Below are positions 1 to 64,000 of a stretch of DNA of 64,000 nucleotides, piece after piece. The stretch spans positions 54,438 to 118,437 of the forward strand of contig JADBKE010000008.1 in the NCBI GenBank assembly GCA_014896535.1, written 5' to 3'. How positions within the stretch are numbered: position 1 is the first letter of the stretch; every line of letters begins with the position of its first letter. The DNA comes from Candidatus Fermentithermobacillaceae bacterium. GTDB lineage: Bacteria > Bacillota > Sulfobacillia > Fermentithermobacillales > DUSS01. Below the pieces are notes generated by a model. That model had not been told where the DNA came from, did not search any database, and worked only from the letters and a program-made list of their open reading frames with translations. The position numbers were made by a program, and so were the translations under genes.

Positions 1-539
1 GACTGAGTCACCACGTGAGAGCCCTGATTCCGACCGGGGCCATCCCCCAGGTTGATCACGGGCTCCTTTACCACCGCGAAGGTCTTGTCCCCGAGGGACT
101 TCGAAGGGAGCACCTCGACGGCATCCTGGACCTTCGCCCCCTCGATTGCCGATACCCGGGATATGAGTTCGTCCTTCAGCGCTGGCTCGCTGGTCTTCCC
201 CTTCAAGGCAATAGTCCGCTTTTCCACGGTGGGATTTATTTCAAAGACGACTTCCCTCTCATCCAGTTTGTGGCTGACGGATATCTCCGCCAGAATCGAC
301 TGGACCGTCTGGAGTATCTCGGAATCGCTCGGAATCTTTCTGCAACCCGCCGGCAAGACCGGATTCACCACGGTCAGGAGGACGACAAGACCCACAAGGA
401 GGGACGCTTTCAGCGCAGATGGAGGTCTCCAACCGGAAGCAGAGGGCCGCCGAGTCGTGGGCCTGAACCGGCCACGGCGGACAACGCACCTCGGGACACC
501 CGCCGAACCCCCCACATCCGAGCAAACCTTAAAGGACAT
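1..539 (-). CDS. Secreted protein, partial (runs off window start); N-terminal part of a probable NlpC/P60-type or SH3-like protein
   Basis: Minus-frame reading gives ALKASLLVGLVVLLTVVNPVLPAGCRKIPSDSEILQTVQSILAEISVSHKLDEREVVFEINPTVEKRTIALKG...EPVINLGDGPGRNQGSHVVTQ; hydrophobic N-terminus and SH3-like NLxxxPGxxSxxVTQ motif. Missing from ORF list because it is open at the edge. Confidence 0.5.
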   Translation of the reverse strand, partial: MSFKVCSDVGGSAGVPRCVVRRGRFRPTTRRPSASGWRPPSALKASLLVGLVVLLTVVNPVLPAGCRKIPSDSEILQTVQSILAEISVSHKLDEREVVFEINPTVEKRTIALKGKTSEPALKDELISRVSAIEGAKVQDAVEVLPSKSLGDKTFAVVKEPVINLGDGPGRNQGSHVVTQ

Positions 540-699
540 CTCCTTTCCCTCCCATCCAGTTCGTCGATAGTATATCACCGCCGGCTGGGCGCACCTGTCC
601 TCCGGCAGGGCCAGTCAGGGTCTCGGTCCATTGTGGTAAACTACATACGCAACTCGGCGCCAAAAAGGCTACTCAGGAAGGGAGACTTCCGGGAAGGAG

Positions 700-1248
700 T
701 TGACACCTGCGTTGAAGACTTTCGCCTACGCGCTCGTTCCTACGGGTATTGGGGTTTTCGTCTCGTACGCCGTCGCCTGGTGGGGCTACGGGAACCTGTA
801 CTACATGGGTCCGCTGCTCCCCGCCTTTATGGTGCTGTACCTTTTGTTGGCGTGGTTCGCCTACCTCAGAAGGTCAACTTCTTTCCTGGCAGGAAGTACC
901 CGCCGCCGGAAACCCGCCTCCGGGGTGCTCGGACACCACGAAAGCGAGTTGGCCCGAGACCTTCCCGAAGACAAAACGTCTGGCAAGGAACTGAGAGAAC
1001 TCATTCACCTACAGGAAGAAAGCGGCCTCAGCTTACCCAAAACGAACAAAGAGCTCGACGAGCTCGATGCGGACTTCCAGGAAAGCCGTACATCCAGCTT
1101 TTCCGCAGAACTCATACGCGTCCTTCTGTGGTCCGCGCTCCAGCTCGCCATCCTGTCCACCGCCCTCTATCACCTGTTCGGAATCGGGGCGAGGTTCTAC
1201 TCGTCTCCCGGCGTCATAGGCTGCGAGCTCCTTCTCCGAGCCTGCTGA
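700..1248 (+). CDS. Hypothetical membrane protein (3 predicted hydrophobic segments)
   Basis: 182 aa ORF, TTG start with GGAAGGAG upstream; hydrophobic segments at N- and C-terminus. Confidence 0.55.
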   Translation: MTPALKTFAYALVPTGIGVFVSYAVAWWGYGNLYYMGPLLPAFMVLYLLLAWFAYLRRSTSFLAGSTRRRKPASGVLGHHESELARDLPEDKTSGKELRELIHLQEESGLSLPKTNKELDELDADFQESRTSSFSAELIRVLLWSALQLAILSTALYHLFGIGARFYSSPGVIGCELLLRAC

Positions 1249-1510
1249 CCCCGGGGTACGGCGCCGAGTACGAGGGTGATCGAGTCCCCGGCACAAGCCC
1301 CAACTGCCTCTTGCCTCGCCCGCGGCCCGGTCGTGCGATCGTGCTTACGTCGCGCTACCTCCCGGCGCGGGTTGCAGCTGGCTACCGCTCATCAATATGC
1401 AGTAGTTGTGTCCGGCTGCGGCGCGCTGCCCCCGGAGTAGGTCACAACCACAGGAACTCACCCACCTGTACGCGGGACGTCAGATGACCGACAGGTTGCT
1501 CCCCGCCGGT

Positions 1511-2590
1511 TCATTGCAACCACAGGAACTCGTTGGCAAGGCCGCCGGCGTCTATCTTGGCCAAGTACTGGTCGATCTCGGCATTATTGGCCAGTACGAA
1601 GTGACCCTTTTTGATCTCCACCCATCGAGGTGGGTCCTTGGAATAATCGTGGCAGCTGGGGTCGTACACAAGCACTTTCTTCTTTTTCTCGATTCTCGGG
1701 TCGGGAACGGGAATCGCAGAGAGCAAAGCTCGCGTGTAGGGATGCAGCGGTGAATGAAAGAGCTCCTCGGTATCGGCGAGCTCCACCAGACGACCTTTGT
1801 ACATGACGGCGACGCGGTCCGCAATGAAGCGCACCACCGACAGGTCGTGGGAGATGAACAGATAGGTGAGACCTTTCTTTTTCTGAAGATCCAGGAGAAG
1901 GTTCAGCACCTGCGCCCTGATGGAGACATCCAGCGAAGAAATGGGTTCGTCGGCGATGATGAATTCCGGCTCCATGATGAGAGCTCGGGCGATCCCGATA
2001 CGCTGTCTCTGGCCGCCGGAAAACTCGTGAGGAAAGCGAGACGCGAATTCCGGCAGAAGACCGACCTCAAGCAGGGCCTTTTCCACCTTAGCCCGTCTTT
2101 CGGCCTCATCTTTGAAACCGCCGATGTTGTACAGGCCCTCCGAAACGATGTAGTCGACTTTGGCCCGCTCGTTCAGGGATGCCATCGGGTCTTGGAATAT
2201 CATCTGGATCTTCCGGGTCACTTCCCGGTCCAGTTCCTTCGGGATGACACCGTTTATCCTTCTGCCCTTGAACAGAATCTCACCGGCGGCCGTCTCGTTG
2301 ATCCTCACTATCGCCCTACCGATGGAGGTCTTCCCGGACCCGGTCTCTCCGACAAGTCCCAGGGTCTCACCCTTATAGACCTGGAACGATACGTCGTTCA
2401 CCGCCACAATGGGCTTTCTGCCCTTGCCTTTGAACTGAACTCGCACGTTCTTGAGCTCGAGAATCACCTCCGCCTTCTTCGCCTTTTGCTCGGCTTCCAA
2501 GGCCCCGTCGGCGACGGCCGGATTAATCCCTTGATTTACTCCAGTATTCATGTTCGTGCTCTGGGTCTTGATGCAAGTTTCGCTCATCAT
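1511..2590 (-). CDS. oppF: Oligopeptide/dipeptide ABC transporter ATP-binding protein
   Basis: Walker A GETGSGKT, signature SGGQRQR, Walker [10 protein letters not shown], OppF-type C-terminus [13 protein letters not shown]. Confidence 0.93.
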
Positions 2591-3627
2591 ACCGCATACC
2601 TCTCGTATTTGGCTCGCATGGCTTTGACTATTTCAGGCGGCTCCACCTTGGGAGCCCTCGGATCCAATAGCCAGGTCTTGGCATAGTGAGTCGGACTGAC
2701 CTGGAAGAACGGTGGGCTCTTGACAAAGTCTATCTTCAGCGCTTGCGGGTTTCTCGGCGCAAACGGATCCCCGCGTATCTCATTGAAAAGGTTGGGCGGA
2801 GTCCCCCTGATCGAGTAAAGAGGCTGTCCCTTAATGCCCAGCTGCGGCAGAGAAGACAGAAGAGCCCAGGTGTAGGGGTGCCGGGGATCGTAGAAGATCT
2901 CCTCAACCGTTCCGTACTCGATGATCTCTCCGGCGTACATCACCGCAACCCGGTCGGCCACGTTTGCGACAACTCCGAGGTCGTGCGTGATGTACACGAG
3001 GGTGACTTTGAGTTCTTTCTGAAGCTTGCGAATGAGTTCGAGTATCTGCGCCTGTATCGTCACGTCCAAAGACGTGGTCGGCTCGTCGCAAATCAGTATG
3101 CGAGGGTTACATGCGATGGCTATGGCGATGACCACCCGCTGCCGCATCCCCCCGGAAAACTCGTGCGGGTACTGGCGATACCGCATCTCCGGCTCGCTGA
3201 TGCCTACCTGTGCCAGGATCTCAATCGTGCGCCTCTTGGCCTCCTGGCCCCTCAGACCCTGGTGAAGCTCGAGGGTCTCCTGAATCTGCGATCCTATCGT
3301 TCGAAGCGGATTGAGCGCCGTCATGGGGTCCTGAAAGACCATCGCGATCTTCTTACCTCTGATGGTCAACCACTCTTCTTCCGTCTTAAACTTGGCCAGG
3401 TCTTTGCCCTCGAACAGGATCGAGCCGGAATCCACCCATCCGTTGGCGTCCAGCATCCCTATCCACGACTTGGTAAACACGCTCTTGCCGGAACCCGATT
3501 CGCCGACGATGGCCACCGACTCCCCCTCGTACAGGTCCAGGGAAGCTCCACGGACAGCTGTGAGAGTCTGCCCACGCAGACTGAACTTGATGACTACGTC
3601 TCTCGCCGAGAGTATCGGCTCACTCAT
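2587..3627 (-). CDS. oppD: Oligopeptide/dipeptide ABC transporter ATP-binding protein
   Basis: Walker [35 protein letters not shown]; overlaps oppF by 4 bp. Confidence 0.93.
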
Positions 3628-3639
3628 GTTCTCGCCCCC

Positions 3640-4611
3640 TTAGAAGTGATTGCGGGGATCAGAAGCGTCCGCAAAGGCGTTCCCCAACACGTAAAACGAG
3701 ACCGTAATGACGGACAGCACCACTGCGGGGAAGAACAACTGGTATCGCAGGGCAGGCGCCATCATCACCCGGCGTCCTTCGTTCAATAGGTTACCCAGCG
3801 AAGGGATGTTCAAGGGCAGACCAAGGCCGATGTAGGTCAGGAATACTTCCCAACCGATCGTCCCCGGAATCGACAGGGCCACCCGCATCACCATCACCGA
3901 CACGAGATACGGCAAAAGGTTCTTCACGATGATCCTTCCCGTCGGGGTCCCAAGGCAGCGCGACGCCAGGTTGTATTCGCGGTCCCGGATGATCACGATC
4001 TGATTTCTCACAAAACGCGCCATGCCGAGCCACCCGGTCGCGCACATAGCTATAATCATCGTCTGAAAACTCGGACGCAGGATATAGGCAATAAGCATCA
4101 AGATGATCGTCGTGGGGATGTTGCTGATCACGTTGTACGCCTCGGTAAGAAAAGCCTCGAGCGGCCTGACGTAGCCCCATATGGCTCCCACGAAGGTCCC
4201 GAACACTATCTCCCATATTCCCACGATGATTGCTATGAGGAGAGAGGTTCTGGTCCCGGACCAGAGCCGCGCCCACAGGTCCTGACCGATGGAATTGGTG
4301 CCGAACCAGAATTCCTTGTCCGGCGGGTGGTTTCTCAGTTGCAACCCTGTATTGGGATCGATGTGGATCTTTATCGGGTCCTTCTGGCCCGGAAGGTAGG
4401 GCTGGATGAAGGTAAAGGCCACGAGAGAGGTCATCAATATCAAGAGGAACACCGCCGTCTTGTTCCTGAGAAAGACCCTTATCGTCGACCGCCAGTACGA
4501 GTAATCGGAATAGCCGGTGCGTTCGGCAGCTTCCGGATCGTACTGAGCAAACGTAAAAAGCTCCTGCTCCTCGATGGCCTGGATGACTTCCTTCTCTTTT
4601 GCTGTCATCAT
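3640..4611 (-). CDS. oppC: Oligopeptide ABC transporter permease (OppC-like)
   Basis: GTNSIGQDLWARLWSGTRTSLLIA motif and BPD_transp_1-like membrane domain; neighbours oppB/oppD. Confidence 0.92.
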   Translation of the reverse strand: MMTAKEKEVIQAIEEQELFTFAQYDPEAAERTGYSDYSYWRSTIRVFLRNKTAVFLLILMTSLVAFTFIQPYLPGQKDPIKIHIDPNTGLQLRNHPPDKEFWFGTNSIGQDLWARLWSGTRTSLLIAIIVGIWEIVFGTFVGAIWGYVRPLEAFLTEAYNVISNIPTTIILMLIAYILRPSFQTMIIAMCATGWLGMARFVRNQIVIIRDREYNLASRCLGTPTGRIIVKNLLPYLVSVMVMRVALSIPGTIGWEVFLTYIGLGLPLNIPSLGNLLNEGRRVMMAPALRYQLFFPAVVLSVITVSFYVLGNAFADASDPRNHF

Positions 4612-5552
4612 CTGGCCCCTCCTTGCTTTTCCAGTCTGATCCGGGGGTCGAGGATGGCCATCAGCACATCTCCCAGGAAGAGGCCAAGGATTCCCAGGCT
4701 CGAATATATGAGCACCAGCGCCTGCACCAGCGGGTTATCCTGGCGGGATATCGCCGTCACGAGAAGACCGCCCATTCCGGGTATTGAGTAAAGAGATTCC
4801 ACGTAGATGGAGCCCGAGATGGTGAACAGTATGGAAGCGGGCAGATAATTAGCCAGAGGCACGAAGGCGTTGCGCAAAACGTGCTTTACCATGATGGCCC
4901 TGCTTGACATGCCCTTTGCTCTGGCCAGACGAATATAGTCTTTGTTAAGCTCGTCCACCATGAAACGCCTGAGCCACATGGCGTTCGCAGCGATCCCACT
5001 GAGGGACATCGAAACGAGGGGCAGAATCCAGCTGCGAACGTTATACCTGTCAAAAAGCATGGGAAGCCCCGTGATGGAAGTCCCGTAAAGCTGGATGAAC
5101 AAGAGATACACGGCCCCCGGAACCGCATTGATGAACACTACATACCAAGTCCAGAATTTGTCCCAGAAAAGCCCCTTGTTTTGCGCCATGTGAATACCCA
5201 TGGCGAGCCCCGCCACAAGCGACAGCACCAGGGCACCCAGGCCGAAAGCAACCGAATACGGGATTTTCGCAGCCAAGATTTCTTTGACGGGGACGTTGGC
5301 CCGATATATCACCGAAACGCCGAGGTCACCGCGGAGAAGTTGCAGGTAGAAGTTCCGCAGCTGCACGTACCAGGGATCGAGGAGTCCCATCTTCCGCAGA
5401 ATCGCTTCTTTCTGCGCGGGCGTCAGCTTGTCGGCTCTCTCGCCGTAATAACCCTCAACCGGTAGAAGGCGCATCAAGAGGAACACTAAGGTCAGGACCA
5501 TGAATAGAGTTACCAGCGAATGAAGTAATCTCCTAAGGCTGTATTTCAACAT
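4608..5552 (-). CDS. oppB: Oligopeptide ABC transporter permease (OppB-like)
   Basis: LRRLLHSLVTLFMVLTLVFLLMRLLP start, YIRLARAKGMSSRAIMVKHVLRNAFVP EAA-loop. Confidence 0.92.
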   Translation of the reverse strand: MLKYSLRRLLHSLVTLFMVLTLVFLLMRLLPVEGYYGERADKLTPAQKEAILRKMGLLDPWYVQLRNFYLQLLRGDLGVSVIYRANVPVKEILAAKIPYSVAFGLGALVLSLVAGLAMGIHMAQNKGLFWDKFWTWYVVFINAVPGAVYLLFIQLYGTSITGLPMLFDRYNVRSWILPLVSMSLSGIAANAMWLRRFMVDELNKDYIRLARAKGMSSRAIMVKHVLRNAFVPLANYLPASILFTISGSIYVESLYSIPGMGGLLVTAISRQDNPLVQALVLIYSSLGILGLFLGDVLMAILDPRIRLEKQGGAR

Positions 5553-5641
5553 GCCGCATGACCCCTCTTCCCGGTTCCGGGTCCTGTTCCGTCGTCTTCC
5601 GCATCATCGCCACCGACTTTCGATAAAAGCGCCTCCGTCTC

Positions 5642-5697
5642 AGGGAAAGAGCGCCCGGGACCTGGACTTGCGTCCGGTACCATGGACGCTCTTCCCT
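5642..5697 (-). terminator. Intercistronic inverted repeat between oppA and oppB (possible attenuator/processing hairpin)
   Basis: AGGGAAaGAGCG ... CGCTCTTCCCT arms flanking a GC-rich loop. Confidence 0.5.
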
Positions 5698-5775
5698 GCT
5701 CTTCTATGACCTCATTTCTACGGACCTAGGCACGTTCGCGTTCCCGCGCTCACCGCAGGAAGCGCTACAACGTGG

Positions 5776-7629
5776 CTACTTCTTCGCCTTGGCCGCCTCC
5801 TGCTGGAGAGCAGCTTCTCTGTCCTTCAGCCACTTCTCGTACGCAGCCTTGTACTCCTCTGTGCTCATGGGCTTGTCGAGAACCACCTGGCCCTTGTACT
5901 TGAGCGACGACACCCCGAAAGGCGCGTACGGCGACGTGAACGGCTCGAGTTTGGTCGCCACGTATCCCCCGCCACCTACCGAGTACGGTATCACAAAGGC
6001 TTCGTTGATGAGGAACGCCTCGGCCTTGGCGAAGAGCTCGTAACGCCTGCCGATGTCTATCACTTCGGCCTTGGCCTCGTCAACCATATTCTGGTACTTG
6101 GTCTTTCCGTTAGGCTCGAGGTAACCCTCGGCCATCTCCGGCCAGTTGTAGTTGCTGCCGGGGTAGAACGGATCCGTGTAAGTCTCGGGGTCGGCGTAGT
6201 CCGGTCCCCAGTTGCACTCCATGAGCGCGTAGTTCCCGGCGCGACGCGTGGCGTTGAGGAAGCCCGTCGGCGGGAATCCCACCGGGATGATGTCGATGAA
6301 GTCCTTGCCTAGGAGATTTTCGAGCTGTTGCTCAACCACCTGGACCCGGTTGGTCCACGACGTACTGCCGGTGTTGTAGGGCATCATGACCTTCACCGGG
6401 AACTTGACCTTGCCGGCCAGCTCCTGCTTGGCCTTGTCCCGGTACTGGAGCGCCAGCTCGGGATTGAAGCTATCCCTATTGGAAATTTCGGCAAGCTCGC
6501 CGATCTGAGTGAAGTCCTTACCACCATACGCCGCAAAGTTCTTCGGCGTGATAGTGTTGTTGATCATCCGCTCGGGGTAGTACGGGTCGGTGGTGAGAAG
6601 CGCCGCCCTGCGATCGAGAGCGTGGAATATGGCCTTGCGGAAGTTCAAGTTGTTAACGGCGATCTTCCAGTTCTCGGGCTCGTACTCCGCGGGAAACTTG
6701 GGATTGAAGTTGAACGCGTAGAAGTAGGTGTAAAAGCTGGTCTCGGCCGGGCGAACCATCTTGCTCTTTTGCGGATCCTTCATCCATTCATCCAAGGCAT
6801 CGGTGGGGATCCCGGCGCCCGTGATCTCGCCGCGCAAGAAGAGCTCCGGTGCCAGCGTCGCAGCTTCCTGGTTGAACTTGAAGATGAGCCTCGGGATGTG
6901 TACGTTCTTGGCGTCCCAGTACTTTTCGTTCTTCACAAACACCTGCTGGTTGTGGGGCTCCCATACCGAGAAGATGTAGCACCCGTTGTAAAGGAGGTAT
7001 TCGTTGTCCGTTCCGAACTTGTCGCCCACTTCCTGCAGGAACTTGCCGTTTACCGGCATAAACGGGCAGTAGGTGAGCATGCTGAGGAAGTACGGAACGG
7101 GTTTCTCCAGGGTGTACACCAACGTATACTTGTCCTTGGCTTTAACTCCGACCTCGTTGAAGTCGGTGATCTCGCCGTTGAAGTACTTCTCGGCGTTCTT
7201 GATAACCCGGTACACGATGTCGGCGGTCTGGGAAGCGTTCTTCGGGTTCAGGATGTACTTTGCGGCATCAACCCAGTCCTGTGCAGTGACTTCCGCGTAC
7301 TCTTTACCCTGGTAGGTGAGCCACTTCACGCCCTTCCGGATATGGAAGGTCCACGTGAGACCGTCCGGTGAGACTTCCCACGACGTGGCGAGCGCAGGCC
7401 TCAAAATACCCAGGTTATCGTACTCCACCAGGCAGTCGATGCAGTTGGCGGCCACCGACTGTTCGGCTGTGGTAGCGGTAACCAAATAGTTGATGGTCGT
7501 GAGCTCGCCAGAGTAGATCCCTACCACGTCGCCTGACTTCCTCGGAGCTGGGCCGGCGCCTTTGCACCCGGTCAGCACCAAGGCTCCGAGCAGAAGAACC
7601 GGCAGCACCCTCCTTGCCAGTCTCATCAA
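5776..7629 (-). CDS. oppA: Oligopeptide ABC transporter substrate-binding lipoprotein (SBP_bac_5)
   Basis: Lipobox LLGALVLTGCKG; YSGELTTINYLVTATTAEQSVAANCIDCLVEYDNLGILRPALATSWEVSPDGLTWTFHIRKGVKW typical of family 5 SBPs. Confidence 0.93.
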   Translation of the reverse strand: MMRLARRVLPVLLLGALVLTGCKGAGPAPRKSGDVVGIYSGELTTINYLVTATTAEQSVAANCIDCLVEYDNLGILRPALATSWEVSPDGLTWTFHIRKGVKWLTYQGKEYAEVTAQDWVDAAKYILNPKNASQTADIVYRVIKNAEKYFNGEITDFNEVGVKAKDKYTLVYTLEKPVPYFLSMLTYCPFMPVNGKFLQEVGDKFGTDNEYLLYNGCYIFSVWEPHNQQVFVKNEKYWDAKNVHIPRLIFKFNQEAATLAPELFLRGEITGAGIPTDALDEWMKDPQKSKMVRPAETSFYTYFYAFNFNPKFPAEYEPENWKIAVNNLNFRKAIFHALDRRAALLTTDPYYPERMINNTITPKNFAAYGGKDFTQIGELAEISNRDSFNPELALQYRDKAKQELAGKVKFPVKVMMPYNTGSTSWTNRVQVVEQQLENLLGKDFIDIIPVGFPPTGFLNATRRAGNYALMECNWGPDYADPETYTDPFYPGSNYNWPEMAEGYLEPNGKTKYQNMVDEAKAEVIDIGRRYELFAKAEAFLINEAFVIPYSVGGGGYVATKLEPFTSPYAPFGVSSLKYKGQVVLDKPMSTEEYKAAYEKWLKDREAALQQEAAKAKK

Positions 7630-7670
7630 GACACCCTCCTTACTTGGTGATAATGACTGTGTAACTTCTC

Positions 7671-7687
7671 ACTCATCAGTGATGAGT
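7671..7687. promoter_or_regulatory. Perfect 17-bp palindrome upstream of oppA (candidate operator)
   Basis: ACTCATCA-G-TGATGAGT, centred ~50 bp upstream of the oppA start. Confidence 0.45.
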
Positions 7688-7995
7688 ATGTGGTCCTCTA
7701 TTCGCTTTTACCGGTTTGATTTCCTTCATGTTCTCGTAGCTCTCTGCAAATCTTTGTGCAACCGGACGAGCCCGGAATCGCCCGCCCTCAGGATCGAGAT
7801 TCCGGGGTTGAGATTTCACAAGACGAACCAGGACCACCAAGACGCGTCACCAGCAGCCAGGCACATCAAGAGCGTCAGGACGCACCAGGAGTATATTATC
7901 AACGGTCCAGGGGAACCGAACAGGCTGGTTTTGATACCATTCAATCCTCGGCGTTTATCCGCAGGCAAATACACCCAAAGCTGCCGCGCACCAGC

Positions 7996-8266
7996 GTTAT
8001 CCGGGGTTCATCTCGGTTGTTACTTTGTTGTTACTTTGTTGTTACTTTGTTGTTACTTTGGCCGAGCAGTGCCATGGCAAGGGCCTTGCGCAGTGCCAGC
8101 GTTATCCGGGCTTCAGATCGCTTGTTATCCAGGCTTCAACTAGGTTGCTATCCGGGCTCCAACTCGGCTGTTATCGGAGCTCCGACTCGTTGGGGACCAT
8201 AAATCAGGATTTTACGGCACGGTTGCATGACCTGTTTAAGGTTGTTATCCGGGCTCCAGCTCGTTG
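7996..8266. repeat. 23-bp repeat family (6 units, GTTATCCGGGCTCCAACTCGGTT-like) plus 4 x 11-bp tandem TTGTTACTTTG
   Basis: 23-bp units at 7996, 8101, 8124, 8147, 8170, 8244; 11-bp units 8017-8060. Last unit lies 4 bp from the corA stop codon. Confidence 0.9.
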
Positions 8267-8270
8267 GGGA

Positions 8271-9494
8271 TTAAATCCACCCTTTCCGCTTGAAGTACCA
8301 GACCATCACTCCGGTAATGACCGCCATGATGAGAAGGGCAAATGGATAGCCGAACTTCCAGTGAAGCTCGGGCATGTAGGCGAAATTCATGCCGTAGATG
8401 CCCGCCACGAGCGAAAGGGGCATCATAATAGTGCTGATCATGGTGAGAACCTTCATTATCTCGTTAAGTCTGTTTGACATGCTGGAAAGATAGGCGTCCA
8501 GCGCGTTGGAGAGGAGGTCGTGCAGGTTATCGACGTGATCGAAGAGTCTCAGAATGTGGTCGTACACGTCCAGGAAATAGGCCCTGTCGTCGCCCGTCAT
8601 AAACGGCTGATCCCGGCGCAAGAGCGCGTTCAAGACCTCGCGCTCCGGCGAAAGAGATTTCCTGATGCGGATTATGGTTCTGCGCAAGGAAAAAGCCTGT
8701 GCCAGGAGTTCCTGGCTGGGGCGCTGAAAAATACGCCGCTCGATATCCTCCAGGTGATCCTCGACCCGGTCGAGGACCGGAAAGAAATCGTCCACCAGAA
8801 CCCGCATTATGCGCTGGAGCAGGTAACCGGTGCTCCGCAATGAACCGGGTGCGGAGTGGCAGGCCAGGAGGTCGGCGTAAATCTGTTCGAGAGAGGGAAT
8901 CCTGTCCCAGTGAAACGTCACAAGGAACTTCTCGGATACGAAAACGTCTGTCTCGAGAGGCACGAAGAGGCCCGGACCCGCCTCCCACCGGTTGGCCAGC
9001 CTCCTGCCGGTGTCTTTCCCCCGTACACTCACCGCCCCGGGCCCAGCAGTGGGTCTCCGCTCCCCGGATCCACCGGCCACTCGCGCTCCCCCGACGCGGC
9101 CAGGACCATCGCCCGCTGCCGTTTGCCCCCGAACCTCGCTGCTCACGGAGTGAAGCACTATGAATAAATAGCCGGGATACTCGTCTACTTTGGGCCGCTG
9201 GAGCCGGTAGAGGCAGTCTTCGATGGCCAGGGGGTGGAAGCGGAACACTTCCCTCAATATCTCCACCTCTTCGTCGGTGGGAGCTTCGAGATCCAGCCAG
9301 AAGGGTCTCCCCGCGGAGAGGGCGTCCAGTATTCGTTTTTTTGCCTCTGAAACGTCCTTCATGATTCCCTCACCCGGTGCCCTATCGAATAGTCTCAGAG
9401 TCACGCTTATTCTCCTCCATCTCCCATGACTGAACTTGTCCGCCGCTGGAGCCGGGACGCTGCGACCCGACTTCCTCTGTCGCACGTTTCCCAT
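8271..9494 (-). CDS. corA: CorA-family magnesium/cobalt transporter
   Basis: C-terminal LVAGIYGMNFAYMPELHWKFGYPFALLIMAVITGVMVWYFKRKGWI (GMN motif); exact start uncertain. Confidence 0.92.
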   Translation of the reverse strand: MGNVRQRKSGRSVPAPAADKFSHGRWRRISVTLRLFDRAPGEGIMKDVSEAKKRILDALSAGRPFWLDLEAPTDEEVEILREVFRFHPLAIEDCLYRLQRPKVDEYPGYLFIVLHSVSSEVRGQTAAGDGPGRVGGARVAGGSGERRPTAGPGAVSVRGKDTGRRLANRWEAGPGLFVPLETDVFVSEKFLVTFHWDRIPSLEQIYADLLACHSAPGSLRSTGYLLQRIMRVLVDDFFPVLDRVEDHLEDIERRIFQRPSQELLAQAFSLRRTIIRIRKSLSPEREVLNALLRRDQPFMTGDDRAYFLDVYDHILRLFDHVDNLHDLLSNALDAYLSSMSNRLNEIMKVLTMISTIMMPLSLVAGIYGMNFAYMPELHWKFGYPFALLIMAVITGVMVWYFKRKGWI

Positions 9495-9808
9495 GACAAG
9501 TATATCCCGCGGTTATATCCCACCACCTCGGGAATGGCGCGAGGCTATTGAATAGGAAAAGTGGTTCCTCTCGAAAAAACTCGCCAAAACTCGCCTACCA
9601 AGACGCGGTTTTATCGGCTGCTTTGTTCGCTGGCGCTCTAAAGGAAGGCAGCGCCCGGCATCGATTACGGACCGTCTACCCAGCCCAAGGTGGCAAACCA
9701 TGCGTACGAAAAACGTCGGTGCGCAGGTGTAATGGTAAGAATCGACGGCTTGGGGTGGACCCCCTAAACCACAAGAACGGAACACGCCGGGCGCAGGTCG
9801 AGTTGTGG

Positions 9809-9889
9809 GCCGTTTGTTCAGCCTGGGATGCTTAAGCCGTCCGTTTAGCGCGGGATGCCAAACCCGTCCGTTCAGCCCGGGATGGTGGG
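9809..9889. repeat. 27-bp imperfect tandem repeat x3
   Basis: gccgtttgttcagcctgggatgcttaa / gccgtccgtttagcgcgggatgccaaa / cccgtccgttcagcccgggatggtggg. Confidence 0.8.
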
Positions 9890-9963
9890 TGAGGGCATAC
9901 ATAGGGGGCGGAAGGGAGACGGAGGGGACGGGTCTTTACGCCCCCTCCGGTCCGCGGTAACCC

Positions 9964-10689
9964 TCAGAAGGTAAAATCCGCCTGCACGCTGGCCCTTATG
10001 GTGACAAGCCCAGGTTCTACCGGGGTGAAAGTTCCCTCAACACCGGCGAGAAGGCGGCCACGACCCTCCTCCACGCTGGCCCAGCCACCCGATATCCTGT
10101 AAACTCCCGTAATGGTGACCCCGGCAGCTTTCGCCATCGTCTCAGCTTTGCTCCGAGCATCGATCACCGCCTGTGCCAGGAGCTGTGTCTTAAGAGGTTC
10201 CGGATCCTGAAGCCCGAAAGAGATACCGCCAATGTTGGTAGCACCCGCTGCTACCGCTCTGTCGATGGCTTCTCCAATCCTCGCAATGTCTCTGATTTTT
10301 GCGACGACGGTGTTGTTGCACCGGTACCCGACGAGCACCTGCTTCTGTTCGGGTTTTTCTCCCCGCCATTCGTACACGGGGTAAAGGCTGAAGTTGGAAG
10401 TCTGGATGTCCTCCCTGGCGATACCCACCGCGAGGAGCGCCCGGACAACGGCGTCCATCGCCCGGGAGTTGGTTTGCTGGGCTTCAGCGGCGGTTGGCGC
10501 GTTTGTCTCCACTCCGAAACTGACCGTCGCCATATCCGGCTTTACCTGCATGGAAGCTTCGCCAGTAACGGAGATGAGCCTCGGCTGGGACTCTTCGGCG
10601 TGAACTTTCGTCGAAACTCCGGCGCCGCTCAATCCCAGCGCTACGATGAGCCCGAGAACCAGGACGATACTCAGGGTCCGCTTTGTCAT
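9964..10689 (-). CDS. SIMPL-domain (DUF541) secreted protein
   Basis: Signal peptide MTKRTLSIVLVLGLIVALGLSGAG; ISVTGEASMQVKPDMATVSFGVET...A..QTNSRAMDAVVRALLAVGIAREDIQTSNFSLYPVY. Confidence 0.88.
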   Translation of the reverse strand: MTKRTLSIVLVLGLIVALGLSGAGVSTKVHAEESQPRLISVTGEASMQVKPDMATVSFGVETNAPTAAEAQQTNSRAMDAVVRALLAVGIAREDIQTSNFSLYPVYEWRGEKPEQKQVLVGYRCNNTVVAKIRDIARIGEAIDRAVAAGATNIGGISFGLQDPEPLKTQLLAQAVIDARSKAETMAKAAGVTITGVYRISGGWASVEEGRGRLLAGVEGTFTPVEPGLVTIRASVQADFTF

Positions 10690-11060
10690 GATGATTACCC
10701 CCTTCGCAAGATTTGATCGGGCAAGCCTGGCCTGCATGCCCGGTGCACCCGACGGTTTCGACGTAAAAAGAAGGAAGTTGTTCCACCAGACGGGCTGATC
10801 CCTTACTGAGCAGAAGCTTCTGGAGCGTGGAATGGCGCCCACGGAGCTCAGGGGACTCTGCGCCGTCCATCTGCAGGTTCTTAACAAGGAGGTCTGCAAA
10901 GGGGCCTAAAATCCGGAAAGTGCTCTCGTCGCAGCACGTTTCTGTCAGGGGGGTTAATACCAGGACCTCAGGCAGGCCCCGGTTTCCGCCCCTGGGGTTA
11001 ACTGTTGACCGGGTCGAACGGTTCCGAGTCGGAAAGGGCCTGAAAAGTTTCACATCCGCC

Positions 11061-11819
11061 CAGTGCAAACGACGTTGGCACTCTGCACCCAGCACTCAGA
11101 TTCGGTGCAAGCAACGTTGGCACTGCCGACCTCTCAGCCTTACCCGGTGCAAACTATTTTGGCACCAGGCGCCTGGTTATCAGAGCCGGTGCAAACTATT
11201 TTGGCATCCGGCGACTCATCAACCGACCCGGCGCCAACCTCGTGGGCACTCAAGGTTCCAAACCCTGCTTGAGTGCAAATCTTATTGCCACCGGGCACCC
11301 CGCGAATCGCTTCAGTGCAAACCTAGTTGGCGCTGAGGGCTTCTGAACCCTCCCTGGTGCAAACGACCTTGGCACTTCGGCCCTGGCCATCCGGCCCAGT
11401 GCAAACCTCGTGGGCACTCGAAGCCCCAAACCCTGAGCCAGTGCAAACCTCGTTGGCACCGGGCACGCGGCAAGTTACCTTAGTGCAAGCTTAGCTGGCA
11501 CTGAAGGCCTCTAAGCCCTGCCCAGTGCAAACTATGTTGGCACCCAGCCCCCGGCCATTAGATCCGGTGCAAACTACGTTGGCACCCCGCGCCTCGCCCA
11601 ATCGACGCAGTGCAAAAGTTATGGGCACTGCAGGCCCAAGACCGTACTCCAGTGCAAACCTCATTGGCACTCACGCTTGTAGCAACGTTGCCGGCTATCT
11701 CCAAACCGTGCCCCAGTGCAAACCTCGTTGGCACCGGGTACCCCGCAAGTCACGTCATTGCAAGCCCGGTTGGCACTCAGAACTCCGCAACCCGCGTCGG
11801 TGCAAACTATGTTGGCACC
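11061..11819. repeat. 18-unit, 42-bp-period array with 22-bp dyad core and higher-order organisation
   Basis: Core starts at 11061, 11103, 11145, 11187, 11229, 11271, 11313, 11355, 11397, 11439, 11481, 11523, 11565, 11608, 11650, 11714, 11756, 11798; consensus cRGTGCAAACnnnGTTGGCACY. Confidence 0.95.
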
Positions 11820-11987
11820 GAGCAGCCCGCCCGGTAGTTACATCACCCCGCACCAACGCCATAGCCACCCCCGTGACGCTGTTCCTGGAGTTAGACGCAT
11901 AGGCCCGTATGAGCGGGAAGACGAGGCATGGTTGGTTATAGCAAAGAGAAGACCAAGATGGCTGGGAAAAGAATTTATGACTGGATG

Positions 11988-12169
11988 CTGGAGGCCCTAA
12001 ACCTGAGGTGCTAAACTTGAGGTTCTAAATTTGAGGTTCTAAATTTGAGGTTCTAAACTTGAGGTTCTAAACTTGAGGTTCTGAACCGGAGGTTTTGAAC
12101 CGGAGGTTTTGAACTTGGGGTTTTGAACTGGAGGTCTTAAACTTGAGGTTTCGAAATTGAGGTCTCGAA
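11988..12169. repeat. 14-bp tandem repeat x13 immediately 3' of glpX
   Basis: cttgaggttctaaa-like units in exact 14-bp register from 11988 to 12169. Confidence 0.95.
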
Positions 12170-12180
12170 CCTCAGCGCAC

Positions 12181-13173
12181 TTAGCGAACCCGCTTCCTCA
12201 CGAACTCGGGCTTCTTGTCCAACCGGTGTCTGGCTTCGATGAAGCGAATGGTGCCGGTCGTCCCGCGCATTACAACCGAGTGCGTGTAGGCCCACACTCC
12301 AGAATAACGCACACCCCTGAGGAGCTCCCCGTCGGTGACTCCCGTGGCCGCAAATATTACGTCATCTCCCTTCACGAGGTCATCCATGGTGAGCTTTCTT
12401 CGGATATCACCGATGCCCATGCTCTTCGCGCGCTCGACTTCCTCGGAGGAAACCGGCCACAGTCTCGCCTGCATCTCCCCGCCGACGCACCGCAGCGCCG
12501 CAGCGGACAGGACCCCTTCCGGTGCCCCACCGATCCCCGCCAGCACGTCCACACCAGAATCTTCGAATCCCACGGCCACGGCGGGCGACAGGTCTCCGTC
12601 TGGAATCAGCTTTACCCTGGCACCGGCCCTGCGTACGCCCGCAATCAAGCCTTCGTTTCTGGGCCGGTCGAGTATCACCACAACGAGGTCGCCAACGTTC
12701 TTTCCGAGCGCCGCTGCCACCCGCTCCAGGTTTTCTTCTATTGGCCGGTCCAGGTCGATCGCTCCTCGAGCTTTGGGCCCCACCGCCAGCTTCTCCATGT
12801 ACATATCGGGGGCATGCAGTAAGCACCCCTCTTCTGCGACCGCCAGCACTGACAGCGCCCTCGAGAGCCCTTTGGCCAGCACGTTGGTACCTTCCAGAGG
12901 ATCTACGGCCACGTCAACCCTGGGACCATTCCCGGTCCCCACTTTCTCCCCTATGTACAGCATGGGAGCTTCGTCCATCTCGCCTTCGCCTATCACTACC
13001 GTCCCGTCGATATCCACCGAGTTCAGGGCAAGCCTCATGGCCTTTACTGCAGCAGCGTCGCAAACTTCCTTGTCACCTGTGCCCATCAACCTGCCACAGG
13101 AAAGCGCCGCCGCTTCCGTAACCCTCACAAATTCAAGAGAAAGCTCCCTCTCCATTTCGTGGGCCATATTCAT
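12181..13173 (-). CDS. glpX: Class II fructose-1,6-bisphosphatase (GlpX)
   Basis: ELSLEFVRVTEAAALSCGRLMGTGDKEVCDAAAVKAMR...VVIGEGEMDEAPMLYIGEKVG...VDVAVDPLEGTN; start chosen at internal Met. Confidence 0.93.
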   Translation of the reverse strand: MNMAHEMERELSLEFVRVTEAAALSCGRLMGTGDKEVCDAAAVKAMRLALNSVDIDGTVVIGEGEMDEAPMLYIGEKVGTGNGPRVDVAVDPLEGTNVLAKGLSRALSVLAVAEEGCLLHAPDMYMEKLAVGPKARGAIDLDRPIEENLERVAAALGKNVGDLVVVILDRPRNEGLIAGVRRAGARVKLIPDGDLSPAVAVGFEDSGVDVLAGIGGAPEGVLSAAALRCVGGEMQARLWPVSSEEVERAKSMGIGDIRRKLTMDDLVKGDDVIFAATGVTDGELLRGVRYSGVWAYTHSVVMRGTTGTIRFIEARHRLDKKPEFVRKRVR

Positions 13174-13350
13174 CACCCCATTCACGGATGCCGATCCCGT
13201 CTTTCGTTTCCAATAATGCCGTGGTGCATCGTAGCAATCAAAACCCCTGACGCAGACATTACCCACTCGGCACGGCCCAGCTGGACTCGCCGTTCTATGA
13301 AACTCTAAAAGCGAGCTGCCCTCGAATTCGCTCTAGGCCGGAGGAACCCT

Positions 13351-13362
13351 GCGTTTAAACGC
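13351..13362. repeat. 12-bp perfect palindrome GCGTTTAAACGC
   Basis: Self-complementary sequence lying between CTATGAAA/TTTCATAG inverted repeats. Confidence 0.5.
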
Positions 13363-13558
13363 TGGCGGAATGCAGTTGACCATTTCATAGAGTAACGCAA
13401 GCACTACCAGGGGTAAAGACGAGCACCTACCTTAAGGAGAATTCGCGCGCAACAAGACACTGACCTGGGAAATGGGCCAGAGAAGTAGATTTAACCGGAT
13501 GTGATATACTTACTACGCAGTTTTCATGCTTCCTACGTCAGCTCCGTGATTGGAGGTG

Positions 13559-13633
13559 GTGCCGTATGCTGCTAACGCGACGTATGAATTCAGCTTCTAA
13601 ACCACTTCAAAAAGCATCGGGAGCATACGGCAC
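13559..13633. repeat. 12-bp perfect inverted repeat with 51-nt loop upstream of rsgA (possible structured leader/ncRNA)
   Basis: GTGCCGTATGCT (13559-13570) / AGCATACGGCAC (13622-13633); TATACT-type -10-like sequence at ~13505. Confidence 0.45.
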
Positions 13634-13792
13634 GCCGCGACCCGAAGCTCGCTGAAGCGGTCCCGACCGGGGGCAGCTTCCATAGTTATTTTAAGGTGGA
13701 AACCGGTTCCCCCCCGTGTCCGGGCCTACGTCCGGCTCCAACCCAAGCATCGGTTCCGCCGTCTTTCGTGCCTTCGCTCCCAAACGGGAGGA

Positions 13793-14860
13793 TTGACCAG
13801 GTTGTCCCATATCATAGGAAAGGTCGTACGAACTGGCCCGGGAACGTATCTTGTAGATTCCAACGGAGACTTGTGGTTTTGTCATCTCAGGGGGCGCTTC
13901 AAAGCGCTTGTGGAGGACTCACGAGACTTACCGTGCGTGGGTGACATCGTTGTGCTTGAGAGCATCGCCCGTGAGCGCCGCGAAGTTGCGGGCGCTACGG
14001 TTTCGGGAACGGCCGTCATATCGGAAGTGTTGCCAAGAAAAACGCAGATTTCCCGGCTCTCCCCGCCGGATATGCCGGGAAGGCAGCGGGTCGAGCAGGT
14101 GCTGGCAGCTAATGTGGATCAAGGTGTCATCGTGGTATCGCTCACTATCCCCCCTTTAAAAGCGGGCACGGTTGAACGTTATCTCGTCTTGTGCAGACAG
14201 GCTGGCGTCTCTGCGGTGGTGTGTCTCAACAAGATCGACGAGGTCGACCCCGTTACAGCAGGCATCCTGTCGCATCTAATCGCGGGCAGTGGTGCAGGTG
14301 AAACCGGAAATCCGATACGTTCGGCAGAGGCCGGTGATGAACGCCGGCTGCGCCGAACCTGTGAAATCGTAAGTTGGCTTCGAAACCGGGGTGTTCCAGT
14401 GGTGCTCACCAGCGCAGTGACGGGAAAAGGACTCGACGAACTCCGCAGGCTGCTTTCGGGAAAGACTTCGGTATTTCTCGGACCTTCCGGTGCAGGTAAA
14501 ACCTCCATTCTAAACCGCCTGGAGCCGGGGTTTGCCGGCAAAACTCTTCCGGTGAGCTCCGCCACCTCGCGGGGCCGGCACTCTACCACCTATTCGAGCC
14601 TGCTCCGCGTGGGCGACGGAGAGGTCGCCGACATCCCAGGGCTTAGGGCCATCGGGTTTTGGGACCTCGACGAAGAACCTGTCCGCTCCGAATATGAGGA
14701 TATCGAGGAACTGGCCCTTGCTTGCAAATTCCGAAACTGCTCCCATACGCATGAGCCAGGATGTGCCGTAAAGGAAGCGGTGGAGCGAGGCGAATTGGAA
14801 GTGTCGAGGTACAAACGTTACGTAAGGCTCATGCGGGAGGCCAGACGCAGACCCAGGTAG
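13793..14860 (+). CDS. rsgA: Ribosome small-subunit-dependent GTPase A
   Basis: Circularly permuted GTPase: NKIDEVD ... FLGPSGAGKTSILNRL ... TTYSSLL ... DIPGLRAIGFWDL; C-terminal Cys/His zinc motif CKFRNCSHTHEPGCAV. Confidence 0.94.
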   Translation: MTRLSHIIGKVVRTGPGTYLVDSNGDLWFCHLRGRFKALVEDSRDLPCVGDIVVLESIARERREVAGATVSGTAVISEVLPRKTQISRLSPPDMPGRQRVEQVLAANVDQGVIVVSLTIPPLKAGTVERYLVLCRQAGVSAVVCLNKIDEVDPVTAGILSHLIAGSGAGETGNPIRSAEAGDERRLRRTCEIVSWLRNRGVPVVLTSAVTGKGLDELRRLLSGKTSVFLGPSGAGKTSILNRLEPGFAGKTLPVSSATSRGRHSTTYSSLLRVGDGEVADIPGLRAIGFWDLDEEPVRSEYEDIEELALACKFRNCSHTHEPGCAVKEAVERGELEVSRYKRYVRLMREARRRPR

Positions 14861-14945
14861 AGGAGCCGGTACTCATCGAGCAGGAGGGGTTTAGAGAACA
14901 CCTACCCCACCAGGGGGCGCCGGCGAAAAGGTGATCACGCTTTCT

Positions 14946-14979
14946 GCTGCACCTCCCCGCGAAACCGGGGAGGTGCAGC
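14946..14979 (+). terminator. Strong hairpin downstream of rsgA
   Basis: GCTGCACCTCCCCG-CGAAAC-CGGGGAGGTGCAGC. Confidence 0.75.
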
Positions 14980-15035
14980 TCTTCGATTTATGAGGCTACA
15001 CCCGCGACCTGAAAAACCCGCTGCGATGACCTCTT

Positions 15036-15638
15036 TTAAAGAGTCTTGACGTATTCAAGCAGGTCGCGGGTAAGCTGGATCGCCTCGTCGAGCAGGGCCG
15101 ACCTTTCTTGCGCCAGAGAAAGCCTCTGCTCGAGGATGTGGAGGAATCTCTCGGCAAAGCCCTTCATCGTACCATCCTGCGTCCGAGAAATCCGCTCTCT
15201 GAGCCGGGCTATCCTTTCGGAAAGCTTTGCTATATGCTCTTCGAGCTTTGCACGGTTTTCGGTCATCCTCGCCAGGCGCTCTTCCAGCCTGGGAACAAGC
15301 TTCTCCTTATCAAACCGCTTGCGTGCAAAAACCTCTTCGATTTCGGCCCAGTCCAGTCCGTTTTCCTCCGCGATCTGCTGGAGTGATTTCCCTCCCTTGA
15401 ATTCCGCAATCAAGTTTTCCAGGGCTGCTCCGCTCCGGCCGGCGATATACGCCAAGACCGCCAGCGCGCCCGGGATGCTGGGTCCTTTCTGTGCGGTGGC
15501 CAGCAGCTGTGACTCGGAGGCACCGGACACCTGAGCATCCTCCCCGGAACCGGACGGCTCGGCTAACGCGACGGAAGCTCCGAGGCCTATGCACATTGCG
15601 GCAATAAGGATTCCTGCGACCGCTTTCTTCCAGTACAT
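15036..15638 (-). CDS. Secreted coiled-coil hypothetical protein
   Basis: Signal peptide MYWKKAVAGILIAAMCIGLGASVALA; heptad-like RLEERLARMTENRAKLEEHIAKLSERIARLRERI. Confidence 0.65.
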   Translation of the reverse strand: MYWKKAVAGILIAAMCIGLGASVALAEPSGSGEDAQVSGASESQLLATAQKGPSIPGALAVLAYIAGRSGAALENLIAEFKGGKSLQQIAEENGLDWAEIEEVFARKRFDKEKLVPRLEERLARMTENRAKLEEHIAKLSERIARLRERISRTQDGTMKGFAERFLHILEQRLSLAQERSALLDEAIQLTRDLLEYVKTL

Positions 15639-15796
15639 CGTTGCCACCTCCATGCGGCGGATTTCTTTCACTCACGAGTATCGGAGGCAAATTTGAACGA
15701 AGATCGGAGGAGGATTTTAAGAAAGTTTTAATTCTCTACCGCTTCCCGACCGAGTCTCCGACGGTAGTGGAAGGCTTCGGGGAGGATTTTGATAAG

Positions 15797-15860
15797 GTCT
15801 TAATCGTCTAAAGTCTTAGCTGTGTAAACTCTTAATTGTATAAAGTCTTAATTGTCTAGC
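15797..15860. repeat. 16-bp tandem repeat x4 overlapping the stop of the histidine kinase gene
   Basis: gtcttaatcgtctaaa / gtcttagctgtgtaaa / ctcttaattgtataaa / gtcttaattgtctagc. Confidence 0.85.
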
Positions 15861-17304
15861 GTTTCTCCAAGGGAAGGGTTATGGTAAAGGTCGAACCGTG
15901 ACCCACCTTGCTCTCGACATCTAGCGCACCACCGTGCTTTTCGACGATGAACCTGGCAATGGAAAGCCCCAGCCCGGCGCCGGGCTTTGTGCCGGACCTC
16001 GACTTGTCGCCCCGGTAGAACCGTTCGAATATGTGAGGCAAGTCCTCGGCAGGAATACCGGGACCCTGATCGGCGACGGAAATCCGCGCATTGCTATCTT
16101 CGACTCTCAGCGAGACCCGCACCTCCCCGCCGGGAGGAGAATATTTCGTCGCGTTATCTATGAGGTTGGATAGGGCCTGGACCAGCCTGTCTTCGCAAAT
16201 CGTCGCTTCCACTGGGTTGGCGGGAGTATCTACCGATATGACGACCTGGCGCTCGCTTGCAACCGGTTCCATTCTCGCCACCGTCTCCCGGACCAGCCTG
16301 GTCAGGTCCGATTTCGACATCGGGAAAGGCAGTTCTCCAGACTCCAGCCGCACCAGCAGGAACAGGTCTTCCACGAGCATGGACAGCCTTTCGGCCTCGT
16401 CGCGAATGATTCCGATTGCGCGTCGCCGATCATCTTCCGTCTTAATGACGTCGGTAAGAGCTTCGGCAAACCCTTTTATGGAAGTGACCGGGGTCCGCAG
16501 GTCGTGGGAGATATCCGAAAGCATTTTCTGACGCTCCTCCATCACGCGACGGAGTTTGTTTTTCTCCTCGGTAAGCCCCTCGACCAGCCTGGATATCTCC
16601 TGCGACATTACGTTCATCGCAGATGCCAGCTCGCCCAGTTCATCGTCGGAATCGGTTTCGATGTGCTGGCGGAACTCGCCGCGGGAGATAGCTCGGGCGA
16701 CCCCGGCCATTTTCTTCAAAGGACTCGTGATGCTTCTGGAAAGCACCAGAGCCACCACCAGAGTCACACCGGAAGCCACAATCCCCGCGCGGATGACGAA
16801 GGCCAGGACTTCCCTGTTCGCAATGCTGGAGACCTGCTTTAAGGACCTGACGATGATCATGACTCCGGTAACCCGGTCTCCTGTCCACCAGGGCAAGGCT
16901 ACACCCACCGCATCCGGGCCGACCATGGGAAAGTCGAACCGCTCCGGGCCCGCGCCCTGCATCGCCTTGGAAATTAGGCGAGGCGGCACGGTTCGTCCGA
17001 CCAGGCTATTGGCGCCCTCCGCGGTGTCGACGATTACGATACCCCGATCGTCGGTGAGGAGCACCCTCGATTCGGAAAGCAACGCCAGCCCCGACAAGAA
17101 ACGGCGCAGCGCTTGTGCATCGGTCGCGGGTACGTCGAGCGATTTCACCAGCGGTTCGACTCTTTCGCCAAGAAGAACCATCTGCCGCGATGCAATCCGC
17201 CTGAAAAGCTGGTCAAGCAGCTGTGCTTGATAAACGCCCATGATGAGCGCCACCAGCAGTATCACCGCGACAAACGAAATTGTGAGTTTTGCTCGGATGG
17301 ACAT
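15856..17304 (-). CDS. Sensor histidine kinase (HAMP-HisKA-HATPase)
   Basis: ISHDLRTPVTSIKGFAEAL H-box; DNATKYSPPGG N-box; DQGPGIPAEDLPHIFERFYRGDKSRSG; GAGLGLSIA. Confidence 0.92.
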   Translation of the reverse strand: MSIRAKLTISFVAVILLVALIMGVYQAQLLDQLFRRIASRQMVLLGERVEPLVKSLDVPATDAQALRRFLSGLALLSESRVLLTDDRGIVIVDTAEGANSLVGRTVPPRLISKAMQGAGPERFDFPMVGPDAVGVALPWWTGDRVTGVMIIVRSLKQVSSIANREVLAFVIRAGIVASGVTLVVALVLSRSITSPLKKMAGVARAISRGEFRQHIETDSDDELGELASAMNVMSQEISRLVEGLTEEKNKLRRVMEERQKMLSDISHDLRTPVTSIKGFAEALTDVIKTEDDRRRAIGIIRDEAERLSMLVEDLFLLVRLESGELPFPMSKSDLTRLVRETVARMEPVASERQVVISVDTPANPVEATICEDRLVQALSNLIDNATKYSPPGGEVRVSLRVEDSNARISVADQGPGIPAEDLPHIFERFYRGDKSRSGTKPGAGLGLSIARFIVEKHGGALDVESKVGHGSTFTITLPLEKR

Positions 17305-17372
17305 AGCCCGGTCTCCTCGGACGTTGGCTTTATGCGCTTCTCTCGGCAAAGCTCTGTTCGTCCGACCCGTAA

Positions 17373-18329
17373 TCACGCTCTACCTTGTCTTGGTTCGGTC
17401 TCTCGCCGGCTCGGTGGATGGTACTCGAACTTGTACCCCACGCCCCAGACCGTCTTCAGGTATCTGGGGTTCTCGGGGTCCTCCTCTATCTTCTGACGCA
17501 ACCGCCGTATGTGTACATCCACGGTCCGGATATCCCCTACATAGCTGTACTCCCATACGGTTTCCAGCAGGAACTCCCTGGTGAACACCCGGTTCGGGTT
17601 GGAGGCAAGCAGCCAGAGAAGATCGAATTCTTTGGGCGGAAGGGTCAAAATCCGCCCGCGGACGGTCACTTCGCGGGAAGCTTTGTCAATCGCCAAACCC
17701 GGGTATTCGAGGACTTCCCCCTGAAGATACGTCTTATCGCCCAAACCGGTACCGGAGTGAGAACCACCAACTTGCGAGGTCGCGTGGCCCGGCATACCAG
17801 ATGTTTGACTATCCGCGCCGGCAATGTGGTAAAGACCCGGCGGTTCACCCCCGGCCCTCCTGAGGATCGCCTTGACCCTGGAAACCAGCTCCCGTGGGCT
17901 GAACGGCTTGACCACGTAGTCGTCCGCACCCAGTTCCAGGCCCAGTACTCTATCGACTTCCTCGCCCCGGGCCGTGAGCATGATCACCGGCGTGTTCTTC
18001 TCGCGCCGGATTTGCTTTAAGACCTCCCAACCGTCGAGTTCGGGCAACATGATATCGAGGATCACCAGGTCGGGCGAGGATTCTTTCCAGAGGGCAAGAG
18101 CTTCGGGCCCGGTAGACGCCTCCAATAGCCGGAATCCGTCATTTTGCAGGTAGAGCTTAACAAGCTCCCTGATGTGGGCCTCGTCGTCAGCTATGAGGAC
18201 GGTCCTTGCGCTCACCGCCGGAAAAGCCACCTCTTTAAAGGGTTTTAGTTTCGATTCGTCGCCGGCCGAGGGCGGACCTTCTGGTATGAGCAAAGACCTG
18301 CACGAATACTGTGCGATCGAGGAATCCAA
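17373..18329 (-). CDS. OmpR-family response regulator (start likely nearer 18216)
   Basis: VLIADDEAHIRELVKLYL ... DLVILDIMLPELDGWEVL ... KPFSPRELVSRVKAILRR; winged-helix PPKEFDLLWLLASNPNRVFTREFLLETVW. Confidence 0.9.
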   Translation of the reverse strand: MDSSIAQYSCRSLLIPEGPPSAGDESKLKPFKEVAFPAVSARTVLIADDEAHIRELVKLYLQNDGFRLLEASTGPEALALWKESSPDLVILDIMLPELDGWEVLKQIRREKNTPVIMLTARGEEVDRVLGLELGADDYVVKPFSPRELVSRVKAILRRAGGEPPGLYHIAGADSQTSGMPGHATSQVGGSHSGTGLGDKTYLQGEVLEYPGLAIDKASREVTVRGRILTLPPKEFDLLWLLASNPNRVFTREFLLETVWEYSYVGDIRTVDVHIRRLRQKIEEDPENPRYLKTVWGVGYKFEYHPPSRRETEPRQGRA

Positions 18330-18374
18330 GGTTGAAGAGCTTCTTTACCGCGAGCCACCGCGAAAAACAATGCT

Positions 18375-18415
18375 CGGGGCGAGTGGATTTGAACCACAGA
18401 CCTCATGGTCCCGAA
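18375..18415 (-). repeat. Displaced 3' fragment of tRNA-Pro(CGG): island att site
   Basis: cggggcgagtggatttgaaccacagacctcatggtcccgaa; 40/41 identical to 35601-35641 in the tRNA-Pro gene. Confidence 0.88.
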
Positions 18416-18540
18416 TTATCATCGTACTGTCTACCGCCATCTACTGCCGTCTATACGCTGCGGGAATATTTCCATACCCGTTCACATTTTGACCATTTTT
18501 CTACCCCCATTCCTGTCAGTTTTCCTGTCAACCCGCTCCG

Positions 18541-19210
18541 CTAATTTACCCGTTCGACCGTGCCAAGCATGTCTTCTTCTCTCGGTTTGGTGTAGATCGC
18601 CGTGGTTTCAAGCTTTTTCGTGCCTCAGAAGTTCCTTGACAGTCACAGGGTCGGCGCCGGCATTCCGCCGCAGCCGAGTGGCGAACGTATGACGCAGGAC
18701 GTGAGGAGAAACGGTCGCCCCGGCAGCCTTCACGTAGCCCTGCACGACCCGCCAGATACCCGATGGTGTCATCGGGCCTCGCTGCCCCAAGAAGAGCGGT
18801 TCGTCCTCCGTGACGCCTGGTCGCGTCGCCAGGCAGTTCGCCACGGCCCTGCGGGCCTCAAAGTTCAAGGGGATTTCCCGGTACTTGTTTCCCTTGCCCC
18901 TATCGAAACCGGGTCGGACCTCAACAGCTGCCTTTCCCACCCTCACCACAAAGCAACCGCCCTCAGATTGTCCTTCGGTTTCCACACCGCTGAGGTCTAC
19001 CGGCAGCCACTTAGTTGAGCCCGATTCCTCTTCCGTCCTGAAGCACCGCAGCCAGTACCACAGGCGGTCCGGTTTTACCCCGCGGGACGCGCACCATTCT
19101 CTGGCGCTGAGACCGCTGGCTCTGTACTCCGCTATCCACTGCCGCCACTGCTGGCGCCGTACCTGCTGTTCAGCCTTGGTCATCGCAGAAAGCCTCCCCG
19201 ATTCACGCAA
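18541..19210 (-). pseudogene. Chimeric remnant: IS66 TnpA-like N-terminus fused in frame to a tyrosine recombinase C-terminus, frameshifted before the catalytic Tyr
   Basis: N-term QQWRQWIAEYRASGLSAREWCASRGVKPDRLWYWLR...VRVGKAAVEVRPGFD; C-term RGKGNKYREIPLN...SPHVLRHTFATRLRRNAGADPVTVKELLRHEKA; LETTAIYTKPREEDMLGTVERVN continues in another frame to 18541. Confidence 0.8.
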
Positions 19211-19288
19211 GTTCGGGGAGATTATCCTTCACTCCGCAGCGCAAGGCCAGGTGGGTGCAGTTTGACGCTTACTCAGGACTGGGGAAGA

Positions 19289-21097
19289 TTAGGAGCCATA
19301 CCCGATCCTTGACCGTTGGCTTCTGTACAGGGAAGCGAAAAGACCGTCCGTCTTCAGGAGCTCGGCGAAGGTGCCTTCCTCAACTATGCATCCTTCGTTC
19401 ATCACCAGTATCCTGTCCACCCAGTCCAAATGCAGAACCCTGTGAGTGGCCATGAGAACCGTTGCCCCACCCTTTATTCGACGAATCGCCTCGTAGACCA
19501 CATCTTCATTTGAGATATCCAGGTGGCTTGTGGGTTCGTCGAGCAACACCGCCTGGCTTGACACAACAAACGCCCTGGCAAGGGCAACTCGCTGTTTCTG
19601 ACCTCCGGAAAGCTCGTCTACCAGAGTGTCCCATCCGTTTTTTAGCTCGGTAACCATGTCGTTTAACTTGAAAGCTTCGATGACCGCCGCAACCCGCTCA
19701 CCGTACCCTTCGTACCAGGGCCTGAGACCGTCGTTCTTCGCCTCGCAACGCCCGCTACATTGGACGATGGCTTCGCGTAAGAGCACCATCTCGAGGTTGT
19801 CCCTGACGGATAACCTCCTGAAAAGTTCAAGATCCTGGGGGCAGTACGAAAGTCTCACCGCGCCCACGGCGCCTTGGTCATCCTTCGCGGACCATGTGAA
19901 AGAACCCTGACACCCTTGGAGCAATCCGAGTAGAATATGCATCAGAGTGCTCTTGCCCGAACCGCTGGGACCGACCAGGGCAACCACGTGCCCGGAGGGA
20001 ACTTGAAACGAACAATCCCGAACGGCCGGACACGACGCTCCGGGGTACGAGTAGGAAAGACCTCGCACCTCCAGCCACACTCCGGTCCTGGTGGTTGTCC
20101 CCGAGCCTGTTTCGCCACGAGCCTTTTCCCGCTCGTCAGACTCTCCCGGCTCATCGAGAATCTCCTGGATCCGGTCGGAAGCCGCCGCGCCACCTTGTAT
20201 TTCTGCCCAGGTCGCTCCGAGCTGGGTTACCGGAGACACCACCTGGCTTCCCATTTGAGCGATCGCCTCGGCCATACCGGGAGTCAGTTGCCCTCGCAAT
20301 ACGAACAAGGCCGATATCAGTTCCAAAAACCTGTGGAACAAGCCGCTTGACCACCGCGTGGCCGCGATTTCGGCCCGGATCTTGCCGCGTCGCTTCACTG
20401 CCAACAAGGCCCGCGACAGAACCTCGTCGTACCTTATCAGCCACGCCTTCTCGGCTCTAAGCGTTCTCACCACGGCGTGTGCTGCGATTACCGAAGAAGT
20501 GGCTTCCATCACCTCGGACACAGCTTGCTGCTGTGACGACGTTGCGTCTTTCAGTAGCGCAGCACACCTGCGGCCCACCATCGAAACCAGGAAGACGAAC
20601 GGGATAACAAGAGCGATGGTAACGGGATTCCAGCGAGTTACGATCCCAAGAGCTACCGCCACTCCCACAACCGAAGAGCAGAGCGCGGGAATGTTCTGCG
20701 TCAGAGTCTGCCCCAGGAGACTGGTGTCGTTGATGAGAGCTGAGACGAGAAACGAAGGCCCGCGCTTGCCGTGGTAGGCCTGGGACAAAGTCATGGATTT
20801 GAGGAACAAAGCGGTGCGCAGATCCCGCAAGACTCTTTGGATGCCTATTCCCGTGCAAAGCACGCTGAGAGCCATGAGCGGCGGCACCATCACCGCCAAC
20901 GCCCCGTAAAGAAGCCAGAACCGGTTCAGCAGGTCCCCGCTGGACTCGTCCACGGCGTCAACCATTAGGCGGAGCGCCAGCGCCAGCCCGACGTTTGACC
21001 CAACCAGAGCCACGACAAACATCAAAACACCACTGAATATCAGCCACCTGTGCTCCTTGAGACAACCAAACATGCGCTTGACGCTACCCGGCAACAT
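19289..21097 (-). CDS. ABC transporter, fused permease/ATPase (exporter half)
   Basis: Walker A GPSGSGKST, LSGGQKQRVALARA, LLDEPTSHLD; start at MLPGSVKRMFGCLKEHRW overlaps the upstream stop. Confidence 0.88.
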   Translation of the reverse strand: MLPGSVKRMFGCLKEHRWLIFSGVLMFVVALVGSNVGLALALRLMVDAVDESSGDLLNRFWLLYGALAVMVPPLMALSVLCTGIGIQRVLRDLRTALFLKSMTLSQAYHGKRGPSFLVSALINDTSLLGQTLTQNIPALCSSVVGVAVALGIVTRWNPVTIALVIPFVFLVSMVGRRCAALLKDATSSQQQAVSEVMEATSSVIAAHAVVRTLRAEKAWLIRYDEVLSRALLAVKRRGKIRAEIAATRWSSGLFHRFLELISALFVLRGQLTPGMAEAIAQMGSQVVSPVTQLGATWAEIQGGAAASDRIQEILDEPGESDEREKARGETGSGTTTRTGVWLEVRGLSYSYPGASCPAVRDCSFQVPSGHVVALVGPSGSGKSTLMHILLGLLQGCQGSFTWSAKDDQGAVGAVRLSYCPQDLELFRRLSVRDNLEMVLLREAIVQCSGRCEAKNDGLRPWYEGYGERVAAVIEAFKLNDMVTELKNGWDTLVDELSGGQKQRVALARAFVVSSQAVLLDEPTSHLDISNEDVVYEAIRRIKGGATVLMATHRVLHLDWVDRILVMNEGCIVEEGTFAELLKTDGLFASLYRSQRSRIGYGS

Positions 21098-22847
21098 CGG
21101 TCTCGCCCTCCCTTGACCAGCGCAGATAAAGATTACGGTAGGCCTCGGAGCTATCCAGCAGGTCTTCGTGCCGACCCGATGCCACAACCCGTCCCTTGTC
21201 GAGGATGATCACATGGTCCGACGGCCTTACGCCGGACAACCGGTGGGTTACGACGACCAGTGTCTTTCCATTCATGCGCCTTCTTAGCCGCCCCCAAAGG
21301 GTCTCCTCGGTCCGGGCGTCTAGACTGGCCCCTGGCTCGTCCAGCAGGAGAATATCGGGATCTGCTGCGAGAGCTCTGGCTAGGGCAAGCCTCGCCTTTT
21401 GACCTCCGGAAAGAGATGCCCCGCCTTCGGAAACCACCGTGTCCAGCCCGTTTGGGAGGTCGTAGACGAACTCTGCGCAAGCATCTCTTATAGCCTCACC
21501 GAGGACCACGTCCCGGTCGGTTCCATCGTCGGGAGCTCCCAGAAGCAGGTTCTGGCGTATCGACCAGGGAAACAGGAAGGGCTCTTGCGGGACGTACACG
21601 GCTTTCTTCCTCGACAGCGTAACCAGGTGTCCGCTCTGCGAGTAAACTGGATACAGTCCCGCAAGGATCTTCAAGAGGGTCGTCTTTCCTGAGCCGCTTT
21701 CGCCTACGACGACGGTGCACGAACCTGACGGAACGGAGACTGACACCGAGTCCAGCGCCATGTGCTCCGAACCCTGATACTTGAAAGACAAGCCCTCGAA
21801 CGTTATAGACCCGGTTTCGTCGACCTCGCCCTTGTTGCACCGCCCGGACGGCGTTTCCTCGGGAGGTTTCCGGAGAAAACGAAGGACTTCCCGGGCGCCG
21901 CCTAGCCTCGTACGGAGGTCACCCAGGTCACTGCCGATTTCCGACAAAGGGGCTCTGGTGTAATTGGTCAGGTTGGTGATGGCCAAAACGGTCCCGAGAC
22001 TTACGACCCCGCGGAAGACGAGAAAACTCCCGTACACGAGCGGGACAGCCAGGGGCGCAATGCCGCAAAACCACATTGCCCCTTCAAGAAGCGCGCTTTT
22101 CACGGTCAGGTCGCGGCCTACGGCGTAGGCGTTATCGTTTACCGAGCGAAATCGCTGGCTCACTTCACCTTCGAGGCCGAAAACGCGAATGATCTTTCTG
22201 TTGGCTAGGACGTCCGTGGCGAGGGAGGAGATTTGCGCGTAACTTGCTTGAATCCGCTCTCCCAAACGGGACATTGGGGAGGATAGCCGGTTGCCTATAT
22301 GAACGATGAGCGGGGACGAAAGCGAGCACAGAAGGCCGAGCCTCCAATCCAGGACCATCATGTACGCAGTGGCGGCTATCGCCTGGCTTGCTTCCAGGGC
22401 AAGAAAGTAGACCGGGTTAAGCACTTCCGATGCGTTCTCCACGTCTCTGGTGGACCAGGAGGCGAACTTCCCCCGGTCCATTCCCTCGACTTCTTGAGTC
22501 CCGAGGGCAAAAACTCGCTGGGCCAGAGCCCGTCGGAGATTCGCACCGAGCTCTCCCGAATACGCTATCCGTCGCGTCATCCACCAGCCGGAACACACTA
22601 TGTAGAAGACTTCGAGGACGACCATCCCTAGACCCGCGGCGAGAGTGACCGACCTATCCCGGGACAGCAGCGCATCTACCAACATGCGCTGGAGTGCTGC
22701 GCTTGCAACCGCGTGCCCGGTCAAGAGAAAAACGATGAGGAAGAGCGCAGCAAGGGCGGCATTTGGTTTGTCGAGGAACGAAACAAGTTCCTTGAATTCA
22801 CGCCACGTCTGCCGCAAACTCGAAGACAGAGGTTCAAAGTGTGCCAC
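21084..22847 (-). CDS. ABC transporter, fused permease/ATPase (exporter half)
   Basis: GESGSGKTTLLKILAG, LSGGQKARLALARALAADPDILLLDEPGASLD; no C39 peptidase domain at N-terminus. Confidence 0.9.
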   Translation of the reverse strand: MAHFEPLSSSLRQTWREFKELVSFLDKPNAALAALFLIVFLLTGHAVASAALQRMLVDALLSRDRSVTLAAGLGMVVLEVFYIVCSGWWMTRRIAYSGELGANLRRALAQRVFALGTQEVEGMDRGKFASWSTRDVENASEVLNPVYFLALEASQAIAATAYMMVLDWRLGLLCSLSSPLIVHIGNRLSSPMSRLGERIQASYAQISSLATDVLANRKIIRVFGLEGEVSQRFRSVNDNAYAVGRDLTVKSALLEGAMWFCGIAPLAVPLVYGSFLVFRGVVSLGTVLAITNLTNYTRAPLSEIGSDLGDLRTRLGGAREVLRFLRKPPEETPSGRCNKGEVDETGSITFEGLSFKYQGSEHMALDSVSVSVPSGSCTVVVGESGSGKTTLLKILAGLYPVYSQSGHLVTLSRKKAVYVPQEPFLFPWSIRQNLLLGAPDDGTDRDVVLGEAIRDACAEFVYDLPNGLDTVVSEGGASLSGGQKARLALARALAADPDILLLDEPGASLDARTEETLWGRLRRRMNGKTLVVVTHRLSGVRPSDHVIILDKGRVVASGRHEDLLDSSEAYRNLYLRWSREGETDVAG

Positions 22848-23011
22848 AGTTGTATCGCCTCCTGTCGTTAAGTCCCCAATAATGCGGTGAAGAGCTGCGC
22901 CACCACTCCGGCGTTCGCTCGGCTCTCAGATGTGTCTCCCGGCAACGGCAATGCGCTTGCGGGAACTTCATCTACTGAGAGCTCTGATGCGAACCAGCCT
23001 GGGGAAATTCA

Positions 23012-23521
23012 TCATGCCTTGGTCCTAAAGTAGCTGCAAGCATCATTGAAGACAAGGAGTGGGTCACCATAGAGCTGCCACGGCAATCCGCTATCCGAAG
23101 TGCAAAGGTACCTAACATCTCCGATTGGATCGGCGACATACGTCGTCCCTCCTTCATATGCAACAACAACGGCATGCAACATGCTGTCGAAGGGCCTGTT
23201 CTTCATCCTTACGACTGCTACGTATATTTCTCTAAGGCCCGGGCTTCGCAGGACCGAGCAAATGACGCAGGCGATGCTAAAACATGACCCAGCAGAGTTC
23301 TCAAGTGTTGTGGCCACCGTGCGCAAATCTGGCGTAAATCGTACAAGCTCTATATTGCCCCTGGCCCACTCAACAACCTTTACAAGATCCAAGGCGAGAC
23401 ATTCCCCTCGGATATCCAGTAACGTGGCAAGCTCCCTTACGCGTGGGTTTTTAGGCTCAACATATCGCTGGTAGGCCGTGGGCTTTATCAGAGTGAGGTT
23501 CCCTATCATGTTCGCGATCAC
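23012..23521 (-). CDS. Transglutaminase-like cysteine peptidase/maturation protein (lasso B2-like fold candidate)
   Basis: Candidate Cys-His-Asp: AGSCFSIACVICSVLRSPGLREIYVAVVRMKNRPFDSMLHAVVVAYEGGTTYVADPIGD; GTG start overlaps the radical SAM stop (GTGA). Confidence 0.68.
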   Translation of the reverse strand: MIANMIGNLTLIKPTAYQRYVEPKNPRVRELATLLDIRGECLALDLVKVVEWARGNIELVRFTPDLRTVATTLENSAGSCFSIACVICSVLRSPGLREIYVAVVRMKNRPFDSMLHAVVVAYEGGTTYVADPIGDVRYLCTSDSGLPWQLYGDPLLVFNDACSYFRTKA

Positions 23522-24585
23522 GCTCGTGCCCCCTCTGAGCTTGCGGTAACGAACTTCTCGGGGAAAAGCCCCTTGTCGTAAAACATCTGGCACCATGGGT
23601 GAGAATAAAAGAACGAACCGTAGAAGTCATAAACGGTGGCCGGACACAGGTTGGCGCAAATACGCCCGAACATGCAGATTGAGCATACCCCCTTCACAGA
23701 ACGGGGTTCGATCTCCCGAACTTGTCTGAAGACAGAACCGTTCGCCCAAGCCGCACCGAGGTTGCCTCGATTCACAGCCACACGGAGTTCCGGGTGTTGT
23801 AGGGCCGTACCACATAGCGACACCGAACCATCAGGAAGGATCGACATCATGCGCTTGAACCCACAAGCTGACGGAACAGCAGCGAAATCAAGTAGTGCCA
23901 TGGGCACGTTGCTGTAAAGCCTGCCCCAATAAAGGTCACGAGTCTGTCGCAGGAATCTTATAACCCTCTGGATAACTTCAACACACACATCTGGGTCGGA
24001 CATTAGGTCTTTCCCACGAGTTGCAGGTGACACGACATTGAACTTCACAGAAGACACGCCGAATTCGGTAAGGAGTGTTCGGCTGAGGCTTCCGAGTTCG
24101 GCGACGTTCCCCAAGCACACCGACATAATGACTTGCACTCTGGCACCACGGTTTACTAGAGCCTTAATGGTGCGAAGTACGACCGAGTGAGCCCCGGGCA
24201 GGTTTCGGAAAGAGTCAAAGTATTCAGGGTCGAGGCTGTCAAGGCTAACCGATACAGACGTACAACGCTCAGCCAAGTAGTCGATGTCTTCTGCACTCAG
24301 GAGGGTCGCATTTGTCTCAATTCCTACTATCATACCCCTTAATGCGGCTGCAGAAACAAAAGCCCGGACTAGATCAGGTCTTACCATCGGCTCTCCTCCT
24401 GTGAGTCCTATGCTCGAGACCCCTATTCTCGCGAGCTCGTCCAAGATTTCAGGAACCATATCCAGGTTCAGTTTGTCCTCCAGTTGCGCATCGGGACCAC
24501 CTCCCACCCAGCAGTGCTTGCACCTCATGTTGCATCTATTGGTCAAGTAAATGTTGGCGTGCGTAGGAAGAAGCCCAGGAATCAT
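23518..24585 (-). CDS. Radical SAM/SPASM-domain RiPP maturase
   Basis: NIYLTNRCNMRCKHCWVGG (CxxxCxxC), LTGGEP; C-terminal Cys cluster CGTALQHPE...SVKGVCSICMFGRICANLCPATVY...WCQMFY. Confidence 0.92.
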   Translation of the reverse strand: MIPGLLPTHANIYLTNRCNMRCKHCWVGGGPDAQLEDKLNLDMVPEILDELARIGVSSIGLTGGEPMVRPDLVRAFVSAAALRGMIVGIETNATLLSAEDIDYLAERCTSVSVSLDSLDPEYFDSFRNLPGAHSVVLRTIKALVNRGARVQVIMSVCLGNVAELGSLSRTLLTEFGVSSVKFNVVSPATRGKDLMSDPDVCVEVIQRVIRFLRQTRDLYWGRLYSNVPMALLDFAAVPSACGFKRMMSILPDGSVSLCGTALQHPELRVAVNRGNLGAAWANGSVFRQVREIEPRSVKGVCSICMFGRICANLCPATVYDFYGSFFYSHPWCQMFYDKGLFPEKFVTASSEGARA

Positions 24586-24914
24586 TCCACTACCAACCCC
24601 TCTGTGATCATCTGCGATATAAAACCTCGCACATCGCTCTCAATACGATCCGGAGGGCCCTCGAACTCGTTTGTGAGAGCAGCAACGATTTCAGCGATGT
24701 CCCTTGACCCGTCACAAAGGTCGAGGATGCGTTTGCCGGTTTGGTTCACAACTTTAATCCGTCCGTTATCCTCGTCGTAAATGTAAAAGAACTCCCCGCT
24801 TTCGTCAGGGACCACCATCAGCGATTCACGGAGCCGCGGGTTGCCCACTTCTTCTACCCCCCTGCTTAGGGCCTCCGGAGGAAGGAGCCTAGCCCGGCTC
24901 CTTCCTCCCGGCAT
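24582..24914 (-). CDS. PqqD-like (RRE) peptide chaperone; true start probably ~24848 or 24818
   Basis: NPRLRESLMVVPDESGEFFYIYDEDNGRIKVVNQTGKRILDLCDGSRDIAEIVAALTNEFEG; overlaps radical SAM gene by 4 bp. Confidence 0.82.
   Translation of the reverse strand: MPGGRSRARLLPPEALSRGVEEVGNPRLRESLMVVPDESGEFFYIYDEDNGRIKVVNQTGKRILDLCDGSRDIAEIVAALTNEFEGPPDRIESDVRGFISQMITEGLVVE
24877..24908 (-). terminator. Perfect 13-bp hairpin between precursor and PqqD genes (candidate attenuator)
   Basis: GGAGGAAGGAGCC-TAGCCC-GGCTCCTTCCTCC. Confidence 0.6.
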
Positions 24915-24915
24915 C

Positions 24916-25032
24916 CTACTTTTTCTTTTCAGCCTGCCCGACGATAAAGCAACATCCGCACTTGCAGTCTTTTGCCAAGCACTCGAGGTCCAACAGAGCG
25001 GGCTGTTGCCAGTTTGGTTTCTTTGGAGTCAC
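24916..25032 (-). CDS. Candidate Cys-rich RiPP precursor peptide, 38 aa
   Basis: GTG start preceded by AAAGGAGGG; M(V)TPKKPNWQQPALLDLECLAKDCKCGCCFIVGQAEKKK*; immediately upstream of PqqD/radical SAM genes. Below the ORF-track length cut-off. Confidence 0.8.
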   Translation of the reverse strand: MTPKKPNWQQPALLDLECLAKDCKCGCCFIVGQAEKKK

Positions 25033-25685
25033 TCCTAATTCCCTCCTTTCCCGAGTAAGTTTAGGTCTTTCCAACCTACACCTCAGCCTGCATATTCTAC
25101 ACTCGCCTTCCAGATACCTTCTAGATCGAGAACAAAGCTACTAATTTTGAAGCCAAGTCCGCATTCACTCTCCACCGAAACCGCCGGGGCCTTTTCCGAA
25201 ACCGAGCTCGCTCGAGACTTGAGACCAAACCGCCAGAGCAGGATGAGCTCGCTTTCGGGGTCTTCCACTATGAAGGGCAGGCACAGGCATTTTGCGAATT
25301 AACTCACCCGGTGTTTGTCACACTGTGATACCCGCGTGAGGCTACCGCAATCTGCAATTTCCACTTTCGATGGGAGGGTCTTGGGGAAGTTTTGGACGGT
25401 CCTGTCGTGGTGGCGAGGGAAACGGCTGGGTCCCGTTGGGGTCGCGTCCGTGCAAGTGGTGTTGGTATGATTGACGTCAAGCCACCACCTGCCAACCAGC
25501 AGCCGACGAATCCAATGAAGGGCAAACGAAGTTTACACGGCCGGTATGGGCAGAGGCACCAGTGCAGGACGGATGGTGCGCCGGAGTTTTACGTGAGCGC
25601 GAAAGCTCGTGGCGCTGTTTGGTCGGCCCCCTCCTGCGCAAAGCCCATATGGGTGCGGACGAATTCGCGAAGCCCGGACAAGTGT

Positions 25686-26292
25686 ATGCAACCTGATGGT
25701 GCCGAAGGCAATGACAGGGTGGTGGCGTTGCTGACGAGACACATAGGGCTTGACCTGCACAAGGACCATATCCACGGCTGTGAACGGATTCCTCACGAAG
25801 CAAGGGAGAAGCATTTTCGGCTCAAGAACAACCGGGATGCCTCGGCCAATCTTGCGAAAACGCTCGGGCCCGATTGTGAGGTTGCCGTTGAAGTGACGGG
25901 GAACGCGTTTGAGCTCTACGATGTGTTGTCTTTCCATTGTGCCAAGATGGTACTAGCGAGCCCATCGGCGCTGAAGCGGTATGGTTCAGGACAGCATACT
26001 GACAGGGTGGATGCCGCCCGCCTGGCCAAGATGATGGCGATGAACGCAGTTCCTGCTGTATGGGTACCTCCACAGGAAGTAAGAAAGGTCAGGAGGCTGC
26101 TTCAGTACAGGTTCAAACTGGTTCAGCATCAGGTACGGTGCAAGAACCAGGTGAAAGCGATTCTGCGGCGCTATGAGTATGGTAGCGGCCGAGTGAAGAA
26201 CGCCGCTTCTGTCCTACGGGCACTGGACCATCTGAGCGTGGACACAGCAGATGCAGCGATGTTGGTGAGCGCTGCGCATCTTTTGGCCTCAT
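25686..26292 (+). pseudogene. IS110-family transposase, truncated N-terminal part
   Basis: HIGLDLHKDHIHGCERI...VAVEVTGNAFELYDVL...VLASPSALKRYGSGQHTDRVDAARLAKM (DEDD-type); interrupted at another element's end. Confidence 0.75.
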
Positions 26293-26301
26293 TGGTGTAC
26301 C

Positions 26302-26652
26302 GTCTCACGTTTTCCTGACCGAGTTGTCTCAGATTGAGATGACTTTTTCGTGACACAAAGAAGGCTGCCCTGGAAGGAGGGGCAGCCGCCGGGTTAGGTT
26401 TCAGTTCCCGTTCAAATCCTGGATCACCCTGAGCACCAGCTTCTGGTCGATGAGTTCCTTCTGCTCGATGAAAGCAGCCAGCAGTGAACTGGCACTGACG
26501 TGGTTGATGCGTCTGGGGATGCCGCGGGCGTACTCGAAGATCTCCTCGACAGGCTCCGGGGTAAACAGGGGCGAGGTACGGCCTGCCACTTTAAGGTGAT
26601 GGGCGGTGTACTCCCTCGTCTCCGGGGCGGTGAGTCCGCGCATGTGGTCCCG
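26302..26652 (-). mobile_element. Truncated copy of the 30444-33404 element (left end + ATPase C-terminus)
   Basis: GTCTCACGTTTTCCTGACCGAGTTGTCTCAGATTGAGATGAC... and HMRGLTAPETREYTAHHLKVAGRTSPLFTPEPVEEIFEYARGIPRRINHV match the copy at 30444-30795. Confidence 0.88.
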
Positions 26653-26682
26653 AATTATATCCAGACCGTCCACAGCTGCTTC

Positions 26683-27080
26683 CTAGCGTTCATACGCTGC
26701 CCGCTTGTTTGCTCTTTGTCCCACATTCGACGGTGCCGGTGAATGAACCACCGGCTTTCCGACAGATTTAACGGTAACCCGTTTAGCGGAGGACTGGTTT
26801 CTCGCAGTGGCTCTCTGGGCCTGCTCAGCAAGGACTTCATCCTTAATCTTGTTTCGGTTCCAGAGCACGACGTTGTTTGTCCTTGCCAGTTCAATAGCCT
26901 CTTTTGCGAAGAAGCTGTTGGTCACAACCATCGCGCTGCCGGCCCCGTAACCCTGGGCTGCGGTGATTTCCTGAATTGCGCTCACCCGCACCTTGCCGCT
27001 CCACCTGTTGGCCTGGACAACAGTGGTGACCGGGCCTTTTCCCAAAATCAAGTCCGCGCCGTAGTCACCGTGTTCCTTGA
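26683..27080 (-). pseudogene. Mrr-like restriction endonuclease domain fragment
   Basis: IKEHGDYGADLILGKGPVTTVVQANRWSGKVRVSAIQEITAAQGYGAGSAMVVTNSFFAKEAIELARTNNVVLWNRNKI; the more N-terminal part of the ORF is antisense to a transposase fragment. Confidence 0.6.
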
Positions 27081-27084
27081 TGGA

Positions 27085-27228
27085 GCCCTTACGCTGCAGG
27101 AAATGAGGCCGTTGCTCAAGGAGTGGACGATGCAGGTGGATAATGAGCTGCGACGACACCAAAGCCTGGGGTATGTGAGCCCCGCCCGCTACCTGGAAAC
27201 GCTCGGCATAGGCCGGTGTGTCTCGTGA
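27085..27228 (+). pseudogene. IS3/IS481-type integrase C-terminal fragment
   Basis: RPLLKEWTMQVDNELRRHQSLGYVSPARYLETLG resembles the rve C-terminal ...RPHQSLGYxxPxxYL. Confidence 0.6.
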
Positions 27229-27515
27229 TCTGAACTTGTACATGCTCTTGCAGCAATGGCTGTCAAAGTGATAGAGATTATGCGTGCACTTGCAAAGGAC
27301 GAGTGAGGAATATGGTTCGAAAAAAGTACTAGCGATTTTTAGGGAGAGCCAGATACGAGCTGCATAGTGGAAGAATAGGATGACAGAATTGGTGGGAGAT
27401 AGCGGTTATCTCACCGGTGGGGCATAGACCTTATGTACGAGAAAAGCCGCATCTTCCGCCAGGTCCCTAAGGCAGTACGAAGGAATGTAAGGGCGAGAAC
27501 CGAGGAGGGATATTT

Positions 27516-28283
27516 ATGCGACAGAGGGTAAGAGTTGTATTGAACATTATCGTGGTACTAATATTCGTTGCAATAATTACATTTTTACCTACGTTCGATT
27601 TGAAAACAAGTAAAATGATATCTAAAGAAACAGATAATTTTGTTTTTTATTATGGAAAACAAGATGAAAGCGCAGTATTGGATATGGCAGATATCTTAGA
27701 GAAATCATGTAAGAAAATTAACTCTGCTATGAATTTTAACCGAAGTGGAAAAACAGAAGTATATGTTTATCCTGACCTCGGGAGTTTTCATACAAAAAAA
27801 TATGGTTATTTAGGCAGGATTTTATGTCCAGACTGGTATATTGGAGATAACATAAAAGACAAAGTAATTATCGTCTCTCCGTTAAATCCAGGGCCAGTAC
27901 ATGATTATACTAGTGTAGTTCAGGCTGTTGTGCATGAATACGTTCATACGATAATTTATGCGATAAATAGAAAAACACCAAAATTTCTAAACGAAGGGTT
28001 GGCAGGCTACCTATCAGGTAATACTAAACCAAATTATCCGTTAGAAAATGTTCCTAGTATACAGGATACGAAAATAAATAATCCTATCAGGTTTGCTAAC
28101 AAAGGACTCTATGCTTTTTCTTATACATACATAGAATTCCTCGATAAAAATTATGGCATGAGTAAAATTATGAACCTAATAAGGAATCCGTCAGCATACG
28201 AGGAAGTATTTGGCGTATCTGAAGAAGACATATACAAACAGTGGGTCAAATATATTGAAGACAATTATCTAAGCGTCAAATAG
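27516..28283 (+). CDS. Membrane-anchored zinc metallopeptidase (gluzincin / peptidase MA-like)
   Basis: N-terminal TM; VVHEYVHTIIYAINRKTPKFLNEGLAGYLSG (HExxH...E); RBS GGAGGG; markedly AT-rich compared with flanks. Confidence 0.8.
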   Translation: MRQRVRVVLNIIVVLIFVAIITFLPTFDLKTSKMISKETDNFVFYYGKQDESAVLDMADILEKSCKKINSAMNFNRSGKTEVYVYPDLGSFHTKKYGYLGRILCPDWYIGDNIKDKVIIVSPLNPGPVHDYTSVVQAVVHEYVHTIIYAINRKTPKFLNEGLAGYLSGNTKPNYPLENVPSIQDTKINNPIRFANKGLYAFSYTYIEFLDKNYGMSKIMNLIRNPSAYEEVFGVSEEDIYKQWVKYIEDNYLSVK

Positions 28284-28305
28284 CCCCCACCCTGCAAGGA
28301 GCAGT

Positions 28306-28895
28306 TCAAGTGTGATTAGTTCGGCAACACCGGCTCGCTAGCCGTGCTCGCGGGCACGGCAGGACGCCCGGCCGCGTCGCCAGGTAGTTCACCACGGCCC
28401 TGCGGGCCTGAAGGTTTAGGGGGACTTCCAGGTATTTGTTCTCTTTGCCCCTCCGCACCAGAACCTTGCCTTTGCGTTCAGACAGCCGGATGTCTCCGAC
28501 CCTGAGAGCGCACAATTCGCCTACCCGGAGTCCTGCGTTGCTCAGAAGCTCGAACATAGCGATGTCTCTGGGCTTGCCCATCCGGTAGACTGCTCTCTTG
28601 GGCCTGTGGAGCTCCTGATCCGACAGTGCCTTCGGCGGTCTCCGCTGCTCGCGAGGCACCCCGATGCCCGACACCGGGTTCGATTTCACCAGCCCGACCG
28701 TTTCCGCCCACCGGAAGAAGCTGTTGAGCGCCCGGAGCTTCCTCGCCAGTGTCGCGGGCTTCTGCTCACTGATCGCGCCGAAGACCATCGGGCGAACGAC
28801 TGCACGTCACACAGGTAGCCACGGACAGTCGCAGGGCTCGCACCGGTCTCGACAAGGTGGTTCCGCTGCTCTTCAAATACAGAAGATCCCCCCAA
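28306..28895 (-). pseudogene. Tyrosine recombinase, frameshifted N-terminal half, C-terminus lost
   Basis: FEEQRNHLVETGASPATVRGYLCDVQSFARW in one frame, then ...LRALNSFFRWAETVGLVKSNPVSGIGVPREQRRPPKALSDQELHR...LLSNAGLRVGELCALRVGDIRL in another. Confidence 0.75.
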
Positions 28896-29224
28896 GAAGG
28901 ATCGAGTTGCGAGTTTCTTAGGGGATAATGGGGCCTTCCAGGGGCAAAAACGAGTCTTGACCGGGGAATCTCACAATACGGTGTCCTATTGTTTGCGGAC
29001 ATGCTGCGCCGAGGTTATATGGCGAGAGCCTTTCCTGAAGGTGACTTCAGCCCGGCGCCCTCCTGGGTGCGCTATTGCGGGAACAGCGGGACGGGTGGCT
29101 GGTACCGCGGCAAGCTTCAACCATGAGTCTATGGCCGGCAGGCCTGAGCCCGGCCTCGAACCGGGGGATGTGAAAAATTCGAACCGGCCAGACGCGTCAA
29201 TTTCAGACTGGGCTTACGCTTTTG

Positions 29225-30148
29225 CTAGTCAGGCATGGGTCGCCACGAAGGTGCATGACCGCGGACCACCTTCACGGCTTTAGTTGAATCATTCGGTGAA
29301 TAGTACACCCACGATGACCCCGACTGGAAAACCGTCAGTAGCCACGCCCCGGTACTGTTCTGACAGGCACTACCTACTTCGCCGAGGCCCGCTGTCACTG
29401 CCGCCGGAGGCTGAGCGGCGAAAAATGCAGAGGGGTTCTGGGTATATTGCGTTCCTGATACGTCCCGAACTACGTATCCTCCCCCTCGTTGGCTTCCGTA
29501 TCCGAAAATTACGTTGTCAGTCCATCGCAAAAGGCTTATTACATAACCCGGCTCTCCGGAAAACACGGTATCGCTCTGTCCGCTACTCAGGTCCACTGAA
29601 ATCAGATCGTAGTGGTAGGTGTCAGGACTGGCTGCAGTACCGCGAAGAATCGGGTAGCAGATGCGATGACCATCGGGCGACCACAACACATTTCCAGACG
29701 TAACGAACCTGCTGATGATCGAGCCCTTATGTATATCTGCGATGAGGACCTCGGAGTAAGGATACCCGCTGGTACGAAGCATGAGTAATGACCCCGATGG
29801 AGACCAGCTAAGTTCCACGGCTGAGCTGAAGAAGGTCTCTGCAGGCTCATTCAGGTCTACTTTACCCACGGTCATTCCACCGAGTTCTACGTAACCGAGA
29901 TACGCATGCCCGTCTGACGGATCTCTATACGCGAAACCCAACAGATCTCCCTTTGGTGACCATGCGGGGCCCATAGCCTCTGGCCCCGCATGGTCTGAAC
30001 GCCATATGAGCCGCCGAGATGCAAGGTCATAGACTGCAGTTCGTCCCTGGTCATCTACGTACGCGAAAACCCCTTGTGCTCGGATACTTGAACAGCCTGT
30101 CAGAAGACTAACGAGAAGCAAGCCGAGGATTGCAGCTCGGCGTGTCAT
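29225..30148 (-). CDS. Lipoprotein with WD40/TolB-like beta-propeller repeats
   Basis: Lipobox LLLVSLLTGCSS; GPAWSPKGDLLGFAYRDPSDG, LSWSPSGSLLML, VLWSPDGHRICYP. Confidence 0.75.
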   Translation of the reverse strand: MTRRAAILGLLLVSLLTGCSSIRAQGVFAYVDDQGRTAVYDLASRRLIWRSDHAGPEAMGPAWSPKGDLLGFAYRDPSDGHAYLGYVELGGMTVGKVDLNEPAETFFSSAVELSWSPSGSLLMLRTSGYPYSEVLIADIHKGSIISRFVTSGNVLWSPDGHRICYPILRGTAASPDTYHYDLISVDLSSGQSDTVFSGEPGYVISLLRWTDNVIFGYGSQRGGGYVVRDVSGTQYTQNPSAFFAAQPPAAVTAGLGEVGSACQNSTGAWLLTVFQSGSSWVYYSPNDSTKAVKVVRGHAPSWRPMPD

Positions 30149-30159
30149 GGACGCTCACC

Positions 30160-30434
30160 TCAGGGATTGTAGATTATTAAGGACGAGGGATAGCATCCCC
30201 AGCTAGTATAGTACGTCAAGGGGTGGGAAAGGCCATCAGCAGGATCGACTATCATGTAGCTCGAGGGATCGTACCAATACCCGTCGACCGAGTACACCAC
30301 AACCCAGTGATGTCCTTGGGACGGCTCAGTTATAGGTGCCTTTCCCCTACTGATCGCGTAAGCCAAGTCGTACCAGTCACCGGTCGTGAAGCTTTTTCCG
30401 AAATAGACATATGGGCTAGTGCCTACCTTGCCTT
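30160..30434 (-). pseudogene. C39-like cysteine peptidase, C-terminal part, 5' end removed at the IS boundary
   Basis: TSPYVYFGKSFTTGDWYDLAYAISRGKAPITEPSQGHHWVVVYSVDGYWYDPSSYMIVDPADG; open upstream to the element end at ~30444. Confidence 0.6.
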
Positions 30435-30542
30435 GGCTCTACCGTCTCACGTTTTCCTGACCGAGTTGTCTCAGATTGAGATGACTTTTTCGTGACACAA
30501 AGAAGGCTGCCCTGGAAGGAGGGGCAGCCGCCGGGTTAGGTT

Positions 30543-31342
30543 TCAGTTCCCGTTCAAATCCTGGATCACCCTGAGCACCAGCTTCTGCTCGATGAGTTCC
30601 TTCTGCTCGATGAAGGCGGCCAGGAGTGAATTGGCGCAAACGTGGTTAATGCGCCTGGGGATGCCACGGGCGTACTGGAAGATCTCCTCGATAGCCTCCG
30701 GGGTGAACAGGGGCGAGGTACGGCCTGCCACTTTGAGGTGATGGGCGATGTACTCCCCGGTCTCCGGGGCGGTGAGTCCCCGCATGTGGTACCGCACCAT
30801 GAGCCGCTGGGTGATGTGGTCGTAGCAGGAAAGCCGGAGTCTGTCCCGGAGTGGGGTTTGTCCCACGAGGATGAGCGCCATGGGACATGCGCTGTCCATG
30901 GCGAAATTGGTGAGCAGCCTCAGTTCTTGCAGGCTGGCTTCAGGCAGCAGGTGGGCGTCGTCGATCACGACCACCGGGGTCTTTCCGTGCTCGAACACGG
31001 CCCACAGGGTATCGGCGAGCTGCTTTACGGTGTCTGACTTGTGGTAACGGGGCTCCACGCCGAGGCCGAGGAGCAGTTGGCGGTAAAGCCCCCGAGCGGG
31101 GAGCAGGGGTACAGCCAGCGTGACCTGAGTGGGTCCAGGGCGGCACGCAGGGCTCGCAGGCAAGTAGACTTGCCCGAGCCCACGTCCCCGGTGAGGAGAG
31201 CCATGCCCCTCTGCATGACGGCCCAGTTCAGGCGGGCCAGGGCCTCGAGGTGGTCCTGGGAAGGAAAGAGTTGGTCTGGGGGAAGGTCCCGGCCAAATGG
31301 GGTGCGGGTGAAGTTGAAGAAGCTCTCGTACATGCTATTCAC
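30543..31342 (-). pseudogene. ExeA/TniB-like AAA ATPase of the IS, apparent frameshift ~31090-31110
   Basis: MNSMYESFFNFTRTPFGRDLPPDQLFPSQDH...LLTGDVGSGKSTCLRALRAALDP in one frame; ARGLYRQLLLGLGVEP...VVVIDDAHLLPEASLQELRLLTNF in another. Confidence 0.8.
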
Positions 31343-32421
31343 CTCCGTGTGCGTTTTCTGATTTCCTCAAGGTAAATTGAGATGTGCCGGCCGGTACCCA
31401 GGTGTCGGCAGGCATGTTCCAGGGCTTCCCGGCAGAGATTGCTGTCCAAGAGGCCGTACGTGGCCCAGAACTCCCGGGCCTCCCTGGTTTCGGCCTCGGT
31501 GAGGTTGTGCCCCAGGCCGAGGTGCAGGAGAGCAAGGAGCGGGGCCACTCCACCCGTGGCTCCGGGAAGCGAAGTTTTGGGCAGTTCGGAAAAACGCAGG
31601 CGCTCGACTTCCTCGGCGAGATGGCGGTCGTGCTGGGAGCGCAGGAGTTTGAGGTAACTCATGCTGAGCTGGGCGGGCGCAGGGGCTGACTCGGTGCTGC
31701 GCGAAAGGGATGTCTTGTTCAGGGTTAGAGGGACCGCCACCTGGTAGAAGCGGCCGTCAACCCACACTTCAACCCGGGTGAGGTCGAAGGGGTCGTAGCG
31801 CACCTCGACCTTCTGCCGGTCCCTGAGTTCGGGGTCCACCTGGTAGCGGTTGCTGCCGATACGTATGGTGGCGTCCTTCCCCGGTCGTCTGGGGTCGGGG
31901 AGGAAGATGCCGTCGGCCTGGTCGATCTGCCACAGTTCCCCTGGTTGTTCCCGCTCGAAGCGCTGATAGACCCGGCGCGGGCCCGGCTGTTTGCGGGCGA
32001 GGCCGAGGGCGTGGAGGTGCCGGTGCAGGGTAGCCCGGGAGATGGACCCCTTTGCCACCCCCGAGTTGGGGTCGGCCTCCAGCATCCGGATGATCTGAGG
32101 GACGGAGCGGGCGGGCAACTCCCGCTTGAGCCGGGCGGCCCGCTCGATGAGGGTGGGGGTAAGGGCACGCGGTTTTCCCCGGTCCTTCCGAGGTTTGCGC
32201 TTGAGTGCCTCGAACCCTCCCTTGCGGTAGCGGGCCAGCCAGGACTTGAGGGCGGAAACCGACAGACGCACCTTCTCTCCGCCCGGAGCCTCCCATTCCT
32301 GGTTGGCCAGGCGCTGCAGGATGCGAGTCTGCTCGCCGCGCGGGAGTTTCCGCTGCAACAGTTCGGCTATGCAGCCGTAGCGGAACAGCGCCACCTGCAC
32401 CCTGCGGTCCTCGTCGTCCAT
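31339..32421 (-). pseudogene. DDE-type transposase lacking most of the catalytic core (internal in-frame deletion)
   Basis: HTH region and WQIDQADGIFLPDPRRPG present; then directly KDATIRIGSNRYQVDPELRDRQKVEVRYDPFDLTRVEVWVDG (Mu-transposase-C-like beta domain). Confidence 0.7.
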
Positions 32422-32659
32422 CTTCTGGCACCTCCCGGCCCCGAGCGTACTACCCGGGCACCGGGACTGAATACTTCGGGTTGTGTGGGACATGCACCCG
32501 GGGACGGTGTTCTTCCTGTTTGTAGCAGCAGAGTCGGAACCCATCCAGGCATCATATCCTGGAGCAGATGGTTGCTGGTTCGAAAGGCAGCATATGGACG
32601 GGAGAGGCATGGAGTCTTCCCTGTTCGGGATGGGTTACAGCCAGATGGGGGTGTCCTCC

Positions 32660-33286
32660 TCAGCGCTGGCACTGAGGTGGACGTTGCACCACCCGAGCGG
32701 CCTTGAGGCGGGGAAATCGAGGTCGGCTTTGATCGCGCCGGCAGGCGAGCCAGAAGGCAATGATGGCCGCGTGGAGGAGTTTCAACTTGTCGCCGGTGAA
32801 AGGGCGCAGGAGAGTGTCCAGTTCAAGTTCGGGGTCAAGCCGCCTGGCATCGCGGGAGAGCATGGCCACGACCCTGTCCGCCAGGTTGCGGATGCGGCGG
32901 ATCCAGCGCTGGAGGGTGGATGGGGAAACCTGCGTGATGGCGTTGGCCAACTGGTACCAGGAACATCCCCTGAGGCGGAGGCGGAACGCCCTGTCGACAA
33001 GAGCCATCAGGCAGGGCCGGTGAGGTGCGAGGAACCAGGGGAGCACGGCGTGGGTTCGACGGCATCCGGGGCAGCGCACCCTTCGAACCTTAACACCTAT
33101 CTTACGCCAGTACCATCCGTGGCCCTGCAGTTTCCGTCCGCACTTCGGGCACTTGCGGGGCAAAGCTTGCCGGGCTTCCTCATCGCCCGACTCGTATCTA
33201 TCGTGCCAGCTCTTGTACTCCTTGACGTTGGAACCCAGGTTCCTTACGATGATCAACGGGATCTGGGTTCTACCCACAACCAACAC
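32660..33286 (-). CDS. Zinc-ribbon DUF6431-like IS accessory protein
   Basis: CPKCGRKLQGHGWYWRKIGVKVRRVRCPGCRRTHAVLPWFLAPHR...SPSTLQRWIRRIRNL. Confidence 0.7.
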   Translation of the reverse strand: MLVVGRTQIPLIIVRNLGSNVKEYKSWHDRYESGDEEARQALPRKCPKCGRKLQGHGWYWRKIGVKVRRVRCPGCRRTHAVLPWFLAPHRPCLMALVDRAFRLRLRGCSWYQLANAITQVSPSTLQRWIRRIRNLADRVVAMLSRDARRLDPELELDTLLRPFTGDKLKLLHAAIIAFWLACRRDQSRPRFPRLKAARVVQRPPQCQR

Positions 33287-34080
33287 AGGCCTCTTGCGCT
33301 TCGGAGCCGTGGCAAGAGGCCTGATCTTTCTCCGCCCAGGCAGAACCCCGTAGGAAGTTCCTCACCCCATCCAGTCTTTCCTTTTGGTCAGCCTAATGTG
33401 AGACAAACCGGCTCATTCAGGTCAAAACAATCTGCGACGGTACCCTTTCCGCTATGGAAGCTCTGCTCCGACCCGTCCGCAGTCAGGTTCATGTGGGTTA
33501 CGGGGTATAACACTCAATAAGCGCTCACGTTGAGTCATCTGAGGCTTCAGCGGCCCGGGGCTTGGCCGGCAAGCTTTGCCCCGGGCCTAGGTGTGCCGAG
33601 GGGCAAGTCTACCCGCAGGGTGAAAGTCCGAGACACCGCTGGGGCATTGAGTGTGCGCATGACCATTTCGATTCCATCGGAGCTGGGCAGAGTGCGAGCG
33701 GAATGCGGATCGACAACACAGTTTAGCTCGCTGACTCTTTACTGGTTCTCAGCCAACTCTTCGTCAAATTGGCTCCGCTTCATGCCAGCCCGGGCAACTG
33801 CATCCAGACCCGTAGCAAACGGGAGATGGCATGTGGAGAATGAGAAAGGCACCGTACATAACCGCCTTTTCCTGTCGAACGTTGCAGAGTGTTCAGCCCA
33901 CGATACGGGCGAGAGGGGCCGACGATCTATCCCGAGAATTCCTGACTATAGCCAAGAGATGGAACACTCCTTGCCGGGCGTCCTCCTTGGCAGGGTTTCA
34001 GAGGAAAGGTCGCGGGACCAACGCGCAGCATATTCTTATTGCAGAAGATAAGGTCAATTCAGCAAAGGAGAACCGACTTA

Positions 34081-34934
34081 TGCAGCGCCTCAACCATAGT
34101 TTGCTTTTCGCGGTCATCTTCGTCATCGTGGTGTGTCACTTTCCCAGGTGTTCTCTTGCGGAGGGTAGGCAACCGATGCCCACCGGGCCGGTCTTGGCGC
34201 ACCCGGAGTGGCAGGATAGGTGGCTCAAGTCCCAGGAGCAAGCTTCCACGGACGAGGAAGCTGTAAAGGCCACGGTTGATGCCTACTACCAGTTAAAATA
34301 TGAGAGCGCGCGGAATGATACCCTGTACGACTTCGGGTTTCTGTTCTTTACCGAGGATGAGGCCGGGCGGGACACTTATGCCTACGAGCGCGGACGGCTG
34401 CAGTACGAGCTGGCCTGCTGGAGAATGTGGAACACGCTGCTTAAGAGCTACGAGTACGCGCCCATATATGAGCAGGTCGACGTCCAGGGCGACCTCGCTA
34501 CGGTGGTGGTGCGCCCGCGAGCTTACGTCGTCTCCAGGGCCAGCCCCGAGCGCACGGATGAATTCGGCAAAGAACCTCATCGCCTCGTGCTGGTCCGTCG
34601 CGACAACCGCTGGTTGATCCAGCGAGAGCAGTACAGTGATGAGCAAACCCCCATTCTGCCGTACGGAACAGATTTTGACAAACTGACTCGTGAGCTGCCC
34701 GAGCGCGTGAAGAAGTTCTTGGAGGAGGACAAGGCGAAGGAGGGAGAGTTACGGGAGCTGGCACCAGAACGGTTCGAGCGGACTCCAGGCAACGCCCCCG
34801 CCGAGGGCTCTTCACGGTTTTTTGGTCGCGGATTGAAGTTAGCCATCGCGGTGTGTGGGTCGGCAGCGCTCGTAGGAGCGGGAGTGTTGCTGAGAAGGAG
34901 GAGGCGGATCCGATCGTGTCATTTTGCACATTAA
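34081..34934 (+). CDS. Secreted hypothetical protein with C-terminal transmembrane/Arg-rich anchor
   Basis: Signal peptide MQRLNHSLLFAVIFVIVVCHFPRCSLA; C-terminal LKLAIAVCGSAALVGAGVLLRRRRRIR. Confidence 0.65.
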
Positions 34935-35055
34935 TCTTCCGGGTTTAGCGATTTCCTCTGTCACATTACTCTAGAATCTTGGCAATCCCTCCCCGGAGGA
35001 AAGTCATAATCTCTTTTCAGTTTCCTATGGGAGGAGGACAGCTTTGCAAATTGTC

Positions 35056-35553
35056 TAGAAAGCACCGGTCTCGCTCGAGGAATATGTCGCCCTGGGAAAG
35101 GAAGTCGAGTTTCCGGCCCCAAGAGAGTGTCCTGTCTGCAGGAGGAAAGTGAATCTAAAGCGCCATGGGTGGTACCTCCGGTACGCAGTGAGAGAGGACA
35201 TCGAAGTACAGGTCTGGATTCCGAGGCTTCTGTGCCCTGCGTGCGGCAGAACCGTTTCTCTTCTACCCTCGTTCCTAATTCCCCGGTTCCAGCGGACGGT
35301 GGGGTTCATCGTCAGGGCGCTGGGAAAGAAACTGTCCTGCTCAAGACAGATCATGGGGTTCTACTGGCACAGGTTCTTGGGGAACGTTAACCGCATAATC
35401 GCGTTCTTCCGGGACATCTTCACCGGGTTGACTTTGCCGAAGGACCCCAAGTTAAAGGCCATGAAACTCCGGGAGATGATGGAGGATTTCCCTCCTGAGG
35501 AATTCTCTCTCCTCTTCCATCAGCGCTTTCGCCGCAGTTTCATGGCAATTTGA
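35056..35553 (+). pseudogene. Second DUF6431-like zinc-ribbon protein (partial)
   Basis: APVSLEEYVALGKEVEFPAPRECPVCRRKVNLKRHGWYLRY...CPACGRTVSLLPSFLIPRFQ; in-frame TAG just upstream, no clear start. Confidence 0.55.
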
Positions 35554-35599
35554 TTTTACCCATACCCGGCCTCTTTCTCGGATCTGCGGGTTATTCTGG

Positions 35600-35674
35600 T
35601 CGGGGCGAGTGGATTTGAACCACCGACCTCATGGTCCCGAACCATGCGCGCTGGCCAAGCTGCGCCACGCCCCG
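35600..35674 (-). tRNA. tRNA-Pro (anticodon CGG)
   Basis: Revcomp CGGGGCGTGGCGCAGCTTGGCCAGCGCGCATGGTTCGGGACCATGAGGTCGGTGGTTCAAATCCACTCGCCCCGA; 7-bp acceptor, CATGG-TTCGGGA-CCATG anticodon arm, GGTTCAAATCC T-arm. Confidence 0.96.
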
Positions 35675-36041
35675 ACGCAGTCATTATAGCATCTTCCGGA
35701 ACCCGGCTTCAACCTGAGCCGCCCGCTAATCTACGGCACATACGCCGCAACACTTCTCGGACACGCTTCTAGGTGAAGTCGCACCGACGCGCAAGAGAGG
35801 GCGCTCGGTTCTACCGGGCAAGCACGTGTTCAAATTGCTCGAGCCGTAAGAAATCCGACCGAGATGGCGTTCTACTAGCCCTTTGAACGCATACATTCGT
35901 AAAGGAGCAGGCCCATCTCGGGTACCTCTAGCAGAGTGCGGACACGCATCCGGGCCTGCTCCCCTCTCATCACCGCTACAAGACCGCTGTCGCATCAGGG
36001 TCAACCAGCCCGCGGAGAACCGACGCTCGAGTCACATTCTT

Positions 36042-36136
36042 GGTCTTACGGTCTTATGGTCTTATCGTCTTTTGGTCTTTTGGTCTTTTGGTCTCTTGGT
36101 CTCTTGGTCTCTTGGTCCTTGGTCTCTTGGTCTTTT
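36042..36136. repeat. 8-bp tandem repeat x12 (GGTCTTTT/GGTCTCTT)
   Basis: Units in 8-bp register from 36042 with one 7-bp unit (36114-36120). Confidence 0.95.
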
Positions 36137-36210
36137 ACGCAGCCGGATCGTCGCCCCTCAGCGCCCTCACGCTGGGCCGGTCCTGGACGGAGGGGTACGG
36201 CGCAAAAGGT

Positions 36211-36837
36211 TCACTCCCACACCTGCGATACGTGGACCACGTGGAAACCGGCTTGGACCAGCGCATCGACCAGCTGCTTCACGTGGACGCTCTTTACCCG
36301 CAGGATCACGTTACCCCTGCGCTGTTCCGGGGGCGTGTACGTGGCCAAGCTGGCGATGGATATACCGGATTCCTTAACCACCCTGGTGATATCGGCGAGA
36401 ACCCCGGGGCGATCCGGAACGTCCAGCGTAATCCTGGTCCCTTTCGTCCTCAACCCCATCATAGTAACAAAGGTCCTGAACAGGTCGGATTCCGTGATGA
36501 TGCCCTGGAGTTCGTCTTTGTCATCGGTGACTGGTAGAGCGTCGAGGTCGTGGAAATACATGTAGTAGGCCGCCATTTCCACGATCTCGTCGGGGCTCAC
36601 CGTTATGACCTTTGTGCTCATAATGTCCTTGACTTTGCCGGTCTCGAGAAAATTCTGGGACATCTTCGGCAGGTTCGACAGGAGGTCCCATGCTGTGACC
36701 ATTCCCACCACTTTGCCGTTAGACTTGACGGGGATGGCCTCGTAGACGTGTTCTCTCATGAGCGAGACAAGATGCGCGATGGAGTCCTCGGGCGAAACCG
36801 TAATCACGTTGGGATTCATTACGTCCTTGACAAACAC
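36211..36837 (-). CDS. CBS-domain pair plus ACT domain protein (AcuB-like)
   Basis: MFVKDVMNPNVITVSPEDSIAHLVSLMREHVYEAIPV...VKDIMSTKVITVSPDEIVEMA...RITLDVPDRPGVLADITRVVKESGISI. Confidence 0.9.
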   Translation of the reverse strand: MFVKDVMNPNVITVSPEDSIAHLVSLMREHVYEAIPVKSNGKVVGMVTAWDLLSNLPKMSQNFLETGKVKDIMSTKVITVSPDEIVEMAAYYMYFHDLDALPVTDDKDELQGIITESDLFRTFVTMMGLRTKGTRITLDVPDRPGVLADITRVVKESGISIASLATYTPPEQRRGNVILRVKSVHVKQLVDALVQAGFHVVHVSQVWE

Positions 36838-37031
36838 GAGTACAGCCCTCCTTAGTGGACCATGTGGTCCTATGGATTTCGCCGGAAATGATCCGTTTCC
36901 CTTTAGAGGTAAACGCCCGGTGTTAAGAAACTAATAAGAAACTGAGAATGAGCCGTGGCGGTTGCCCGTTTGCAGGCAGGCTGCATAACTGCCATGGAGG
37001 ATTGCTGGAAACCGGCTGTTCGCGCAAAACC

Positions 37032-37148
37032 GGTCAACCTGGTAATACTAGTAAACCCGCTAAACCCAGTAAACCTAGTAAACCTGGTAAACCTAGTAGA
37101 CCTAGTAAATCTAGTAAGCCTAATAAGCCCGGTAAACCTGGTTAATAA
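37032..37148. repeat. 9-bp tandem repeat x13 (AGTAAACCT-like) just 3' of mnmA
   Basis: ggtcaacct ggtaatact agtaaaccc gctaaaccc agtaaacct agtaaacct ggtaaacct agtagacct agtaaatct agtaagcct aataagccc ggtaaacct ggttaataa. Confidence 0.95.
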
Positions 37149-37169
37149 CCCGAAAACGGCGGCACCAAC

Positions 37170-38276
37170 CTATCTCCATGCCCGGACGATTATACCGCCA
37201 CCCAATACGATATCTCCCTGATAAAGCACCGCGCCCTGTCCCGGGGTGACTGCGAATTGAGGAACGTGAAAGAAAACCGTGGCTTTATCGCCCTGGCCTT
37301 CCACCTCGAGCGTGCAGGGGACCTCCTTCCCACGGTAACGGACCGCGCACGTGGCCTGCACCGGGCCTTCCAGACGCTCTTCCGAAATTAGATTGAATCC
37401 CTCCAGGTAAGCCCCGCTAAAGTACGCCTTGTCCCTCTCAGCGACGATCAACCGGTTTTTCTCCGCATCGATTCCCACAACGTAAACCGGCCGCTCCCGA
37501 GACAAGCCCAGACCCTTTCGCTGTCCGATGGTGTAATGGACGATACCGCGGTGCCGGCCGATGACGTTTCCCTCCAGATCCACGATGTCCCCGGGTACCG
37601 ATCGGATGCCTCGCGCCTGGAGGAGCGCGGCGTAACCTCCCGGTCCCACAAAGCAGATTTCCTGACTCTCTTCCCTGGCGGCGGAAGGAAGACCGAATTC
37701 CTTGGCCATCTTTCGCACTTGTTGCTTTGTAAAATCCCCGAGAGGAAAGATGGAACGCCCGAGCATCTCCTGGGTGAGGCCGTACAAAACGTAGCTTTGA
37801 TCTTTCCCCCGGTCGCGGCCACGCAAAAGAAGCCACCGCCGCTTCTGGGGGTCAAACCTGACTGTAGCGTAGTGCCCTGTGGCGAGCTTTTCGGCACCGA
37901 ATTCTCGGGCCGCTGCAAAAAGGGCGCCGAATTTCATCGCGGGATTGCACCAGAGGCACGGGTTCGGAGTGAAGCCAAACTCGTAGCTCCGGACGAACGG
38001 CGAGACCACCTTTCTCTCGAACTCGGCGGACAAATCCACAACGTGATGAGGGATACCAAGAAGCCGCGCCACGCGCCTTGCGCTCTCGACGGCGTCGGCG
38101 AATTTTCCCCGGACGTCGTCGAATTCAGGACGGTCCGGTGACGGCGGAACCAGCATCATGGTAAAGCCGATAACCTGGTACCCCTGGTCCACGAGAAGTT
38201 TGGCCGCGACCGAGCTATCCACCCCTCCCGACATGGCCACGGCAACCACGGGAGAGGAATTTGAGCGGCCCTTCAC
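37170..38276 (-). CDS. mnmA: tRNA-specific 2-thiouridylase
   Basis: VAVAMSGGVDSSVAAKLL; PNPCLWCNPAMKFG; GKDQSYVLYGLTQ; ESQEICFV; HYTIGQRKGLG. Confidence 0.95.
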   Translation of the reverse strand: MKGRSNSSPVVAVAMSGGVDSSVAAKLLVDQGYQVIGFTMMLVPPSPDRPEFDDVRGKFADAVESARRVARLLGIPHHVVDLSAEFERKVVSPFVRSYEFGFTPNPCLWCNPAMKFGALFAAAREFGAEKLATGHYATVRFDPQKRRWLLLRGRDRGKDQSYVLYGLTQEMLGRSIFPLGDFTKQQVRKMAKEFGLPSAAREESQEICFVGPGGYAALLQARGIRSVPGDIVDLEGNVIGRHRGIVHYTIGQRKGLGLSRERPVYVVGIDAEKNRLIVAERDKAYFSGAYLEGFNLISEERLEGPVQATCAVRYRGKEVPCTLEVEGQGDKATVFFHVPQFAVTPGQGAVLYQGDIVLGGGIIVRAWR

Positions 38277-38601
38277 CTGCGCACCTCCAAACCGCAGGGC
38301 GTCACCCTACGGGGCCCCGGCCCCTCAGCTCCCCGTTTCAGGCTCGCCCAAACCGGGTGCCCGGCCCGTCGGGCACCGGGCTACCTGCTCCGCCCGACTA
38401 CAGGTGTTCGCCCCTGACCATAGTCTGCACCAACAGTCTAAAGGGCCGCTCATGTACCGGCAAGTTTTTCCCAAAACCACCCTGGTTCACGGCGTCAAGC
38501 CAGTGTCTTGACCTTCCTGCCGTCAACCAGGTGCCTCGACCTTCACACCCTCGAACCGCCACCCGGCCTTCGCGCTCCAAATCCAATCCCAGTCCGAATC
38601 C

Positions 38602-39966
38602 CTACTGTCTGGCCGCTTTCAACGTGTCCGCTTTCGTCCGGTGCAGTTCGGCTATCTTGGCTTTGATTTCCTGGAGTCTCTCCCCTTCAAGAGGATAGTG
38701 CCTGAGGATGAAGAGGCCAAGAACGGTCGCGACTATCGGAATGGCGCTGCACAGAATCCGGAATCCCAGCACCGCGGTGGCGGGCTGCGCCTCCACGGGG
38801 AGATTGGCGTTGTAACGGCTCCACGCAAGCACGAGCCCCATCACGAGCGAATTCAGCGAAATCCCAAGCCTGATTACAAGGGCGTTGGCACCGAAATACA
38901 TCCCTTCCCGGCGCCTGCCGGTCTTAAGTTCATCCTCATCGACAACATCGGCAAGCAGGACGTCGAAAAGAACCATGGCCCCGGCAAGGCCGACGGCGAG
39001 GATCACCACTGCGACGATCCCCTGGATGAAGTTGGTTATGAAGGAGAACGGTATAAGAAACACGGCCCACCAGGTCATGGCCATTTGCATCGCCTTCTTC
39101 GGTCCGATCCTGGCGATGAACTTGCCCCAAACAGGGATCAAGGGAAGAGCTACGACGAAGATCGTCCCGAGGAGGTAGGTCGTCTGGTCGGGCGTGGCCT
39201 TCAAAACGTACTTCGCGTAGAAAGGCAGCGCGGCCGTCAGAGCCGTGAAGGTATACTGTAAGAGGAAGCACGGTCCGATGTAAGTGAGAAACGACTTGTT
39301 AACGAGGGTCGCTTTTATGGCCTCGAAAACACCGAGCGAGGGCTCCTGTGAGAACTCCGGATGTTCCTTGGCCCCCAACAGCGAAGCGTAGAGCGTGACG
39401 CCCCCCAGGACCGCGTAGATCGCCCCCACCGTAGGCCACCCTATGCGTGCGGCCAGCGCTGGCACGGCAGCTATACCCAGCATCAAGCCGGGGATGCCCA
39501 GCACCTGTCTGAGCGCCGAAACCCTGGCCCTGTCCTCCAGCGACGGGTACATCTCCGGGAACAGCGCCGTCCAGTTTAGAATCGCTATCGTCCAGAACCC
39601 GTCAAAGAGGAAGATGAGTACGAAATACCATATGAACAGGTTGTACGGCTGGGTCGTGGGGAACGGGGGCGCCCAGAAACCCCAGAACGCCAACGCCATC
39701 GGCAGGCCGAATATCACGATATACGGTATGCGCCTTCCCCATCTGGTGCGGGTTCGGTCCGAGAAGTAACCGAACAACGGATCGTTTATCGAGTTCCAGA
39801 TGCCGTAAAAGAACATGGCTATGCTGATGAGATGTGATGGAACTTTGAGCACGTCAACGTAGTAAAAGATGGCGTGCGTGCCCACGGCGTTCCCGGTTAT
39901 AGCCGCGCTGAACGAACCAAGGCTGTACAAAAAGTCCTGAAGACGGGTGGTACCCTTTTTCTCCAT
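38602..39966 (-). CDS. MFS sugar:cation symporter (GPH family)
   Basis: GIWNSINDPLFGYFSDRTRTRWGRRIPYI typical of GPH/MelB-like carriers; 12 TM-like segments. Confidence 0.85.
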   Translation of the reverse strand: MEKKGTTRLQDFLYSLGSFSAAITGNAVGTHAIFYYVDVLKVPSHLISIAMFFYGIWNSINDPLFGYFSDRTRTRWGRRIPYIVIFGLPMALAFWGFWAPPFPTTQPYNLFIWYFVLIFLFDGFWTIAILNWTALFPEMYPSLEDRARVSALRQVLGIPGLMLGIAAVPALAARIGWPTVGAIYAVLGGVTLYASLLGAKEHPEFSQEPSLGVFEAIKATLVNKSFLTYIGPCFLLQYTFTALTAALPFYAKYVLKATPDQTTYLLGTIFVVALPLIPVWGKFIARIGPKKAMQMAMTWWAVFLIPFSFITNFIQGIVAVVILAVGLAGAMVLFDVLLADVVDEDELKTGRRREGMYFGANALVIRLGISLNSLVMGLVLAWSRYNANLPVEAQPATAVLGFRILCSAIPIVATVLGLFILRHYPLEGERLQEIKAKIAELHRTKADTLKAARQ

Positions 39967-40404
39967 GCTGACCCTCCCCTTTCTGATCGAGCGAACCCAC
40001 GAACGGCCAAACCGTGTTCCCCCGGGCTTTCCGGTACCCGTCGTATACTCTTACCCCTGGCTGCCCTCGGGCCGGGGGCGATGCAGTCGTCGTTGCGCCG
40101 CCGCCCGTGCAGACCCTACTTACCCCCTCCCCCGGCGGTTGCGAGCGGACGTCTCAGCCGGCTTGTTTTTCGCCCGGCCGGCGAGCGTATCGCGCGCTTT
40201 CCGAAAAACCTGCGCCCAAAATCCTTTGAGACTCCTCCCCCGATGGAGGAAACCGGACTGCGCCCTCGAATATGACCGGGTGGAAGTTCTTCCGTAACGA
40301 GCGGAACTCCTGCACGCACGGCTTCGAACCGTTGTCGAAGGGCGACTTCGAAGCTTTGAGGCAGAGCAGCTGACAATCGCCACGACGAAAAGGGGATGAA
40401 CTAA

Positions 40405-41160
40405 GTGCACGCCAAAGACCTGATACCCATTCCGAGACTGCTTTCCGCCAGAAACGTCCTGGTCATATTCCCGCATCCCGACGACGCCGAACTGGCCGCG
40501 GGCGGCACCATCGCGCTCCTCGCAAAAAACGGCGCATCGGTCACGTACGTTTGCGCCACCGACGGATCGCTGGGAAGTCTCGACCCCGCCATTGCGCCGG
40601 AGCTGATAGCTCAGATCCGAAAGAAGGAACTCGAGGCCGCCGCCGAAGTCCTCGGGGTGAAGGAAATCATCTGGCTGGGATACAGAGACGGGTATGCCCC
40701 GGAACCCCCGGAAATGAGGCCGAAAATGGTGAGCATCATCCGGAAAGTCCAGCCGGACTTCGTGATCACGCTCGACCCATGGCTGGCTTACGAGGCCCAT
40801 CCCGATCACCGCAAAGTATCCATGGCTGCGGTTGAAGCTTGCATGTACGCGAGCTTCAATCACGCCTACCCTGAGGACCGGGAAAGGGGTCTTGGCCCAT
40901 GGTCTGTGACAGGAGTGGCACTGGGATTCACCCCGGCTCCCAACACCTTCGTCGACGTGGGACCAACCTGGGATACTAAGATCCAGGCCATCCTGTGCCA
41001 CAAATCGCAGTTCCCGGAGCACATTTGGAGCCAGGTCTCGCCCTACATGCATCTGAAAGCCCAGGAGTACGGCAAGGAAATCGGAAAGGAGTTCGCCGAG
41101 CCGTTCAAGGTGCTCAGCTTGATGCACCTTCACGTGAACATCGACGCGTGGAGAAGCTGA
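40405..41160 (+). CDS. PIG-L family deacetylase (LmbE-like)
   Basis: VLVIFPHPDDAELAAGGTIALLAKNGASVTYVCATDGSLGS; DPWLAYEAHPDHRKV. Confidence 0.9.
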   Translation: MHAKDLIPIPRLLSARNVLVIFPHPDDAELAAGGTIALLAKNGASVTYVCATDGSLGSLDPAIAPELIAQIRKKELEAAAEVLGVKEIIWLGYRDGYAPEPPEMRPKMVSIIRKVQPDFVITLDPWLAYEAHPDHRKVSMAAVEACMYASFNHAYPEDRERGLGPWSVTGVALGFTPAPNTFVDVGPTWDTKIQAILCHKSQFPEHIWSQVSPYMHLKAQEYGKEIGKEFAEPFKVLSLMHLHVNIDAWRS

Positions 41161-41335
41161 AACCCGGAACGCACCGGGGGCTGCAGAAGCCAGGGGCTTC
41201 ACGGAAGCATTTTGCGTAAGCATTTGGAGTGAGCATCGACGTGTGGGGAAGCCGAGACCCAAACCACCCGGCGCCTACGTCTCGCAGCGAAACCGGCCGG
41301 GTTGGAAGCTTGACCAAAACAGGAGGGCGACCATC

Positions 41336-42652
41336 GTGAAAAACATCAAGATCGTGGTGATAGGGGGAGGCTCCTCGTACACTCCCGAGCTTCTCGACGG
41401 AGTAATCCGCCACTGGGAAGCCGGCGACTTCTTTGCCGGAGAAGTTGTCCTGGTGGACGTACCCGAGGGACGCGAGAGGACCGAGGTCATCGCGGAATTT
41501 TCCCGCAGGATGATGAAAAAGCGCGGTATGCCGTCAACGGTCCGGGTGTCTTTCAACAGAAAAGAGGCGCTAGACGGGGCTACGTTCGTGATAAGTCAGG
41601 TCCGCGTCGGCGGAATGAAGGCGCGAAGAACCGATGAGCACCTGCCAATCAAATACGGCGTCATCGGGCAGGAAACCACCGGTCCCGGGGGATTTGCCAA
41701 CGCGCTTCGGACCATTCCGGTGGCCCTGGAAATCGCGGCGGACGTGAAAGAAAAGTGCCCTGACGCATGGCTCCTCAACTTCTCCAACCCGTCTGGCCTG
41801 GTAACCGAGGCCCTCATCAAGCACACCGATGTCAAGACCTTCGGTCTCTGCAACGTGCCCATCAGCATAAAGATGGCCATCGCGCAAGCCCTTCGCGTAG
41901 AGCCAGCCAGAATCAGGCTGGACGTGATGGGCCTAAACCACCTGTCCTTCGTCACCCACGTCTACCGCGACGGAGAGGACATCCGCGACCTCTTGTTCTC
42001 CCGGGCCTTTGTCGGGCATCTCACGAAAGCGGCCAAGCTAAAGCCGGAAATGGACCGCTTCCTCATGAGGTTGAAAGCGATCCCTTCTCCTTACCTTCAG
42101 TATTACTGGCTCAGGCGACGGACGGTGTCCGAAGAAGAAAGGGCGTTGGGCAACGAGGGCACGAGGGCCGACGAAGTCATGAAGATAGAGGAAGAGCTAT
42201 TTGCTCAGTACAGAAAGCCCGATGTGGACGAGCTTCCCGAGGCTTTGAAGAAGAGGGGCGGCGCCTGGTACTCAACCGTGGCTCTTGACTGTATATCTGC
42301 GATGGTGAGGAACGTGCCGCATTTCGAGGCCCTGAATGTGCGAAATAACGGTGCCATTGTCGACCTTCCTTCTGACTGCGTGGTGGAGATCACCTCGGTC
42401 GTAGACGGGAAAGGTCCCACTCCGCTTCAGCTCGGTTCTCTTCCTCTGGAGGTCAGGGGTCTCGTTCAGCAGGTCAAAGCATACGAGGAGCTCACGGTGG
42501 AAGCCGCCGTTCGCGGCGATGTCGAGGCCGCCTTCTTCGCGCTCCTCAATCACCCGCTGGTCGGCGACGCCGAGGTGGCCTTCGATCTTCTCAAGGAGAT
42601 CCTCGAGTCCAACCGGGAGTTCCTGCCGCAGTTCCAGGGCAAGAAACTCTGA
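41336..42652 (+). CDS. Glycoside hydrolase family 4 (6-phospho-beta-glucosidase-like)
   Basis: KNIKIVVIGGGSSYTPELLDGVI; ISQVRVGGMKARRTDEHLPIKYGVIGQETTGPGGFANALRTIPVALEIA; LLNFSNPSGLVTEAL. Confidence 0.9.
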   Translation: MKNIKIVVIGGGSSYTPELLDGVIRHWEAGDFFAGEVVLVDVPEGRERTEVIAEFSRRMMKKRGMPSTVRVSFNRKEALDGATFVISQVRVGGMKARRTDEHLPIKYGVIGQETTGPGGFANALRTIPVALEIAADVKEKCPDAWLLNFSNPSGLVTEALIKHTDVKTFGLCNVPISIKMAIAQALRVEPARIRLDVMGLNHLSFVTHVYRDGEDIRDLLFSRAFVGHLTKAAKLKPEMDRFLMRLKAIPSPYLQYYWLRRRTVSEEERALGNEGTRADEVMKIEEELFAQYRKPDVDELPEALKKRGGAWYSTVALDCISAMVRNVPHFEALNVRNNGAIVDLPSDCVVEITSVVDGKGPTPLQLGSLPLEVRGLVQQVKAYEELTVEAAVRGDVEAAFFALLNHPLVGDAEVAFDLLKEILESNREFLPQFQGKKL

Positions 42653-42685
42653 ACGTTTGGACCGGGTTTGCTTTAAACGCATTTC

Positions 42686-43720
42686 ATGGGAATGGAGGGG
42701 AAGGTCGTGAAGTTCGCGTTGGGAGTAGACGGAGGCGCCAGCAAGACCATGGCCTGTGTCGGTGACGAGACCGGCAGGGTGATAGGAGTCGGTCTGGCAG
42801 GTCCATCCAATTACCAGCTCACAGGCATCGAGTATGCCATTGGTTCGATATCAAGCGCAGTCAACCAGGCTCTGGAAATGGGAGGACTTACGCCCGACAA
42901 ACTCCACCACGCGGTGTTCGCTCTGGCCGGAGCAGATTTCCCGGTGGATTTCGAGACGCTCACCAGGGCCATCGAAAGGACCTACCCCGGCCTGGATTTC
43001 AGGATCGTCAACGACGTGTGGGCCGCTTTCCGAGCGGGAACTCCTGAATCCATAGGCGGGGTCGTGACCTGCGGCACGGGTTCCAACTTCGGAGCGGTGG
43101 GTCCCGATGGCCGGCGGGTCACCGGAAGAGGCATGGGATACGAATGGGGAACTCGGGGAGGTGCGGGCGACATCATCCGCGACGCCGTGCACTATGCCTT
43201 CAGATCCCATGACGGGACGGGCCCCAAGACCGCCCTGGAGGCGACGGTCCTCGAGCTCTTGGGATTCCCTTCTTACGACGCGCTGTCCCTGTTCATGTAC
43301 GAACACAAGGCCGAGCTGGGCGCCCTATACGTAAAGGCCGCCGCCATAGTCCCCGCCGTGTTCCAGCTGGCCTCGGAAGGAGACGCCGTATCTCAGAAGA
43401 TACTCATGGACTCGGGCACTGCCATGGGCGAAATCATCGGTGGAATGATGGAGAGACTTGGAATGCGCTCCGCACGCGTGGACGTGGTGACGGCGGGCAG
43501 CATATTCGTGAAAGCGCAGAATCCCCTGATGAGCGACTATTTTAAGGCTGCCGTGCATCGGTTCATACCGTTCGCGGCGTTCAGACTTCCCGATGTCGAA
43601 CCCGCGGGAGGCGCGTTCCTCATGGCCTTGGAGGACATGGGCATCCGCGCAGACGGAGACGTCAGAGACAAAGCCATTGAAACCTTCCCTTCCATCGAGG
43701 CGCCGGATACATCTCTCTGA
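42686..43720 (+). CDS. BadF/BadG-family ATPase (N-acetylglucosamine kinase-like)
   Basis: ALGVDGGASKTMACVGDETGRVIGVGLAGPSNY; IVNDVWAAFRAGTPESIGGVVTCGTGSNFGAVGPDGR. Confidence 0.87.
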   Translation: MGMEGKVVKFALGVDGGASKTMACVGDETGRVIGVGLAGPSNYQLTGIEYAIGSISSAVNQALEMGGLTPDKLHHAVFALAGADFPVDFETLTRAIERTYPGLDFRIVNDVWAAFRAGTPESIGGVVTCGTGSNFGAVGPDGRRVTGRGMGYEWGTRGGAGDIIRDAVHYAFRSHDGTGPKTALEATVLELLGFPSYDALSLFMYEHKAELGALYVKAAAIVPAVFQLASEGDAVSQKILMDSGTAMGEIIGGMMERLGMRSARVDVVTAGSIFVKAQNPLMSDYFKAAVHRFIPFAAFRLPDVEPAGGAFLMALEDMGIRADGDVRDKAIETFPSIEAPDTSL

Positions 43721-43745
43721 GAACCGAGAAACAGCCGTAAAAAAA

Positions 43746-43813
43746 GAGCCGGGGACGCTCTGATTGCCGCCTTCACTGCGTGTGTGGGCGGAATGGGAGC
43801 GTCCCCGTTCTCT
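43746..43813 (+). terminator. Hairpin 3' of the kinase gene
   Basis: CGGGGACGCTC (43750-43760) / GAGCGTCCCCG (43797-43807), then TTCTCTTG. Confidence 0.7.
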
Positions 43814-44080
43814 TGTAATCTCTTAATCTCTCTCAAAAACCTCTTGCCCCCCGGAACCGTCATCCCGGCGGCCTTGTTCTGCCTTGTTTGCATTTCCCTT
43901 GGCACGACGGTCCCTGGCCGTACGGCGGTCCCGGAGGGTTACGGGGATCAGTTCCTGTCCTTCTCACGTAGTCCGACTGGGTCGTGCGGTCGCTTTCGCG
44001 CAGGCAAGCGACCAAGTACGCCCGCGCTTCAGCGATCTTCGGGCCCACCGGGATCAATCCATCCTTCACTCATTCTTCAT

Positions 44081-44947
44081 TCACTTAGCTACTTTTACTC
44101 TGGCGGGCCGGAGGAGGTCTCCCTCGTAGGTGTAACCCTTCAGGATCACCTCCACCACGGTCCCCGGTTCGGCCTCGGCCTCAACTACTTCGACAGCTTC
44201 TGCCAGCGAGGGATCGAAGGGCTTTCCCAGGCAATCGACGGGTACAACCCCTTCCGCGCGAAGCAAGGCCTCCACTTGCCTCTTTATCATCTCAACCCCG
44301 GCAAAAAAGGCCGAAGCATTCCCGAAGCCTTCCTTCGGTGAGCCCTGTTCTGCCTGAGAACGCTGCTGTGTCGTCTGTTCCGCACCGAGGGGCAACCCCT
44401 CGCCGAAAGCCTTCCCCGCCTGGAGGACTCTCTCCAGGTTGTCCAGCACCTCCAGAAAGCCGAGGATGAGTTCCTTCTTGCCCTGCCGGATCCTGAAGGC
44501 GAGATCCCTTTCCACCCTCTTCCTGTAATTGTCCAGGTCCGCGCGGGCCCTCAGGAACTGATCCCAGTTGAATTCGGCTTTCTCCCTCCAGGCGGCTGCT
44601 TCCGCCCGGAGAGACTCGAGCTCCTCCTCGAGATTGCGCTGCCCGGCGGGGGCCGCCTCCGCGGTCTCGCCGGTTACCTGGCTTGCTTTTTGCGGCTGAG
44701 CGGGACCCTGGCCATCACTGTCGCTTTGACTTTGAACTTGGTTGGAGTCCACAGACCGACCCTGCCCCCCGGATTGGCCCTGATCCGGGCCGCGGGCCGG
44801 CTCCGCCCCGGCACCCGCCCGCGTCGCGTCGCCTGCCCGGCCTTCCAGTTCAGCATCCTCATGAGTACGAGTTTGCGCGTCGCCGGGATTCGCTCCACCC
44901 GTCGGTGACTCAAATTCACTCTGTCTATCCACGTCTATCATGGTCAC
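44081..44947 (-). CDS. grpE: Nucleotide exchange factor GrpE with long low-complexity N-terminus
   Basis: [93 protein letters not shown]. Confidence 0.93.
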
Positions 44948-46872
44948 CTTTCGTCCTTCTCCTCTTTTTCCTTGAAGCGGGCATCGTACACATTGCCCTT
45001 CCCGGAACCGCCAGAATCAGAACCGTCGCCGCCAGCGCCGGAACCAGCTGCGTTATCCGTCCTCGTAGACGCCTGCCTGTAGAGCTCCTCGGCAAGCTTG
45101 CCCTGAGCTTCCCTGAGCTCTTCCACGGCTTTCTTTATCCTCTGGATGTCGTCGGACTTCAACGCCTCCTTGACTGCGGATATCTTTTCCTCTACCTTGG
45201 CTTTTTCCGAAGCCGGCGCTTTGTCTCCGAGTTCTTTCAGCACCTTTTCTGCCTGGTACACCAGCTGGTCCGCCATGTTCCTGGTTTCGGCTTCCTCCCT
45301 CTTTCTCTTGTCTTCTTCGGCGTGTCTCTGTGCTTCTTCGACCAGCCGGTCCACTTCCTCCCTGGGAAGCTGTGTGGACGCCGTGATGGTTATCTTCTGC
45401 TCTTTCTGCGTGGCCAGATCTTTGGCCGACACCTTGAGGATGCCGTTGGCATCGATATCAAACGAAACTTCGATTTGCGGTACACCCCGCGGCGCCGGCG
45501 GAATCCCCGTCAGCATGAAACGACCAAGACTGCGGTTGTCCTTGGCCATGGGTCTTTCGCCCTGTAGCACGTGGATCTCCACCTGCGACTGGAAGTCGGC
45601 GGTAGTGGTAAATATCTGGCTTTTCCGCACGGGAATGGTGGTGTTCCTCGGGATGATCGGAGTCATGATTCCGCCCAGCGTTTCCACACCCAGCGTAAGC
45701 GGGGTAACGTCCAAAAGGATGATATCCTTCACCTCTCCGGCGAGTACTCCGCCCTGGATCGCGGCTCCCACCGCCACCACTTCGTCCGGGTTTACGCTGC
45801 GGTTGGGTTCCTTGCCCGTCAGCCTCCTCACCAATTCCTGGATGGCGGGCATCCTGGTGGCGCCGCCGACCAGAATCACCTCGTCGAGGTCGGACGGCCT
45901 GAGCTTGGCATCGGCCAGGGCCTGCTCAAACGGACCAATGCATCTCCTGGTCAGGTCCTCCGTGAGCTCCTCGAACTTCGCCCTGGTCAATCTCATTTCG
46001 AGGTGCAGCGGCTGGCCGTCTTTGGCGGTGATGAAGGGCAAGCTTATGGTCGTCTCGTAAACCTGCGACAGTTCGATTTTGGCCTTTTCGGCGGCCTCTA
46101 TGAGGCGCTGAAGCGCTTGCTTATCTTTCCGCAGGTCTACACCGGTTTCCTTCAGATATTCTTCAGCAACGTACTTGACGATGCGCTGGTCGTAGTCGTC
46201 TCCGCCCAGGTGGGTGTCACCCGAAGTGGCCAGAACCTCTACGACTCCGTCTCCGACTTCGAGGACGGATACGTCGAAGGTTCCGCCGCCGAGGTCCCAG
46301 ACGAGGATCTTCTGGTTCTTCTTTTTGTCCGCACCGTAAGCCAGCGAGGCTGCGGTGGGCTCGTTGATGATGCGCAGGACCTCAAGTCCCGCTATACGCC
46401 CCGCGTCTTTGGTCGCTTGCCTTTGAGCATCGTTGAAGTACGCAGGTACCGTGATAACCGCCTTGGTCACGGGTTCGCCCAGGTATTTCTCGGCATCTTC
46501 CTTGAGCTTCCTCAATACGTGAGCCGACACTTCTTCCGGCGTGATTTCGTTGTCGATGGCTGGCACGTACACCCTGACCTCGTCGTGCTTACCACGGCGC
46601 ACCTGGTACGGAACGCGCTTTCTCTCCTCCTCTACCTCGTCATACCGCCGCCCGATGAATCTCTTAATCGAGAAAATCGTGTTTTCGGGATTGAGGACAG
46701 CTTGCCGTTTTGCAAGTTGTCCCACGAGCTTCTCCCCCTTCTTGGTGAAGGCCACCACCGAGGGGGTAAGCCTTGAACCCTCCGCATTGGTGATTACCGT
46801 GGGTTGCCCTGCTTCCATCACAGCTATGACAGAGTTAGTGGTACCCAGATCGATACCAACAACTTTGGCCAT
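44944..46872 (-). CDS. dnaK: Chaperone DnaK
   Basis: [58 protein letters not shown]. Confidence 0.97.
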
Positions 46873-46981
46873 ACACGCACCTCCGTGAAAAAACGTGTTC
46901 GGTTAAGGAAAACTGGTATTCGACTCCAACCGGCGAACGCCGGATTGCCATCAATCAAAATCCTCCTTCGAGCGCCCGCTT

Positions 46982-47494
46982 TCAAACACCGTCCTCGTCC
47001 CGCCAGCTTTTCGGCGACCTTTTGGTTTTGAGCCCGCCCCCGTGCCGGGTCAGGGCCATCCGGCCTTCCGCACCGGTTTCCCCGCTGGCGTCCACGTCGC
47101 CGTCGCCCTCCTCCCCCTGAGATTGGAGTAGGCCACCGCCGGTATCCCTTCGGTCACGGGAATCGGGACGGGATTCTTCCGAAGCGAGGCGTGAAAGTCC
47201 CGCCTGGCGCACCGATCGCATCGGGGGACCAGTCCATCTCTCGGAACGGGCCTCTTCCTCGGCAGCGAGTATGAAGCGTACCCCCGCGGCATTGATGCCC
47301 TTGTCTCTCAGCAAGTGAATGATTTTTTGGAGCTTTCGCAAATCGTTTTCCGAATACAAACGGATGTTGGACTCGGTTCGCCTGGGCTCGATAAGGCCTT
47401 CGTGCTCGATTTGCCTCAGGACCTGCGGAGTAACGCCTAGGAGCCTCGCAGCTACGCTTATCGTGTACACAGGCTCGTCCGGACCGTGGAACAA
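46982..47494 (-). CDS. hspR: MerR-family heat-shock repressor (HspR-like)
   Basis: VYTISVAARLLGVTPQVLRQIEHEGLIEPRRTESNIRLYSENDLRKLQKIIHLLRDKGINAAGVRFIL; upstream of dnaK. Confidence 0.85.
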   Translation of the reverse strand: MFHGPDEPVYTISVAARLLGVTPQVLRQIEHEGLIEPRRTESNIRLYSENDLRKLQKIIHLLRDKGINAAGVRFILAAEEEARSERWTGPPMRSVRQAGLSRLASEESRPDSRDRRDTGGGLLQSQGEEGDGDVDASGETGAEGRMALTRHGGGLKTKRSPKSWRDEDGV

Positions 47495-47802
47495 ACCCGG
47501 ACACCTCCTTTCCAGTTCGTCGTCAGATATGTCCCTGTAGTCGCGTAACTTACTTTCTAAAAGTGTACGAACAAAGCTCTGGATCTATGACCAAAGAGAT
47601 GTCGTCATCCGTTAGGATTTCTATGAAAACAGGATAGGATTCATCGCGAAGTGTGTCAACATCCTGGAGTGAGAGCAGCAGGCGCCAGTATCGCAATGCT
47701 GTCAACGCAGAGCGGCCAGATACGGAAGCCGCAATCCTTCGCTTCGTAACTCCCGCCTTTCCCGACGGATTTAAAAGCACAACCATAAGTGAGGAAAACC
47801 AG

Positions 47803-47830
47803 AAGGGAGCTGGCTTTTGCCAGCTCCCTT
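47803..47830 (-). terminator. Perfect hairpin 3' of the S8 protease gene
   Basis: AAGGGAGCTGGC-TTTT-GCCAGCTCCCTT. Confidence 0.85.
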
Positions 47831-47862
47831 CGACAAGCGCCCGTCCGCCGAATGGGCCGGTG

Positions 47863-50800
47863 CTATTTCATGACGATCTCCCAGACGATCTTCGCGCTTT
47901 CGGCCCTGGTCCCGGTTCCGAACGGTTCGAAAACGTTACCCGGCTTGCCCGAGATTATGCCCATGTTCCTGAGAACTCCGACATATCCCCTGGCCCAGGC
48001 CGGGATCGAAGCGTCATCCTGGAAACCGGTGTGCGCGTCGAAGGGGTTGACCTTCATCGCACGGCCGAGCACGACTACCATCTCCGCCCGGGTGATCGCC
48101 TCGTCCGGTCTGAAGAGCCCTTCGGTCTCCATCAGCAGGCCCGCCTGCCGGCAGGCTTCAATGTAACCCGCGGCCCAGTGGCCCTTGATATCGGTGAAGG
48201 GCGAACCAGACGCATCTACCGGCTTAAGCCCCATAGCCGACCCAACTAGCGTCACGAACTCCGCCCTGGTCACCAGATCGTTCGGCTTGAAGGTGCCATC
48301 GGGACGTCCGCTGATGATGCCCAGCGACTGAAGAGCCACTATGAACTCCTCGGCCCAGTGTCCGGGCACGTCGCTCAGGGTCTTCATCGCCGGCATGATC
48401 ACCAGCGCGAAGGTGGAGAGGTGGGTCGTCTTGCCCGTTGCCGTTCCGGCCTCCATATCGACTGTCGTCGGAACCGCCACCCACTTGCCGAGCTTATCCG
48501 AGTACGCGGCCACGAAGAGCTGGTTGGCTCCTACCCCCGCGGGCACGTCCGACGGCTTGAAGTGGATGACGATGGTGACCGGCTTTACGAAGCGGGTGAC
48601 GGGCTGACCCAGACTGGTGGCGCGAGCTTCGAACACCGTGCCGGGTACTACGGGCGCACCCGCCGGGTCGGTCTTCCGCTCCACCTTGATTTCGGTGTTG
48701 CCCCTGACGGAGTTCGGCTCCGCGGACAGGACGAATCCGAGCTTCTCGTCGCCGACCTTCCCACCGGTCTCAGCGCTGATCAGGCCCTGCGCCGATGCTA
48801 CCGGAGTCGGCGGCGCTGCAACGGGAACCTCGATAGGCGGCACGACACCGGGTTCGCCACCCGAAGGTCTGGGAGCAATCGTTATGCTGAACCCCTTGCT
48901 CACCCGGTTCCCGACGCTGTCCGTCACCGCGACAGTGAAGCTGGATGTCCCAGCCGTCTTGGGTTTGCCGGAAATGGTACCCGTCTTGCCGTCAAGAGTC
49001 AGTCCGGCAGGCAGCGAGCCTTCCGTCACCGACCACGTGTACGGCGCGCGACCTCCCTGAGCAGCCAAGGTCTGGTTGTAAGCGCTGCCTACGCGCCCTT
49101 CCGGAAGCGAGCTGGTGACTATGACCAGCAAGGGCACGGTGACCCTTCCGGGAGCGACGGCTTCGGTGGCATTGCCCGCCGCGTCAACCGCTCTGAACTC
49201 CACAGCTGCGCCGTATACTCCGAGGCCTGCCGGAACCACCCAGGTACCCCTGTAAAGACCGGGGTCTTCGGGGTCCTCGGTCATCGCCGTAAAGGACTGG
49301 ACCTCTTGAGCTCCGGCGGGGAGCACAATCTGGAACCCGGCGAAGGCCAGGCCAGTCTCGCTCCTGAAGCTAACCGCAAGCTCATCGCCCGGCAGGATCT
49401 CGATGTCCTCGGCCGGTACCAACCCGGTGATCTCCGGCGCAACTGTATCCTTCGTCACCGTCCGCACCACTTCCGTGGAGTTACCGGCCTTATCCGCGGC
49501 AACCACGGTTATGGTGTACGCGCCGTCTTCCTCACCGAGGAGAACGCGCGTCCGGAACGCTCCGTCCACCACTTCAACGGCTTCGCCGTTTACCGTCAAG
49601 ACGTCCAGGTACTTGTCGGACACCGACCCTTCGACCACGACTGCGTCACGGTTCGTGATGAAGTGATCCTCCGGCGACGTCAGGGTGATGACGGGAGCCA
49701 CCTGGTCGAGGTACACGGTCACCGAAGGCGAGGGATCCGTCCACCGCTCTCCGACGAAGGCTTTGGCCGTGAAAACGCTCGTTTCCTTGGTAAGCGTCAC
49801 CGGGATCTCGAAGACTCCGCTGGCGTCAGCTGTGGTCCGGCCAACTTCGGCGTCGCCCTCATACAGCCGCACCTCGACATTGGGGGACGTGAGACCCTTG
49901 GCCACGATCTCAGTCTGGTTAGTCACGGCGCCGTCCGCTGGAGAGGTGATGACGGGTGCGGCCACCGCGTACATAACCGACGCCCGGATCATCGTGTTAC
50001 CTTCGTCTTCCGGCCTGGGCTCCCAGGATCCGCCCACGAAGCTCCACGATCTCCCGTACCACGGACCGCTTTCGTCCGTAGCCAGACCAGGGCAGTTGGG
50101 ATAGGGAACGGCCTGGATGTACGCCACGTAGAAGTCGCCGTTCACCACGATGCCCAGGTCGCGGCAGTCAATAACCGTCCACGATCCATCTCTCTTAGCC
50201 TGGGCGTCGAACGGACCCGCAACCATATTCCCAGGTGAACCGTCCGGTCCCGACGAGTCGAAGATGGCCCACTTGAACGCGGTTCCGCCCGGGCTCGGCC
50301 AGGTGGTATCCCAGAACCGGAAGGACACGCTGGTGAGCATCGCCGAGCCGCCCTCGGGGGTCATCCTTACGGCCCACCCGTTGCCCGGATCGTAGTACGC
50401 CCAGGCGTTCTCAGCCGTGCCGTCGTCGTAGACAAGCTCGCCCGGATATCCCACGAAAGGCTTGAGCTGCACCGCCACGACAGTGGGCTCACCGGCCACG
50501 ACCGTCACGGGCAGATCCGTTGGGTAGTACGTCGGCGCGGAGACATGCAGCGTGTACTCGCCGATGAAGCACTCCACGAGGAACTGGCCGTTCTCATCGG
50601 TTAACACCGGAGGAACCATCGGATCTTCGACGAGGCACACTTCCGCACCGGAGATCGGCTCGCCCGTGTTCCTGTCCACAACCGTACCCACGATTGCGCT
50701 CCTGGGTATGGGTTCGAGGACGAAGTTCTTCACGGTCACCCCGTCATCTCTGATGGAGACGCGGTCCGTAACCGGGTAGTAGCCGTAGCTCCATGCCCGG

Positions 50801-53800
50801 ATGGTCCAGTCTCCCGCGATGTGCCGCAGCGTGTACGCCCCCGTCGCCGGGTCTGTCCTGGTGGACCTGCCGGTCTCCTCGATGCTGACGACCGCCTCGA
50901 GCGGGAGCGACTCCGCCTTCACCGGCTCATCCCCGAGGGCCTTCCGGTAATCGTCCGGCGTACCGGTCCGCACATCGTCCCAGGAGAAGAGCGGCCCTTG
51001 TTTGTCGGGTTTGGGCTTACCGGGCGGGGTCACAGGCACCTCTTCCTGCCCCGAAGCCACGATGTCGGCACCTACGGATGCCCCGGAAGGCATAGCCTGG
51101 ATGCAGAAGTCGTCGATGTACCAACCGAGCTTCGCCACGCTGGAATCGCTCTTGAGTCTGAACCTCACCTGGATGACCTGACCGCCGTAAGCGGAGAGAT
51201 CAACGACAGCCTGTGCCCAGATCTTCCCTGCCGAGGAATGGCTGAACTGAGCAACCGTCGTCCACGTGGTGCCACCGTCATTGCTGATCTCCACAAACCC
51301 GATATCCCAGTAGGTTTCGATCTCGTACCAGTGCCAGAAGGTCAGGATCGGGTTCGCGTAAACGGTGAGATCCACCGTAGGCGAGGCAAGCCAGGCGTTC
51401 ATGTTGTTCGGGTAGTTCCCGGCGAGGTTCGTCGCCCAAACGTTCCAACCCGAATGAGCGCTTCCCGGCCCGGAAGTGGGCGTGCCCAGCTGCCAGCAGT
51501 CGTTCGTACCGCCGTGCGTCCAACCCTGTTCTCCCGACTCGAAATCCGTCGAGTAGACGATGGTCGGCTCGGGAGGAACTACCACCACTTCCTCCGAGGG
51601 CTCGCTTTCGTTGCCCCAGAGGTCGACGGCGGTCACCCGGTAGGCATTTTCCACACCGCGCACGGGCGAGGAATCGGTGAACATCGCGCTGGGGGTATAC
51701 CCGATGACGCTGAAGACTTCCTCACCGTATACCTTCCGGTACACGGTGTAACCTGCGAGATCGTCTTCAGTCCCGGGTAGCCAGGTCAGCCGCACATCGC
51801 CGAGACCGGTTATCTGAGCACCCAGACCCGCAGGTGCTGCCGGCGGCTCGTCGTCAGGCCCGATCAATCTTACGTCGTCGATGTACCACCCGGCCTTTTG
51901 GACACTACCGTCAGTCCACAAATTGAAGAGGAGGTACACCACGTTGCCGGCGTAAGCCGAAAGGTCTATCATTTCCTTCTTCCATCCGTCGGAGGCACCG
52001 GTGAACTCGGCCACGTGCTCCCAGCTCACGCCATCCACTGACACGTAAACGTCGCCGTAGTCCCAACCCGTTTCTAGTTCGTACCAGTGCCAGAACCTCA
52101 GGTATGCCTGGCTAACTCCTCTAAGATCCAGCGGCGGCATCAGAAGGTAGCAGTTGGCGTTATTGGGGTAGACGCCCGCGAGGTTAGTGGCAAAGAGTTT
52201 CTCCCCTGAATGGGCGGCTCCCGGTCCCGAAGTGGGAATACCCCACTGCCAGCAGTCGTTCGTACCGCCGTGGACCCAGCCTATCGGCGCAGTGGTCCCC
52301 TCGAAGTCCTCTTCGTACCCGGGCTCCTCTCCGGTTCTGACGGGGACATGGAACAGCCCGCCGTCACCGGGCAGCTCCACCACGTTTCCGCCGTAGTCCC
52401 TCACCCGGACGAAGTACTCGGCATCGACGCCCGTGATGAACAGGAACCACGGCATGACCCCTGCGTAAACGCCGTCCCTGTGGTCACCCGATACCCTCTG
52501 CAGGGGGATCACGGTGAAGTACTCCTCGCCGCACCGTCTGGCGAAGACTTCCACCGACACGATGCTCACGTTATCGGACGCATGCACCGTCACGGGAACG
52601 TCGAACCCTTCGTACGCATAGGGAACGGGTTCGTGCTCGGCCACGGGAGGTTCGAGGTCATCCCCGGCTGTGAGGACGCGTCCCTGGACGGTTCCCGCAC
52701 CCAGGACCTCGCTCACCGCGCTCATGGCGTTCACGAGGCCCCAGCCGAAACCGTTGTTGGGCCTGCCGGGGTACTCCGGCGTCTCCATAGGAGTAGCCGT
52801 CTGGGTGATGATTTCCTCGAGCTCGTCGACGGTGAGCGACGGATCGGCGCTGAGGAGCAGGGCAACCACGCCCACCACGTGCGGGCAGGCCATGGACGTC
52901 CCAGACCATCCGCCTTCGTAACCGCCGCCCGGAACGGAAGACCTCACCCCGACGCCCGGCGCCACAACTTCGGGCTTGATTTCACCGTAGGGTGACGGCC
53001 CGCGGCTGGAAAACCCGGCCAGATTTCCGTTCCTGTCCACGGCGCCCACCGCAAACGACTCGGGATAGTTGGCCGGACAACCTATAGTTCCGGAGCCCGG
53101 ACCCCTGTTCCCTGCGGAGAAGCTGGGGAAAATGCCCGCGGCCCTCCAGGCCCTCACGATATCCCTGAACCAGTCGTCAGCTACGGGAGGACCGCCCCAG
53201 GAATTGTTCACGGCGTCCGGGGCGTACTCGGGATGGGGAACTCCCTGGGCGTCCGTCGGCGCCATCAGCCACTGTCCCGCAGCGATGATGTCGTCGGCAT
53301 ATCCCGAACCGCTGGCGTCCAATATCTTTGCAGCTATCCATTTGGCCCCGGGCGCGACGCCGATCTGGTTTATCCCTTCCTCGTCTGACCCACAGATGGT
53401 GCCCATGGTGTGGGTGCCGTGTCCGTGGTCATCGTAGGGGAGCGGCTCTCCATTGACGGCGTCGAACCAGCTGAAGATCGCCAGGTCACCCGGCTGGCCC
53501 GTCTCGGGGTCATAACCCCGCCACTTGCGCATGAGGGCGGGATGCTCCCAGTCCACGCCCGTATCGAGGTTGGCCACCACCACGCCCGTTCCGTCGTAGC
53601 CCAGCCCCCAGACCGCCGGAGCCTCAACCATCTGGACGTTCCATTCGATGGTGTCTGCCCCGACCTCGGGTGCATCTGACGTAGAGCCAGCGGAAGCCGC
53701 CCCCGCTGCCGTTGGAGCCTCCGATACGGTGTCTATGAGCTCTACCTTCTCGTTGAGGAAGAGCTCCTTCACTTCGGGCAGTCGGGCGATTTCCTCCATG

Positions 53801-54255
53801 ACCTTTCTGGTGCTGGTGACGCAGATCGCGTTAATCACCCAGAAGGGCTTGAACTCGTCTACCTCCCCTTCCTTGCTCCACTTTTCGAGCATCCCGAGGA
53901 GGCGGGCCTGCGACCGCGCAGCAGTCTCCCTGAGGGCCCTCACCACGGACGCTCTCCCCGCGATCTGCAGCGGCTTGCCCCGTAAACCGTTGGCCGCGGC
54001 TTTCTCGATTGCCGCATCGCGCGCCCCATAGAGGTCGGCTTCCTCCCAGAGCCGCACGATGTACGTCGCCTTTTCGCTGGTGGAAAAGGCCTCTAACAGT
54101 GAGTCATCGACTTTAGCTGTTTTTGTCGCGCGAACTCCCGGTGGGGTGCGTGAAACGGCCGGTCCTTTCTCTGGCGAAGACGCAGCCAGGGCGGACGAAC
54201 CGAAGACCCCGAGGAGCATAACGAGGACTAATGCTAGACTGAGAAAACGCCTCAT
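47863..54255 (-). CDS. Very large secreted S8 (subtilisin-like) protease with carboxypeptidase-regulatory-like, Ig/cadherin-like and SLH domains
   Basis: MRRFLSLALVLVMLLGVFGSSALA; VVANLDTGVDWEHPAL, DDHGHGTHTMGTICG, WSGTSMACPHVVGVVALLL; duplicated GGTNDCWQ.GTPTSGPG.AHSG module; three C-terminal SLH modules (VPGHWAEEFIVALQSLGIISGRPDGTFKPNDLVTRAEF...). Confidence 0.93.
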   Translation of the reverse strand: MRRFLSLALVLVMLLGVFGSSALAASSPEKGPAVSRTPPGVRATKTAKVDDSLLEAFSTSEKATYIVRLWEEADLYGARDAAIEKAAANGLRGKPLQIAGRASVVRALRETAARSQARLLGMLEKWSKEGEVDEFKPFWVINAICVTSTRKVMEEIARLPEVKELFLNEKVELIDTVSEAPTAAGAASAGSTSDAPEVGADTIEWNVQMVEAPAVWGLGYDGTGVVVANLDTGVDWEHPALMRKWRGYDPETGQPGDLAIFSWFDAVNGEPLPYDDHGHGTHTMGTICGSDEEGINQIGVAPGAKWIAAKILDASGSGYADDIIAAGQWLMAPTDAQGVPHPEYAPDAVNNSWGGPPVADDWFRDIVRAWRAAGIFPSFSAGNRGPGSGTIGCPANYPESFAVGAVDRNGNLAGFSSRGPSPYGEIKPEVVAPGVGVRSSVPGGGYEGGWSGTSMACPHVVGVVALLLSADPSLTVDELEEIITQTATPMETPEYPGRPNNGFGWGLVNAMSAVSEVLGAGTVQGRVLTAGDDLEPPVAEHEPVPYAYEGFDVPVTVHASDNVSIVSVEVFARRCGEEYFTVIPLQRVSGDHRDGVYAGVMPWFLFITGVDAEYFVRVRDYGGNVVELPGDGGLFHVPVRTGEEPGYEEDFEGTTAPIGWVHGGTNDCWQWGIPTSGPGAAHSGEKLFATNLAGVYPNNANCYLLMPPLDLRGVSQAYLRFWHWYELETGWDYGDVYVSVDGVSWEHVAEFTGASDGWKKEMIDLSAYAGNVVYLLFNLWTDGSVQKAGWYIDDVRLIGPDDEPPAAPAGLGAQITGLGDVRLTWLPGTEDDLAGYTVYRKVYGEEVFSVIGYTPSAMFTDSSPVRGVENAYRVTAVDLWGNESEPSEEVVVVPPEPTIVYSTDFESGEQGWTHGGTNDCWQLGTPTSGPGSAHSGWNVWATNLAGNYPNNMNAWLASPTVDLTVYANPILTFWHWYEIETYWDIGFVEISNDGGTTWTTVAQFSHSSAGKIWAQAVVDLSAYGGQVIQVRFRLKSDSSVAKLGWYIDDFCIQAMPSGASVGADIVASGQEEVPVTPPGKPKPDKQGPLFSWDDVRTGTPDDYRKALGDEPVKAESLPLEAVVSIEETGRSTRTDPATGAYTLRHIAGDWTIRAWSYGYYPVTDRVSIRDDGVTVKNFVLEPIPRSAIVGTVVDRNTGEPISGAEVCLVEDPMVPPVLTDENGQFLVECFIGEYTLHVSAPTYYPTDLPVTVVAGEPTVVAVQLKPFVGYPGELVYDDGTAENAWAYYDPGNGWAVRMTPEGGSAMLTSVSFRFWDTTWPSPGGTAFKWAIFDSSGPDGSPGNMVAGPFDAQAKRDGSWTVIDCRDLGIVVNGDFYVAYIQAVPYPNCPGLATDESGPWYGRSWSFVGGSWEPRPEDEGNTMIRASVMYAVAAPVITSPADGAVTNQTEIVAKGLTSPNVEVRLYEGDAEVGRTTADASGVFEIPVTLTKETSVFTAKAFVGERWTDPSPSVTVYLDQVAPVITLTSPEDHFITNRDAVVVEGSVSDKYLDVLTVNGEAVEVVDGAFRTRVLLGEEDGAYTITVVAADKAGNSTEVVRTVTKDTVAPEITGLVPAEDIEILPGDELAVSFRSETGLAFAGFQIVLPAGAQEVQSFTAMTEDPEDPGLYRGTWVVPAGLGVYGAAVEFRAVDAAGNATEAVAPGRVTVPLLVIVTSSLPEGRVGSAYNQTLAAQGGRAPYTWSVTEGSLPAGLTLDGKTGTISGKPKTAGTSSFTVAVTDSVGNRVSKGFSITIAPRPSGGEPGVVPPIEVPVAAPPTPVASAQGLISAETGGKVGDEKLGFVLSAEPNSVRGNTEIKVERKTDPAGAPVVPGTVFEARATSLGQPVTRFVKPVTIVIHFKPSDVPAGVGANQLFVAAYSDKLGKWVAVPTTVDMEAGTATGKTTHLSTFALVIMPAMKTLSDVPGHWAEEFIVALQSLGIISGRPDGTFKPNDLVTRAEFVTLVGSAMGLKPVDASGSPFTDIKGHWAAGYIEACRQAGLLMETEGLFRPDEAITRAEMVVVLGRAMKVNPFDAHTGFQDDASIPAWARGYVGVLRNMGIISGKPGNVFEPFGTGTRAESAKIVWEIVMK

Positions 54256-54758
54256 CTTGTTTCCCCTTTCCACGAGACTTCGCTGACTTCGCTGACGCCC
54301 CTGCGTGTTCCGCAAGAGACGCCCATCTGAGGTGCAAGTGTGCTTGCCGGAACATACCCCCTCTCTAGGTATCCGGTACCGGGGCCGACGCGGCTCACGG
54401 TACCTGAGCGGTACCAAGCCCCGACTAGCCCTCGTGCGCCGGTCACTTGCAGCATACACCATCGCCGGGCCAAGTCCGTGTCGAATTGTGTAAATCGTTC
54501 GACATCAGCTGCAATTCCGTGTAGGTCTTCAGGCCGTCCACTCCCTGCGCAGCACCGGCCCTTGGACCCCCGGCGGGTACAGGCGTGTTTTGCCTAACCG
54601 CGATCCCCCCTTCGCCCGTATATTTCGACGCGGATACAAAAATGCCTTGTGCGAGATCCCGAATTCTTGGGTGGACATTCGAAACGTATATATGGGCACA
54701 GCCACGCGAATTAGTTGTGTCTGGAGCCGGTTGCGTCGGTCTTAGCGCTTCAAGCTAT

Positions 54759-54796
54759 TATCACGTACCGCGGTTTTGGGGGCTGTGAACGTGATA
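54759..54796. promoter_or_regulatory. Inverted repeat TATCACGT-N22-ACGTGATA upstream of the repressor gene
   Basis: Perfect 8-bp arms 54759-54766 / 54789-54796, 38 bp upstream of the start. Confidence 0.45.
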
Positions 54797-54833
54797 TACC
54801 TTATTTCGGATGATAGTAGAGAGGTGAACCCAT

Positions 54834-55475
54834 GTGAGTCAGGAGGAATTTCCCAACGTCGTAGCGAATTTACGGAAGCAGGCCGGGATGACGCAGGAGG
54901 AATTGGGCAAACGCCTTGGCGTGCCCCAGCAGACGATAAGTGCCTGGGAAAAAGGCAAGACTCAGCCAGACCTCGCGCAGCTCCGTCGTCTGGCATCGCT
55001 CTTTTCGGTTCCAGTTGACGTTTTGGTTCGTGGTTTCGTAAAGGAAGACAAGGAACAGCAATTGCCAGCTAATGTCTGGCCGCTGGGCCTTACTGTGAAG
55101 GTGCCGGTATTCAAAACCATACGCTTGGGAAAGGAGAATCGCCCAGAACAGGAAATCGAGGAGTGGGTTGAGATGCCTGCAGCGGAGATTCAGGACGGAT
55201 CCTACTTCTGCATGCGTGTAAAAGATGACTCGATGAGGGCGTCACGGCTGGAGAAGGGCGACATAGTGGTGATAAGAAAGCAAGCGGTGGTGAACAACGG
55301 GGACGTGGCCGTCGTAATTCTTCCAGACGAGGAGGAAGCCGTGCTCCGCCGGGTTTACTACGGTGACCAGGGCATAATCCTGCGCGCGGATGACCCGAAT
55401 TGCCCTCCTGTTGTGGCCGAACCTCACGAGGTGCGGATAATCGGGCGCGTCATGGAGCGGCGCACTAAAATGTGA
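54834..55475 (+). CDS. XRE-family HTH / S24 LexA-like repressor
   Basis: LRKQAGMTQEELGKRLGVPQQTISAWEKGKTQPDLAQLRRLASLFSVPVDVL; VKDDSMRASRLEKGDIVVIRKQAVVNNGDVAVVI. Confidence 0.9.
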   Translation: MSQEEFPNVVANLRKQAGMTQEELGKRLGVPQQTISAWEKGKTQPDLAQLRRLASLFSVPVDVLVRGFVKEDKEQQLPANVWPLGLTVKVPVFKTIRLGKENRPEQEIEEWVEMPAAEIQDGSYFCMRVKDDSMRASRLEKGDIVVIRKQAVVNNGDVAVVILPDEEEAVLRRVYYGDQGIILRADDPNCPPVVAEPHEVRIIGRVMERRTKM

Positions 55476-55585
55476 GCAAAGAAGGACTCTTCCGCGAGGG
55501 TGATCCCCCGCATAGCTTCTAGTTCGTCCAGGTACTCGGATAACTTCTGTAACTTGCGTTCAATCACGAGGGCGTCCACCATCAT
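55424..55585 (-). pseudogene. Truncated HEPN (HepT-like) toxin N-terminus
   Basis: MMVDALVIERKLQKLSEYLDELEAMRGITLAEESFFAH then non-HEPN tail antisense to the repressor gene; overlaps MNT stop. Confidence 0.55.
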
Positions 55586-56024
55586 GTTTTCTCCTTTCAG
55601 CAGCCTGCCTTAAGTACCGCTCCATAGCACGGTAGAAGACCATCGAGTCCCCGTGCTGTCTTACTGCAAGGGAACAAAAACTGGAAAACAAGCCCGGAGT
55701 CTCCTGGTAAACCGGCTTGCCAGTCCTAGCCACCTGGAACTTTAGCAGGGGGTCTGCATGATTGAGAATGACCAGATCAACATCAGCCGACTCGATGTGG
55801 CGAATCAACTCTCTCAGAATCTCCATTCGCTCGCCGGCCAGAGACAACAAGTCATCCGGGCGGCCTTTATGTTTCATGAGTACGGCCAGGTCCACGTCGC
55901 TTGCCTCGGTTGCCTGTCCGGTAGCTTGCGATCCAAAAAGTACGGCCAGCGAAACTCCGTGCTGCTTACACAAGTCAGCAAAAGCGGGGCTGTTGAGGAA
56001 ATCCAACACGCCTTTAGCGCCCAT
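55560..56024 (-). CDS. MNT-type minimal nucleotidyltransferase (antitoxin)
   Basis: VSLAVLFGSQATGQATEASDVDLAVLM (GSxAxG...SDxDLAV). Confidence 0.85.
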   Translation of the reverse strand: MGAKGVLDFLNSPAFADLCKQHGVSLAVLFGSQATGQATEASDVDLAVLMKHKGRPDDLLSLAGERMEILRELIRHIESADVDLVILNHADPLLKFQVARTGKPVYQETPGLFSSFCSLAVRQHGDSMVFYRAMERYLRQAAERRKHDGGRPRD

Positions 56025-56169
56025 CGCGTCCTACCTTTCTTATAAGCTCATTCTAGATTTTACCTGCGAACCTCTCAACGGGCAATGAAAGCCGCTTAAG
56101 ATGAACCATTAAGACAGTAACAAAGTCGGTTAGACAGTTACACAGACGCAGATGGACGCTGGTTTCAGG

Positions 56170-57246
56170 TCAACCCCGCCCGCTCGGGCTCAAGTCCGAA
56201 GCTCCGCGCTGGCGCAGGAACGCATCTATCTCTTCCCTCGACGGCATCGATGTCTGAGCACCCGGCTTGGTCACGGACAGAGCGGCCGTTGCGCTGGCAA
56301 ACCGTATGGCCTCGTCCCAGTCCTTGCCCTCGCACAAAGCCACCGCCAGCCCCCCGGCAAACGCGTCCCCGGCGGCGGTGGCGTCCACGACGGGGACAGA
56401 AAAGGCGGGAAAGCGCCGGAAGATTACCCCGCCCGAAGAGTTTCTGTACGCCGACACGGCTCCACGCGAGCCCATCTTCACCACAACCCACCGCGGGCCC
56501 CTGTTCAGCAAGGCGGCGGCCGCCCTCTCGGCTTCGGGGAAATCCGAGATTTCATGGCCGGTCAGAAAAGCTGCCTCATGCTCATTGGGGGTAATCACGT
56601 CCACAGACTCCCAAAGGCTTTCGGGCATCTCCATCGCGGGCGCGGGATCCAGGAGCACCTTAACCCCCGAGGCCGACGCGGTCCTGGCGGCCATCTCCAC
56701 GGCTTCCATGGGAATCTCCAGCTGAAGCATCAGGACCTTCGCCGCGCTCAGAAGCGGCCGCACGCGCTCGACATCTTCTGCCGAGCACCGGGCGTTCGCC
56801 CCCGGCACTATGACGATGGAGTTCTGACCCGCGTCGTCCACCGTGATGAAGGCGGAACCGGTCTCCGTCCCGGGAGTGACTTCAACTAGACGCGCATCAA
56901 CTCCGGCCTCTTTAAGGCTCCTCAACAGGATGTCTTTGAAGGCGTCTTCTCCCACCCTGCCGGCCATGACAACCCGGCCGCCGGCCCGGGCGGCAGCTAC
57001 CGCCTGGTTTGCCCCTTTCCCACCCGGAAAGAGCTGAAATCCCCAGCCCCTGACGGTCTCGCCCGCCCTGGGACGGACCGGCGCCCTCACGACGAAGTCC
57101 ACGTTCAAACTGCCGAAGACCACTATATCGACTCGAACGGACGAGCGCTCGACACCCGGCGACGCGCCCGGCAACCGCATCTGGGACCGCGCTACCTCCT
57201 CATCAACCGAATTCGTCCGGCCTCCATCCAGCGATGCCACCCTCAT
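56170..57246 (-). CDS. rbsK: PfkB-family sugar kinase (ribokinase-like); start uncertain
   Basis: VDIVVFGSLNVDFVVRAPVRPRAGETVRGWGFQLFPGGKGANQAVAAARAGG; VPVVDATAAGDAFAGGLAVAL. Confidence 0.87.
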   Translation of the reverse strand: MRVASLDGGRTNSVDEEVARSQMRLPGASPGVERSSVRVDIVVFGSLNVDFVVRAPVRPRAGETVRGWGFQLFPGGKGANQAVAAARAGGRVVMAGRVGEDAFKDILLRSLKEAGVDARLVEVTPGTETGSAFITVDDAGQNSIVIVPGANARCSAEDVERVRPLLSAAKVLMLQLEIPMEAVEMAARTASASGVKVLLDPAPAMEMPESLWESVDVITPNEHEAAFLTGHEISDFPEAERAAAALLNRGPRWVVVKMGSRGAVSAYRNSSGGVIFRRFPAFSVPVVDATAAGDAFAGGLAVALCEGKDWDEAIRFASATAALSVTKPGAQTSMPSREEIDAFLRQRGASDLSPSGRG

Positions 57247-57281
57247 GCCCGGGCCGGCAAGCTCCGCTCCGCCGCCCCTGT

Positions 57282-58697
57282 CTACGTGCGGTAGGAAGAC
57301 GCGAGTTCGGTCCATAGTTCGGGGAGCCCTCTCCTCAACTTATCCAGCTCGCCCAGTCTGTAAAACTCGTTGGGGCTGTGGACGTTCTCGTCCGGGCTGG
57401 ACGTAGCGAAAAACACCAGGTAGGAACCGAGCAGGTCCAGGAAGGTACGGGCTATAGGAAGTGTCCCGCCCAGGCGCACCTCCACCGGTTCCCTGCCGTA
57501 AAGCTTCGTGAGCACTCTTGATAACACGGAGAGAACCGGGTGGTCGCGGGGAATTAGATAGGGCCGGGAATTGCCGGGAAACACCGTGACTTCTACCGTC
57601 ACACCAGGGGGAGCGTGCCGCCGGACGTGGGACTCCAGGAGACGCGCTATCTTATCGGGGTCCTGGTCCGGCACAAGACGGCAGGTTATCTTGCAGGACG
57701 CTTTCGACGGGATGATGGTTTTGACCCCTTCGCCTTGGAAGCCACCCCAGATACCGCTGCAATCCAGAGTCGGCCTTGACCAGAGCCTTTCCAGGACCGT
57801 ATACCCCGGCTCTCCGAATAGCTCCGCCACCCCGACGGAAGCTTTGTACTCTTCCTCGTCGAACGGCACCCGGGAGAAGGATTTCCTTTCGGACTCGGAA
57901 ATCTCCCGGACGTCGTCGTAAAAGCCATCCACGGTGATCCGCCCGTTTGAGTCTTTCATGCTGGCCACGATCTGGCAAAGGGCGTTTACCGGGTTGTTTA
58001 TCGCGCCCCCGTGACCTCCCGAATGAACATCAGCTCGAGGACCTTTAACGTCGATCTGGATGGCTACGAGGCCTCGCGAACCCGTGGTCAGTGAGGGTAT
58101 CTCCCGCGTGAACATTCCTCCGTCCACGGAAACCACCAGGTCGCACGCAAAGAGGTCCTTTTCTCTCACCAGAAGGTCCTTGAGATTCGGGCTGCCTATT
58201 TCCTCCTCTCCTTCGAAGAGGAATTTGAGATTCACAGGAGGCCCGCCAGCTTTTATAACGTCTTCCGTAGCCAGGAGCGCCCCGTACACGCCCCCTTTGT
58301 CGTCGGCGGCACCTCTGGCGTAGACCCGGTCTTCCCTTACAACGGGCTCGAATGGCGGCGAGCTCCATTCCTCCAGCGGGTCCGGCGGCTGCGTGTCGTA
58401 ATGACCGTAAATGAGCACGGTCGGAGCATTCCCCCGCGAAGACGGAACTTGGCCGAACACAACAGGGTGGCCAGCGGTTTTCAGGATCCGCACTTCTCCA
58501 ACGCCGGCCCGCTCCATCCTGCGAGAAAGCCATGACGCCGCCCTTTCGACATCGGCTTTATGCTGGGACAAAGCGCTCACACTCGGAATCGATAGGAACT
58601 CAAGGAAATCGGCAACGTAATCCAATTCGCCGCGCCTGGTTCGCAAACCCGACCGCCTTTTGCTGCGGCCAGGCGACCCCGGGAACCAGGGGCGCAC
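57282..58697 (-). CDS. M20-family dipeptidase
   Basis: VLIYGHYDTQPPDPLEEWSSPPFEPVVREDRVYARGAADDKGGVYG; FLFEGEEEIGSPNL; SGGHGGAINNPVNAL. Confidence 0.92.
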   Translation of the reverse strand: MRPWFPGSPGRSKRRSGLRTRRGELDYVADFLEFLSIPSVSALSQHKADVERAASWLSRRMERAGVGEVRILKTAGHPVVFGQVPSSRGNAPTVLIYGHYDTQPPDPLEEWSSPPFEPVVREDRVYARGAADDKGGVYGALLATEDVIKAGGPPVNLKFLFEGEEEIGSPNLKDLLVREKDLFACDLVVSVDGGMFTREIPSLTTGSRGLVAIQIDVKGPRADVHSGGHGGAINNPVNALCQIVASMKDSNGRITVDGFYDDVREISESERKSFSRVPFDEEEYKASVGVAELFGEPGYTVLERLWSRPTLDCSGIWGGFQGEGVKTIIPSKASCKITCRLVPDQDPDKIARLLESHVRRHAPPGVTVEVTVFPGNSRPYLIPRDHPVLSVLSRVLTKLYGREPVEVRLGGTLPIARTFLDLLGSYLVFFATSSPDENVHSPNEFYRLGELDKLRRGLPELWTELASSYRT

Positions 58698-58736
58698 CTC
58701 CCTTCTTTTCCTTCGTGCAGTAAAGGTGTCTCGTAG

Positions 58737-60329
58737 CTAGGTCTTTGACGATTCCCCTTTCGATTCCTGCGTCGCGCGCAAGCGTCTTGACCGCAACCTC
58801 CTCAGAGCGGCGTCGGTCAGCGTTTTCATTTCCTCTATCTTCAAAACGTACGCCGCAAGAAAATACACAAGGGCTCCGCCGCCCACAACGACTGCGGTGT
58901 TCCTGAGATCCGTCATGAGGGGCACGCCTCCGCCGTAATAACCGGTAGCCCTGGCCGCCAGGTAACAGTAAATCCCCATCGCCCCGGAAGCCCCCAGGAT
59001 CTTCGCGATCCCCAGAGCCAAAGGCCTCATCCTGAACCCACCTATCCGTCGCCACACCGTGTAAAGACCAGCGCCCATGAGGGCCCACTGGGCGACGCTG
59101 TTACCCACGCCCAGGCCGACGTATCCCAGGGGCTTGACCAGCAGCATATCGAGGAGGATGTTGAGAACCGAGCTTCCGATGCCCAGGAGGACCGGCACCA
59201 GAGTCTGCTGCGTCGAATAAAACGCCACGTTGATCACCTGAACACCCGCCATGCCTACTACGGCGGGGGCAAACGCCACCAGCACCGATGCGGTGAGGGC
59301 CGTGTGAGCCGGGGTAAACTCACCCCGCTCGTAAATCACGCGGATTATCGGATTCGCCAGGAGAAGAAAGCCCACCACCGAAGGAACTATGATGAATTGC
59401 ACGTACCGGAATCCCGATATGAAAGTGGACGAGAACTCCGCCTTGTCTTCTTTGGCCCACAGAGATGAGAGGGTGGGGTAGATGACCGTGACAACGGCCG
59501 CCGCGAACAGCCCGATCGGCAGCTGCCTCACGGTGTCGGTAAACCGTATGGCCGCCACCACGCCCTCCGGGAGATAAGAAGCAAGACCGCGCTCCACCAG
59601 GAGGTACAGCTGGGAGGCCAGCGTAGCAAGGGCGAGCGGCGCGGCCAGCCGGAAAACCTTTCGGGTCCCTTCGTCGAGTTCAAAAGACACCCTCAATTGG
59701 GGCCGTTCCTTGAAAAGGCGAACGAGCTGTATGAGGACCACGCCCGCATACCCGCCCACCGTTCCTATGGCCAGAGACCAGAGTCCGAATGCGGGCGCAA
59801 GTAGCGCGACGGAAGCTGCGATGGCCAGGTTCTGAACGAGAAGGGAAGCGGCAGGTACTGCAAACTCCTGATGGGAATTGAGAACCGCCTTCAGCAGAGC
59901 TCCCAGGTGCACGAGGGCAGCCGCCGGCAGGAAGATGCGCGTAAGGAAGACAGTGTCACCGAACCGCTGTCCGACGTATCCGGGAGCTACCAGACGCACG
60001 ATGGCCGGCGCCGGACCGATGGACAAGACCCCAATCACCAGCACCGCCAGGACCGAGATGGTGAACACCGAAGATGCCATGCGCCAGGCTTTTTCCCTCT
60101 CTTCCGAAGCCAGGTAGCCGGCGAAAACGGGGAGGAAAGCCACCTGTACGGTTTGGACGACCCCCGTAAGGTAGTTCGGGATGAGCATGGCCATGGCGTA
60201 GGCGTCGGTTCTCCCGGTCGCACCGAAGAACATCGCCACCAATTGCTCGCGGAAGAAACCCACAACCTTGGCCACCACCGTGATGACCATGACGATGAAG
60301 GCAGCTTCCGCCATTCCCTTCCTGGACAT
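58737..60329 (-). CDS. murJ: Lipid II flippase MurJ/MviN-like
   Basis: FFREQLVAMFFGATGRTDAYAMAMLIPNYLTGVVQTVQVAFLPVF; multi-TM MOP superfamily pattern. Confidence 0.88.
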   Translation of the reverse strand: MSRKGMAEAAFIVMVITVVAKVVGFFREQLVAMFFGATGRTDAYAMAMLIPNYLTGVVQTVQVAFLPVFAGYLASEEREKAWRMASSVFTISVLAVLVIGVLSIGPAPAIVRLVAPGYVGQRFGDTVFLTRIFLPAAALVHLGALLKAVLNSHQEFAVPAASLLVQNLAIAASVALLAPAFGLWSLAIGTVGGYAGVVLIQLVRLFKERPQLRVSFELDEGTRKVFRLAAPLALATLASQLYLLVERGLASYLPEGVVAAIRFTDTVRQLPIGLFAAAVVTVIYPTLSSLWAKEDKAEFSSTFISGFRYVQFIIVPSVVGFLLLANPIIRVIYERGEFTPAHTALTASVLVAFAPAVVGMAGVQVINVAFYSTQQTLVPVLLGIGSSVLNILLDMLLVKPLGYVGLGVGNSVAQWALMGAGLYTVWRRIGGFRMRPLALGIAKILGASGAMGIYCYLAARATGYYGGGVPLMTDLRNTAVVVGGGALVYFLAAYVLKIEEMKTLTDAALRRLRSRRLRATQESKGESSKT

Positions 60330-60529
60330 CGCCTCGACCTGGTTGCAGGGCCGGACCGTCTACATCCGCCTAATACCGACCCGCACCAAGTCCTCGCCTC
60401 CTTTCCCGCATCTCATCACGCATCTCGTTTGCCCGTGGAAGCACCGTCGTCGAGGCCGTCTCACCCGGCTTTCTCGCCCTTCTCCCGGTCTCACCGAGCC
60501 ATGTTCGGCCGATGACTTTCTGGCCCCGG

Positions 60530-61933
60530 CTAGAACTGGAAATAGATGAAGGCGTTCTCCTTCGGCCTCGTAAAGACGAGGATGCCGAGGATCACGACGG
60601 CGTACACCAGCCCTTTCACCGGGGACGGGATCCGTTCCTGCCACCACCGGAGAAGCTGCTCGCGATTTTCAAAAGCCAGGTGTTCGACCCAGTGTAGAGC
60701 GTAAAGTACAAGTATAACTGCGACGTACTCCCGGAAGTGAGGCCCGAGCGAGAGATCGCTGAAGCTCAGCATCTTTTTGAGTACGGGTCCGAGGACTTTC
60801 GCATCGGTCACCCTGAAAAAGACCCAGCCGATCATGGTCAGCTGAAGGTAGCCGAGCACATTGAGGGCGCGGACGAGCCCGCCGGAGCGGATTTTCCCCG
60901 CGGTCAGCGTCTTCCACACTCTGTGGACCGCGCTGAGAACACCGTGATAAAGGCCCCATAGGAGAAAGGTCCACGAAGCTCCGTGCCAGAGGCCGGAGAT
61001 GCACATGGCGACGATGACCGCAACCAGACCCCGAACGTAGCCCCTTCTCGAACCTCCCATGGGGATGTACAAATAGTCTCTGACCCACGTAGAGAGCGTG
61101 ATGTGCCACCTCCGCCAGAACTCCTGGGGATTCTGACTTACGTAAGGGGTGTTGAAGTTCCTGGTGAGTTCGAAGCCGAAGAGCTTTCCCACTCCCAGGG
61201 CCATATCGGAGTAGGCGGAAAAGTCGTAGTAAATCTGAAATCCAAAAAGATATGCCGCGATCCACACGTCCACCGAGCTCATCCCGGCTCCCCTGGAAAA
61301 GAAAGCATCTACGAAAGGCGCCAGAGTATCTGCGATGACAACCTTTTTGGCCAGACCCACGAGGAGCAGCAGGAGACCCTTTTTCGTCCTGTCGAGATCA
61401 AATCGGTAGTCCTCCGTGCGCTTGACCTGAGGCAGGAATACATCCGCCCGCATGATGGGCCCCGCGATCACCTGGCCGAAGAAGGAGATGAACACCCAGA
61501 ACTCGAGGAATGAACGAGCTGGCTCGACCCGGTCCTTATAGACGTCGACGATATACGCAATCAGTTGAAACGTGTAGAAGGATATCCCTATGGGCAGGAC
61601 GACCCGAAGGGCCCACAAGCTTTCGGGAACCGTTAGCACTTTTGATATGTTTCCGAGGACAAAGTAATAGTATTTGAAGAAGGCCAGGTTGAGAAGGTTT
61701 AATGCTACACCCAGCACGTACCAGACCTTTCGATACCGGGTGGTCATGCCCAGGCCGGAAAGGTAGCTGATTACGGAGGCCGCGGCAAGCAGCGAGAAAT
61801 CCAGCACTCCTGCGTACAGGTAAAAGAGGGCGTCGAATGCGGCGAGCACCCACAGGCGCTTGCCCCTGGCCAGGGAAAACACCGCGAAGCTCAGCACCAG
61901 AAGGATGAAGAACTCGGGCGTATGAAAGCCCAC
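60530..61933 (-). CDS. MBOAT-family O-acyltransferase (AlgI-like)
   Basis: GFQIYYDFSAYSDMALGVGKLFGFELTRNFNTPYVSQNPQEFWRRWHITLSTWVRDYLYIPMGG; AMCISGLWHGASWTFLLWGLYHG. Confidence 0.93.
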   Translation of the reverse strand: MGFHTPEFFILLVLSFAVFSLARGKRLWVLAAFDALFYLYAGVLDFSLLAAASVISYLSGLGMTTRYRKVWYVLGVALNLLNLAFFKYYYFVLGNISKVLTVPESLWALRVVLPIGISFYTFQLIAYIVDVYKDRVEPARSFLEFWVFISFFGQVIAGPIMRADVFLPQVKRTEDYRFDLDRTKKGLLLLLVGLAKKVVIADTLAPFVDAFFSRGAGMSSVDVWIAAYLFGFQIYYDFSAYSDMALGVGKLFGFELTRNFNTPYVSQNPQEFWRRWHITLSTWVRDYLYIPMGGSRRGYVRGLVAVIVAMCISGLWHGASWTFLLWGLYHGVLSAVHRVWKTLTAGKIRSGGLVRALNVLGYLQLTMIGWVFFRVTDAKVLGPVLKKMLSFSDLSLGPHFREYVAVILVLYALHWVEHLAFENREQLLRWWQERIPSPVKGLVYAVVILGILVFTRPKENAFIYFQF

Positions 61934-61934
61934 G

Positions 61935-63116
61935 TCATTCCCGCCTTTCCCATTGTCCCTGGTTTGCCGTTTCCACCCATTCCCACAGGATCTCGGCCAA
62001 TTTTTGATATCCTCCGCTGACGAGATGCAAATGGTCCGAGAAAAGTTCCTGCGGAATGGCGTCGCTCAGATCCCTGTAGTGGAACGAATAATCCCGGGCC
62101 AATTGATCCATAAACGCGTTGATCTCACTCAGATTTTTCCTGTACCCCGGCCGGGAAACCTCTTCCTTCATCAGTTCGGAGTTAACCGGGCTCATGAAGA
62201 CGAACAGGTTTTTCCCCCGCTGAAGTTCGGCTATCTTTTTGAGGAAAAACACATTCGGGTTGGAATCGTCCAGGACTACCGGCTCGGGGCTGAAAAGACG
62301 CTGGTACTCCGCCTGCTTCAGAAGACCGGGCAGGTAAGGTTTTTCGTACCACGGTCGCGCATCCCCGGTAGTCCTGGGAACGCCCGCTTTCCGGAAGATG
62401 GCGTCCCTGATGAAGTCCCGGTATTTCAGCACCGGTACAAAGGGAAAGACCCGATACTGAAGAAACTCCTGGATTTGCTCGTTTATTTTCCGTGGCTTTT
62501 CCCCCGTCTCGGCAGCTTGGGCCTGGTCCAGGTGAAGGCGGACGGCCTCGTAAGCCTCGGGGTCGAGCTTCTCGAGGTCCCTGTAAAACCAGTAAACCAC
62601 AGGAGGTCTCGGGTCCCGTTTTACAAACCCTCCATAGATCAGGTTTATAATCACGTTATCCGTGGAAATCCCCTTTTCCTCGAGTTTGAGGAGGAGGGTG
62701 TAGAAATCCCCGGCCTGAGCGGCGGGGACCGCGAGGTTAAATACGGGGGGAAGCCCCCTCTCTCGCGCTATATCGTTCATGTACCGGGACACGGATTGCT
62801 CGGGACCGCCGGGGCCGGAGTAAGCAACAGAATCTCCCAGTATGATGAAGTATTCGGAGATACCCTCGCGTTCTATGGTCCTTTTGATTAGGTCGAGAAC
62901 GCAATCGATGTCGGCCGGATTATCCTTCAGGATCTCGAATTCCACCCGGTGCTGGTAAACGAGGCCGAGGGGCATCAAGAATTCCATTAGAACCTGAGAA
63001 AGGAGAAAGAAAGCCAGGCAGTAGCATACCGACATAACCCGGCCCGCGCGGCCCGACCCCGCACGCGCCGGCCCTGCGCGCACCCTGCCGCCGGACAGCG
63101 AACTTTTCTTCAACAT
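61935..63116 (-). CDS. SGNH-like membrane-anchored O-acetylation partner (AlgJ/AlgX-like)
   Basis: N-terminal TM; YFIILGDSVAYSGPGG (GDS motif); DLSDAIPQELFSDHLHLVSGGYQKLAEIL; adjacent to MBOAT gene. Confidence 0.72.
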   Translation of the reverse strand: MLKKSSLSGGRVRAGPARAGSGRAGRVMSVCYCLAFFLLSQVLMEFLMPLGLVYQHRVEFEILKDNPADIDCVLDLIKRTIEREGISEYFIILGDSVAYSGPGGPEQSVSRYMNDIARERGLPPVFNLAVPAAQAGDFYTLLLKLEEKGISTDNVIINLIYGGFVKRDPRPPVVYWFYRDLEKLDPEAYEAVRLHLDQAQAAETGEKPRKINEQIQEFLQYRVFPFVPVLKYRDFIRDAIFRKAGVPRTTGDARPWYEKPYLPGLLKQAEYQRLFSPEPVVLDDSNPNVFFLKKIAELQRGKNLFVFMSPVNSELMKEEVSRPGYRKNLSEINAFMDQLARDYSFHYRDLSDAIPQELFSDHLHLVSGGYQKLAEILWEWVETANQGQWERRE

Positions 63117-63190
63117 GCCTTAATTCTAGCATTTCGCCACCTAGAGCGGCCACATCGGTCGGTCCAGCCGCAAAAACCCCGGGGGGTGAA

Positions 63191-63598
63191 TTAACCCAAC
63201 ACTTCAAATCCCTGCTCGACGTAATGCCGATCAAACGTGAAGACTTTCTTCAGCCCGTTCTGTCTCATCACCAGGAAGCTCACGCAGTGCACCAGGCTGA
63301 GTTCCCGGCGATTCGCAGCGAGGACAGCGTCAGCCGCGCTTTCGTGGGTACGCGCATCGACCCAAAAGACCGTGAGTATAGGATACACGTCCTCCCGGAA
63401 CGCCCGGAGAGCTTCCATACCCAGGCGCCGCTGTATAAGGGCACACGTCTCGACCAGCGCGTAGCTGCTGCACGCCAGGCTTACCCCGGATTGGAGAAGC
63501 TCCCGCCATACGCGGGCTGCGCGAGGATGACACTGATCGCTGGCGTCCAGAACTGCGAGGAACGCAGACGTGTCCACATAAACCATTTGCTCGACCAT
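63191..63598 (-). CDS. PIN-domain toxin (VapC-like)
   Basis: MVYVDTSAFLAVLDASDQCHPRAARVWRELL...SSYALVETCALIQRRLG...VFTFDRHYVEQGFEVL. Confidence 0.87.
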   Translation of the reverse strand: MVEQMVYVDTSAFLAVLDASDQCHPRAARVWRELLQSGVSLACSSYALVETCALIQRRLGMEALRAFREDVYPILTVFWVDARTHESAADAVLAANRRELSLVHCVSFLVMRQNGLKKVFTFDRHYVEQGFEVLG

Positions 63599-63599
63599 C

Positions 63600-63848
63600 C
63601 TAGTCACGCACCGTTTCCACAAAGTACTTGTCGTGTTCGGAAGACAGGTCCCGCAGTCCTGACTTGAACTTTCCCGCAACAGCAATTGCCCTGGAAACAT
63701 ACTCGTCGATTTCAGGACGCCGATACTGGGAAATCATCCTGTCAACTGCGCGCCGGACCATCTCGGCCAGAGATACGCCCGAAGCCGCACTCATGGCTTT
63801 AAGGGCTCGAAACTGCTCTTCGGTCAGTTGAACCTGAGTCCTGATCAA
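63600..63848 (-). CDS. Ribbon-helix-helix antitoxin (VapB-like)
   Basis: MIRTQVQLTEEQFRALKAMSAASGVSLAEMVRRAVDRMI; directly upstream of the PIN gene. Confidence 0.85.
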   Translation of the reverse strand: MIRTQVQLTEEQFRALKAMSAASGVSLAEMVRRAVDRMISQYRRPEIDEYVSRAIAVAGKFKSGLRDLSSEHDKYFVETVRD

Positions 63849-64000
63849 CTCAATCGCCTCCTCGCTGGCGCTTGGTGTAATGCTAGCAGTGCTACAATAT
63901 CATGCCAACACCGATATGACACTTCGAGAAAAAACTTGCGCGAGACGAAAGGTTATGATAAGTTACCTGTGGCCTCGCATCGCTCGAACCTTGAAGGCCA

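Follow-up and report, generated by a model that had tools for sequence, protein, structure and literature searches.

The DNA analysed here is a 64,000-nucleotide window of the genome G000 (1.95 Mb in 19 contigs), which belongs to a Candidatus Fermentithermobacillaceae bacterium, a family placed in the thermophilic class proposed in PMC10215811. Between a gene for a SIMPL/DUF541 protein and glpX, neither of which is part of the system described below, the window carries a tandem array of short palindromes (Table 1). Comparisons within the genus were made with Candidatus Fermentithermobacillaceae bacterium Tomsk_2_57_33 (G002) and with a third species that is its sister (G001, genome completeness 93%); G001 and G002 share 90.3% identity, versus 86% to G000 (over 9.9 kb). 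The genomes analysed are partly MAGs. Array loci are labelled L009 to L015 in G000, and L038, L039, L041 and L043 in G002.

Table 1. The palindrome array and its flanking genes, in window coordinates.
Feature	Position	Strand	Details
Whole array, 18 palindromic cores of 21 bp each, 42-bp register, intergenic	11062..11820	+	~760 bp; no overlapping coding ORF with suitable codon bias
Units 1-13, twelve consecutive exact 42-bp steps	11062..11586	+	Core starts 11063, 11105, 11147, 11189, 11231, 11273, 11315, 11357, 11399, 11441, 11483, 11525, 11567
Units 14-15, preceded by a 43-bp step	11609..11671	+	Core starts 11610, 11652
Units 16-18, preceded by a 64-bp step (~6 helical turns)	11715..11819	+	Core starts 11716, 11758, 11800
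Block duplication, 168 bp (4 units) x 2.1 copies, 73% matches	11225..11585	+	TRF
Flanking gene, SIMPL/DUF541 protein, outside the system	9964..10692	-	Pfam PF04402, E=3e-58
Flanking gene glpX, GlpX-type fructose-1,6-bisphosphatase, outside the system	12181..13266	-	PF03320, E=3e-142; 12181-13182 scanned

The cores span window positions 11063 to 11818, and a search of the window on both strands with a 19-bp core pattern (up to three mismatches) returned 33 matches, against 0.41 expected. An earlier note on this DNA had described 18 monomers in a 42-bp register with one 43-bp and one 64-bp exception, and this was confirmed: there are 18 cores, and 15 of the 17 steps between them are exactly 42 bp, with one of 43 and one of 64. 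The interrupted dyad that the earlier note had recognised as a 22-bp core was likewise borne out, with a conserved extent of 21 bp. The information-rich stretch is the palindrome R-GTGCMAAC-YWN-GTTGGCAC-Y, centred on A/T; its arm positions mostly carry ~1-2 bits, while linker positions carry 0.03-0.47 bits. The earlier note had also sorted the linkers into types (B C D E A) recurring as superunits of ~210 bp, and here the results diverge from it: by permutation test, linker identity in this array was 0.444 at lag 5 (P=0.28), 0.476 at lag 4 (P=0.07) and 0.532 at lag 9 (P=0.02), or P=0.083 once corrected over lags, and the TRF check that had been proposed recovered a four-unit period in the duplicated block only (Table 1). 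What stands of the proposed satellite-like higher order is a diverged tandem array with some block duplication; the five-unit period is not significant. A two-unit (84-bp) period was found in sister arrays elsewhere, at lag-2 P=0.0002 in L012 and 0.0056, 0.010, 0.027 and 0.033 in four G002 arrays.

Two other classes of repeat were considered for the array and rejected. A coding repeat would have its frame broken by the steps of 41, 43, 64, 71 and 85 bp, and none of the overlapping ORFs qualifies as a gene; ORFs traverse the array because 42 is divisible by 3. A CRISPR array was rejected on the grounds that the repeats vary at most positions, that the spacers are related within arrays, and that there are no cas genes among the scanned neighbours. 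Unrelated short repeats occur in the same region: a 14-bp minisatellite (CTAAACTTGAGGTT x 12; 11997-12163) lies 180 bp past the array, and intergenic minisatellites with 8-27-bp units are frequent in the window (8016-8060, 8101-8189, 9816-9884, 15793-15858, 36040-36136 and 37036-37139), and likewise beside other arrays. Relative to G001, the window also holds ~2 kb of extra sequence between conserved genes (8016-8189 plus 8271-9494), consisting of tandem repeats and a CorA-like ORF.

The same core recurs well beyond the window. A search of the genome and its relatives, as the earlier note had suggested, identified eight arrays of 10-22 units each in G000 (on contigs C8, C12 (two), C13 (three), C14 and C19) and at least seven in G002, where arrays lie on eight contigs, two of them carrying the broken halves of one array. 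Core pairs spaced 42 bp apart numbered 61 in G000 (up to three mismatches) and 0 in the reversed control. The G000 arrays are confined to five contigs that total ~0.69 of the 1.95 Mb, and the core array was absent from all others of the 61 relatives and from the other 398 genomes sampled across the phylum. All 14 arrays examined are intergenic, none of the 14 lies between divergent genes, and their neighbours are unrelated (SIMPL, GlpX, MFS, proteases, kinase).

The earlier note had held that the dyad core was kept while the linkers diverged, and had named equal divergence of the two as the outcome that would speak against it. Within arrays, identity averages 0.74 for cores and 0.41 for linkers, compared with 0.28 for shuffled linkers; the linkers are near saturation while the cores are not. 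A neutral satellite in which the whole unit evolves alike was rejected on these values. Spacing was similarly constrained: of the 195 steps in G000 and G002, 164 measure exactly 42 bp and 183 fall within 41-43 bp, and the remaining 12 (14, 31, 32, 63, 64, 71-74 and 85 bp) tend towards multiples of 10.5 bp (mean cosine 0.59, P=0.0015), the 14-bp step being probably a spurious match. We considered whether the arrays might be neutral minisatellites, that is, intergenic slippage repeats like the common 11-27-bp ones of this genome, with the core conserved by recent common ancestry. The genome is indeed rich in short intergenic tandem repeats, but we regard this explanation as very improbable given the exact register and the contrast between saturated linkers and retained cores, the presence of one core at eight loci and at orthologous sites in a second species, and, as set out below, linkage to a gene across the phylum and joint loss with it. 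The label satellite-like also passes over the whole-turn spacing, the eight dispersed arrays with a shared core, the link to a protein family and the loss of both together; the arrays resemble phased binding sites for a protein, not a satellite.

Whether the palindrome acts as DNA or as a folded single strand was addressed through its arms. Among 160 cores, no covariation between arms was detected (all P>0.2), and the commonest state at positions -5/+5 is an A.G mismatch. Since the arms vary independently and -5/+5 is usually mismatched, the palindrome would act as double-stranded DNA, and its sequence reads as an operator bound by a dimer, not as a hairpin. An RNA or single-stranded hairpin was rejected on the same lack of covariation and because Rfam gave no match at the array. 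The A+T-rich flank sought as a signature of a replication origin was not consistently present beside the arrays.

The largest G000 array (L012, C13:75.7-76.5 kb; G002 ortholog L043) lies 390 bp from a gene for a 271-aa protein, which is the only copy in G000 of a winged helix-turn-helix (wHTH) plus homing-endonuclease-like PD-(D/E)XK protein. In both G000 and G002 the array is 3' of this gene, not at its promoter. The N-terminal domain is a winged helix with PDB profile matches to MarR dimers (E=4e-6), and it weakly matches PHROG 'replication initiation' and 'O-like' families. The C-terminal domain matches PHROG homing or intron nucleases (9084, 7140 and 559; best E among members 6e-9) and has the conserved pattern D...ExN-G-x-QH...RDxxK, in which D155, E166, G169, Q171, H172, D192 and K195 vary little or not at all across the protein family. 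PD-(D/E)XK and EDxHD families have been reviewed (PMC3943268, PMC6083498). No Pfam or NCBIfam model scored above cut-off for the protein, and PADLOC defence models gave weak HTH matches only. A phage or plasmid origin of the full protein was rejected, as it was not found in phage or plasmid records; a search of IMG/VR with the protein gave no match, and a profile search matched mostly the nuclease domain alone.

We compared the arrays and the gene among the three species of the genus. Four G000 arrays (L010, L011, L012 and L015) have counterparts in the same gene neighbourhoods of G002, and linker identity between these orthologous arrays is 0.39, versus 0.34 for non-orthologous arrays. At L009, L011, L012 and L013, G001 keeps the syntenic genes with short intergenic gaps that hold no array, and it has no array at L010 or L014 either; genome-wide it contains one solitary perfect core and no array. 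That solitary palindrome is at L144:6956-6974 (G001 C49:11955), in the context GCCGGTTCAGTGCAAACCTCGTTGGCACCGGC. Because G000 and G002 share array loci, the arrays were lost on the G001 branch. The L013 and L014 arrays are absent from G001 and G002 alike, and array sites therefore also turn over. At the G002 locus of the L013 array (L055:16657-17415, C70) there is instead a pair of ORFs resembling a VapBC-type toxin-antitoxin system (AbrB-like and PIN-like, judged by eye).

The gene shared the fate of the arrays. A whole-genome protein search found no copy of the wHTH-nuclease-like gene in G001, and the syntenic spot retains a 77-bp fragment of it (84% identity) with a piece of its flank; gene and arrays were thus lost together in this one species, whose genome is 93% complete. 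The gene-less array L039 of G002 borders on a 155-bp remnant of the 3' end of this gene, and gene and array therefore co-occurred at more than one site.

These patterns bear on the possibility that the arrays organise the chromosome, with the protein a domesticated nucleoid protein whose nuclease domain is structural and the arrays bridging or anchoring the chromosome like parS/ParB or matS/MatP. Conservation of arrays at orthologous intergenic loci under apparent purifying selection, the position of all 14 outside divergent promoters and their restriction to five contigs would suit such a role. However, the gene is dispensable in the genus, being absent from G001, and elsewhere it is multi-copy and sporadic; its active-site residues are invariant, which a purely structural role would not need, and the array sites turn over between species. 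ParB likewise binds dispersed palindromic chromosomal sites (parS) as a single protein, but the protein family here is unrelated, the sites form tight tandem arrays in a three- or four-turn register, and the system is dispensable in the genus. On balance, we consider chromosome organisation unlikely.

The association between gene and array extends beyond the genus. Members of the protein family were found in 37 of 154 genomes of the class, where a single genome can hold as many as 11, and a sample of 399 genomes from the phylum contained 29 with a member. In the class, a tandem array was detected in the 800-bp flank (z>7) of 26 of 55 gene copies, compared with 10 of 140 control ORFs from the same loci, and the whole distribution differed accordingly (Mann-Whitney P=6e-11); with TRF, an array lay within 600 bp of 23 of 54 gene copies versus 13 of 136 control ORFs (P=7e-7), the gene copies in these comparisons being phylogenetically related rather than independent. 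A validation set of eight previously unused copies from lineages outside the class gave the same picture (6 of 8 with an array, P=1.5e-5). About half of the gene copies have no nearby array at this sensitivity. One G002 array is split by an assembly break between the end of contig C43 (L041) and the start of C10 (L038), and short contigs elsewhere carry many of the family genes; arrays are therefore probably under-counted in short-read assemblies. A correlation between flank similarity and protein similarity was dropped as confounded by synteny.

The arrays of distant gene copies differ in sequence, while clear dyads recur every three or four helical turns (32 or 41-42 bp). In G182 and G436 the palindromes are 19 bp long (CTGGTCC-N5-GGACCAG), with centres spaced by 32, 32 and 41 bp; a related motif has these spacings in G011 and ones of about 32, 32 and 30 bp in G028. 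Within L209, L213 and L082, 19-bp dyads stand at 32, 32 and 41 bp. Periods of 35 bp in relatives, which look unphased, resolve into 32+32+41 = 105. G007 has a 32-bp register adjoining the gene; 26 kb away lies a gene-less second array with this core, and a third array, of a related palindrome, is also in 32-bp register. At L140:5779-6053 (G007 C1:2.31 Mb), nine units of TGCGG-rAAtTT-yCCGCA stand in exact 32-bp register and resemble the gene-adjacent core of that genome; no family gene was found in the stretch examined. Overall, 10.5 bp is the period that best matches the peak lags of arrays beside the gene (mean cosine 0.50, versus ~0 at 9.5 or 11), although tandem arrays at a distance from the gene share this phase more weakly (0.33 vs 0.50, difference P=0.026), which limits the phasing argument across relatives. 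Dyads in relatives' arrays are clear one by one, but their enrichment as a class is suggestive and falls short of significance: 5 of 29 arrays near the gene versus 0 of 16 far from it (P=0.08), by a measure that failed to register L082 and L099, both of which have clear gapped dyads.

Two further explanations can be weighed against this wider distribution. A defence or DNA-antitoxin module, in which the array keeps a toxic or anti-phage nuclease inactive and array loss frees it, would account for the conserved nuclease motifs and target-like sites in the host genome, for the multi-copy, sporadic distribution, and for the observation that in this genus the gene was never seen without arrays. 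We nevertheless find it improbable: the PADLOC matches are confined to weak HTH hits, many copies in the class have no detectable nearby array, and G001 shows that both parts can go. The palindromes could instead be operators of a repressor-like protein, with the arrays titrating it or regulating their neighbours, as the MarR-like domain and the operator-like size of the palindromes would suggest. Against this, the array is placed 3' of the gene in G000 and G002, and arrays in the class (TRF) lie 5' of 14 copies, 3' of 6 and on both sides of 3; moreover, each array holds ten to twenty sites, divergent promoters are not preferred and the neighbouring genes are unrelated, all of which fits such regulation poorly, and we judge it quite improbable.

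We consider it probable that the array in the window is a docking platform for a homodimeric winged-helix protein, and a dispersed, gene-less copy of a gene-plus-array cassette. Each 21-bp palindrome would bind one protein dimer, with the fixed 42-bp (four-turn) step stacking or aligning all bound dimers along one face of the DNA, as in iterons, and the cognate protein would be the single wHTH plus homing-endonuclease-like PD-(D/E)XK protein of G000. The gene with its array would represent the ancestral cassette, and gene-less arrays, including that in the window, its dispersed copies, which would stay bound, and so be conserved, while the protein is present and be lost once its gene is lost. 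Conservation of the core where the protein is present, and loss where it is lost, argue that the arrays are bound and maintained in trans. We infer that the predicted protein binds these palindromes, that its nuclease-like domain may be active and cut DNA, and that host or element presumably benefits. Spread of the cassette in the manner of REP/RAYT or homing elements is the best fit to the nuclease-like domain, to the gene scars, to arrays being both gained and lost, and to gene-less copies being dispersed; we would give this mode of spread somewhat less than an even chance.

Several known systems share parts of this arrangement. As with REP/REPIN-RAYT elements (PMC3116915), extragenic palindromic repeats cluster next to a gene, present in a single copy, that encodes a DNA-processing protein, and copies lacking the gene are dispersed over the genome; several distinct pairs occur per genome elsewhere, and the motif is conserved while spacers vary. 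However, the linked protein here is wHTH plus PD-(D/E)XK-like, whereas RAYT is a Y1/HUH tyrosine transposase; the arrays hold 10-22 units in fixed helical register rather than REP doublets; and the arms do not covary, so that a hairpin is not indicated. The origin of phage lambda and plasmid iterons (PMC5043065), whose phasing is needed for function, offer helix-phased inverted repeats of 19-21 bp beside the gene of a winged-helix protein, and dimer binding as by lambda O would be expected here. In contrast to these origins, the present arrays are chromosomal and dispersed with many more sites, show no consistent A+T-rich unwinding region beside them and no phage or plasmid match, and a nuclease-like domain replaces the initiator C-terminus. 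The C-terminal domain and its conserved catalytic residues resemble phage homing endonucleases (PHROG 9084, 7140 and 559), but in this case the domain is fused behind a MarR-like wHTH in a stand-alone chromosomal gene, and it is associated with palindrome arrays rather than an intron, intein or single target.

No description of this system was found in the literature searched, the coverage of which is incomplete. We know of no such system ourselves. The broader proposal, which we hold to be evenly balanced, is that across the Bacillota every wHTH-homing-nuclease-like protein has a helically phased array of a palindrome specific to it and gives rise to gene-less arrays elsewhere on the chromosome, which selection would preserve while the protein is present; such a system would be a nuclease-based, double-stranded-DNA counterpart of REP/RAYT with iteron architecture. 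It would be a new example of repeats that depend on a single protein for their maintenance in trans, for which G001, where protein and arrays vanished together, serves as a natural knockout. A large unnamed protein family (29 of the 399 Bacillota genomes sampled) would thereby be tied to a DNA partner recognisable by sequence, in a natural series of matched protein-site-spacing sets (three-turn, four-turn and mixed). As each protein comes with a predicted site and spacing, the function of the family is directly testable.
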